DNA of 39,956 bases from Gammaproteobacteria bacterium (GTDB taxonomy: Bacteria; Pseudomonadota; Gammaproteobacteria; Steroidobacterales; Steroidobacteraceae). Below the pieces are notes generated by a model, which saw only the letters and a program-made list of their open reading frames with translations, had not been told where the DNA came from and did no database searches. Shown here piece by piece: positions 1 to 39,956 of the stretch; the first letter of the stretch is position 1; the number at the start of each line of letters is the position of its first letter. The DNA lies in assembly GCA_027307325.1 (NCBI GenBank), contig DAHUXE010000097.1, positions 1-39,956 on the forward strand. Direction: 5' to 3'. Position numbers and translations under genes: made by a program.

Positions 1-47
1 GGGCGAGAGTGTCGCCGATCCGGACCGGGGGTGCCAGAAAAGGACGT

Positions 48-713
48 CTAGCGCGCCAGGCGGAACTCGCCGCCCGCCTCGAGCGCCCGCCGGTAGGCGG
101 GTCGCGCGTGGATGCGCTCGAGAAACCCGCTCACCCTGGGGCCGAGTGCAATCCCGGCCCGCGCCGCCGCCGCTTCGAGCGGGAAACTCAGCTGTATGTC
201 CGCTCCGCTGAGCTCCTCGCCGGCGAACCAGGTGGATTTCCCGAGCTCGCCCTCCCAGAAGTCGATGTGGGTTCTGAGCTGCGGGTCGACGAAACTCTGC
301 TGCGCGCGCTGCGCGACCGCGCGCACGATGGGGCGGATGAGCGCCGGCACGGAGCGCGGCAGGCGCGTGAACACGAGCTTGAGGAGGAGCGGCGGCATCG
401 CCGAGCCCTCCGCATAGTGGAGCCAATAGGTGTAGCGCAGCCGCTCGGGGCTCCCGGCGGGCGGTCGCAGGCGTCCGTTCCCGTAGCGCTCGATCAGGTA
501 CTCGATGATCGCGCCGGATTCGGCCAGCGTCTGAGCGCCGTCGGTGACCACCGGGGACTTCCCGAGCGGGTGGACGCGCCTGAGCTCCGGCGGCGCCAGC
601 AGGGTGTGCGGGTCACGCTGGTACTTCACGAGGCCGTACTCGCAGCCGAGCTCCTCGAGCAGCCACAGTACCCGCTGCGAACGGGAGTTGTTGAGGTGGT
701 GGACCGTGATCAT
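48..713 (-). CDS. Glutathione S-transferase family protein
   Basis: Predicted cytosolic GST of 221 residues. The N-terminal thioredoxin-like domain opens MITVHHLNNSRSQRVLWLLEELG, the usual GST G-site arrangement with a Ser/Arg pair near residues 10-12. It continues to the cis-Pro and SES-like segment (GKSPVVTDG, then LAESGAIIEYL). An all-helical C-terminal domain follows from about residue 90. I chose the ATG at 711-713 because everything upstream in the same frame is low-complexity antisense of the divergent ABC gene. Only 25 bases separate this start from the start of the ABC ATPase on the other strand, so the promoters must overlap coding sequence. Substrate is unknown; conjugation or peroxidase activity would be a family-level guess. 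Confidence 0.9.
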   Translation of the reverse strand: MITVHHLNNSRSQRVLWLLEELGCEYGLVKYQRDPHTLLAPPELRRVHPLGKSPVVTDGAQTLAESGAIIEYLIERYGNGRLRPPAGSPERLRYTYWLHYAEGSAMPPLLLKLVFTRLPRSVPALIRPIVRAVAQRAQQSFVDPQLRTHIDFWEGELGKSTWFAGEELSGADIQLSFPLEAAAARAGIALGPRVSGFLERIHARPAYRRALEAGGEFRLAR

Positions 714-738
714 GGCGCCGATTCTACAATGCACGCCG

Positions 739-1431
739 ATGCTGACGATCCGGCAACTCTCCCGCAGCTTCCGCGAGGGCTCGCGAGTGCACCGCGTGCT
801 CGACCGGCTCGACGCCGAGGTGCGCCCCGCCGAGCGCGTCGCGATCATGGGACGCAGTGGCTCCGGCAAGTCGCCGCTCCTCAATCTCCTCAGCGGCATC
901 GACCGCGCCGACGCCGGCGCGGTCGAGAGCGACGGCGTCGAGGTGACCTCGCTCGGCGAGCCCGCCCGCACGCTGTTCCGCCGCGCGCATGTCGGCTTCG
1001 TCTACCAGTTCTTCAACCTCATCCCGACGCTCGACGTCGCCGAGAATGTGCGCCTGGTGCTCGAGTTGAACGGGGTGCGCGGCGCTGCGGCGCGCACCCG
1101 CAGCCTCGCCGCGCTCGCGGGCGTGGGCCTCGCGGCCCGCGCGCACAGCGCGGTCGATCAGCTCTCCGGCGGCGAGCAGCAGCGGGTCGCGATCGCCCGG
1201 GCGCTGGTGCACGAGCCGCGGCTGCTGCTGGCCGATGAGCCGACCGGCAACCTCGACGACGAGACCGCCCGCGAGATGCTGCCGGTGCTGCTGTCGCTGA
1301 CGCGCACGCGCGGCGCGATGCTGGTCATGGTCACGCACGACGAGGCCCTTGCCGCAGCCGCCGATCGTGTGCTCGAGCTGCGCGAGGGGCGGCTGCACGC
1401 GCGGCCGGCCACGCCCGGACACCGCCGGTGA
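739..1431 (+). CDS. ABC transporter ATP-binding protein (LolD/MacB/AttE type)
   Basis: ATPase subunit of 230 residues that should power the FtsX-type permease encoded next. Visible motifs are Walker A GRSGSGKS (38-45), signature LSGGEQQ (from 142), Walker [13 protein letters not shown] (Asp166-Glu167) and the H-loop His200 in VTHD. The residue after Walker A is Pro46, where most relatives have Thr; this is unusual but outside the strict P-loop pattern. The ATG at 739 fits the family start ([11 protein letters not shown]). There is no clear Shine-Dalgarno sequence, and a TACAAT box at 725-730 would give a nearly leaderless transcript. The stop overlaps the next start (GTGA). Family and context resemble AttE or YbbA; the transported substrate cannot be read from sequence. 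Confidence 0.93.
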
Positions 1432-3974
1432 GGGCGCTGCGCGCGGCGAGCCTGCGGCACCTGCTGCGCCACCCGGCGCAACTGGCGCTGGCGCTCGTCG
1501 GTCTCACGCTCGGGGTCGGCACCATGGTCGCGGTCGACATTGCGACGCAGAGCGCGCGGCGCGCCTTCGAGCTCTCGGTCGCCGCGGTAAACGGCGCCGC
1601 CACCCACGAGATCGTCGGGGGACCCGGCGGCATCGACGAGCGGCTGTACGTGCGGCTGCGCGCGGCGCTGCGCGGCGCGGCGGAGCCGGCCGCGCACTTC
1701 GCACCGGTCGTCGCCGGCTACGTGAGCGCGGGCGGACGCATCTTCGAGCTGATCGGCCTCGATCCATTCGCCAGCGCCGAGCTCGACGCCGGCGCCGGCC
1801 GGGCTGCGGCCTTCGGCGTGCGGCGCCTGGAGGAGGTGCGCGGCTGGTTCACGCGGCCGGGCGCGGTCGTCATGAATGCCGCCGCGGCGCACGCGCTCGG
1901 CGTCGCCGCAGGCGCGAGCATTGTGCTCGAGGTGGGCGGCGTCGCGCACCGCGCCACGCTCATCGCGCGCCTCGCCGGGACGAGCGCCGGCCTCGATACG
2001 CTGATATTCACGGACATCGCCCAGGCGCAGGAGTGGCTGCAGTCGACGGGTAAGCTGTCGAGGATCGATGTGCGGCTGCCGGCTGACAGCGCGGGCGCGG
2101 CGCTGGCCGGCGAGCTCGCGGCCCTCCTGCCGCCGGGACTCACTCTGCGCTCGATGCGCGCCGGGACACGCGAGACGCTGGCGATGACGGACGCGTTCAC
2201 GACCAACCTCAAGGCGATGAGCCTGCTCGCGCTGCTGGTCGGGACGCTGCTCATCTACGGGGCGGTGAGCTTCGCGGTGCTGCAGCGGCGCACGATCATC
2301 GGCGTGCTGCGGGCACTCGGCGCGACGCGCCGCGAGGTGCTCGCCATGGTGCTCGGCGAGGCGGCCCTGCTCGGGCTCGCGGGCGCGGCCTGCGGAGCGC
2401 TGCTCGGGCTCCTCATCGGCAGGGGGCTCGTGGGGCTCGTGTCGCGGACCATCAACGATCTGTACTTCGTGGTGGCGGTGAACGAGGTGAGCGTGCCCCC
2501 GGCTGCGCTGCTCGAGGCCTGCGGTGCGGGACTGGCGACCGCTCTGCTCGCGGCGCTCCTGCCGGCGCTCGAGGTGGCCGCGAGCGCACCAACGCTCGGG
2601 CTCGCCCGCTCGGTGCTCGAGGGACGCGCGCTGCGGATTGCACGGCGCCTCGCGCTCCTTGGCCTCGCGCTCGCCGCCGGCGCGGGACTCACTGTGGCGC
2701 TCTCGAGCCGCAGCCTGCTGGCGGGTTTCGCGGCGCTCTTCCTGCTGCTCGTCGCGGTGGCGGCGGTGACACCGGCGGTGCTGCGCGCGCTCGCTCAGGT
2801 CTGCGCGCGCCTTGCCGCCGGCGTGAGCTCCGTGGCGCGGCTCGCCTGTGCGGACGTCGGCGCATCCTTGAGCCGCACCGGGGTTGCCATTGCGGCGCTC
2901 GGCATGGCGCTCGCCGCCATGATCGGCGTCGGCGTCATGGTCGAGAGCTTTCGCGAGTCGCTGCGCGAGTGGCTGCTGCAGGCGATGCGGGCGGACGTCT
3001 ATGTGACCGCCCCCGGGCCGAGCGAGGGTCTCGAGCGGCGGCTCGAGCCGCAGGTCATCGAGGCGATCCTCTCGGTACCGGGTATCCGCGCGCACAGCGA
3101 GGGGCGCCGCATTACCGTGACCTCTCCCTCCGGGCCCGTGGACCTCAACGCCGTGGGGCTCGCAGCCGAGAGCTACGCCGGCTACCGCTTCACCGCCGGC
3201 GAGCCGGCGCGCGCCTGGGAGGAGTTCGCGCACGGAGCGGTTCTGATCTCCGAGCCGCTCGCCTGGCGGCTGTCGCTCGCGCCCGGGAGCGCGCTCACCC
3301 TCAGCACGGACGCCGGTACGCGGGCTTTCCCGGTCGCCGGGGTCTACCGCGAGTATGGCAACGACCGCGGCGAAGTCCTCATCGACCTTCCCGAGTACCG
3401 GCGCTGGTGGCGCGATGACGCTATTGCCGGGCTCGGGCTGTTCCTCGCCCCCGGCGTCAGCGCCGGGCCGGTGAGCGATGCGGTGCGCGCCGCGGTCGGC
3501 ACGCGGCAGGCGCTCCTCATCCGCTCGAATGCCGCGATCCGCGCGCTGTCGATGCGCATCTTCGAGCGCACCTTCGTCATCACGCGGGTGCTCTACTGGC
3601 TGGCCGCCGGAGTGGCCGCGGTGGGGCTGCTGAGCGCGCTGCTCGCCTGGGAGCTCGAGCGCGCACGCGAGCTCGCGCTGCTGCGCGCCCTGGGACTCAC
3701 ACCCGCGGCCACCGCGGCGCTGGTGCTGGCGCAGACCGTGTTCATGGGCCTCGTGGCACTGCTGGTCGCGATTCCCGCCGGGCTCCTCACCGCGCTCACT
3801 CTGACGGAGGTGATCAATCGCCGCGCCTTCGGCTGGCGCATCGATCTGCATCTCGCACCCGAGCAGTTCACGAACGCCCTGTGGCTCGCGCTCGCGGCGG
3901 CGCTGGCCGCCGGCATCTATCCCGCGTGGCGCGGCGCGCGCGCCGCGCCCGGCGAGCGCTTGCGGGAGGAGTGA
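1428..3974 (+). CDS. ABC transporter permease with two FtsX domains
   Basis: Inner-membrane permease of 848 residues that starts with GTG overlapping the ATPase stop. The N-terminal helix (residues about 15-35, [17 protein letters not shown]) is followed by a large periplasmic MacB-like region. A first FtsX module has three or four helices (about 265-390). After further helices around 410-450, a second N-terminal helix and periplasmic domain follow, and a second FtsX module lies near the C-terminus (about 715-835). This architecture matches the YbbP or fused AttF-AttG type, which does not import substrates but works on lipids, lipoproteins or exported molecules at the membrane. It overlaps the downstream methyltransferase by one base (TGATG), so the four genes 739-5874 are probably one translationally coupled operon. 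Confidence 0.9.
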
Positions 3975-4711
3975 TGACGGACCGCCAGTACAGCGACGCA
4001 CGGCTCGCGGGACTCTACGACCGGCTGTTCCCGCCCGCGCGCGCCACCGGCGACTTCTACCTGCCGCTCATCATGGCTGCGCGCTCGGTGCTCGATGTCG
4101 GCTGCGGCACCGGCGCGCTGCTCGCCGCGGCCCGCGACGCGGGACACGCGGGGAGGCTGTGCGGACTCGATCCCGCCGCCGCCATGCTGGCGCAGGCGTG
4201 CGCCCATGCCGGGATCGAATGGATCTGCGGCGGGGCCGCCGCGCTCAGCTTCTCGCACGAGTTCGATCTCGCCATCATGACGGGCCACGCCTTTCAGGTG
4301 CTCGTCGGGGACGCCGAGCTGCGCGCGGCGCTCGCGGCGGTGCGCGCGGCGCTCGAGGAGGGCGGCCGCTTCGCGTTCGAGACGCGCAATCCGCAAGCCC
4401 GCGCCTGGGAGCGCTGGACGCCGCAGCGCATCCTGCAAGCCGACGACGGGCAGGGCAACACGGTGCGGGTCACGTTCGCGATCGAGGCGCCGTTCGACGG
4501 GCGCACCGTGACATTTTCCCAGATCTACCAGAGCCCGGCCTGGGACGCGCCGTGCCTCAGCCGCAGCGTCCTGCGGTTTCTCGATGCCGCGGACATCGCG
4601 CGCTTTCTCGCGGAGGCGGGATTCGTGCTCGAGGAGCAGTTCGGCGACTTCGACCGCGGGCCGCTCACCCCCGCGAGCCCGGAGATCGTCACCATCGCCC
4701 GCGCGCGCTGA
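3974..4711 (+). CDS. Class I SAM-dependent methyltransferase
   Basis: Protein of 245 residues with a Rossmann-type methyltransferase fold. Motif I is VLDVGCGTG (39-47); the acidic loop is [11 protein letters not shown], and the post-I/motif II region is [14 protein letters not shown]. The start is the ATG overlapping the permease stop, preceded by GGGAGGA at 3964-3970; an in-frame GTG sits three bases upstream. The 3' end overlaps the next gene (TGATG). The gene is embedded between the permease and the AttH-like gene, so its substrate may be linked to whatever that system handles. I cannot tell small molecule, lipid or protein from the sequence. Confidence 0.88.
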
Positions 4712-5874
4712 TGACGACGACTCACATGAGGCGCGTCGCCGCCATCGCCGGGATCATGGGCGCCCTCGCCTGGCTCATGGCCCGCGGGCTGCCGCCGCCG
4801 GATCCGGCAGTGCTGCCCGCGGGGGCCGACGGCGGCTTTGCCGAGGCTGTCGCGCCGCGGGCCTTCGTCTTTCCCCGCGACCACGGACCGCACCCGGAAT
4901 TCCGCCAGGAGTGGTGGTACGTCACCGGCAACCTCGATGGCGCGGGCGGCGAGCGCTTCGGGTTCGAGCTCACCTTCTTCCGCTTTGCCCTGGCGCCGCC
5001 GGCGGGGGCGGACGGCGCGAGCGCAGCGGACGATGAGGAGCATCCCGCAAAATCCCTGTGGCGCACGCGCCAGGTCTACATGGCGCATTTTGCGATCACC
5101 GATGTCGGCGCCAGGCGCTTTCGCTACGCGCAGAAGCTCGCACGCGGTGCGCTTGGGCTCGCGGGCGCGGCCGGGGCGCCGCTGCGCGTGTGGATCGACG
5201 ACTGGACGCTCGCCGCCCCGGGCGGTGCGGGCGGGGACTGGAAGCTGGCAGCGGCGCAGCCGGGGTACGCCCTCGAGCTCGGGCTGCAGCCGCTCACGCC
5301 GCCGGTGTTGAATGGCGAAGCGGGGCTCTCGTGCAAGTCGGACGTGCCGGGCTCGGCCAGCTATTACTACTCCGTGCCGCATATCGCGGTGCACGGCACG
5401 CTCTCGCGGCAGGGCAAGCCGCTCGCCGTCGCGGGCCTCGCGTGGCTCGACCGTGAGTGGGGCAGCGGCGGCCTCGGGCCGGGCGAAGCGGGCTGGGACT
5501 GGTTCGCGCTCCAGCTCGACGACGGTACCGAGCTCATGTTCTACGCGCTGCGCGCACGCGACGGCAGCCGCGATCCGCACAGTGCCGGAACCTGGGTGGA
5601 GAGCTCGGGCGCGGCCCACGGGCTTGCGAGCGCCGCGGTCGGCATCGAGGTCACCGCTCGCTGGACCAGCGCCGACGGCGTGCAATACCCGGCGGGCTGG
5701 CGGATCCGCGTGCCCTCACTCGCGCTCGATGTCGCCGTGCACCCGGTGCTCGCCGATCAGGAGCTCAAGACCACCCCGCGTTACTTCGAGGGCGCGGTCG
5801 ACGTGCGCGGCACGCGTGCCGGCCGGGCGCTCGGCGGGCGGGGCTACGTCGAGCTGGTCGGCTACGCGCGCTGA
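4711..5874 (+). CDS. AttH/CrtC lipocalin-like protein of the AttEFGH-type ABC system
   Basis: Protein of 387 residues with an N-terminal hydrophobic segment (AAIAGIMGALAWLMA), so exported or membrane anchored. The body carries landmarks of the AttH/carotenoid 1,2-hydratase-like double-lipocalin family: FVFPRDHGPHPEFRQEWWY, the FELTFFR strand, QVYMAHFAITD, and in the C-terminal half WLDREWG and GWDWFALQLDDGTELMFY. Genes of this type commonly follow FtsX-type ABC permeases (the AttEFGH arrangement), as seen here. No carotenoid genes are nearby, so a hydratase role is unlikely. The start overlaps the methyltransferase stop; an internal ATG at 4726 is an alternative. The ligand is unknown and probably hydrophobic by analogy with lipocalins. 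Confidence 0.85.
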   Translation: MTTTHMRRVAAIAGIMGALAWLMARGLPPPDPAVLPAGADGGFAEAVAPRAFVFPRDHGPHPEFRQEWWYVTGNLDGAGGERFGFELTFFRFALAPPAGADGASAADDEEHPAKSLWRTRQVYMAHFAITDVGARRFRYAQKLARGALGLAGAAGAPLRVWIDDWTLAAPGGAGGDWKLAAAQPGYALELGLQPLTPPVLNGEAGLSCKSDVPGSASYYYSVPHIAVHGTLSRQGKPLAVAGLAWLDREWGSGGLGPGEAGWDWFALQLDDGTELMFYALRARDGSRDPHSAGTWVESSGAAHGLASAAVGIEVTARWTSADGVQYPAGWRIRVPSLALDVAVHPVLADQELKTTPRYFEGAVDVRGTRAGRALGGRGYVELVGYAR

Positions 5875-5895
5875 GGTCAGGCGGCGACGGCCTCC

Positions 5896-6687
5896 TCACC
5901 TCACCGGCAGCGCCGGCAACGCTCCCGAGTTCTCGATGAAGGTGCACTTGCCGTCGCTGCAGACCTTGAGCTCCATCTCCACGCGCTTGAGCTGCACGTA
6001 CTGCTCGGGCGAGAGCCCGATCGCCTGACGGTAGGCGTTATCCGCCGCGGCGCGCGCTTCCTCCGCCGCCTTGCGCTGCGTTTCCGCGTTCTTGATCTGG
6101 ATCTCGGTCTGAATGCGCTGTTCCTGCGCCGCGGTCTCGATGCGCTGGTTCTTGATGGCATCCGGCGGATTCGCGCGTCCGACCGTCATCGTCACGAGCC
6201 GCACCGGCAGATCCTTCTCCTTGATGAATTGCAGCAGCGAATCGCGAATCTCCGCGTCGATCGCATCGAGCGCCGAGGTGCTGATCGCGGTCTCGTTCAT
6301 GCCGCGCTTGCGCACCGCCTGACGCACCATCGTCTTGAACTGCTCCTCGAGATTGTTGGCGTACCAGTTCGGACCGAAATTCCTGATGAGGGCGACCGAG
6401 TCCGTGACCTGGAGCACCACGATCGCGTGGAAGCTGATCGGCACCCCGTCGGAGGTCATGGTGTCGTGCATTTCGGTGTCGAACTTCTTCGGCTGCATGT
6501 AGACGAGGATGCCGTCGGTCGAGAGCGCGGTGTAGGTGCGGCCGGTCTTCACCGGCGTATCCTCGACGCCGCCGTGTCCGAAGACCCACGGCTTCTTGAC
6601 CAGCACCACTTCATAGCCGGCGTCGGGCGCGTAGCTCGAGCAGGCCGGCAGGACGAGTGCGACGAGCGCGATCAGACCGTGTTTCAT
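5896..6687 (-). CDS. SPFH/Band 7 domain lipoprotein
   Basis: Protein of 263 residues. It begins with a lipoprotein signal peptide whose lipobox is LPAC (Cys16), so it should be lipid-anchored on the periplasmic side. The following region (about 25-165) is a Band 7/SPFH-like domain. A charged, Gln/Glu/Ala-rich coiled-coil stretch comes next (about 170-220, IQTEIQIKNAETQRKAAEEA), then a short tail with two cysteines (VCSDGKC). The ATG at 6685-6687 has AGGAGG at 6697-6702 with 9-base spacing; an upstream TTG is too close to it. Most SPFH proteins are anchored by a transmembrane helix, so a secreted lipoprotein form is less usual. It lies 17 bases after the TonB-dependent receptor and is probably cotranscribed. 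Confidence 0.85.
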   Translation of the reverse strand: MKHGLIALVALVLPACSSYAPDAGYEVVLVKKPWVFGHGGVEDTPVKTGRTYTALSTDGILVYMQPKKFDTEMHDTMTSDGVPISFHAIVVLQVTDSVALIRNFGPNWYANNLEEQFKTMVRQAVRKRGMNETAISTSALDAIDAEIRDSLLQFIKEKDLPVRLVTMTVGRANPPDAIKNQRIETAAQEQRIQTEIQIKNAETQRKAAEEARAAADNAYRQAIGLSPEQYVQLKRVEMELKVCSDGKCTFIENSGALPALPVR

Positions 6688-6704
6688 AGGCAAGAGCCTC
6701 CTGG

Positions 6705-8666
6705 TTAGAAATCCGCCGACAGATAGGCGAGCGCCATGTGCAGCGGCGGGTAAGGCGTGAGCCCACCGCTGAGATCGTAGACGGACCAGACCTTCTGGTT
6801 GCTGACGTTCTGCACCTGCACGCGCAGCGTCACCGGACGCGCAACGGGACCGAAGCGATAGCGGGCGCCGACGTTCATGATGGTCTGGGCGGGATTGTAG
6901 GCACCGTCGTCGAGCCGCACCGGCATGCGTCCCAGCTCGGTGGCCGTCATGTCGAGCGAGAGTGGCGGCCAGGCCGGCAGATGGTAGTCGAGCGCCAGCT
7001 GCAGGATGCGCCGTGTCTGAGACACCGGCGCGCTTCCGACCCCGGCAACTCCGCGCGCGACCGCCACCTGTGGTGATATGAGGACAACGCCGGCGACGGT
7101 GGTCAACCCGGGGAGGGGCTCGGCGTTGAGAGACAGCTCGGCACCGCGGTGAGTCTCGGTCCCGAGCCAGACGTAGGAACCGTCGCTGCCCACGTTGTAG
7201 TAAGGCTTGTACACCTCGAAAAGGCCAGCGACGACCGTGGTCGCGCCTGATGTGTAGCGCACGCCCGCCTCCTCCTGCCCCGTGCGGCTGGGCGGGAGCA
7301 GTTGGCCGCGATTCGTGGCGCTTGGCGGCGCGAGTCCCGAGTCCTCGAGGCCTCGGGTGAGCGCCGCATACATACTCGCTTGAGTCGTGACCGGTACGCC
7401 GGCGGAGACGTAATAGAGCAGCGGCGTCTCGGAACGAGTGGCCGGCGCTGCACTGGGCTCGACGACCGTGCGCCGGTAGCGCGCCTGCTCAAGTCCAACG
7501 GCAAGATCGGCGATGTTGCGCCAGTGGAGAGCGTACGCCGCGCCGGAAGTCCACTGGCGGATGTGGTCGTGGGTCGGCGGACCATAGGTGAACACGGGTT
7601 CCGCAAGCGGCGGCCGGGTCCCGAGCAGCTCCGTTCCCAGATCGACCTGATCGTAGCCGCCGTAGCGCGCGGTCACATCGCGTGCGCGCAACGTGACGAT
7701 GAGCTCGTAGTCGCGCGGCCCGCTCGTCGTCACATGGGTCGCACGCAGCTCGCCCGAGGTCGAGCCCGTGAACTGATCGGGATAAGAAACGTACTGGTGC
7801 TGAGCGATGCCGGCGGGATCGGGGTCGTAGAGAAGATCCGACCCTGAGCTCGGCTGGTCGTAGCTCGAACGGAAGACACCGGCGCGCAACATCCAGTGTG
7901 CCGGCATTTCGAGCTTGAAAAGCCCGCCATAGTCCGTGAGCACCGTCGTCCCCATCGCCCAGGCGGGGCCGAAGTTCCTGGATTCGACCGGGTCCGGAAG
8001 CGCAGCGGTCGTGAGGTAGATGATCGGATATATGGCCTGTTGCGTCTCCTTCGTGCGTCCGTAGAAGACGCTGAAGCCGGAATTCGCCGCAATCCGACAC
8101 GCCCCGAGAATGGCGACGTCGGTCGTATATTGAGTGGCTGCCGGCGCGAACTCGTCCGAGCGACGCGTGATGCCCCCGCCGACACCGCAGTCACCGCCGG
8201 CGATCGGTGCGTGCCCGTCGAGATCGATGGCGCGCGTTCCGAAAGGCCCCGCATATATCGTTGGACTCACTCCCGCGGCGCCGAGCGGACTTCGCAGGCT
8301 GAAATCGACAATGCCCGTGGGCGATGGGAAGGGGAATCCTGCGGCAGCGGGGCCGACGCGAATCCTCGTGTCCTGCACGAGGCGGGGCGGCAGTGGTCCG
8401 TACGGAAACACCGGGCCGTGAACGTCGAAATAGAGGCCCTCGATCCGGCCGTTGCCGGCGGCGATTGGATCAAAACCCCGCACTTGACCAGGACCATAGA
8501 CCCCGAGGGTCTCGACGCCGATGGAGACGCCAAAGGCGTCCGCGGACGCTGTGACGACGTTGGTGTCAGTACTCTGGGCCGTCGCTTCGTGCCCTGCAAC
8601 CAACAGCAGCAGCAGCCACCCGGAAGTCCGATGACGTCGTAGAACCGCGGTCGGTCGCGGGAGCAT
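6705..8666 (-). CDS. TonB-dependent outer-membrane receptor
   Basis: Outer-membrane protein of 653 residues. A signal peptide (SGWLLLLLVAGHEATAQ) is followed by a short plug domain of about 35-130 with typical segments (GPGQVRGFDP, RIEGLYFDV, VDFSLRSP). A long beta-barrel then ends in the terminal aromatic Phe (ALAYLSADF). The C-terminal repeats (FGPVARPVTLRVQVQNVSNQK) match siderophore-receptor-like members. The ATG at 8664-8666 is the only good start. It is divergent from the amidohydrolase gene, with about 50 bases between starts, and is followed by the Band 7 lipoprotein. Ligand unknown; metal-chelate import is the family's common role. A link to lanthanide uptake for XoxF is possible but unsupported, given a distance of over 20 kb. 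Confidence 0.87.
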   Translation of the reverse strand: MLPRPTAVLRRHRTSGWLLLLLVAGHEATAQSTDTNVVTASADAFGVSIGVETLGVYGPGQVRGFDPIAAGNGRIEGLYFDVHGPVFPYGPLPPRLVQDTRIRVGPAAAGFPFPSPTGIVDFSLRSPLGAAGVSPTIYAGPFGTRAIDLDGHAPIAGGDCGVGGGITRRSDEFAPAATQYTTDVAILGACRIAANSGFSVFYGRTKETQQAIYPIIYLTTAALPDPVESRNFGPAWAMGTTVLTDYGGLFKLEMPAHWMLRAGVFRSSYDQPSSGSDLLYDPDPAGIAQHQYVSYPDQFTGSTSGELRATHVTTSGPRDYELIVTLRARDVTARYGGYDQVDLGTELLGTRPPLAEPVFTYGPPTHDHIRQWTSGAAYALHWRNIADLAVGLEQARYRRTVVEPSAAPATRSETPLLYYVSAGVPVTTQASMYAALTRGLEDSGLAPPSATNRGQLLPPSRTGQEEAGVRYTSGATTVVAGLFEVYKPYYNVGSDGSYVWLGTETHRGAELSLNAEPLPGLTTVAGVVLISPQVAVARGVAGVGSAPVSQTRRILQLALDYHLPAWPPLSLDMTATELGRMPVRLDDGAYNPAQTIMNVGARYRFGPVARPVTLRVQVQNVSNQKVWSVYDLSGGLTPYPPLHMALAYLSADF

Positions 8667-8716
8667 TGCTAGTATGATAACGAGGGCGGCAGATCCGCGT
8701 GGATGTCAACACGAAG

Positions 8717-10387
8717 ATGAAGCTCCTGACGTATCTCGTTCTCGTCGGCATGTCGGCCTGGGCGCAGGCACGGCCGGCCGCCGACCTGATCGTAACCCAC
8801 GCCAACATCTACACCGTGGACCGCCGGCACCCCAAAGCCGAAGCGGTGGCGGTGATCGGCGCGCGCATCGTGGCGGTGGGGTCGAGGGGCGAGATCGATT
8901 CGTGGCGGGGAGCCGCAACCCGGGTGATCGACGCGCACGGCAGGCTGCTGCTGCCCGGCTTCAATGACTCGCACGTTCACTTCACCGACGGCGGCGCGGA
9001 TCTCGCCGAGGTGCAGCTGAACGATGCCACCTCTGCGGAGGAGCTCAAACGGCGGCTCGCGGCGCAGGCGGCGAGGACCGCCGGGGGCGAATGGATTCTC
9101 GGCGGCGCCTGGGATGAGACCAAGTGGAGCCCGAAGCAACAGCCGACTGCCGCCCTGATCGACGACGTCACCCGGAACGTTCCGGTGTACATCAGCCGCT
9201 ACGACGGCCACCAGGGGCTGGCCAACTCCGTGGCCATGAGGCTCGCCGGCGTATCGGCCGGGACCGCGGATGTGGCCGGCGGGGTGATCGTCCGCGACGA
9301 ATCCGCAGCCCCCACCGGCATCTTCAAGGACGCCGCGCAGGAGCTGATCTTCAAGGTCATTCCGCCCCGCTCGCACGAGCAGCGCCTGGCCGACGCCCGG
9401 CGCGCGCTCGCCCATGCGGCGTCGGTGGGCGTCACGAGCGTGCAGCACATGAGCGCCGAGTATGCCGACGTGGAGGTGTATTCCGAGCTGCTGGAGAAAG
9501 GGCAGCTGACGGCGCGCATCTACTGTGCGCCGCTCGAGACCGGGTGGCAGGATCAGGCCAGGGTGGGTATGCGCCGTGCCTGGGGGTCCGGGTATCTGCG
9601 TCTCGGCGCCGTGAAGGGCTTTGCCGACGGCTCGATCGGCTCGCGCACCGCGGCGCTGCTCAAGCCCTACAGCGATGAGCCCGACAATCGCGGCATTCTC
9701 TCCGCCGAGATGCAACCGCCCGAGGCCATGCGCGAGCGGCTGATGCAGGCCGACGCCGCCGGCCTGCAGTTGCGGGTGCACGCCATCGGAGACCGCGCCA
9801 TTTCGCTGGTCCTCGACATGTTCGAGGCCATCGAGAAGGCGAACGGCTATCACGATCAGCGCATGACCATCGAGCATGCGCAGCACACGGCACCGGAGGA
9901 TCTCGAGCGCTTCGCGAGGCTGCACGTGATTGCTTCCATGCAACCCTACCACGCGATCGACGACGGGCGCTGGGTCGAGGCGCGCATCGGCCACGAGCGC
10001 GCCAGGACGAGCTATGCCTGGCGCAGTCTCCTCGACCACGGCGTCACGCTTGCCTTCGGGACCGATTGGGACGTGGCGCCGCTCAATCCGCTGCTCGGGC
10101 TCTATGCGGCGGTGACGCGCGCGACGCTCGACGGCAGGAATCCGCAGGGCTGGATTCCGGAGCAGAAGATCACGCTGGCCGAGGCGGTCGAGGCCTACAC
10201 CCTGGGATCCGCATACGCTGAGTTTCAGGAAAACGACAAAGGCTCGATTACCGCCGGCAAGCTCGCGGATATGGTGATCCTGAGCGACGACATCTTCGCC
10301 ATGCGACCCGAGGCGATCCGCAACGTGAAGGTCGAGACCACCATCGTCGGCGGCCGGATCGTGTACGGCGGCCCGCCGCCGAGGTGA
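8717..10387 (+). CDS. Exported YtcJ-like metal-dependent amidohydrolase
   Basis: Enzyme of 556 residues of the Amidohydro_3 (YtcJ) family. The N-terminus MKLLTYLVLVGMSAWAQA reads as a signal peptide, implying a periplasmic location. Metal-site landmarks are GFNDSHVHF (HxH after the first strand), HAIGDRAI, the IEHAQ His, and FGTDWDVAPLNP (Asp after the last strand). GFADGSIGSRTA is a family hallmark. A GTG at 8699 in frame would add six residues before the signal peptide; I prefer the ATG at 8717. The substrate is not predictable, since relatives hydrolyse amides, formamides or cyclic compounds. The gene stands alone between divergent and downstream unrelated genes. Confidence 0.9.
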   Translation: MKLLTYLVLVGMSAWAQARPAADLIVTHANIYTVDRRHPKAEAVAVIGARIVAVGSRGEIDSWRGAATRVIDAHGRLLLPGFNDSHVHFTDGGADLAEVQLNDATSAEELKRRLAAQAARTAGGEWILGGAWDETKWSPKQQPTAALIDDVTRNVPVYISRYDGHQGLANSVAMRLAGVSAGTADVAGGVIVRDESAAPTGIFKDAAQELIFKVIPPRSHEQRLADARRALAHAASVGVTSVQHMSAEYADVEVYSELLEKGQLTARIYCAPLETGWQDQARVGMRRAWGSGYLRLGAVKGFADGSIGSRTAALLKPYSDEPDNRGILSAEMQPPEAMRERLMQADAAGLQLRVHAIGDRAISLVLDMFEAIEKANGYHDQRMTIEHAQHTAPEDLERFARLHVIASMQPYHAIDDGRWVEARIGHERARTSYAWRSLLDHGVTLAFGTDWDVAPLNPLLGLYAAVTRATLDGRNPQGWIPEQKITLAEAVEAYTLGSAYAEFQENDKGSITAGKLADMVILSDDIFAMRPEAIRNVKVETTIVGGRIVYGGPPPR

Positions 10388-10406
10388 CGCGCACCCGCAG
10401 CTGAGT

Positions 10407-10431
10407 CGCGCCGCCGGCCCGCTCCGGCGCG
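10407..10431 (+). terminator. Possible hairpin after the amidohydrolase gene
   Basis: CGCGCCG (10407-10413) pairs with CGGCGCG (10425-10431) 19 bases after the stop codon. No U-tract follows, so this may be a 3'-end stem rather than a true intrinsic terminator. The rest of the 203-base gap 10388-10590 shows only a TATAAC box at 10567-10572 and a GGAAGG ribosome site at 10582-10587 for the next gene. Confidence 0.3.
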
Positions 10432-10590
10432 GTGTGATCGGTGTCACGTTTCCGAGAGTTGGTCGCCTCGACCAGCAAAATTACCAGCACAAACAAGCTC
10501 TCCGGCGCGCAAAGCGGGTAACCGCGCAGGTCGGCCGCACAGCCTCGTCCCTAGACTGGGCGGACCTATAACTTGCCTGTCGGAAGGGTG

Positions 10591-12009
10591 ATGGCGGAAT
10601 CGTCGAAGGGGACCGCACGGACGATCGACTTACAGCGGGGGTTCATAGAAGCCGGTTACACCGGCCGCCGAGGGCCGCGGACGACCGCGTCCGCCGCTGG
10701 GGTTCGCCGTGCCGTCTACCTGTCACCGCGCTTCAAGTTTGGCCTCAGCGTCTTCCTGTCGCTGGCGTGGGCTGCAGTCTCCTTTCGTCTCGCCGGTCGC
10801 TGGATCGCGGATCTGAGTCACGTCACCGGGTCCGCGCTCGCCTATCTCGCGATCTTTTCCATCGCGATCGTTCCGGGGTTCATGAACGCATTCCTGGTAT
10901 CCGGACTGCTGCTCGATCGGCGGCCGCTGCGGCGGCGCATCGACGCCTATCCCGGCGTGAGCATCCTCATCGCCGCCTACAACGAGCAGGATTCCATTGT
11001 GAGCACCGTCGAGAGCATTGCCCGGCAGGCCTATCCGGGTGAGCTCGAGGTCTTCGTCGTCGACGACGGCTCGACCGATCACACGCTGCGGGAGCTGAGC
11101 CGGCTGCGCTACCCGTGGCTGCGGGTGATCGACATGAAGAAGAACGGCGGCAAGTCCCGGGCACTCAACGCGGCGCTCGCACTCGTGCGCCACGACCTCA
11201 CGATCACGCTGGACGCCGACTCGCTGCTGCACCGCGGCGCGCTTGCGAACGTGATCGCGCGCCTCATGAGCGATCCCGCCGAGACCGCGGCGGTGGCCGG
11301 TGCGGTGCTCACCCGCAACTCCCGCGTCAATCTCGTCACCAAGGTCCAGGAGTGGGACTACTTCCACGGCATTGCAGCCATCAAGCGGCTGCAGAGCCTC
11401 TACCACGGCACGCTGGTTGCGCAGGGGGCCTTTTCCGTCTACCGCACGGCCGTGCTGCGCGAGGCCGGCGGCTGGCCCGACTGCGTCGGCGAGGACATCG
11501 TTCTCACGTGGAGCATCCTGCGCCAGGGCTACCGCGTGGGCTTCGCGGAGGATGCGGTGGCATTCACCAACGTGCCGACGACCCTCAAGCAGCTCGTGCG
11601 CCAGCGGCAGCGCTGGTCGCGGGGCCTCATCGAGGCATTTCGGTATCACTGGCCGCTGCTATTCCACGCGCGGATGACGACGCTGTTCATCTGGTGGAAC
11701 CTGGCGTTCCCGGTCCTCGACCTGGCCTACACGCTGGTGTTCGTGCCAGGCATCCTGCTCGCACTGGTGGGCGTCTTCTGGCTCGCCGGGCCGATGACGC
11801 TGCTCGTGCTGCCGCTCGGCATGTTGGTCAACCTGGCGATGTTCCGCGTCCAGTCCGGCATGTTCGAGACGCAGGGGCTCAAGGTCCGCTCCAACCCGGG
11901 TGGATTCTTCGCCTACGTACTCGTCTACTCGCTGGTGCTGCAGCCGGCGTGCGTGCTCGGTTATTTCAAGGAGCTCCTCGGAGCGCGTAAGCACTGGGGA
12001 ACGAAGTGA
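10591..12009 (+). CDS. Membrane glycosyltransferase family 2 (PgaC/NodC-like polysaccharide synthase)
   Basis: Inner-membrane processive glycosyltransferase of 472 residues. Two N-terminal transmembrane helices (about 50-110) precede a GT2 domain. Its conserved residues are DDGSTD (158-163), DAD (208-210), the GED acid (Glu301-Asp302) and QRQRW (338-342, the QxxRW motif of processive synthases). Three or more C-terminal helices follow (about 365-460). The start is ATG with GGAAGG eight bases or so upstream. The stop overlaps the start of the next gene (GTGA). The motif set fits poly-beta-hexosamine or cellulose-like synthases; the sugar cannot be assigned. No PilZ domain, deacetylase or diguanylate-cyclase gene is next to it. 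Confidence 0.9.
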   Translation: MAESSKGTARTIDLQRGFIEAGYTGRRGPRTTASAAGVRRAVYLSPRFKFGLSVFLSLAWAAVSFRLAGRWIADLSHVTGSALAYLAIFSIAIVPGFMNAFLVSGLLLDRRPLRRRIDAYPGVSILIAAYNEQDSIVSTVESIARQAYPGELEVFVVDDGSTDHTLRELSRLRYPWLRVIDMKKNGGKSRALNAALALVRHDLTITLDADSLLHRGALANVIARLMSDPAETAAVAGAVLTRNSRVNLVTKVQEWDYFHGIAAIKRLQSLYHGTLVAQGAFSVYRTAVLREAGGWPDCVGEDIVLTWSILRQGYRVGFAEDAVAFTNVPTTLKQLVRQRQRWSRGLIEAFRYHWPLLFHARMTTLFIWWNLAFPVLDLAYTLVFVPGILLALVGVFWLAGPMTLLVLPLGMLVNLAMFRVQSGMFETQGLKVRSNPGGFFAYVLVYSLVLQPACVLGYFKELLGARKHWGTK

Positions 12010-13442
12010 AGGCCGCGGGACTGCTGCTCGGGCTGTGCTTTGCAGCCACAGGCTGGGCGGCCGATTCCAGCGGTGTGCTGCACATCCGGGCGGGACGTGC
12101 GGCGCTCGCGGCCAGTAATCCGGCCCTGGCCCGCACGGAGTTTCAGGCCGCGGTCGACGGCTCACTCGCCGACGAAGATCGGTTCGCGGCCTGGCTCGGC
12201 CTCGGCCGCGCAGAACTTTGGCTGGGACACTATAGGGCCGCCCTGCAGGCGCTCGGCGAGGCCCGGCGCTTTGCCGCAGGCAGCGAGGATCGGCACGTGG
12301 CCGAGACCGCTGGCGCGCGTGCGCTGAATGCACTCGAACACCACGGGGAAGCTTACGCCCTCGTGGCACCCTTCGCCGCCGGCGATCCGGCCGCGACCCT
12401 CGAGCTCGCGCGCGCGGCGATCGCCCTCGGGCGTACAGACGAGGCCGTGCGCTACACATCTGTGCTTCCCGCACCCGATGCTGCGACGCGCACGGGTATC
12501 GATCTTGAGCGGGCCGAGTCCCAGATCGACTACGAGCTCAGCTCCCGCGCCGCGGCCGGCTACTCCCTGATGCACGACAGCGACGACCTGACCGTCAGCA
12601 CCTACGGGCTCAGCGCGCTGCTGCCGCGCGCGCCCGGCGGCGCGACCTTTGGAACCTGGCGCGTCAGCGCGGCGCTGTCGGATGTTTCCGCACCCGGGCA
12701 GAGTGATCATCTGACCGAGGCCAACGTCGGCGACCGTCTGCGCATCGGCGCCATGCAGCACCTCGAGCTGCAGGCGGGTGTGGGGCGCGTCGCCGGCTGG
12801 GACTTCTTTGAGGGATCCGTTCAATGGGACGATCGGCTCAACGACACGGCGTCCGTCTTCGCCTCGGCCGAGCGGCTGCCGATCGTCACACCGGCAGCCC
12901 TCGCCAGCAGCCTGCTCTACAGCACTTTCAGCCTCGGAGCGAGCCTGCGACCCGCGGACCACGGGATGGTGGTCCCGGTGTACTTTCACCAGAGCTTCTC
13001 CGACGGCAACCAGCGCGACGGCGGCCGGCTCAAGCTCGTTCTCACGCCCTTCGAGTTGCCCGCGTCTTCCGCGCTCGGCGCCGACGTCGAGGCCCGCGTC
13101 TATCGCAGCACCCAGCCGTCGGCCGGCACCTACTTCAATCCGGCGCGCTACCACCAGGAGCAGCTGGGGCTGATCGGCGTGCACCAGTTCAACCCCGACT
13201 GGCGTATGCGGATCACGGCGGGCATCGGATCGGAGACCGTCGACGGCTCGAGCGGCCGGACTTGGTCGGCGCTGCTGACCTTGACGGGACGCCTGGCGGG
13301 CAACGGGCGCCTCGAGCTGCGCGTCGGACGAGACTCGTTTGCGTCTCTGGTGGGCGGTGGCTCCGGTTATTGGAGCAACGGCGGATCGCTCACCGTCAGC
13401 TGGCCACTCGACGCGGGGTACTCTAGAGCTCCTCGGGAATGA
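12006..13442 (+). CDS. TPR-containing outer-membrane barrel protein, probable exopolysaccharide exporter
   Basis: Protein of 478 residues beginning with GTG, coupled to the glycosyltransferase by a four-base overlap. A signal peptide (MKAAGLLLGLCFAATGWAA) leads into an alanine-rich helical region with TPR character (about 25-170, ALARTEFQAAV, AAWLGLGRAELWLGHYRAALQAL). From about residue 180 the sequence alternates as a beta-barrel (AAGYSLMHDSDDLTVSTYGL onward). The layout is a short version of PgaA/BcsC-type porins, in which TPRs guide a nascent polysaccharide to the pore. Pairing with a GT2 synthase supports that. The 3' end overlaps the convergent gene below by 20 bases. Direct homology to PgaA is not demonstrated. 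Confidence 0.75.
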   Translation: MKAAGLLLGLCFAATGWAADSSGVLHIRAGRAALAASNPALARTEFQAAVDGSLADEDRFAAWLGLGRAELWLGHYRAALQALGEARRFAAGSEDRHVAETAGARALNALEHHGEAYALVAPFAAGDPAATLELARAAIALGRTDEAVRYTSVLPAPDAATRTGIDLERAESQIDYELSSRAAAGYSLMHDSDDLTVSTYGLSALLPRAPGGATFGTWRVSAALSDVSAPGQSDHLTEANVGDRLRIGAMQHLELQAGVGRVAGWDFFEGSVQWDDRLNDTASVFASAERLPIVTPAALASSLLYSTFSLGASLRPADHGMVVPVYFHQSFSDGNQRDGGRLKLVLTPFELPASSALGADVEARVYRSTQPSAGTYFNPARYHQEQLGLIGVHQFNPDWRMRITAGIGSETVDGSSGRTWSALLTLTGRLAGNGRLELRVGRDSFASLVGGGSGYWSNGGSLTVSWPLDAGYSRAPRE

Positions 13443-13833
13443 CGCGCGCGACTACCGCGCCCATGTTGGTCTTGGTGGCTTCACGCGCTTTGCCCTGGTG
13501 CAGGTACTCGTCGAAGATCAGGTAGTGCACCACGTCGCGGAATCTCACCGCGCGCTCCGCCGGCCAGTCTGCGAAGCTCTCCTCCGCGCGCCTGACGAGC
13601 TCGGCTGCGCTCATGCGTGGCTTGACACCGAGACGCCGTGCGGCCACCGCCTCGTAGAGCGCCCGGCCGGTCAGATCGGGATGCTCTCGCCGCTCCAGCC
13701 GGAACAGGTCGAGCAGTTGCTCGCTCGCGTGCCTGGCGTAATGCCGCTCGGCGGTCGCGGCAAACAACCCGAGGTTGCGTGCCAGTCCCCTCAACCGTGC
13801 CTCCCGATGAACCCAGCGAGCCGAACGTCGCAC
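13423..13833 (-). CDS. Hypothetical protein, 136 residues
   Basis: I do not recognise this family. The protein is rich in Arg, Ala and Glu and looks all-helical, with no signal peptide or membrane segment, so probably cytosolic. The start is GTG at 13831-13833; the next Met lies deep in the protein (KPRMSAAEL). It lies 62 bases downstream of lhr on the same strand and might be cotranscribed with it. Its 3' end overlaps the TPR-barrel gene on the opposite strand by 20 bases. No competing long frame on the other strand explains the stretch 13443-13833, which supports it being real. Confidence 0.6.
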   Translation of the reverse strand: MRRSARWVHREARLRGLARNLGLFAATAERHYARHASEQLLDLFRLERREHPDLTGRALYEAVAARRLGVKPRMSAAELVRRAEESFADWPAERAVRFRDVVHYLIFDEYLHQGKAREATKTNMGAVVARVIPEEL

Positions 13834-13895
13834 GCTAGCGACGGAATTATGAACGGCACATGAACAGATCGCAGAGCGATATCCCCTCAGCTGAC

Positions 13896-16800
13896 CTAAG
13901 CCAGGTCCGCCAACACCGCCGGCACGTGGCGGCGCAGCAGCCTGTTACGGGCCTCCCACTGCTCGGCGGGGGATAGCTCCATGAGGAACTCTACCTCGCC
14001 ACCGGCCAGCAGCGCGACCGGCACGCCGTCGCGGTACAGGACGCGGTTGCCGGCCAGGGCGGGCAGCCGGGCGCCGGGCGTGATGATCCCGACGAGATTC
14101 AGGGGATCCGAACCCGACAGCGAGACGTGATGCCCCTCGCGGGGCTTGCGCCGCGCCTCGCGCAGCAGCCCGATCGCCTCCGGTGCCGCGTACTGTTCCC
14201 CGGTGACCGAGGCGACGAAACGCCCGCCGCGGATCTCCCCGCGTGCCTCGAGCCGCCGGCAGCACGTGAGCAGATCGCGCCAGGGCGGCAGCCAGTCGGC
14301 CTCGCGGGCCAGCAGCCGCCAGAACACCACTCCCCAGCGCTTCAGCAGCGTGCGCACCACGTGTTCGATGAGCTCATCCTCGCGCGCACGACCCGGCGCG
14401 GGCCGGATCGCGGGGCTCTCGCGCGCGCTGCGCGCCCAGCGTCCTGCGGCATCCATGCCGAAGAGGGCGATGCGCCGGCGGCGGCGGCCGCCCGCGGCCG
14501 GCCGGCGTCTGTCCGAGGGCACGAGCAGCGCCCGCAGTCCCGCGAAGCTGTCGGAATTGACGAGACCGAGCGCGACCAGCTCCGCGAGCGCCTCCTCGGC
14601 CTGCGAGGGGAGCAGGCTCGTGCCGCTCGCGAGCTCATCGAAGAAGGACGCGCCGTGGCTCGCAAGGTAGTCCGCCACACGGGCGGCCGGCGCGCTCAAG
14701 TGCGCCGGTGCCGCCGGGTCCGCGAGTGCCGACCAGAGCCGCAGGTTGCGCCGCGCGAGCAGCACGATCGGCGTGGCGCGCACCGGCGCGGCGCGGCGCT
14801 CGGGATCGGCGCGGCGTGAGCCGATCCGCGTCCACACGAAGCGTCCGGCGAGGCATTGCTCATCGAGCCAGGCCGGCTCGTACTCGCCGATGCGTTCGGG
14901 GAGGATCTCGGTCTCCCAGGCGCTGGCGGCGGCTTCGAAGCCCTCGAGCTGCGCGAGGATCGCGCCGACCGCGTCCGGTCCCTCCATGCGCCCCGCAGGC
15001 GTCACGCGCTGCCACTCGAATAGGAACCGCAGGAAATCGCGCGCTTCGATCGGCTCGATCTCGGCGCGCAGCCGCTTGACGGTGTAGCGGTGCACGCGGG
15101 CGAGCAGGCGCCGTTCGCACCACTCGCTGCCGCGGGCAACTTGCGCTTGGGGTGGTGCGGCGGTTGCGGAGTGCTGCAGCCCGACCCGCTCGAGCGTGCC
15201 CGCCGGCGCCTCGGGCGTGAAGAGGCCCCGCATCGCGAAGCCCTCGGCCTCGAGCGCGAGCAGCGCCGCGTCGATTCTCGCGACCGGGAGACCCGCGAGC
15301 GCGGCCAGTGCCGGGGCGGTCACCGGTCCCGAGCCCGTGAGCCGGCCGCGCAGCACCTCGATGAGCGCAGCCTCGGGACTCAGCTCACGCGCGTGCGCGG
15401 CGGGCGTCACCACCTGCGGGTCACGCCCCGCCGCCGGGTAGAGCGCGCCGAAGAGCGGCAGCTGCTCGGCCGTTACCCACAGCTCCACGCCCTCCGCCAC
15501 CGTGATGCGCGTCACCCGCCGCTCGCCGGCCAGCTCCGTCATGAGCTGCGGCCAGCCGTCGTGTCGGGCGACCTCGGCGGCCGTGAGGAAGGTCAGCCAC
15601 AGCAGCGCATCGTGCAGCTCGTCGGCGTTCGTGGCGTCGGGCCAGGCCTCGGCGCGCACGCGCGCGATCGCCTCCGGGTCGAGCCCACCTAAGTCGGCGG
15701 CGCTTTGCGGATCGAGCCAGCGCCGGCTCATGACGGCCTGCGTGCGCCGCTCCTCGAGCGGGGCGTCGTCGAGGAAAGCGTACGGCCGCGCGGACAGCAC
15801 CTCGAGCGCGAGCGGCGAGGGCTCGGTCAGGTCGCGGGCGAGCGAACGGACGCTGCCCGCTTCGAGTGCGCGCAGCAGCCGCTCGAGCCCGTCGATGTCC
15901 ATCGCCTCCTCGAGGCAGTCGCGGATCGCCTGGCGCACCAGCGGGTGATCGGGAATCTCGAGCTCGCCGGTGAGATTCTCCGCGCACGCCACCTGGTCGG
16001 GAAACACCGACGCGAGCAGATCCTCGGCCGCCATGCGCTGCAGCGGCGCGGGCACCTTCTTGCCGCCGCGAAAGCGCGGCAGGGCGAGCGCGACGCTCGC
16101 GCTCCAGCGCCAGCGCACCGGAAACATCGGCGCCGCGCACAGCGCCTGCACCAGCAGCGGGCGCACCGTGTTGGAATTGTGGTAGCGGACCACGTCCGCG
16201 AGCTCGAAGCTGTGCGCGGTAGTGAGGGACAGCACGATCGTGTCCTCGGTGGCCGCGGCCTGCAGCTCGAAGTTGAAGGAGCGGCAGAAGCGCTTGCGCA
16301 GCGCGAGGCCCCAGGCGCGGTTGATGCGGCTGCCGAACGGGGAGTGGATCACGAGCTGCATGCCGCCCGCTTCGTCGAAGAAGCGCTCGAAGATCACCAG
16401 CTCCTGCGTGGGTACGGCGCCGAGCGCGGCGCGCGCCGCGGCGAGGTAGTTGGTGATCTGCACCGCCGCGGGCGCGCCGATGCCGCTCTCGGCCACCAGC
16501 CAGGCGGTGGCGGCCTCCGCGCCCTCATCGAGCTGCGCCTCGAGCCCGCGCCGCAGCCGCGAGACGCTCGCCGAGAGCTCGTCGGTCCGTCCCGGAGCCT
16601 CGCCGATCCAGAAGGGAATGCTGGGCGGTTCGCCGCGTGCGTCCTCGACCCGGATACGGCCCGGCTCGACCCGCAGAATGCGGTACGAGACGTTGCCGAG
16701 CTGGAAGATGTCACCCTGCAGGCTCTCGATCGCGAAGTCCTCGTTGACCGTGCCGACGAACTGCGCCTGCGGCTCGAGCAGCACCTGGTAGTCGGCGGTG

Positions 16801-18302
16801 TCGGGAATGGTGCCGCCGGAGGTGAGGGCGGTGAGCCGGGCGCCGCGCCGGCCCTTGATGCGGTGGTTGACCCCATCGTGGTGCAGCAGGGCACCGTGGC
16901 GGCCGCGGCGCGTGCTGTAGCCCTCGGCCAGCATGCGCACCACCTCGTCGAACTCGCTGCGCGTGAGATCGCGGTAGGGATACGCGCGGGTGACGAGCGC
17001 GTAGAGACCATCCTCCTCCCACTCGCGCGCTGCCGCCTCCGCCACGATCTGCTGCGCCAGCACGTCGAGCGGCCTGGCCGGCACCGTCAGCCGGTCGAGC
17101 TCCCCGCGGCGCACCGCCGCGAGCAGCGCCGCGCACTCCACCAGGTCGTCGCGCGACAGCGGGAAGAGGCGCGCCTTCGGCGTGCCGCCCAGCGAGTGGC
17201 CGGAGCGGCCGGCACGCTGCAGGAAGGCGGCGATCGAACGCGGCGAGGCGAGCTGGCATACGAGGTCGATCTCGCCGATGTCGATGCCGAGCTCCAGAGA
17301 TGCGGTCGCGACCAGGGCGCGCAGCTCGCCCCTCTTCAGGCGCTTCTCGGCATCGAGCCGCGACTCCTTTGCCATGCTGCCGTGATGCGCGGCGACATGC
17401 TGCTCGCCGAGGCGCTCCGACAGGTGGCGCGCGATGCGCTCGGACTGGCGGCGCGTGTTGACGAACACCAAAGTGGTGCGGTGCTCGCTCACGAGCTCGG
17501 CGAGGCGGTCGTAGATCTCCTTCCAGACATCGCCCGACATCACCGACTCGAGCGGCGCGGAGGGGATCTCGAGCTGCAGATCGCGATCGCGCACGTGGCC
17601 GGTGTCGACGACGGTGCAGTCGGGGTTGCCGTCGGCAAGCTCCCCGCCCGTACCGACCAGGAAGCGCGCCACCTCGGCGATCGGCTTTTGCGTGGCCGAC
17701 AGCCCGACGCGCGTCAGGCGCCGTGCGGCGAGCGCCTCGAGCCGCTCGAGGGGGAGGGCGAGGTGCACGCCGCGCTTGGTTCCCGCCATGGCGTGGATCT
17801 CGTCCACGATGACGGTGCGCGTGCTCGCGAGCATCTTCCGGCCGGACTCCGAGCCCATGAGAATGTAGAGCGACTCGGGGGTCGTCACCACGATGTGCGG
17901 CGGGTGTTTGCGCATTGCGGCGCGCTCGTGCTGCGGCGTGTCGCCGGTACGTACGAAGGTGCGGATGCCGTGCTCGGGTAGCCCGAGCGCGGTGAGCTCC
18001 GCGGCGATGCCGGCGAGCGGTGCCTCGAGATTGCGGTGGATGTCGTTGGAGAGCGCCTTGAGCGGCGAGACATACACCACGCGCGTCTCGTCGGCGAGGC
18101 CGTTCGACTCGATCCCGGCGCGCACCAGCTCGTCGATGACCGCGAGAAAGGCGGCGAGCGTCTTGCCCGAGCCGGTCGGGGCCGCGATCAACACATGGCG
18201 CCCGGCCGCGATCGCCGGCCACGCCGCGGCCTGCGCCGGGGTTGCGGCGTCAAAACTTCGGGCGAACCAGCCGGTGACGGACGGATGGAAGGCGGCGGGC
18301 AT
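13896..18302 (-). CDS. lhr: Lhr-type superfamily 2 DNA helicase
   Basis: Large helicase of 1468 residues, close to full-length Lhr (about 1.5 k residues). Motifs visible include Q-motif region [19 protein letters not shown], Walker A APTGSGKT (41-48), DEIH (motif II), LSAT (motif III) and QRAGRSGH (motif VI). The long Lhr-specific winged-helix and C-terminal domains follow; their start includes [23 protein letters not shown]. Lhr proteins translocate 3' to 5' on DNA and are linked to repair. I chose ATG 18302 because the helicase homology ([13 protein letters not shown]) begins right after it. An ATG at 18359 is an in-frame alternative; neither has a clear ribosome site. The gene is divergent from the DUF3014 gene. 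Confidence 0.95.
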
Positions 18303-18424
18303 GCGGGCATTGAAGCACACCGCGCCGCGTGCGAGGAGATGTGGGAGCGGCGAATTCATGCAACGTACAGCGTGTAGCGCGAACCGCACCTGTATGCGCG
18401 TGGTCAGCCAAAGGGGAGTAGAGT

Positions 18425-18448
18425 TCACGACTGACCGGTTTGTCGTGA
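18425..18448. promoter_or_regulatory. Inverted repeat upstream of the DUF3014 gene
   Basis: TCACGAC (18425-18431) and GTCGTGA (18442-18448) form a perfect 7-bp inverted repeat with a 10-base spacer. It ends 12 bases before the DUF3014 start, in the divergent region shared with lhr. The centre-to-centre distance of 17 bases suits a dimeric regulator; no regulator can be named. Confidence 0.3.
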
Positions 18449-18460
18449 GGGCGTGACGCG

Positions 18461-19270
18461 ATGTGGGAAGAAGAGACTGCGGATTCATTCCGCCGCAAAC
18501 TCCTCTGGTGGATCGGTGGCCTGGTGGTGGTCGCGGCCGCGGGATTCGCCCTCTGGTACCGGTTCCTGTTCCATCCGGCGGAAACCACTCCGCCCGTCGC
18601 CGCCGTGCAGCCCGCCGCTCCGCCGGCTGCTGCCCAGCCGGCGGTCGCGAACCCTATGCCGGCCGCAGCCGCTGGATCCGAGGCGCTGCCGGCGCTCAAC
18701 GACAGCGACCCGCTGGTCCACGAGTCGCTGACGGGCGTGTTGGGACACCCGACGATCGAGGCGCTGCTCGTGCCGCAGAACATCGTGCGGCACATCGTGG
18801 TGACGGTGGACAACCTGCCGCGCCACAAGGTTGCCGTGGAGCTGCGGCCGGTGAAGCCGACCACCGGGCAGACGGTGGTGTCCACCGAGGGCGACCTCAC
18901 GGTGCTGAGCGAAGCCAACTTCGAGCGCTACAAGCCCTTGGTGCGCGCCGTGCAGGCCGCCGACGTCAAGGCGCTGGCCGCGCTCTACCAGCGGCTCTAT
19001 CCGCTGTTCCAGCAGGCCTACGAGGATCTCGGTTACCCGGGCAAGTATTTCAACGACCGGCTGGTCGAGGTGATCGATCACCTGCTCGAGACGCCGGAGG
19101 TCGCTGCTCCCATCCAGCTGGAGCAGCCGCGGGTGTTCTACACATTCGCCGATGCCGGGCTCGAGGGGCGCTCGGCCGGACAGAAGCTGCTGATCCGCAT
19201 GGGGCCGGCGAACGCGCGCGTCATCAAGGCGAAGCTGCGCGAGTTCCGCGCAGAGATTGCGAAGAAATAG
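18461..19270 (+). CDS. DUF3014 family membrane-anchored protein
   Basis: Protein of 269 residues with one transmembrane helix (about 14-34, [20 protein letters not shown]). A Pro/Ala-rich linker follows (about 42-75), then a conserved DUF3014-type globular domain. Its typical segments are [71 protein letters not shown] and [25 protein letters not shown]. The topology suggests a periplasmic domain anchored in the inner membrane. The family has no established function. ATG at 18461 is preceded by only a weak GAGGG. It lies 22 bases upstream of the PH-SHOCT gene and may be cotranscribed with it. Confidence 0.88.
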
Positions 19271-19292
19271 TCACCGGCTTGCAGCCCGCGAC

Positions 19293-19904
19293 ATGAGCCA
19301 CGCTTTTCAGCCGGAAGAGGGCGGCCTCGCGAAACCCCTCGGCGATCTGCGCTCGGTGCTGATTGCCGGAGAGTCGATCGAAGCCTGGGCGATCCAGCGG
19401 CGGATGTTCGCCCTGGCACACCGCCGCGTGTTGGTCGCCGCGACCAGCGGCCGCCTGATCGTCATCAGCCGGCCGCTGCTCGGCGGCTTCGAGCTGGTCA
19501 CGGTGCGCTGGCAGGACCTCGAGGAAGTCACGCTGCGCGTCGGAATCATCGGCGCGGACCTCGGCATTCGGGCCGGCAGGGCCACGGATCTCGCCTCGCT
19601 CGGCGCGCAGGGCGCGCAGCGGGTGGAGCTCAAGGGCCTGCGCAAGGACCAGGCGCAGGCGGTCTATCGCATCTGCCAGGCGCAGGACCAGGCCTGGCGC
19701 GAGAAGCGCCGGGTGCGCGAGCTCGAGGAGCTGCGGGCGCGCTCGGGCGGCATCCAGGTCATGGGATCGCCGATGGGAAGCGCCGGCGCTGCCGCAGGAG
19801 ATGACGCAGTGCGGCGGCTCCAGGAGGCGAAGCGGCTGCTCGACGCGCAGCTCATCACCGACGCCGAGTACGAGGCGATCAAGGCCAAGATCGTCTCGCC
19901 CTGA
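19293..19904 (+). CDS. PH-like and SHOCT domain protein
   Basis: Protein of 203 residues. Residues about 15-130 resemble a bacterial PH-like domain (ESIEAWAIQRRMFALAHRRVLVAATSGRLIVISRPLLGGFELVTVRWQ split over several strands). A charged helical linker follows. The last 35 residues are a SHOCT motif (VRRLQEAKRLLDAQLITDAEYEAIKAKI), a short oligomerisation element found at the ends of many bacterial proteins. No signal peptide or membrane helix is present. I prefer the ATG at 19293 because upstream in-frame residues ([12 protein letters not shown]) overlap the DUF3014 3' end and lack homology. Role unknown; such proteins are often associated with membranes or stress responses. Confidence 0.8.
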   Translation: MSHAFQPEEGGLAKPLGDLRSVLIAGESIEAWAIQRRMFALAHRRVLVAATSGRLIVISRPLLGGFELVTVRWQDLEEVTLRVGIIGADLGIRAGRATDLASLGAQGAQRVELKGLRKDQAQAVYRICQAQDQAWREKRRVRELEELRARSGGIQVMGSPMGSAGAAAGDDAVRRLQEAKRLLDAQLITDAEYEAIKAKIVSP

Positions 19905-19929
19905 GCCTCTGTACATAGTCGCTAACAAG

Positions 19930-19951
19930 TAATCCACAGGCGATCCACAGG
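19930..19951 (+). repeat. Two 11-bp-spaced ATCCACAGG repeats (DnaA-box-like)
   Basis: TAATCCACA (19930-19938) and CGATCCACA (19941-19949) are successive near matches (8/9 and 7/9) to the DnaA box TTATCCACA. They are on the same strand, one helical turn apart, in the gap before the SWIM gene. This could be a DnaA- or other protein-binding site, or chance. Confidence 0.3.
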
Positions 19952-19974
19952 AGAGTTAAGTTAGGCTCTCGTCC

Positions 19975-20232
19975 ATGGTCGCGATCCGCCTGAGGCGGCA
20001 GAAGCCGGTCGAGAACGAAGTCCTCGGGACCTACAGCTTTCCGAGCCGTACGGTTCAGATCCTGAAGACCCGGGACGACCACATCCTCTGGACCTGCGAT
20101 TGCGACAACTTCCGCCGCCAGGCCGGGCAGCGCGAGCCGCTGTGGTGCAAGCACATCGCCAAGGCGGCGGCGCGCCGCTCTCTCGAGCGCCTCACGCGGC
20201 GCGTGGCGGTGCGCCGGGGCAGCGAGACCTGA
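19975..20232 (+). CDS. Small SWIM-type zinc-finger protein
   Basis: Protein of 85 residues. The motif Cys41-x-Cys43-x14-Cys58-x-His60 (in WTCDCDNF ... PLWCKHIAKAA) matches the SWIM zinc finger CxCx(n)CxH, a DNA- or protein-binding element. Usually SWIM occurs within larger proteins such as SWI2/SNF2 helicases or transposases. Here it is nearly the whole protein, with a 40-residue basic N-terminal part and a basic tail. The ATG at 19975 has no strong Shine-Dalgarno sequence. It lies 70 bases upstream of pqqA1 on the same strand, but a possible promoter in between suggests separate control. Function unknown. Confidence 0.75.
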   Translation: MVAIRLRRQKPVENEVLGTYSFPSRTVQILKTRDDHILWTCDCDNFRRQAGQREPLWCKHIAKAAARRSLERLTRRVAVRRGSET

Positions 20233-20246
20233 GGATCCCCGCGCCT

Positions 20247-20275
20247 TTGCGGCGCCTGGGATAATTCGGTATCGT
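20247..20275 (+). promoter_or_regulatory. Candidate sigma-70 promoter of pqqA1
   Basis: TTGCGG (20247-20252), a 17-base spacer, and TATCGT (20270-20275) give a partial -35/-10 match. Transcription would start about 20282, just before the AAGGAG ribosome site (20289-20294). GATAAT at 20260-20265 is an alternative -10 without a good -35. Confidence 0.35.
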
Positions 20276-20302
20276 GCTCCGATGCAGCAAGGAGCCTCAA
20301 TC

Positions 20303-20377
20303 ATGCGCTGGGAAACTCCGCGGGCGATCGACATGCGTTTCGGGATGGAAATCACGCTCTACATCGCCAGGCGCTAG
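20303..20377 (+). CDS. pqqA: PQQ precursor peptide PqqA, copy 1
   Basis: A 24-residue peptide, MRWETPRAIDMRFGMEITLY followed by IARR. It has the PqqA signature with Glu16 and Tyr20, the two residues that PqqE cross-links and that become the PQQ skeleton. AAGGAG (20289-20294) precedes the ATG with 8-base spacing. A strong GC hairpin follows the stop (20388-20402), then pqqB 59 bases downstream. The second copy at 28144-28218 differs at two residues (Met11/Phe, Arg23/Asn) and by my count at 10 of 75 bases, so the two are related by duplication or conversion. Both should be functional precursors. Confidence 0.95.
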   Translation: MRWETPRAIDMRFGMEITLYIARR

Positions 20378-20387
20378 GACCTTCCGC

Positions 20388-20402
20388 GGGCGCCGGGCGC
20401 CC
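20388..20402 (+). promoter_or_regulatory. Stem-loop between pqqA1 and pqqB
   Basis: GGGCGCC (20388-20394), one loop base, GGCGCCC (20396-20402); an outer stem TTCCG/CGGAA (20382-20386 and 20406-20410) can extend it. No U-tract follows. Such a structure after pqqA could pause or attenuate transcription or protect an abundant short pqqA message, as proposed in other PQQ operons where pqqA transcript exceeds downstream genes. The functional effect is inferred. Confidence 0.5.
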
Positions 20403-20436
20403 GGCCCGGAATAGCCCCGTCTGACCCCGATGCATC

Positions 20437-21357
20437 GTGAGAATCCGCGTACTGGGCTCGGCCGCCGGCGGCGGCTTTCCCCAGTGGAACTGCAATTGCC
20501 GTAACTGCGCGGGCGCACGTAACGGCACGGTGCGTGCCGCGCCGAGGACGCAATCCTCGATCGCCGTCGCCGGCACCGACGCGGCCGCGTGGGCACTCGT
20601 CAATGCCTCCCCCGACATCCTCGCGCAGCTGCGGGTGCACTCCGACCTGCAGCCGGCGCGCGCGCCGCGCGACTCGAGGCTGGCGGGCATCGTGCTGGTC
20701 GACGCCCAGATCGACCACACCGTCGGACTCTTCATGCTGCGCGAGTCCACGGCGCCGCTCGCCGTCTGGTGCACCGACGCGGCGTACGCCGACCTGACCG
20801 GCGGCAATCCGATCTTCAGCGTGCTCGGGTCTTACTGCGGCATCGAGCGGCACCGCATGGGCAGCTCGGGCGAGGAGTTCGCGCTCGACCGCGTCCCCGG
20901 CGTGCGCTGGCGGGCGATCGCGGTGGCGGGCAAGCCCGCGCCTTACTCGCCGCACCGCAGCGCACCGGTCCGCGGGGACAACGTCGCGCTCGTGATCAGC
21001 GATGCCGCGAGCGGCAAGGCCGCGGTCTATGCACCCGGCGTCGGGGCGATCGAGCCCGCCCTGTGGAGCGCACTCGAGGGGTCCGCGTGCGTGCTCATCG
21101 ACGGTACCTTCTGGAGCGATGAGGAGATGGTGGCGCAGGGCCTCGCCGCCAAGCGCGCCCGCGACCTCGGCCATTTGCCCCAGAGCGGCGCCGGCGGCAT
21201 GCTCGAGTGGCTGCAGCGGCTGCCGCGCGCGACGCGCAAGATCCTCATCCACGTGAACAACACCAATCCGATCCTGGACGAAGACTCGCCCGAGCGCGCC
21301 GCACTCGCGAGCGCCGGTGTCGAGGTCGCCTGCGACGGGATGGAGATCACGCTGTGA
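20437..21357 (+). CDS. pqqB: PqqB, PQQ biosynthesis protein
   Basis: Metallo-beta-lactamase-fold protein of 306 residues, the usual PqqB length. The N-terminus [23 protein letters not shown] carries the family's CxCxxC zinc site. Later landmarks are [24 protein letters not shown] and HVNNTNPIL. PqqB acts in the late cytosolic steps, and has been shown to act as a hydroxylase on a tyrosine-derived intermediate before PqqC. The start is GTG at 20437; the nearby ATG at 20430 is out of frame. The 3' end overlaps pqqC by four bases (GTGA). Confidence 0.96.
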
Positions 21358-22052
21358 GCGAGGCCGCCTGGACGCGCGCCGAGTTCGAGTCGCGGCTGCG
21401 CGAGCACGGGCGCGCCTACCACATCCACCACCCGTTCAACGTCATGCTCAATTCCGGCAAGGCGACACGCGAGCAGATCCGCGGCTGGGTGGCGAACCGC
21501 TTCTACTACCAGATCAACATTCCGCTGAAGGATGCCGCGATCCTCGCCAACTGCGAGGAGCGTGCGGTGCGCCGCCACTGGGTGCAGCGCATCCTCGACC
21601 ACGACGGCTGCGGCGACGACCCGGGCGGCATCGAGTCCTGGTTGCGGCTCGCCGCGGCGGTCGGGCTTCCGGGCGCCGAGGTGGAGAGCCTCGCGCTGCT
21701 GCTCCCCGGAGTGCGCTTCGCGGTCGACGCCTACGTCAACTTCGCGCGCCGCGCGCCCTGGCCGGAAGCGGTGTGCGCCTCGCTCACGGAGCTCTTTGCG
21801 CCGGAGATCCATCGCCAGCGCCTCGCCGGCTGGCCGCAGCACTATCCGTGGATCGATGCGGCGGGCCTCAGCTACTTCCAGGCGCGCATCGGCCGCGCGC
21901 AGCGCGACGTCGAGTTCGCGCTCGCCGTGACGCTGGAGCGTTTCGACACGCGCGCGGCGCAGGAGCGCGCTCTCGAGGTCCTCAAGTTCAAGCTCGACAT
22001 CCTCTGGCAGATGAACGATGCGATGGCGCTCGCCTACGGAGTGACGCAGTGA
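21354..22052 (+). CDS. pqqC: PqqC, pyrroloquinoline-quinone synthase
   Basis: Cofactor-less oxidase of 232 residues that performs the final ring closure and eight-electron oxidation of AHQQ to PQQ. Family landmarks are [15 protein letters not shown] (substrate His), [35 protein letters not shown] (the Tyr/Arg pair of the active site) and [15 protein letters not shown] (Lys near the C-terminus). The start is a GTG inside the pqqB stop. The TGA overlaps the pqqD GTG. It is cytosolic and expected to be produced stoichiometrically with PqqB and PqqD through coupling. Confidence 0.97.
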
Positions 22053-22327
22053 GCGCCGTGAGCGCAGCCGCGCGGCCGGCGATCGCGCACGGCATGCGGC
22101 TGCAATGGGAGCCGGCACAGGAGGCGCACGTGCTGCTCTACCCGGAGGGAATGGTGAAGCTGAACGGCAGCGCCGGCGCGATCCTCGCGCGCTGCGACGG
22201 GGTGCGCACCGTGGCGGAGATCGTCGCGGACCTCGAGCGGACTTTCGGCGCCGCCGATCTCACCGCCGATGTCACGGCGTTCGTCGAGCTCGCGCTCGAG
22301 CGCCGCTGGCTGGAGCTGCGGGAGTGA
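22049..22327 (+). CDS. pqqD: PqqD, PqqA peptide chaperone
   Basis: Small RiPP-recognition protein of 92 residues, matching standalone PqqD. Typical segments are [41 protein letters not shown] and ERRWLELR near the C-terminus. PqqD binds PqqA and presents it to the radical-SAM enzyme PqqE. Here pqqE is not adjacent but lies 6 kb downstream with its own pqqA. GTG start overlaps pqqC by four bases. A 46-base gap separates it from the deformylase gene. Confidence 0.94.
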
Positions 22328-22373
22328 TGGCGGGGCCGCCGCCGCAGATGTCGCACGGAGTGAGTCCGCCGCA

Positions 22374-22904
22374 GTGCCTGTGAGGAGAGTGCTGAAGATG
22401 GGCGAGCCGCTGCTGCGGCAGGTGGCCGCTCCGGTGACCCGCTTCGACGAGGAGCTCGCCTCCCTCGTGGCCGACATGGATGACACCATGAGGGCGCTGA
22501 GCGGCGCCGGGATTGCCGCCCCGCAGATCGGGGTGAGCCTGCGCGTCGTGATCTTCGAGCTCAGGGACAATCCGCGCTACCCGCACCTCAGCCCCGTGCC
22601 CTATACGGTGCTGGTGAACCCGCAGCTCACGGTGCTCGATCCCGCCGAGGAGGAGGGCTGGGAAGGGTGTCTCTCGGTCCCCGGCATGCGCGGCCTCGTG
22701 CCGCGCTATCGGCGGCTGCGCTACCAGGGGTTCGACGCGCGGGGCGCACCCATCGACCGTTCCGTCGAGGGCTTCCATGCGCGTGTCGTGCAGCACGAAG
22801 TGGACCACTTGGATGGCATACTGTTCCCGCAGCGGGTACGCGACCTGCGCAACTTCGGGTTCGAGGACGCGCTCGCCGGACACATGACGCCCATGCCGGA
22901 CTGA
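22374..22904 (+). CDS. def: Peptide deformylase
   Basis: Metal-dependent deformylase of 176 residues removing N-formyl groups from nascent proteins. All three motifs are intact: GAGIAAPQ (motif 1), EGCLS with metal ligand Cys99 (motif 2), and HEVDH with His141 and His145 (motif 3). The start is ambiguous among GTG 22374, GTG 22380 and ATG 22398 (the last has GAGGAG upstream at 22382-22387). The family N-terminus (VRRVLKMGEPLL) favours one of the GTG codons. It occupies the place where pqqE usually sits, directly downstream of pqqD. Whether it is the housekeeping copy or an accessory copy cannot be judged; no fmt gene is near. Confidence 0.92.
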   Translation: MPVRRVLKMGEPLLRQVAAPVTRFDEELASLVADMDDTMRALSGAGIAAPQIGVSLRVVIFELRDNPRYPHLSPVPYTVLVNPQLTVLDPAEEEGWEGCLSVPGMRGLVPRYRRLRYQGFDARGAPIDRSVEGFHARVVQHEVDHLDGILFPQRVRDLRNFGFEDALAGHMTPMPD

Positions 22905-22929
22905 TCAGATGAGCCCCCGGGAGACGCGC

Positions 22930-23346
22930 ATGACCCACCACGCCAGCGGGCCCTTCGACGTCAAGGTCACGCCGCAGAAGCCGGATACGCAGATCGCGCG
23001 CACCGCCAACCTCGGGCGGCTCACGATCGACAAGCGCTTCCGCGGCGATCTCGAGGCGAGCGGCAGGGGCGAGATGCTCGCCACCCACAGCGATGTGAAG
23101 GGCTCGGCCGGCTACGTGGCGCTCGAGCGCGTGACCGGGAAGCTCCACGGGCGCAGCGGCAGCTTCGTGCTGCTGCACAGCGCCACGATGAAGCGCGGCG
23201 CGCCCGAGTCGACCGTCACGGTCGTGCCGGACTCCGGCACCGGTGAGCTCACCGGCCTCACGGGCAGCATGCGCATCAAGGTGGCCGCCGACGGCGCCCA
23301 CTCCTACGAGTTCGATTTCAGGATCGAGCCGCCGCCGGCCGGCTGA
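22930..23346 (+). CDS. DUF3224 family protein
   Basis: Protein of 138 residues with the pattern of DUF3224: GPFDVKVTPQ, LGRLTIDKRFRGDLEASGRGEML, VKGSAGYVALERVTGKLHGRSGSFVLLHSATM, TVTVVPDSGTGELTGLTGSMRI and HSYEFDFRI. The fold is expected to be a small beta-barrel of allene-oxide-cyclase or lipocalin-like type. No signal peptide. Function is unknown. I prefer ATG 22930 since homology starts right after it; an in-frame ATG at 22909 is an alternative. The 3' end overlaps the convergent GNAT gene by 29 bases. Confidence 0.85.
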   Translation: MTHHASGPFDVKVTPQKPDTQIARTANLGRLTIDKRFRGDLEASGRGEMLATHSDVKGSAGYVALERVTGKLHGRSGSFVLLHSATMKRGAPESTVTVVPDSGTGELTGLTGSMRIKVAADGAHSYEFDFRIEPPPAG

Positions 23347-23800
23347 CGCGCACGTCGCGCTCCATGCGGATGGCGGCCTCGATTCCCTGGTAGTAGCCGG
23401 GCACGCGCCCGACCTCGCGGTAGCCGAGCGCGCGGTAGAAGTCCTGCGCCTCCCGGTTCTGGGCGCGCAGCTCGAGGCCGATCGTGAAGGTGCCGGCGGT
23501 GAGGGCGGTCTCCTCGAGCCAGGTCACGAGCCGCCGCGCGATGCCGCGGCGGCGGTATGCCGGATCGACCGCCAGGAGATTGAGGTGAGCAGCCTCTTCG
23601 CCATAGCGCATGATGGCGAAGCCGGCAACGGTGCGGTCGCTGCGCGCGGTGAGCACCACGCTCTCGGCGTGGCGCACGAACCAGCTGATGCGCTCACGGC
23701 CCCACGCCGGACGCAGGCCCGACTCGATGAGCTCGTGCGACATCGCCGCGAGACGCGCCGCGTCGTTGAGGCGGGCGGGCTCGAGGCGATAGTCCTGCAT
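23318..23800 (-). CDS. GNAT family N-acetyltransferase
   Basis: Protein of 160 residues with a GNAT fold. The acetyl-CoA pyrophosphate-binding loop is visible as LLAVDPAYRRRGIARRL (Q/RxxGxG/A type), followed by the C-terminal part with AQNREAQDFYRALGYREVGRVPGYYQG. The latter resembles RimI-like acetyltransferases, so the substrate might be a protein N-terminus or a small amine; this is not resolved. The ATG at 23798-23800 follows the YebC-family stop by nine bases, indicating cotranscription (YebC first). The 3' end overlaps the DUF3224 gene on the other strand. Confidence 0.88.
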   Translation of the reverse strand: MQDYRLEPARLNDAARLAAMSHELIESGLRPAWGRERISWFVRHAESVVLTARSDRTVAGFAIMRYGEEAAHLNLLAVDPAYRRRGIARRLVTWLEETALTAGTFTIGLELRAQNREAQDFYRALGYREVGRVPGYYQGIEAAIRMERDVRVSRPAAARS

Positions 23801-23809
23801 CGCAAGTCC

Positions 23810-24532
23810 TCAGGCGAGTGTGTGGAAGACCTGCTGGACGTCGTCGTCCTGCTCCAGACGGTCGATCAGGGTGAGCACCTCGGTGGCCTGCGCTTCGGGC
23901 AGCTCCGTGGGTGTGGTGCAGACGTACTCGTGCTCGGCGGAGAGCGGCGTGAGGCCGCGCGCCTCGAGCGCCTCCTGCAGCTTGCCGAAGTCTGCGAACG
24001 CACAGCGGATCACCAGCTGCGGCTCGCCCTTCTCGCCGCTGCTCTCGCCCATTTCCTCGAGACCGTGATCGATGAGATAGAGCTCGAGGTCATCCTGATC
24101 GATACCGGCGGGATCGAGGCGGAAGACGCCCATCTTCCTGAACAGGAAGCTGACGCTGCCGCTGCTCGCGAGGTTACCGCCGTTCTTGGTGATGACGTTG
24201 CGCACTGCGGCGACGGTGCGGGTCGGATTGTCGGTTGCGGTCTCGACCAGCAGCGCCACGCCGTGCGGCGCATAGCCCTCGTAGAGCACCTGGCTGTAGT
24301 TGGTCGCGTCCCGGCCCGAGGCACGCTTGATCGCCGCCTCGACCCGGTCCTTGGGCATGTTGACGGCACGCGCGTTCTGGATGATCCGGCGCAGCGTGGG
24401 ATTGGAGGCTGGATCGGGGCCGCCGGACTTGACGGCCATGGTGATGTCCTTCGCGATGCGGGCGAACTGCTTCGCCATGCGGTTCCACCGCGCGAACATC
24501 GTGTGCTTGCGGACTTCGAAGATGCGCCCCAT
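23810..24532 (-). CDS. YebC/TACO1 family protein
   Basis: Protein of 240 residues matching the YebC/PmpR/TACO1 family across its length. The N-terminus is the MGRxFExRK variant rather than the classical MAGHSKWANIKHRK. Further segments are [41 protein letters not shown] and [11 protein letters not shown] at the C-terminus. Family members act as transcriptional regulators or in translation of proline-rich stretches, so cytosolic and nucleic-acid-binding or ribosome-associated. The start codon is 24530-24532 with no evident Shine-Dalgarno sequence. The GNAT gene follows after nine bases. Confidence 0.93.
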
Positions 24533-24576
24533 GGCGCACTATTGTAGCGCGGCGCCAACGGGGGACCGCCCATTGT

Positions 24577-24674
24577 TCGCCGGCAAAAGTCCGTGCGCGC
24601 AATCCTGCTACGGAGTGCTCGGCTGCCGAGGTGATGGTGGCAGAGGCGTATCGAGCCCCGCCTTTTGCCGGCGA
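24577..24674. repeat. 98-bp element with perfect 13-bp inverted termini
   Basis: TCGCCGGCAAAAG (24577-24589) and CTTTTGCCGGCGA (24662-24674) are perfect inverted repeats bounding 72 bases. The interior also holds a 6-1-6 palindrome CTCGGC-T-GCCGAG and a TCCGT/ACGGA pair, so a single strand can fold extensively. It lies between the desaturase terminator and the YebC-family start. It could be a miniature transposon remnant, a structured 5' leader of the YebC-family gene or a small RNA. No clear target-site duplication is seen. Confidence 0.5.
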
Positions 24675-24700
24675 GTGTTCATTCGCTGGTGGGTGGGCCT

Positions 24701-24727
24701 GCTGAAAAATCCGCAGGATTTTTCGGC
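24701..24727 (-). terminator. Hairpin terminator of the desaturase gene
   Basis: GCTGAAAAATCC (24701-24712), loop GCA, and GGATTTTTCGGC (24716-24727) form a 12-bp stem with one wobble pair. It starts eight bases after the desaturase stop on the minus strand. On that strand the U-run lies in the 3' arm of the stem rather than after it. Confidence 0.55.
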
Positions 24728-24734
24728 CAATAAA

Positions 24735-25883
24735 CTACGCGAGCTGTGCGTGCAGCACGCGCATGCGCCGGCGCTGGCGGCTGAGCGCGCGCTCTATCTC
24801 GCGGAGCTTGCCCTGCAGCTCCGACTGCTGCCAGTGCTCGATGACCGCGCGGCGCTTCTCTTCCAGCCACTGCTCCTTGACGCGCGCCCAGTCGGCGATC
24901 GCGGCGAGGAACGCCTCGTACTCGTGCGCGACCCGCGCCCGCAGCTGCTCGATGTGCGAGTGGCCGGGGCTGGTGAGGTCCGCGAGGCGCCGCTCGGCGC
25001 GCTTGAACTGCATGGCGAGCAGCGCGCGCTCGACCTGGAACCACGGGGTGCGCTTCAGGCGCCGGGTGAGTCCGACGGGCTCGAGGCCCGCGATCAGCCA
25101 CTTGGTCGGATCCCACTGCCACCAGCGCACGCCGTTGCGGTAGTCGTGGGCAAAGATATGGTGGAAGTTGTGATAGCCCTCCCCGTACGTGACCACCGCC
25201 AGCGCCGGATTGTCGCGCGCGGTGTTGTCCTCGGTGTACGGCCGGGTGCCCCACATATGGGCCAGCGAGTTGATGAAGAAGGTGACGTGATGGCTCCACA
25301 CGAGGCGCAGCACCCCGGCGAGGATCAGCATGCCCCACAGGTCGTGGAAGATGACGCCCGCGAGGATCGGCAGGCCGAAGTTCAGCCCGACCGCCAGCGC
25401 CACGTAGTGGCGGTGCTGGAAGTCGAGCAGCCGGTCCTTTTTCAGGTCCGGAATGTTGGTGAAGTCGGGCTTGCCGCTCGGGTACTCGCGCAGCATCCAG
25501 CCGATGTGCGAGAACCAGAAGCCGCGCCGCGCCGAGTACGGGTCGCGATCCACGTCGTCGACGTACAGGTGATGGCTGCGATGGCCGCTGCACCAGATGA
25601 AGGCGCTGTTTTGCAGCGCCATGGTGCCGAAGATCAGATAGAAGATGCGCAGCACCAGATGTGCATCGTAGGTGCGGTGCGCCCACAGGCGGTGGTAGCC
25701 GGCGGTGATCGCCATGCCGTTGGCGATCAGGAAGAAGGCGAAGACGGCCCAGTCGGCGCCCGTGAAGCCGTACTTGAGCCCGTACCAGGGCACCAGCACC
25801 GCCGCGGCGGCGAACGTCACGGCGAACATCAGGGCGTTCGCCCAGATCAGGGGTGGCTTGGCTGGTATGGGGTTCGCTGACAT
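24735..25883 (-). CDS. Acyl-CoA/acyl-lipid delta-9-type fatty acid desaturase
   Basis: Integral membrane di-iron desaturase of 382 residues. The three histidine boxes are HRLWAH (64-69), HRSHH (101-105) and HNFHH (238-242), with transmembrane pairs at about 12-60 and 165-195. It should introduce a cis double bond into a saturated acyl chain for membrane fluidity. After the desaturase core (ending about residue 275) comes a strongly charged, helical tail of roughly 100 residues with coiled-coil character (VKEQWLEEKRRAVIEHW, LREIERALSRQRRRMRVL). I chose ATG 25881-25883, with GGAGGG upstream. An in-frame GTG at 25931 would add 16 residues. Confidence 0.93.
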   Translation of the reverse strand: MSANPIPAKPPLIWANALMFAVTFAAAAVLVPWYGLKYGFTGADWAVFAFFLIANGMAITAGYHRLWAHRTYDAHLVLRIFYLIFGTMALQNSAFIWCSGHRSHHLYVDDVDRDPYSARRGFWFSHIGWMLREYPSGKPDFTNIPDLKKDRLLDFQHRHYVALAVGLNFGLPILAGVIFHDLWGMLILAGVLRLVWSHHVTFFINSLAHMWGTRPYTEDNTARDNPALAVVTYGEGYHNFHHIFAHDYRNGVRWWQWDPTKWLIAGLEPVGLTRRLKRTPWFQVERALLAMQFKRAERRLADLTSPGHSHIEQLRARVAHEYEAFLAAIADWARVKEQWLEEKRRAVIEHWQQSELQGKLREIERALSRQRRRMRVLHAQLA

Positions 25884-25936
25884 GCGCGGGGGTCCCTCCG
25901 GGACGTTTCTCGGCGCGGTGTAACTTATCACGTCCG

Positions 25937-25978
25937 GTCGCAGGAAGTGCGACCTGTATCCTTATCCTTAGTCTAAGG
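25937..25978. promoter_or_regulatory. Two palindromes upstream of the desaturase gene
   Basis: GTCGCA-GGAAG-TGCGAC (25937-25953) and CCTTAG-T-CTAAGG (25966-25978) are perfect inverted repeats, 12 bases apart. They lie 54-95 bases upstream of the chosen desaturase start and just after the response-regulator stop. They may be operators for a desaturase repressor, or hairpins ending the two-component transcript; no U-tract supports the latter. Confidence 0.35.
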
Positions 25979-26025
25979 AGTGGGTCTGCGCGGCGGCGCA
26001 CCATCCTGCCCCCCGCGGCGGGGCT

Positions 26026-26661
26026 TCACGCCTCGATCAGGCCATGGCGGATCGCGATCAGCGTGAGCTCGGCCTGGTTGGATACGCCGAGCTTCTGCTT
26101 GATGTTGTAAAGATGGGTTCCGACCGTCGAGGCGGACAGGCTCAGGTCCTCGGCGATGCGCTGCACGCTGGCGCCGCCGGCCAGGCGCACGAACACCTCG
26201 AACTCGCGCTCCGACAGTCGCTCGACCGGCGATTTGCCGCCGCTTCCGATCTCGTCGAGCGCGAGCTTGTGCGCCAGAGCCGCGTCGATGAACCGCTGCC
26301 CGGCGGCTACCGTGGTAATCGCCTCGAGCAGCGCCTCGGGCGCGCTGCGCTTGGAGAGGAAGCCGCGCGCACCCTCGCGCAGCGCGCGCCGCGCGTGCAG
26401 CGGATCGTCATGCGCCGACAGCGCCAGCACGCGCGCCTGCGGGTGGTGGGCGCGGATACGCCGCAGCGCCTCGAGCCCGCCCATGCCCGGCATCGCGAGG
26501 TCCATCACCACCACATCCGGCGCGAGCTCGAGGTAGCGCTGGCAGGCGCTCTCGCCGGAATCCGCTTCCCCGACCACCGTGGTCTCGGGATGCGTCTGCA
26601 ACAGCAGCCGGAAGCCGGTGCGCACCACCGCATGGTCGTCCACCAACAGCACGCGGATCAC
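26026..26661 (-). CDS. NarL/FixJ family response regulator
   Basis: Protein of 211 residues. The receiver domain has VDDH at the N-terminus, phospho-acceptor Asp54 in VVMDLAMPGMGG, and the Lys in FLSKRSAPEAL. The C-terminal LuxR-type helix-turn-helix reads LSEREFEVFVRLAGGASVQRIAEDLSLSASTVGTHLYNIKQKL. The start is GTG 26659-26661, overlapping the kinase stop, so kinase and regulator are translationally coupled. The pair points away from pqqA2-pqqE. LuxR-type regulators with NarX-like kinases control PQQ-alcohol-dehydrogenase regulons in pseudomonads (ExaDE/AgmR type), which makes control of pqq or xox genes a reasonable inference. Confidence 0.92.
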   Translation of the reverse strand: MIRVLLVDDHAVVRTGFRLLLQTHPETTVVGEADSGESACQRYLELAPDVVVMDLAMPGMGGLEALRRIRAHHPQARVLALSAHDDPLHARRALREGARGFLSKRSAPEALLEAITTVAAGQRFIDAALAHKLALDEIGSGGKSPVERLSEREFEVFVRLAGGASVQRIAEDLSLSASTVGTHLYNIKQKLGVSNQAELTLIAIRHGLIEA

Positions 26662-28004
26662 GAGCGCACCGCCAGCGGAATGCGCGCCGTCAGGCACACG
26701 CCGTGCGGCTCGGCGTTGCGCACCTCGAAGGCGCCGCCCAGGTGCTCGACGCGCTCGGCGAGCCCGCGCAGCCCGAAGTGGCCGGGGCGCGGCCAGTGAG
26801 CGGCCAGGCCCACGCCGTCGTCGGTCACCGACACCGTCATGCTCTCGGGCGTCGAGCTCACCTCGACCGTCACGCGGGTGGCGTTCGCGTGACGCACGGC
26901 GTTGACCAGCCCCTCCTGCACCACGCGGTAGGCGGCGAGCGTGACGCTGGTACCCAGATCCTCCGGCACCTGCTGCCGCAGCGACAGCGCGGGTGTGGCA
27001 TGACGCTGCCGCCAGTCGCGCGCCAGGCTCTCGAGCGCCGCTCCGAGCCCGAGCGTCTCGAGCGCCGGGGGCGTGAGCCGGGGAATGAGGCCGTGCAACG
27101 CGTCGTACAGCCGCGCTGCCTCGTCGCACACCAGCCGCGCGGCGGACACGGAGCCGGGCTCCGCAGACTGCGTCGCGATCGCCATGGCGAGACTGCGGAT
27201 CGCGGTCACCGACTGGCCGAATTCATCGTGCAGCTCGTGGGCGATCAGCCGCCGCTCCTCCTCCAGGCTCTGTTCGACGACCAGCGCCAGCTCGCGGCGC
27301 TCCTCGAGTCGTGCGCGCGCCTCGCGCGCCTCGCGTTCCGCCTGCACGTTGTCGGTCACCGCCTGCGCCATGCGGTTGAAGGCCGCTCCGATGGCGCGCG
27401 CCTCGGCGCCCGGAAGCGGCGGCAGCCGGTAAGTGAGGTCACCGCGCTTCAGACGCTCGAGGCCGTCGACGATGACCGGAAAAGGCGCGAGCGCCCGACC
27501 TACCAGCCAGAATGCCAGCAGCGCCAGCACCGACAGCATGGCGCCGGCCAGAATCACCAGCCGTGTGAGGTCGTCCCACGCATCGAGTATGGCGCGCGAG
27601 GGCTGCGCCTCGATCATGAGCTGCGTTCCGTCCGCGAGCTCGAATCCGTGACGTGCCGGATGCGGGGCGAGCAGCCGCGTGAACCACGCCGGTGCATCGC
27701 GGCCGGCCTTGTAGACGGCCGCAGGGGAGCGGTAGGTCAGCCGGCCCGCGGAGTTGCGCAGCGTGATCTCGTTCGCGCGCACGTGGCCGAGCTGCTCGAG
27801 GAGCCTGCGGACCGCCGGCTCACCGCCGGCCTGCGAATAGGCGACGGCGAGCTGGCCGATGACCTGCACGGCCACGTGGTTCGCGGCCTCGATCTCCTCA
27901 CGGATGGAGGAACGGGTATCGCGGATCCCGTCCGCCACCAGCGCCGCCACGAATACCGCGGTGACGCCCGTCAGCACCAGATTCAGGCGAGTCCGCAGCT
28001 TCAT
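26658..28004 (-). CDS. NarX/LiaS-type sensor histidine kinase
   Basis: Membrane sensor kinase of 448 residues. A first transmembrane helix (about 8-26) and a second (about 149-170) bracket a periplasmic sensing domain of about 120 residues. Then come a HAMP linker (170-225), coiled coil, the HisKA_3 dimerisation box LIAHELHDEFGQS with phospho-acceptor His259, and a HATPase domain (VVQEGLVNAVRHANA, DDGVGL, GLRGLAERVEHLGG). The ATG at 28002-28004 has GAGGAG upstream. It overlaps the response regulator by four bases. The gene is divergent from pqqA2 with 139 bases between them. The ligand sensed is unknown; an alcohol, aldehyde or metal signal would fit the neighbourhood. Confidence 0.92.
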   Translation of the reverse strand: MKLRTRLNLVLTGVTAVFVAALVADGIRDTRSSIREEIEAANHVAVQVIGQLAVAYSQAGGEPAVRRLLEQLGHVRANEITLRNSAGRLTYRSPAAVYKAGRDAPAWFTRLLAPHPARHGFELADGTQLMIEAQPSRAILDAWDDLTRLVILAGAMLSVLALLAFWLVGRALAPFPVIVDGLERLKRGDLTYRLPPLPGAEARAIGAAFNRMAQAVTDNVQAEREAREARARLEERRELALVVEQSLEEERRLIAHELHDEFGQSVTAIRSLAMAIATQSAEPGSVSAARLVCDEAARLYDALHGLIPRLTPPALETLGLGAALESLARDWRQRHATPALSLRQQVPEDLGTSVTLAAYRVVQEGLVNAVRHANATRVTVEVSSTPESMTVSVTDDGVGLAAHWPRPGHFGLRGLAERVEHLGGAFEVRNAEPHGVCLTARIPLAVRS

Positions 28005-28143
28005 CGGGGGCTCCTCGCGCCGTCCTCAAGAAAATCATGAGGCCACTTTAATGATGATCCGCTATCGCTCCCCGGGGCACCGGGTCAAGGATACACCTCA
28101 GGTTTGCAGGACCCCGGCCAGCGGGGCGATCGAGGAGAAAGAC

Positions 28144-28218
28144 ATGCGCTGGGAAACACCGCGGGCGATCGATTTCCGCTTCGGAATGGAAATCACGCTC
28201 TACATCGCCAACCGCTGA
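28144..28218 (+). CDS. pqqA: PQQ precursor peptide PqqA, copy 2
   Basis: A 24-residue peptide, MRWETPRAIDFRFGMEITLY followed by IANR, with the cross-link pair Glu16 and Tyr20. GAGGAG (28132-28137) sits just upstream of the ATG. It is followed by two strong stem-loops and then pqqE, whose start is 156 bases away. The first copy lies 7.8 kb upstream before pqqB. The coding sequences differ mostly by silent or conservative changes, so both copies appear under selection. The ending ..ANR is like many characterised PqqA peptides, whereas copy 1 ends ..ARR. Confidence 0.96.
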   Translation: MRWETPRAIDFRFGMEITLYIANR

Positions 28219-28231
28219 GTCGAACGGGGCC

Positions 28232-28253
28232 GGAGCCCGGCGCGCCGGGCTCC
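28232..28253 (+). promoter_or_regulatory. 22-bp perfect palindrome after pqqA2
   Basis: The stretch 28232-28253 is completely self-complementary: left arm GGAGCCCGGCG, right arm CGCCGGGCTCC. It begins 14 bases after the pqqA2 stop. In RNA it forms a GC-rich hairpin, a plausible 3' stabiliser of a short pqqA message, acting together with the terminator just downstream. Confidence 0.5.
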
Positions 28254-28265
28254 TCCTTCCAGGCG

Positions 28266-28300
28266 GCCCGTCCGCCCCGCGCGGACGGGCCTCTCTTGTT
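28266..28300 (+). terminator. Intrinsic terminator/attenuator between pqqA2 and pqqE
   Basis: GCCCGTCCGC (28266-28275), loop CCCGC, and GCGGACGGGC (28281-28290) make a perfect 10-bp stem. CTCTCTTGTT (28291-28300) follows as a U-rich tract. This is the best intrinsic terminator in the window. Its place between pqqA2 and pqqE suggests that most transcripts end after pqqA2 and a fraction reads into pqqE-fghA. Alternatively pqqE has its own promoter in 28300-28374. Confidence 0.7.
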
Positions 28301-28374
28301 ATGCTGCAGCTCGCCCGCCACCTGAGCTTCGACGGCGGGCAGTACTCTTGCAGCGCCCCGCCCGAGCACGTGAC

Positions 28375-29517
28375 ATGACCACCGCGCAGAGTGTCGGCCC
28401 GCCCCTCTGGCTGCTGCTGGAGCTGACCTACCGCTGCCCGCTGCACTGTGTGTTCTGCTACAACCCGACTGAGTTCGCCGCCACTGGCGCGGAGCTGCCG
28501 ACCGGGGAGTGGCTGCGGGTGCTGCGCGAGGCGCGCTCGCTCGGGGCGGTGCAGCTCGGGCTCTCGGGCGGGGAGCCGCTGGTCCGCGAGGATCTCGAGC
28601 CGATCGTCGCCGAGGCGCATGCGCTCGGTTTCTATACGAATCTGATCACCTCGGGCGTCGGCATGACCGAGGAGCGCATCCGCGCACTCAAGGCCGCGGG
28701 GCTCGACCACATCCAGCTGTCCTTCCAGGACAGCACCCGCGAGCTGAATGATTTCCTCTCGAGTACCCGCACCTTCGACCTCAAGGCGAAGGTGGCCGAG
28801 CTCATCCGCCGCTACGACTACCCCATGGTGCTCAACGTGGTCCTGCACCGGCTCAACATCGACCACGTCGGCGAGATCCTCGGGCTGGCCGAGTCTCTCG
28901 GCGCGCAGTACGTCGAGCTCGCCAACACGCAGTACTACGGCTGGGCCTGGCTCAACCGCGCGCACCTGCTGCCGAGCCGCGCCCAGCTCGAGCGCGCCGA
29001 GGAGGTCACGCGCGCCTTTCGCGCGCGGGTGGCCTCGAAGATGCAGATCTACTTCGTGGTGCCCGACTACTTCGAGACGCGCCCCAAGGCGTGCATGAGC
29101 GGCCTCGGGAGCATCTTCCTCGCCGTCACGCCCGACGGCACGGCGCTGCCCTGTCATGCCGCGCGGATGCTCCCGGGGCTCGAGTTTCCCAATGTGCGCC
29201 AGCACGGCTTGCGCACCATCTGGTACGAGTCGCCGGCGTTCAATCATTTCCGCGGCGACGCCTGGATGAAAGAGCCGTGCCGCAGCTGCCCGGAGAAAGC
29301 GCGTGACTTCGGCGGCTGTCGCTGCCAGGCATACCTCCTGACGGGCGATCCCGCCAATGCCGACCCGGTGTGCGATCTCTCCCCGCACCATGGGCTGGTG
29401 ACGGCGGCGGTGGCGCGCGCCGAGCGCGCGGTAGCGGATGGCGGCAGGGGGCCCGCGGCGCCGCTCGTGTTCCGCGATCACCGCGTGTCGATACCAGTCG
29501 TCGTGGAGGGCCGATGA
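28375..29517 (+). CDS. pqqE: PqqE, radical SAM PqqA cross-linking enzyme
   Basis: Radical-SAM SPASM enzyme of 380 residues that forms the carbon-carbon bond between Glu and Tyr of PqqA. The SAM-cluster motif CPLHCVFC has Cys21, Cys25 and Cys28. [13 protein letters not shown] is the GGEP SAM-binding motif. The C-terminal SPASM region has the expected cysteines ([29 protein letters not shown] and a last Cys in PVCDLS) for two auxiliary iron-sulfur clusters. ATG 28375 matches the family start. The gene is separated from pqqBCD by 6 kb but has a private pqqA. Its stop overlaps fghA (ATGA). Confidence 0.97.
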
Positions 29518-30362
29518 GCCTCGAGACCATCAGCGAGCACCGCAGCTTCGGTGGCCTGCAGGGCTTCTACCGGCACGAGTCCGCGGTGACGGATACCTCG
29601 ATGCGCTTTGCCGTGTATCAGCCGCCGCAGGCGCAGCAGCAGGGTGTGCCGGTGCTGTTCTACCTCGCCGGTCTCACCTGCACCGAAGAGACCTTCGCGA
29701 TCAAGGCCGGCGCGCAGCGCGTGGCGGCGCAGCTCGGGCTGATGCTCGTGACCTGCGACACCAGCCCGCGCCAGACCGGTATCGCGGGGGAGGCGGACGA
29801 CTGGGAATTCGGCAGCGGCGCGGGCTTCTATCTCAATGCGACGCAGGCGCCGTGGTCGCGTTACTTCCGCATGTACGACTACGTGCTCACCGAGCTGCGC
29901 GAGACGGTGCTCGCGCATTTCCCCGCCGCGCCGCGCCGCTTGGGTGTCTTCGGGCACTCCATGGGCGGTCATGGCGCGCTGGTGCTGGCGCTGCGCAATC
30001 CGGACGTGTACCGCTCGGTGTCGGCGTTCGCGCCGATCTGCGCGCCGAGCCGCTGCCCGTGGGGAATGAAGGCCTTCAGCCGTTACCTCGGCGAGGAGCG
30101 TGCCGCCTGGGCGGACTACGACACGGTGGAGTTGCTCAAGGCGCGGCGCGCACGCGCCTACGCCGAGATCCTGGTGGATCAGGGACTGGCCGACAAGTTC
30201 CTGCCGCAGGGTCAGCTGTTGCCGGAGCTGCTCGAGTCGGCGTGCGCGCAGGCGGGCCAGCCCCTGCGGCTGCGGCGTCACGAGAGCTACGGTCACGACT
30301 ATTACTTCATCGCCACCTTCATGGAGGATCACCTGCGCTTCCATGCTGACGCGCTCTCCTAA
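29514..30362 (+). CDS. fghA: S-formylglutathione hydrolase
   Basis: Cytosolic esterase-D-type hydrolase of 282 residues, the family's normal length. It converts S-formylglutathione to formate and glutathione. Landmarks are [13 protein letters not shown], the nucleophile elbow GHSMGG with Ser149, the acid in [11 protein letters not shown] and the catalytic His in [12 protein letters not shown] overlaps the pqqE stop by four bases, so the last step of formaldehyde oxidation is coupled to PQQ synthesis. The preceding steps (Gfa and the dehydrogenase) are encoded at 38.6-40 kb. A short stem (30377-30389) follows the gene without a U-tract. Confidence 0.96.
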
Positions 30363-30444
30363 GCTCAGGGCGTAGCGCGGGAATCCCGCTGACCGCACGG
30401 TGCGCGCTCGTTGTAGCGCTTTGGTAACACCTGCGCGGGCACAC

Positions 30445-30462
30445 TGTGGCCTTTCTGGCAGA
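30445..30462. promoter_or_regulatory. Candidate activator site upstream of the porin sigma-54 promoter
   Basis: TGTGGCCTTTCTGGCAGA matches, at 14 of 18 positions, the perfect palindrome found upstream of xoxF (32298-32315). It lies about 110 bases upstream of the -24 element, the distance usual for enhancer-binding-protein sites. Binding by the AcoR-type activator encoded at 36609 is inferred. Confidence 0.4.
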
Positions 30463-30554
30463 TCTCCGTAACGCTCCGCGCTAGCTCCGCTTCTTCCAGA
30501 CGCTAACTCCTTGTTCGCCCGAAGCCGCGCTTGTGGTGGCGCGGCAACGTCAGT

Positions 30555-30570
30555 TGGCACATCGCTTGCT
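30555..30570 (+). promoter_or_regulatory. Sigma-54 (-24/-12) promoter of the xox operon
   Basis: TGGCACATCGCTTGCT at 30555-30570 matches the sigma-54 consensus TGGCAC(G/A)N4TTGC(A/T). The invariant GG (30556-30557) and GC (30568-30569) are exactly 10 bases apart. It would start transcription near 30581, giving a leader of about 56 bases before the porin ATG. A sigma-54 activator gene is in the same cluster. Confidence 0.75.
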
Positions 30571-30636
30571 GTGTTTGCAACGGGCGGTGCCCGGCGGCGC
30601 TGCCGAGAACGCCACAGGAACGTGAGGAGTCAGTCA

Positions 30637-31920
30637 ATGAAACGCATTCGATCAGCTCAGCACGACTCGCGGGCTTACGTTGCCGGCTTGCTGCTCGCGG
30701 TGCTTGCAGCGCCTGCCGCGGCGCTCGATCTGAAGACCTCCGACGGCGCATGGACGTTTTCGTTGGACGGCAACGTGAACGTCCACTACATCTTCTCGAG
30801 CTGCCAGAGCCGGAGCAACGCCGTCACCATAGAAGGTGGCCTGACCTGCACCGGGACGGCGAGCGGCAGCAGCGTGTCCAACATCGGCAACGGCCTGCTG
30901 CCGGCGGCGTTCACCTTCGGGGTGTCGACGACCCAGGACGGCATCGATCTCTCGGCGCACCTCGGGCTCTATCCGGGCATTGCCACCAACGACGGAGGCA
31001 GCCCGAACCTGCAGAGCGGCAACGGGCCGACCAACAGCGCGCTCGGCACCACCGGGCTCGACGTCCGGCAGGTGTACATGACGTTCGGCAACAAGGAAAT
31101 GGGCACCTTCACGCTGGGCCGCAACATCGGCCTGTTCGGCGCCGACGTGATCCTCAACGACATGACGCTGCCCGGAGTCGGCGCGCCGGGCTCGGCCGCA
31201 GGCGCGTCGCCTTCCAACACCACGCTCGGGGGCATCGGCTTCGGTTACATCTACACCGACTGGCTGGCGCAGATCGATTACACGACGCCCGACATCTCGG
31301 GCTTCAACCTGACGGTCGGCATCTTCGATCCGGTCAACTCGCTCACCGACGCAGCCACCCCTGCTGGAAAGAGCGCGCCCGGCTTCCACGCCAAGGCGAC
31401 GTACACGATGCCGATCGTGCAGGGCACCAAGCTGTACCTGTCGGCGGCGCTGCTGTCCCAGAAGCAGAATTTCAACACCAGCGCGACCACCAGCTACAGC
31501 TACACGGGCACGGGCATCGATGTTTTCGCCAGGCTCGACATCACCGATCTCGAGCTGATCGCTTACTACTACCATGGCGACGGTCTCGGCACGACCGCTC
31601 TCTTCAACCTCGGGTCGCTCGGTGCCGGGCTCAACGCCGATCAGACGCGCACTTCGGACGGCTTCTTGGCGCAGGCGACCTACAAGCTCGGGCAGCTCAA
31701 GCTCGGCGTGAACTACGGTGAGAGCCGGCTCGATCAGGCGAGCGGCGAGGTCAATCCGGGCCTGTTGTCGAAGAACAAGAAGCTCACGGCCGGACTCTAC
31801 TACTCGCTGACGAAGAACCTGACGCTGCTCGCCGAGTACAGCGACGTGAAGAGCGATTCGCAGTCGATCGGCGGCAACAGCGCCAATACCTTCAACGTCG
31901 GCGCCTTCCTCGGCTTCTGA
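30637..31920 (+). CDS. Outer-membrane porin of the xox cluster
   Basis: Protein of 427 residues with a signal peptide (YVAGLLLAVLAAPAAA) and a mature beta-barrel starting LDLKTSDGAWTFSLDGNVNVHY. It has Gram-negative porin features (VRQVYMTFGNKEMGTFTLGRN, the eyelet-type region) and the terminal Phe (FNVGAFLGF). GAGGAG (30624-30629) precedes the ATG. It is the first gene behind the sigma-54 promoter and is followed after 36 bases by the EthD-like gene, so it is probably the leading gene of the porin-ethD-xoxF operon. A role in letting alcohol, aromatic substrate or metal through the outer membrane is inferred from position only. Confidence 0.88.
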   Translation: MKRIRSAQHDSRAYVAGLLLAVLAAPAAALDLKTSDGAWTFSLDGNVNVHYIFSSCQSRSNAVTIEGGLTCTGTASGSSVSNIGNGLLPAAFTFGVSTTQDGIDLSAHLGLYPGIATNDGGSPNLQSGNGPTNSALGTTGLDVRQVYMTFGNKEMGTFTLGRNIGLFGADVILNDMTLPGVGAPGSAAGASPSNTTLGGIGFGYIYTDWLAQIDYTTPDISGFNLTVGIFDPVNSLTDAATPAGKSAPGFHAKATYTMPIVQGTKLYLSAALLSQKQNFNTSATTSYSYTGTGIDVFARLDITDLELIAYYYHGDGLGTTALFNLGSLGAGLNADQTRTSDGFLAQATYKLGQLKLGVNYGESRLDQASGEVNPGLLSKNKKLTAGLYYSLTKNLTLLAEYSDVKSDSQSIGGNSANTFNVGAFLGF

Positions 31921-31930
31921 GGCCGGGCGG

Positions 31931-31962
31931 GGAGTGAGTCATGATAGGAGTGAGTCATGATA
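31931..31962 (+). repeat. Perfect 16-bp tandem duplication over a ribosome site and start codon
   Basis: GGAGTGAGTCATGATA occurs twice back to back (31931-31946 and 31947-31962). Each copy has GGAG and an ATG. The second ATG (31957) starts the EthD-like gene. The first (31941) is in another frame and opens an unrelated 164-codon frame. As 16 is not a multiple of three, the copies compete for initiation. Confidence 0.9.
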
Positions 31963-32268
31963 AAGGTGAGCGTGCTGTATCCCAACGGACTGCAGAGCAA
32001 GTTCGACCTCGACTACTACCTGCGGGAGCACATGCCGATGGTGCAGCGGTTGCTCGGCGCGCCGTTACAGCGCATCGCAGTCGAATACGGGCTTGCCGGC
32101 GGCGTGCCCGGTGCGCCGCCGCCGTTTCTGGCGGCGGGACACCTGTATTTTCAGTCGGTCGAGACGTTTCAGGGCGCGTTCGCGCCGCACGCCGAGAAGA
32201 TCATGGCGGACGTGCCGCGCTACACGAACACGACACCGGTAATTCAGATCAGCGAGGTGAAGCTGTGA
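31957..32268 (+). CDS. EthD-family dimeric alpha-beta barrel protein
   Basis: Protein of 103 residues of the EthD family: IKVSVLYPNGLQSKFDLDYYLREHMPMVQRLLG at the start and AGHLYFQSVETFQGAFAPHAEKIMADVPRYTN in the middle, with the YY..EHMP segment typical of the fold. Such ferredoxin-like dimers often assist oxygenases or catalyse small rearrangements; EthD itself is needed with a P450 for ether degradation. It is placed between the porin and xoxF, where no role is established. The start region is the tandem duplication described at 31931-31962. Confidence 0.88.
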   Translation: MIKVSVLYPNGLQSKFDLDYYLREHMPMVQRLLGAPLQRIAVEYGLAGGVPGAPPPFLAAGHLYFQSVETFQGAFAPHAEKIMADVPRYTNTTPVIQISEVKL

Positions 32269-32297
32269 TGGCGTGCGCTCCGCTGACGCTCATGGTG

Positions 32298-32315
32298 TGT
32301 GCCATTTGTGGCACA
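32298..32315. promoter_or_regulatory. Perfect 7-4-7 palindrome upstream of xoxF
   Basis: TGTGCCA (32298-32304), TTTG, TGGCACA (32309-32315) lies 176 bases upstream of the xoxF ATG. It resembles the site at 30445-30462 before the porin promoter. It may be an enhancer for the AcoR-type activator. The right arm plus AGGCTGTAGC also resembles a -24/-12 promoter, but the GG-GC spacing is 11, not 10. Confidence 0.5.
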
Positions 32316-32490
32316 GGCTGTAGCGAAAGCCGCGCGGCGCTGCGGGTTAATGCGGATAGCAACCAGTCAGACTATGATCATTTTTCCAGGCGACAGACCC
32401 GCGACGATGAGCGCACAGGGAACGTCGGCGCCTAATCCGTCACAGTCACATAAGAAGCATCAAATCCAAATCTGTGTGAGGAGAACTGCG

Positions 32491-34341
32491 ATGCGATTCC
32501 AACGCGAGAAGGCTACATACGCTCTGATCGCCGCGCTGGCATTGGGAGCGTCCACGGCGGCCGGTGACGAGGCCAACGATCCGAATCGCTGGACCTCCCC
32601 GGGCGGCGACTACTCCCTGACGCGGCACAGCTCGCTGAAGGACATCAACACCTCCAACGCGAGCCAGCTGCAGATGGTGTGGTCGCAGTCGAGCGGCACG
32701 CTGCGCGGCCACGAGGGCCAGCCCCTGGTGCTCGACATCAACGGCAAGCCGATGATGTTCATGGAGAGCGGATGGCCGAACATCATCCAGGCGCTCGATC
32801 TGAGCGACCCGGATCATCCCAAGGAGGTGTGGAACTACCGTAAGACGAGCAACCGCGATGAATCGGCGGTGGCGCGTGCCTGCTGCGACACGGTGAACCG
32901 CGGCATGTCCTACGCGGACGGCAAGCTCGTCTTCGGCACCCTCGACGGCTACGTGATCGCGCTCGATGCGGCGACCGGCAAGGAGGACTGGACCGTCAAG
33001 CAGGCCTGGCCGGACAAGGGCGAGACCATCACGCCCGCACCGCTGATCGCCGACGGCAAGGTGCTCATCGGCTTCGGCGGCGACGAGTTCGGCGCCCGCG
33101 GCCGCTTCGACGCCTACAATCTCGCCGACGGCTCCAAGGTGTGGGAGTGCTTCAACACCGGCAGCGACAAGGACGTGTGTCTGACCAAGGAGACCAACAA
33201 GAATCATAAGAATTACGGCACCGCCGGGCACGACCTCGGCATCTCCAGCTTCCCGGGTGACGAGTGGAAGCGCGGCGGCGGCGCGATGTGGGGCTGGTAC
33301 AGCTACGATCCGGAGCTGAAGCTCGTGTACGCCTCGAGCGGCAACCCGGGGCTGTGGAGCCCGTCCTACCGTTGCGGTGCGCAGCCGATCAGTCAGCAGG
33401 GCTGCAACGACGGCAAGTGGGACAACAAGTGGTCGATGACGATCTTCGCGCGCAAGGTCGACACCGGCGAAGTCGTGTGGGCGTACCAGATGACGCCGTT
33501 CGATCAGTGGGACTACGACGGCATCAACGAGAACATGCTGGAGAACCTCAACGTCGACGGCAAGGAACGCAAGGTACTGATTCACTTCGACCGTAACGGC
33601 TTTGCGTATGTGCTGGATCGCACCGACGGGACGCTGCTGCGTGCCCACAAATACGTGACCGTGAACTGGGCCGAGAAGGTCGACCTGAAGACCGGCGTTC
33701 CGGTGAAGGTGTACGAGCACTCCCCGCTCAAGGTGCACGAGAATACCCAGGCGTGTCCGTCGGCGATGGGCGGCAAGGATCAGCAGCCGTGCGCGATCGA
33801 CCCGAACGAGCCCGGCATGGCCTATTGTCCGACCAACAACTGGTGCATGGAGGATGAGCCGCAGGAGCGCACCCACACGCAGCAGGGCGTGGTGTACGTG
33901 TTCGCGAACGTCTTCATGTACCCGGAGAAGCCGGGCATCACCGGCAAGTTCAAGAAGTTCAACGTCCTCACCGGCGAGACCGTATGGGAGATTCCGGATC
34001 CGTATCCGAACTGGGGCGGCGCCCTGGTCACGGACGGCGGACTGGCCTTCTACGGCAGCCTGAACGGTGACTTCCGCGCGGTGGATCGCAGCACGGGTCG
34101 GGTGCTGTGGCAGAGGCGCCTCGGGTCGGGAATCATCGGCAACCCGATCACCTACCGGGTCAACGGCAAGCAGTATGTCTCCGTGTGGAGCGGGATCGGC
34201 GGCTGGATCGGGCTGCCCGTCACGGCAGGGCTCGACCTGAACGACAAGTTCGGCGCCATCGGCGCCACGGCCATGACCAAGGCAGCGGGACTCAGCATGA
34301 TTCCGCAGGGTGGCACGCTCTATACTTTTGCCGTGCAATAA
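32491..34341 (+). CDS. xoxF: XoxF, lanthanide-dependent PQQ methanol/alcohol dehydrogenase
   Basis: Periplasmic quinoprotein of 616 residues with a signal peptide (TYALIAALALGASTAAG). The eight-bladed propeller carries the vicinal disulfide Cys131-Cys132 (ARACCDTVNRG) that contacts PQQ. The active-site segment is FDQWDYDG with catalytic Asp341 and, two residues on, Asp343; that second Asp is the extra lanthanide ligand, replaced by Ala in calcium-dependent MxaF. Several tryptophan-docking repeats (YVIALDAATGKEDW, FRAVDRSTGRVLWQ) are visible. TGAGGAG at 32477-32483 sets the start. The genes that follow encode the usual XoxJ and XoxG partners. Methanol is the likely substrate; ethanol or other short alcohols are also possible. 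Confidence 0.96.
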   Translation: MRFQREKATYALIAALALGASTAAGDEANDPNRWTSPGGDYSLTRHSSLKDINTSNASQLQMVWSQSSGTLRGHEGQPLVLDINGKPMMFMESGWPNIIQALDLSDPDHPKEVWNYRKTSNRDESAVARACCDTVNRGMSYADGKLVFGTLDGYVIALDAATGKEDWTVKQAWPDKGETITPAPLIADGKVLIGFGGDEFGARGRFDAYNLADGSKVWECFNTGSDKDVCLTKETNKNHKNYGTAGHDLGISSFPGDEWKRGGGAMWGWYSYDPELKLVYASSGNPGLWSPSYRCGAQPISQQGCNDGKWDNKWSMTIFARKVDTGEVVWAYQMTPFDQWDYDGINENMLENLNVDGKERKVLIHFDRNGFAYVLDRTDGTLLRAHKYVTVNWAEKVDLKTGVPVKVYEHSPLKVHENTQACPSAMGGKDQQPCAIDPNEPGMAYCPTNNWCMEDEPQERTHTQQGVVYVFANVFMYPEKPGITGKFKKFNVLTGETVWEIPDPYPNWGGALVTDGGLAFYGSLNGDFRAVDRSTGRVLWQRRLGSGIIGNPITYRVNGKQYVSVWSGIGGWIGLPVTAGLDLNDKFGAIGATAMTKAAGLSMIPQGGTLYTFAVQ

Positions 34342-34358
34342 TCTGCCGGTGTGACAAG

Positions 34359-34393
34359 GCGCGGACGCCCGCGAGTCCCCGGGGCGTCCGCGC
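34359..34393 (+). promoter_or_regulatory. Strong stem-loop between xoxF and xoxJ
   Basis: GCGCGGACGCC (34359-34369) pairs perfectly with GGCGTCCGCGC (34383-34393) around a 13-base loop, 18 bases after the xoxF stop. No U-tract follows. It likely protects the 3' end of the abundant xoxF message or lowers read-through into xoxJ and xoxG; that role is inferred. Confidence 0.55.
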
Positions 34394-34433
34394 GGTCCGG
34401 GCAGTCGGCGCCTGGACCGAGGAGCACAAGAAC

Positions 34434-36050
34434 ATGCAGGCCTGGACCAGGGCAGGGCCATCGCTGCGGGCAGCGCTGGCCATCGCGGTGGTGACGCTCG
34501 CCGCACTCCCGGGCGGTGCGCAGGCAGCGCTGCGTGTGTGCGCCGACCCGGGCAACATGCCCCTGTCCAACGACCACGGCGAGGGTCTCGAGAACAAGAT
34601 GGCCGCCGTGCTGGCGCGTGCACTAGGCACGACGGTGGAGAACTATTACCGTCCTGGAGTCGAGCGCGGACTCACGCGTACCACCCTGTACGCCGATCAG
34701 TGCGACGTCATGTTCGACATGCCGCCCGACTCTGAAGACGTCGCCACCACGGGTCCCTTGTACCGCTCGACCTTCGTGCTGGTGTACCGCAGCGATCGCG
34801 GCTTGACGTTCAAGGACCTCGACGATCCGCGCCTCAAGAAGCTGAGGGTGGGGGTATACGAGACCTCGGCGGTGCGCGAGGCGCTGCTCGAGCACGGGGT
34901 GGTGCGCAACATCGTCATACACTCTCTCAGCCACGACGCCGACCTGGTTCCGGAGGATCAGCCGAGCTACCAGGTGCAGCAGGTCATCGACGGCAAGCTG
35001 GACGTGGCCGCTGCCTGGGGGCCGATGGCGGGTTACTACAGCGCCGTGCGGCACGCGCCGCTCGTCGTCCAGCCGGTCAATCTGATGGATGACGAGACGC
35101 CGCTCGAATTCGACATGGCGATCGGCGTGCGGCGCAGCGATCACGAGCTGCAGCGGCGCCTCGAGCAGGTGATGCGCGAGCAACGCGACGCGCTGCACGC
35201 CATCCTCACCGAGTACGGTGTGCCGCTGGTGAAGTGCGACACCTGCCTGATCAGCGGCGATCTGCCCGCGCACGGACCGTATGCGCCGCCCAGGTCCGGC
35301 TCCGCGCCCAAGGGCCCGCCGGTGAGCATCGCGCAGCTCGATGACTGGCTCGCGCACGGCGCGAATGTCGGCGTCGAGCTCAACAACGCGGTGATGGCGG
35401 ACGACGCAGCGCGCGTCAGCTACCTCGTCGAGAAGAAGCACGCCGCGGTCGGTGCCCTGGACCTGCAGGGCGAGACCCCGTTGCACCATGCGCTGATCGA
35501 GCGTTCCGCCCCGATGGTGAATTACCTGATCGCCCATGGAGCGGATGTCAACCAGCGCGACCGCGACGGCTGGACGCCGCTTATGACTGCGGCCTATTAC
35601 GACCAGCCCGACGCGGTCAGGACTCTGGTCGCGCACGGCGCCGACGCGAACGCCCGCAGCGCCCAGAACCTGACGCCGCTCGGCATCGCCGTGCAGTACA
35701 CCAAGAACGATGCCGCGCTCGCGCTGGTCGAAGCAGGGGCCGACCCGCAGCGCGCGGTGGGCGAGGCCGGCTATACGCCGCTGATGCTTGCGACCCGCAA
35801 CGGAGCGGAGGCGGTGGTGCAGGCGCTGATCGGCAAGGGTGCCGATCTGAACGCCCGCAACAGCGGCGGCGTCACGGCGCTGATGATCGCGGCCGCGGAC
35901 GGCAACGCAGCCATGGTCGAGCTGCTGGTGCGCGCGGGTGCCGACAGGCGCGCGCGCAGCGAGCGTGGCGACACCGCGCTGTCGATCGCGCGCACGCGCG
36001 GCGATGAGCGAGTGATCAGACTGCTGGATGAGGGGCGTCCGGGGGCCTAG
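34434..36050 (+). CDS. xoxJ: XoxJ-like periplasmic binding protein fused to ankyrin repeats
   Basis: Protein of 538 residues, far longer than normal XoxJ/MoxJ (about 270-300). A signal peptide (LAIAVVTLAALPGGAQA) is followed by a substrate-binding-protein domain (about 33-275) of the quinoprotein-dehydrogenase-associated family: LRVCADPGNMPLSNDHGEGLENKMA, then LRVGVYETSAV and AAAWGPMAGYYS. After a Pro/Gly-rich linker (about 278-300), five to six ankyrin repeats run from about residue 345 to the end (TPLHHALIERSAPMVNYLIAHGADVN, TPLMTAAYYDQPDAVRTLVAHGADAN, TPLMLATRNGAEAVVQALIGKGADLN, TALMIAAADGNAAMVELLVRAGADRR). XoxJ is thought to help activate XoxF. GAGGAG at 34419-34424 supports the ATG. Confidence 0.9.
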   Translation: MQAWTRAGPSLRAALAIAVVTLAALPGGAQAALRVCADPGNMPLSNDHGEGLENKMAAVLARALGTTVENYYRPGVERGLTRTTLYADQCDVMFDMPPDSEDVATTGPLYRSTFVLVYRSDRGLTFKDLDDPRLKKLRVGVYETSAVREALLEHGVVRNIVIHSLSHDADLVPEDQPSYQVQQVIDGKLDVAAAWGPMAGYYSAVRHAPLVVQPVNLMDDETPLEFDMAIGVRRSDHELQRRLEQVMREQRDALHAILTEYGVPLVKCDTCLISGDLPAHGPYAPPRSGSAPKGPPVSIAQLDDWLAHGANVGVELNNAVMADDAARVSYLVEKKHAAVGALDLQGETPLHHALIERSAPMVNYLIAHGADVNQRDRDGWTPLMTAAYYDQPDAVRTLVAHGADANARSAQNLTPLGIAVQYTKNDAALALVEAGADPQRAVGEAGYTPLMLATRNGAEAVVQALIGKGADLNARNSGGVTALMIAAADGNAAMVELLVRAGADRRARSERGDTALSIARTRGDERVIRLLDEGRPGA

Positions 36051-36053
36051 CAG

Positions 36054-36575
36054 GTGCGACGGAGTGCTTTGATCCTATGCGTGGCAGGAGCGATCGGGTC
36101 ACTGATCTGCGCCGGACGCCTGAACGGGGCGGAGCCAGCGGCCGCTCCCGCGGCGGCCGCCGAGGCGGCCATGACACCGGTGCAGCGGGCCGACTCGGCG
36201 CCCAAGGGCACGCTCAAGAATCCCTATGCCGACACCGACGCCGCGGTGGTCGCCGAGGGCAACAGGCTGTTCATGAGCTACGCCTGCAGCGGCTGCCACG
36301 GCGGTACCGGCGGCGGGGGCATGTGCCCGCCGGTGACCAACGATATCTGGGTATATGGCGGCGACGACGACACCCTCTTCAGGCTGGTGGCTTACGGCAG
36401 CCAGGATCTGCAGGCCAAGGGCTACAGCCGCAAGGGACAGGAGAATGTCGTCGCGCCGATGCCGGCGATGGGGGGGATCGTGAAGACCGATGACGATCTG
36501 TGGCGCATCCTGGCGTTCGTGCGAGCCAACTATCACGGCTCGCCGGAATGCAAGTACGGCTGCACGGCCGACTAG
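36054..36575 (+). CDS. xoxG: XoxG-type cytochrome c, electron acceptor of XoxF
   Basis: Periplasmic c-type cytochrome of 173 residues. A signal peptide (ALILCVAGAIGSLICAG) and an Ala/Pro-rich stretch precede the single haem-binding motif CSGCH (Cys78, Cys81, His82). Met in VAPMPAMGG is the probable sixth ligand. Segments GNRLFMSYACSGCHGGTGGGGMCPP and DDLWRILAFVRANY fit the cytochrome cL/XoxG family, which takes electrons from methanol dehydrogenase. The C-terminus adds a CKYGC pair. The start is GTG at 36054, three bases after the xoxJ stop; the Shine-Dalgarno sequence is a poor GGGGG. It should be cotranslated with xoxJ. Confidence 0.92.
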   Translation: MRRSALILCVAGAIGSLICAGRLNGAEPAAAPAAAAEAAMTPVQRADSAPKGTLKNPYADTDAAVVAEGNRLFMSYACSGCHGGTGGGGMCPPVTNDIWVYGGDDDTLFRLVAYGSQDLQAKGYSRKGQENVVAPMPAMGGIVKTDDDLWRILAFVRANYHGSPECKYGCTAD

Positions 36576-36608
36576 GGACGCCCGGCTTGATCGGGAGGAG
36601 ACGTCAAC

Positions 36609-38597
36609 ATGATGCGCTCGCGATCCATGCCTCATAGTCATGCGGAGCTGATCGGGACCCTGGTGCGCCGTCGCGGGCTCGAGCCGCCGATCCCCGAGGT
36701 CGTGCGCAGCTCCTGGAGCCGCTGTCTCGACAGTTACGCGCTCGATCCGGCGGAGCTGCGCCGGCCCAGCAGTGTCGGGGCTGCCGACCTGGAAGCCCGG
36801 CGCGCGCGCCTCGGGGTGCTGCCGAGGGTCGCGCGCTTCGAGATGGAGGCACTCGGCAAGCTCATCGAGCACTCCGAGTACAGCATCATGCTGACCGATC
36901 GCGACGGCGTGATCCTGAGCTACATCGGCGACACGGGCTTCTCGGCGACCGCGCGGCGCTGCGGCTTCCGCGAAGGCGTCATGTGGGGCGAGCCGGAGAT
37001 GGGTACCAACGGCATGGGGACCTGTCTCATCGCGCGCCGCTCGGTAGTGATCCACCGCATGGACCACTTCCTCGCCCAGAACACGCAGCTCACCTGTTCC
37101 GCCACACCGATCTTCGACATGCGCGGCGAGGTGCTCGCCGCGCTCGACATCTCCGGCGCCTCGTTCAATCCGCAGAGCCACACGCTCGCGCTGGTCGAGA
37201 TGGCCGCGCAGAACGTGGAAAACCGCACTCTGCTCTCCGCCTGCCGCGACATGCACATCGTGCGTTTCCACCGCTGTGCGGAGTTCGTGAGCACTCCTGG
37301 TGAGGGTGTGCTGGCGTTCGACGACCAGGGCGTGATCATGGGCGCGAACCGCGCCGCGCTCGCGCTCCTCGGCCGGCGCGATCACGGCGCGGTGTGCGGG
37401 CAGCCTGTCGATCGCCTGCTCGACACCAGCATCGGGAGCCTGCTGAGCCTCGCGGGTGAGCGCAGCTTCCCGGCGGAGGCGCTCAATTGCCAGACGAGCG
37501 AGCGGCGCTGGTTCGCCGCGGTGCACGCGCCAGCCAGGCCGCCGCGGCGCACGCAGGTCGCGGTGGGGGCGAACGTGGCGGAAGCCGCCCGGTCCGGCGC
37601 GGCCCGGGCCTCGCTCGCATGCCTGCAGTCGGGCGATCCGCTCATGACGCAGAACGTGGAGGTGCTGCAGCGGGTGCTCGATTGCGACATCTCCGTGCTG
37701 CTGCTCGGTGAGACCGGCACCGGCAAGGGCTATTGCGCGCGCGCCGTGCACGCCGCCAGCAACCGCGCCGATAAGCCCTTCGTCACCGTCAACTGCGCGG
37801 CCATCCCGGAGGCGCTGATCGAGAGCGAGCTGTTCGGGCACAAGCCCGGGGCCTTCACCGGCGCCACCCGCGAAGGCGGCCTGGGCCGGATCCTGCAGGC
37901 CAATGGCGGCACTCTGTTCCTCGATGAGATCGGCGACATGCCGGTGGTGCTGCAGTCGCGCCTGCTGAACGTCATCGAGGATCGCGAAGTGATGCCGCTC
38001 GGCGGCAACAAGGTGGTGAGCGTCGACGTGCGCATCATCAGCGCCACGCAGCACAACCCGCTCGACATGATCGCCGCGGGTCAGTTCCGTGACGATCTGT
38101 ACTACCGGCTGAACGGCATCACGGTGCGACTGCCGGCGCTGCGGCAGCGGACCGACGGCGCCGAGCTCATGCGCAAGCTGGTGTCGGGCGAAGCCGGGTC
38201 AGGGCCGCCGGTCGAGATCGAGCCGGCGCTCATCGAGCGGCTGCTGCGGCACCCGTGGCCGGGAAACGTCCGGCAGCTGCGCAACGTGCTGCGCACCATG
38301 CTGGCGCTGCGCAGCGGCGAGCGTCTCACGCTCGCGGATTTCAACGAGGAGTGGCTGGCGTACGGCGCGACCGAGCAGCCGCCGCACGAGTCGGAGCAAG
38401 CCTGCGGCGACCGCGATGATGTGCTGGGCGGGGCGGAGCGCGAGGCGCTGCGCCGTGTGCTCGAGTTCTGTCAATGGAACGTCAGCGCAGCCGCGGCCCG
38501 ACTGCACATCAGCCGCCGCACCATATATCGCAAGATTCACAGGCATGGGCTGCTGCGGCACGCTCCGCAGCTCGGAGCGGGCTGCAGGCCCGAGTGA
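36609..38597 (+). CDS. AcoR-type sigma-54-dependent transcriptional activator
   Basis: Enhancer-binding protein of 662 residues. An N-terminal GAF sensor (about 75-220, [34 protein letters not shown]) is followed by a PAS-like region (about 225-330). The AAA+ domain has Walker A GETGTGKG (367-374), the sigma-54 contact loop GAFTGA (414-419), Walker B LFLDEIGD and [11 protein letters not shown] Fis-type helix-turn-helix ends it ([21 protein letters not shown]). Walker A ends in Gly where most relatives have Glu. GGGAGGAG (36594-36601) precedes ATG 36609. Relatives respond to acetoin, alcohols or aldehydes bound by GAF. It probably activates the -24/-12 promoter at 30555. Confidence 0.94.
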
Positions 38598-38622
38598 GTA
38601 TTCAAACGAGGCAGGAACAACC

Positions 38623-39198
38623 ATGGCGACACTCAACATCCATCCGCTGGTAGACCACGGAGTCAAGAAGGGCACCCCCGGCTTTGCCGGCGGCACGCTC
38701 ACCTGCAAGTGCACACGCGAGCCGGTGACGGTGCGCGTCGCTGCCAACGTGGCTTTCAATCACGTGTGCGGCTGCACCAAGTGCTGGAAGCCCACCGGGG
38801 CGCTGTTCTCGCTGGTCGGCGTTGCCGGGCGCGACAAAGTGTCGGTGACCGCGAACGCCGGCAAGCTCAGGATCGTCGATGACAAGGCCCCGATTCAGCG
38901 CCATGCCTGCAGCGGCTGCGGTGTGCACATGTACGGTCGCATCGAGAACCAGAACCATCCCATCTACGGCTTCGACTTCTTCCATATCGAGCTATCGAAG
39001 GAGAGCGGCTGGGAGGAGCCGCGATTCGCGGCCTTCGTCTCATCGATCATCGAAGCGGGATTTCCGCCGGCGCGCATGGGCGAGGTCCGTGGGCGGCTCA
39101 GGGAGCTGAAGCTCGAGCCGTATGACTGCCTGTCGCCGGAGCTGATGGACCTGATTGCGACCCACTCCGCCAAGGCCAAGGGTGTACTGGCGTCGTAG
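38623..39198 (+). CDS. gfa: Gfa, S-(hydroxymethyl)glutathione synthase
   Basis: Protein of 191 residues matching glutathione-dependent formaldehyde-activating enzyme. Zinc-site cysteines are Cys28 and Cys30 ([10 protein letters not shown]), Cys49, Cys51 and Cys54 ([17 protein letters not shown]), and Cys96 and Cys99 ([14 protein letters not shown]). The C-terminal part is typical ([30 protein letters not shown]). It speeds the condensation of formaldehyde with glutathione, giving the substrate of the next enzyme. The ATG follows the activator stop by 25 bases. The dehydrogenase starts 26 bases downstream, so the two form one unit. Confidence 0.96.
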
Positions 39199-39224
39199 CG
39201 GCCGGCTGCGCGGAGGATTGCGCC

Positions 39225-39956
39225 ATGAAGACACGCGCTGCGATCGCGTACGCGGCCGGCAAGCCGCTCGAGATCACGACCGTCGAGCTCGCGGGCCCCA
39301 GGGCGGGCGAGGTGCTGGTGGAACTGAAGGCCACCGGGATCTGCCACACGGACGAGTTCACGCGCTCGGGCGCCGACCCCGAGGGGCTGTTTCCCGTGAT
39401 CTTCGGCCACGAGGGAGCCGGCATCGTGGTCGAAACGGGGCCGGGTGTGACTTCGGTGAAGAAGGGCGATCACGTGATCCCGCTGTACACGCCCGAGTGC
39501 CGCCAGTGCAAGAGCTGCCTGTCGAGGAAGACCAACCTGTGCACCGCAATCCGTGCCACCCAGGGCAAGGGCGTGATGCCCGACGGCACCAGCCGCTTCT
39601 CGCTCGGCAGCCAGATGGTGCATCACTACATGGGGTGCTCGACGTTCTCGAATTTCACGGTGCTGCCGGAAATCGCGCTGGCCAGGATCCGCGAGGACGC
39701 GCCGTTCGAGAAAGTCTGCTACATCGGCTGTGGCGTCACGACCGGGATCGGCGCCGTCATCAACACCGCCAGAGTCGAGGCCGGGGCGAACGCCGTGGTC
39801 TTCGGCCTGGGCGGCATCGGGCTCAACGTCATCCAGGGACTGCGCCTGGTCGGCGCCAACAGGATCATCGGCGTCGACACAAATCCGCGCCGCAAGGCGC
39901 TCGCGGAAGCGTTCGGCATGACGCACTTCGTGAACCCGAAGGAGGCGGGCGGAGAG
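39225..39956 (+). CDS. frmA: S-(hydroxymethyl)glutathione dehydrogenase (class III ADH), 3' end outside window
   Basis: First 244 codons of a zinc alcohol dehydrogenase; the frame is open to the last base of the window (full family length about 370). Catalytic-zinc ligands Cys40 (GICHTDEF) and His62 (GHEGAG) are present, as are the structural-zinc cysteines 92, 95, 98 and 106 (ECRQCKSC ... TNLC). [14 protein letters not shown] and the Rossmann motif GLGGIGL follow, with Asp in [18 protein letters not shown] selecting NAD. It oxidises S-(hydroxymethyl)glutathione to S-formylglutathione, the substrate of FghA. GGAGG upstream (39212-39216) supports the ATG. Confidence 0.96.

Follow-up and report, generated by a model that had tools for sequence, protein, structure and literature searches.

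The closest described relatives of the protein considered here are XoxJ of Methylobacterium extorquens AM1 (PDB ID: 6onp) and MxaJ (PDB IDs: 5sv6; 9ism_B), which have a binding-protein fold and a place adjoining the dehydrogenase, and whose chains of 284–300 residues have neither a CxxC tail nor an ankyrin arm. A J domain can also be part of a larger protein in a XoxF system, as in cytochrome cGJ of Methylacidiphilum fumariolicum SolV, where it is fused to a cytochrome and serves XoxF2. An ankyrin-containing protein tied to the supply of an enzyme cofactor is Cj1386 of Campylobacter jejuni, which is not known to have a binding-protein domain. The available portion of its description places Cj1386 in the cytoplasm, where it supplies heme to catalase (PMC11442138). 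For M. extorquens, an excerpt of PMC7391723 reports that, on methanol with La, losing xoxJ has the same effect as losing XoxF, and a review, likewise available in part, proposes that XoxJ and MxaJ may bind the apo-enzyme in a partly folded state and so give PQQ and metal access (PMC12997753). A MxaF/MxaJ complex has been solved by cryo-EM, going by the title of the structure; no paper on it, from 2024 onward, was found in the open-access literature.

Here we compare these systems with a J protein encoded in the window, that is, the whole stretch of 39,956 nucleotides analysed, which comes from a gammaproteobacterial assembly of 199 contigs and 2.98 Mb. The gene, xoxJ-ANK, lies on the + strand at 34434–36050 and encodes 538 amino acids (J-ANK) in a single frame that starts with ATG, ends with TAG and contains no internal stop. 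A signal peptide called by eye (approximately residues 1–31; 34434–34526) is followed by a XoxJ/MxaJ-type binding domain (residues 32–266; 34527–35231), which scores 255.8 bits against TIGR03871, the model for XoxJ-like quinoprotein dehydrogenase-associated binding proteins (cut-off 212.15), and 119.9 bits against the MoxJ/MxaJ equivalog TIGR03870, below its cut-off of 258.1. The PQQ-dependent methanol dehydrogenase expected to adjoin members of TIGR03871 is present as xoxF at 32497–34341, and the nearest solved chains are XoxJ 6onp (E = 3.8e-35) and MxaJ 9ism_B (2.5e-25) and 5sv6 (8.6e-24). Beyond the binding domain come a tail with a conserved cysteine pair, C268 and C271 (residues 267–284; 35232–35285; pLDDT about 96), a flexible linker of low pLDDT and high entropy (residues 285–301; 35286–35336), and an ankyrin arm of seven helix pairs (residues 302–531; 35337–36026), in which the Pfam models Ank_2, Ank, Ank_3, Ank_4 and Ank_5 each score above cut-off between approximately residues 317 and 531.

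The AlphaFold2 model of J-ANK, built from a 73-row alignment, has a mean pLDDT of 91.8 and shows an MxaJ/XoxJ-like part, the ordered C268/C271 tail and then the seven ankyrin helix pairs; the linker region (residues 282–301, about 20 residues) is less certain, with pLDDT blocks of 69 and 79. The modest pTM of 0.62 would fit a tethered ankyrin arm, as far as the model goes. Foldseek ranks chains of MxaJ, XoxJ and ankyrin/DARPin proteins highest (1.3e-16 to about 1e-14). A first-pass annotation, made from the sequence alone, had proposed an unbroken fusion of a XoxJ-like binding domain to five or six ankyrin repeats. The frame is indeed intact, and separate profile searches recovered both parts above cut-off; the repeats are borne out by Pfam, AlphaFold2 and Foldseek, although their number had been put slightly low. 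J-ANK thus differs from XoxJ and MxaJ in having both tail and arm, from cGJ in that the J domain is joined to ankyrin repeats instead of a cytochrome, and from Cj1386 in being presumably periplasmic and in having a binding-protein domain.

The upstream xoxF (32497–34341, +; start codon putative) scores above the cut-off of TIGR03075. Directly downstream, at 36054–36575 (+), lies a c-type cytochrome that exceeds the Pfam cytochrome cut-offs and is XoxG by position only, its score against the MoxG model TIGR03872 being 44.7 bits (cut-off 147.8). It is followed by a sigma-54-dependent regulator with GAF, AAA+ and Fis-type HTH domains (36609–38597, +; Pfam above cut-off) and by S-(hydroxymethyl)glutathione synthase of formaldehyde detoxification (38626–39198, +; TIGR02820 above cut-off). 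The frame starting at 39225 resembles a zinc alcohol/formaldehyde dehydrogenase, and that at 29505–30362 an S-formylglutathione hydrolase. The contig also carries, some 10 kb away from the xox genes, PQQ biosynthesis genes (20437–22324), namely pqqB (20437–21354, +; TIGR02108, 386 bits, cut-off 245) and, beside it, a pqqD domain (within 21317–22324, +); a Lhr-type helicase frame of 1530 residues occupies 13896–18488 on the - strand. J-ANK is the only match to TIGR03871 in the source genome, which encodes, on a different contig, one further quinoprotein dehydrogenase with no J within 13 kb. Other long ankyrin-repeat frames occur in this genome (e.g. G000:C82:10415-11833), and these match J-ANK only in its ankyrin part.

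The best PDB relative of the window XoxF is 7o6z (859 bits), which we take to be XoxF1 of strain AP8, and the next is 4mae (576 bits). The window XoxF also carries the Asp preceding the metal-binding Glu, called diagnostic of XoxF1 (Asp172) in the accessible part of PMC8546591. Among 26 XoxF1-class rows this site is Asp in 20, Asn in 5 and Ser in 1, and it is Asp in none of 35 others, so that Asp is not a universal mark of XoxF1. Of the six Asn/Ser genes, three (L226, L223, L224) are immediately followed by a J, and the other three (L231, L233 and the first of the genes in L232) lack one in that position. In a tree of 101 XoxF rows the 28 XoxF1 rows form one side of one branch; this tree, like that of the J domain described below, is a quick one without bootstraps, and it carries a long-branch warning touching two Xanthomonas rows.

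To see how widely the fusion occurs, we scanned genome contigs with two peptide patterns, which were taken from the fused J and therefore bias the scan toward fused J proteins, and kept the best 80 of 138 relatives, giving 79 named loci. In all 79 the match extends into the ankyrin repeats; L073 is cut by the end of its contig, and the other 78 each read on, free of stops, for at least 450 residues counted from where the match begins. A long frame shared by 78 of 78 loci makes chance or assembly error very unlikely, and a one-off fusion, frameshift or chimera can be ruled out. The gene directly upstream is xoxF in 77 of the 79, the two exceptions (L063, L073) starting inside J; among seven loci of the window's own genus the figures are 5 of 7 for xoxF, the other two contigs again starting inside J, and 7 of 7 for a downstream cytochrome. 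These best 79 loci come from Gamma-, Beta- and Alphaproteobacteria, Verrucomicrobia and NC10, with record titles that include Methylotenera, Methylophilus, Methylophaga, Hyphomicrobium, Methyloceanibacter, Methylorubrum rhodinum, Methylomirabilis, Methylacidimicrobium, Solimonas, Hydrocarboniphaga and Xanthomonas.

Genomes of the Methylacidimicrobium type (L220-L222) have XoxF1 loci with the same J-ANK behind xoxF; the part of PMC8546591 available to us treats the XoxF1-type dehydrogenase of Methylacidimicrobium and not its J protein. The Xanthomonas loci (L126, L127, L130-L133, L135) show a XoxF1-type operon with J-ANK, a cytochrome and an alcohol-dehydrogenase-like gene, and methanol oxidation may hence occur in these plant-associated bacteria. 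An apparently longer fusion in L081 was discarded, its extra tail resembling the next gene by eye. There was no sign of J-ANK on viruses (four pattern stretches, none a relative) or on plasmids (three records at E 1e-40, with the J domain alone).

The pairing of the arm with XoxF1 was followed in 17 named genomes, chosen for holding a fusion, and in a phylum and a family set that were not so chosen. Dehydrogenases above 700 bits to the window XoxF were classed as XoxF1 and those at 390–520 bits as other XoxF/MxaF; rows below 390 bits were uncounted (16 of 76 in the named set, none with a J in the region). A J counted as near if it lay anywhere in the fetched region, about 6–7 kb either side (that of L255 is 5.9 kb off, on the opposite strand). 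The 17 named genomes hold 25 XoxF1 genes, 22 of them with a J in the region and three without (L231, L233, L243); all 22 J rows carry ankyrin repeats and represent 21 distinct proteins, one being common to a tandem xoxF pair. The same genomes hold 35 other XoxF/MxaF genes, 18 with a J, none of which has ankyrin repeats or extends more than 33 residues past the domain. The phylum sample (398 genomes, not selected by J; 40 of 62 match rows covered) gave the same picture, with J-ANK at both XoxF1 loci besides the window and at none of the 27 J-bearing loci among 38 others, where at most 34 residues follow the domain. Pooling the two sets, all 24 gene rows with a J near XoxF1 (23 distinct J proteins) show ankyrin repeats on it, against 0 of 45 with a J near other XoxF/MxaF, which rules out, for the samples examined, that J-ANK serves other XoxF types.

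In the family of the window (217 genomes), a by-eye comparison found J-ANK in all 34 genomes with a XoxF1 above 880 bits, directly behind xoxF in 31 and in pieces or on other contigs in 3, and no other J match at E 1e-30 or better runs past residue 295. Three genomes have J-ANK without XoxF1: in G009 and G092 the J stands at a contig end, and G196 has only a fragment. In a tree built from only the J domain, a single change accounts for the distribution of ankyrin (SH-aLRT 99; 24 fused rows including the window, 45 unfused), and the paired types likewise require one change on the XoxF tree. The first-pass annotation had treated the fusion as an isolated oddity, a view that must be given up: J-ANK is the form of XoxJ at every examined XoxF1-type locus that has a J, across several phyla.

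Two further features, the CxxC tail and the match to the XoxF1 type, had escaped that annotation. In an alignment of the window with 72 of the 78 loci (L073 excluded as cut by its contig; L081, L120, L125, L131, L132 and L133 omitted), C268 and C271 are both present without exception (73 of 73 fused rows), and not one of 45 unfused J proteins has a cysteine in its tail. A heme site can be ruled out, there being no CxxCH. XoxF1 proteins in turn have cysteine pairs of their own at 218/228, 293/303 and 432/444, seen in 0 of 35 other XoxF. Among 73 XoxF1 the pairs are present and absent in 58 and 15, 69 and 4, and 39 and 34 rows, respectively, with no half pairs; being kept or lost only as pairs, these cysteines behave like disulfides and are probably extra ones, as judged by their pattern in the alignment. 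A vicinal pair at 129/130 is present in 73 of 73. The four XoxF1 rows lacking 293/303 look verrucomicrobial by their residues, and as the J of each retains CxxC, strict coupling between these pairs and the tail does not hold.

We consider J-ANK a maturation or activation partner of XoxF1 whose ankyrin arm forms a second docking surface on the enzyme, a reading to which we give a probability of roughly 0.5. Its first half rests on the loss of xoxJ in M. extorquens, the apo-enzyme proposal and the MxaF/MxaJ complex. In the periplasm, the J domain would bind XoxF1 in its immature or apo form and help to load PQQ and lanthanide, as proposed for XoxJ and MxaJ, while the tethered arm would dock on XoxF1 and hold or select this dehydrogenase during maturation. 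Docking of the arm on XoxF1 is supported by the exclusive pairing in the samples tested (24 of 24 against 0 of 45, 34 of 34 family genomes, xoxF upstream in 77 of 79) and by the single change on each of the two trees. Counting against it, the ankyrin contact positions are variable, with no conserved patch standing out at the usual ones, the covariation described below is small, unfused J proteins seem to manage without an arm, and the XoxF1 genes of L231, L233 and L243 have no J in the fetched region.

The first-pass annotation had left XoxF, XoxG or another protein as possible docking partners of the repeats during metal or PQQ loading; its architecture and XoxJ assignment hold, and linkage and covariation now favour XoxF over XoxG, if weakly. 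An arm docking the cytochrome would keep the electron acceptor, XoxF1 and J together, and in 63 of 78 loci a cytochrome gene does lie no more than 2.5 kb beyond J-ANK. However, 13 of the other 15 have more than 4 kb of downstream sequence with no cytochrome in it and yet retain xoxF and J-ANK, and in 12 of the 13 a purpose-built profile finds none anywhere in the fetched locus, L100 having a weak one upstream. Loci with xoxF1 and J-ANK and no nearby cytochrome by profile include L081, L091, L095, L096, L101-L103, L114, L116, L117 and L124, and are mostly from Hyphomicrobium and Methyloceanibacter. Partial correlations of distances across 40 loci, thinned from 56 and with distances that are non-independent, agree: that between ankyrin and XoxF is 0.165 (2 of 500 permutations as high; jackknife 0.09–0.21) and that between ankyrin and cytochrome about 0 (255 of 500; jackknife -0.03 to 0.03), although cytochrome and J domain do show covariation (0.23). 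We therefore regard docking on XoxG as unlikely. A nearly neutral arm, carried along or merely adding stability since one fusion event, would agree with the single origin on the J tree and with the divergence of the ankyrin part, the greatest of those compared (mean distances: ankyrin 1.09, J domain 0.75, XoxF 0.38), but across several phyla the arm is never lost, either in the 24 XoxF1-linked rows or in the 34 family genomes, and this is the least probable of the readings weighed here. Anchoring of J to some other partner, such as an outer-membrane or PQQ/lanthanide transport protein or the membrane, could be suggested by pqqB within the window and by a PQQ-associated protein (TIGR03866) after J-ANK in L100; in the part of the loci looked at, no such gene is constant beside J-ANK, and we think this very improbable.

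The cysteines of XoxF1 invite a bolder reading, in which tail and arm act as an oxidative-folding device, the arm holding XoxF1 while CxxC makes or reshuffles its disulfides. The restriction of CxxC to fused J (73 of 73 against 0 of 45) and the both-or-neither behaviour of the XoxF1 pairs speak for it, whereas J has no thioredoxin fold, CxxC persists where 293/303 is missing, and the ordered tail of the model equally fits a plain structural disulfide; we hold it to be quite unlikely. The same doubt attaches to its fullest form, a chaperone dedicated to XoxF1 in which the arm would clamp the immature enzyme, CxxC help to form the vicinal and extra disulfides and the J domain open the enzyme for PQQ and lanthanide. 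If true, the assembly code would differ from one XoxF type to the next.

Each of the components (J proteins, ankyrin repeats, XoxF1) is already known; in the open-access literature we found no description of them as a constant arrangement, of its limitation to XoxF1 or of the CxxC tail. Open-access papers that name xoxF and ankyrin together mention ankyrin, in the portions available, in unrelated contexts. The type-specific arm, as far as sequence comparison reaches, points to a separate way of assembling or activating XoxF1, likewise without a description found there. It makes an ankyrin arm a fixed component of a periplasmic oxidation system, and J-ANK a means of spotting XoxF1 operons in genomes and a lead toward producing XoxF1 enzymes in other hosts. 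A J subfamily that in these samples goes only with XoxF1 also offers a natural experiment, by domain deletion and domain swap, on how J recognizes and activates its enzyme, and so bears on the role of XoxJ and MxaJ, a question in lanthanide biology.
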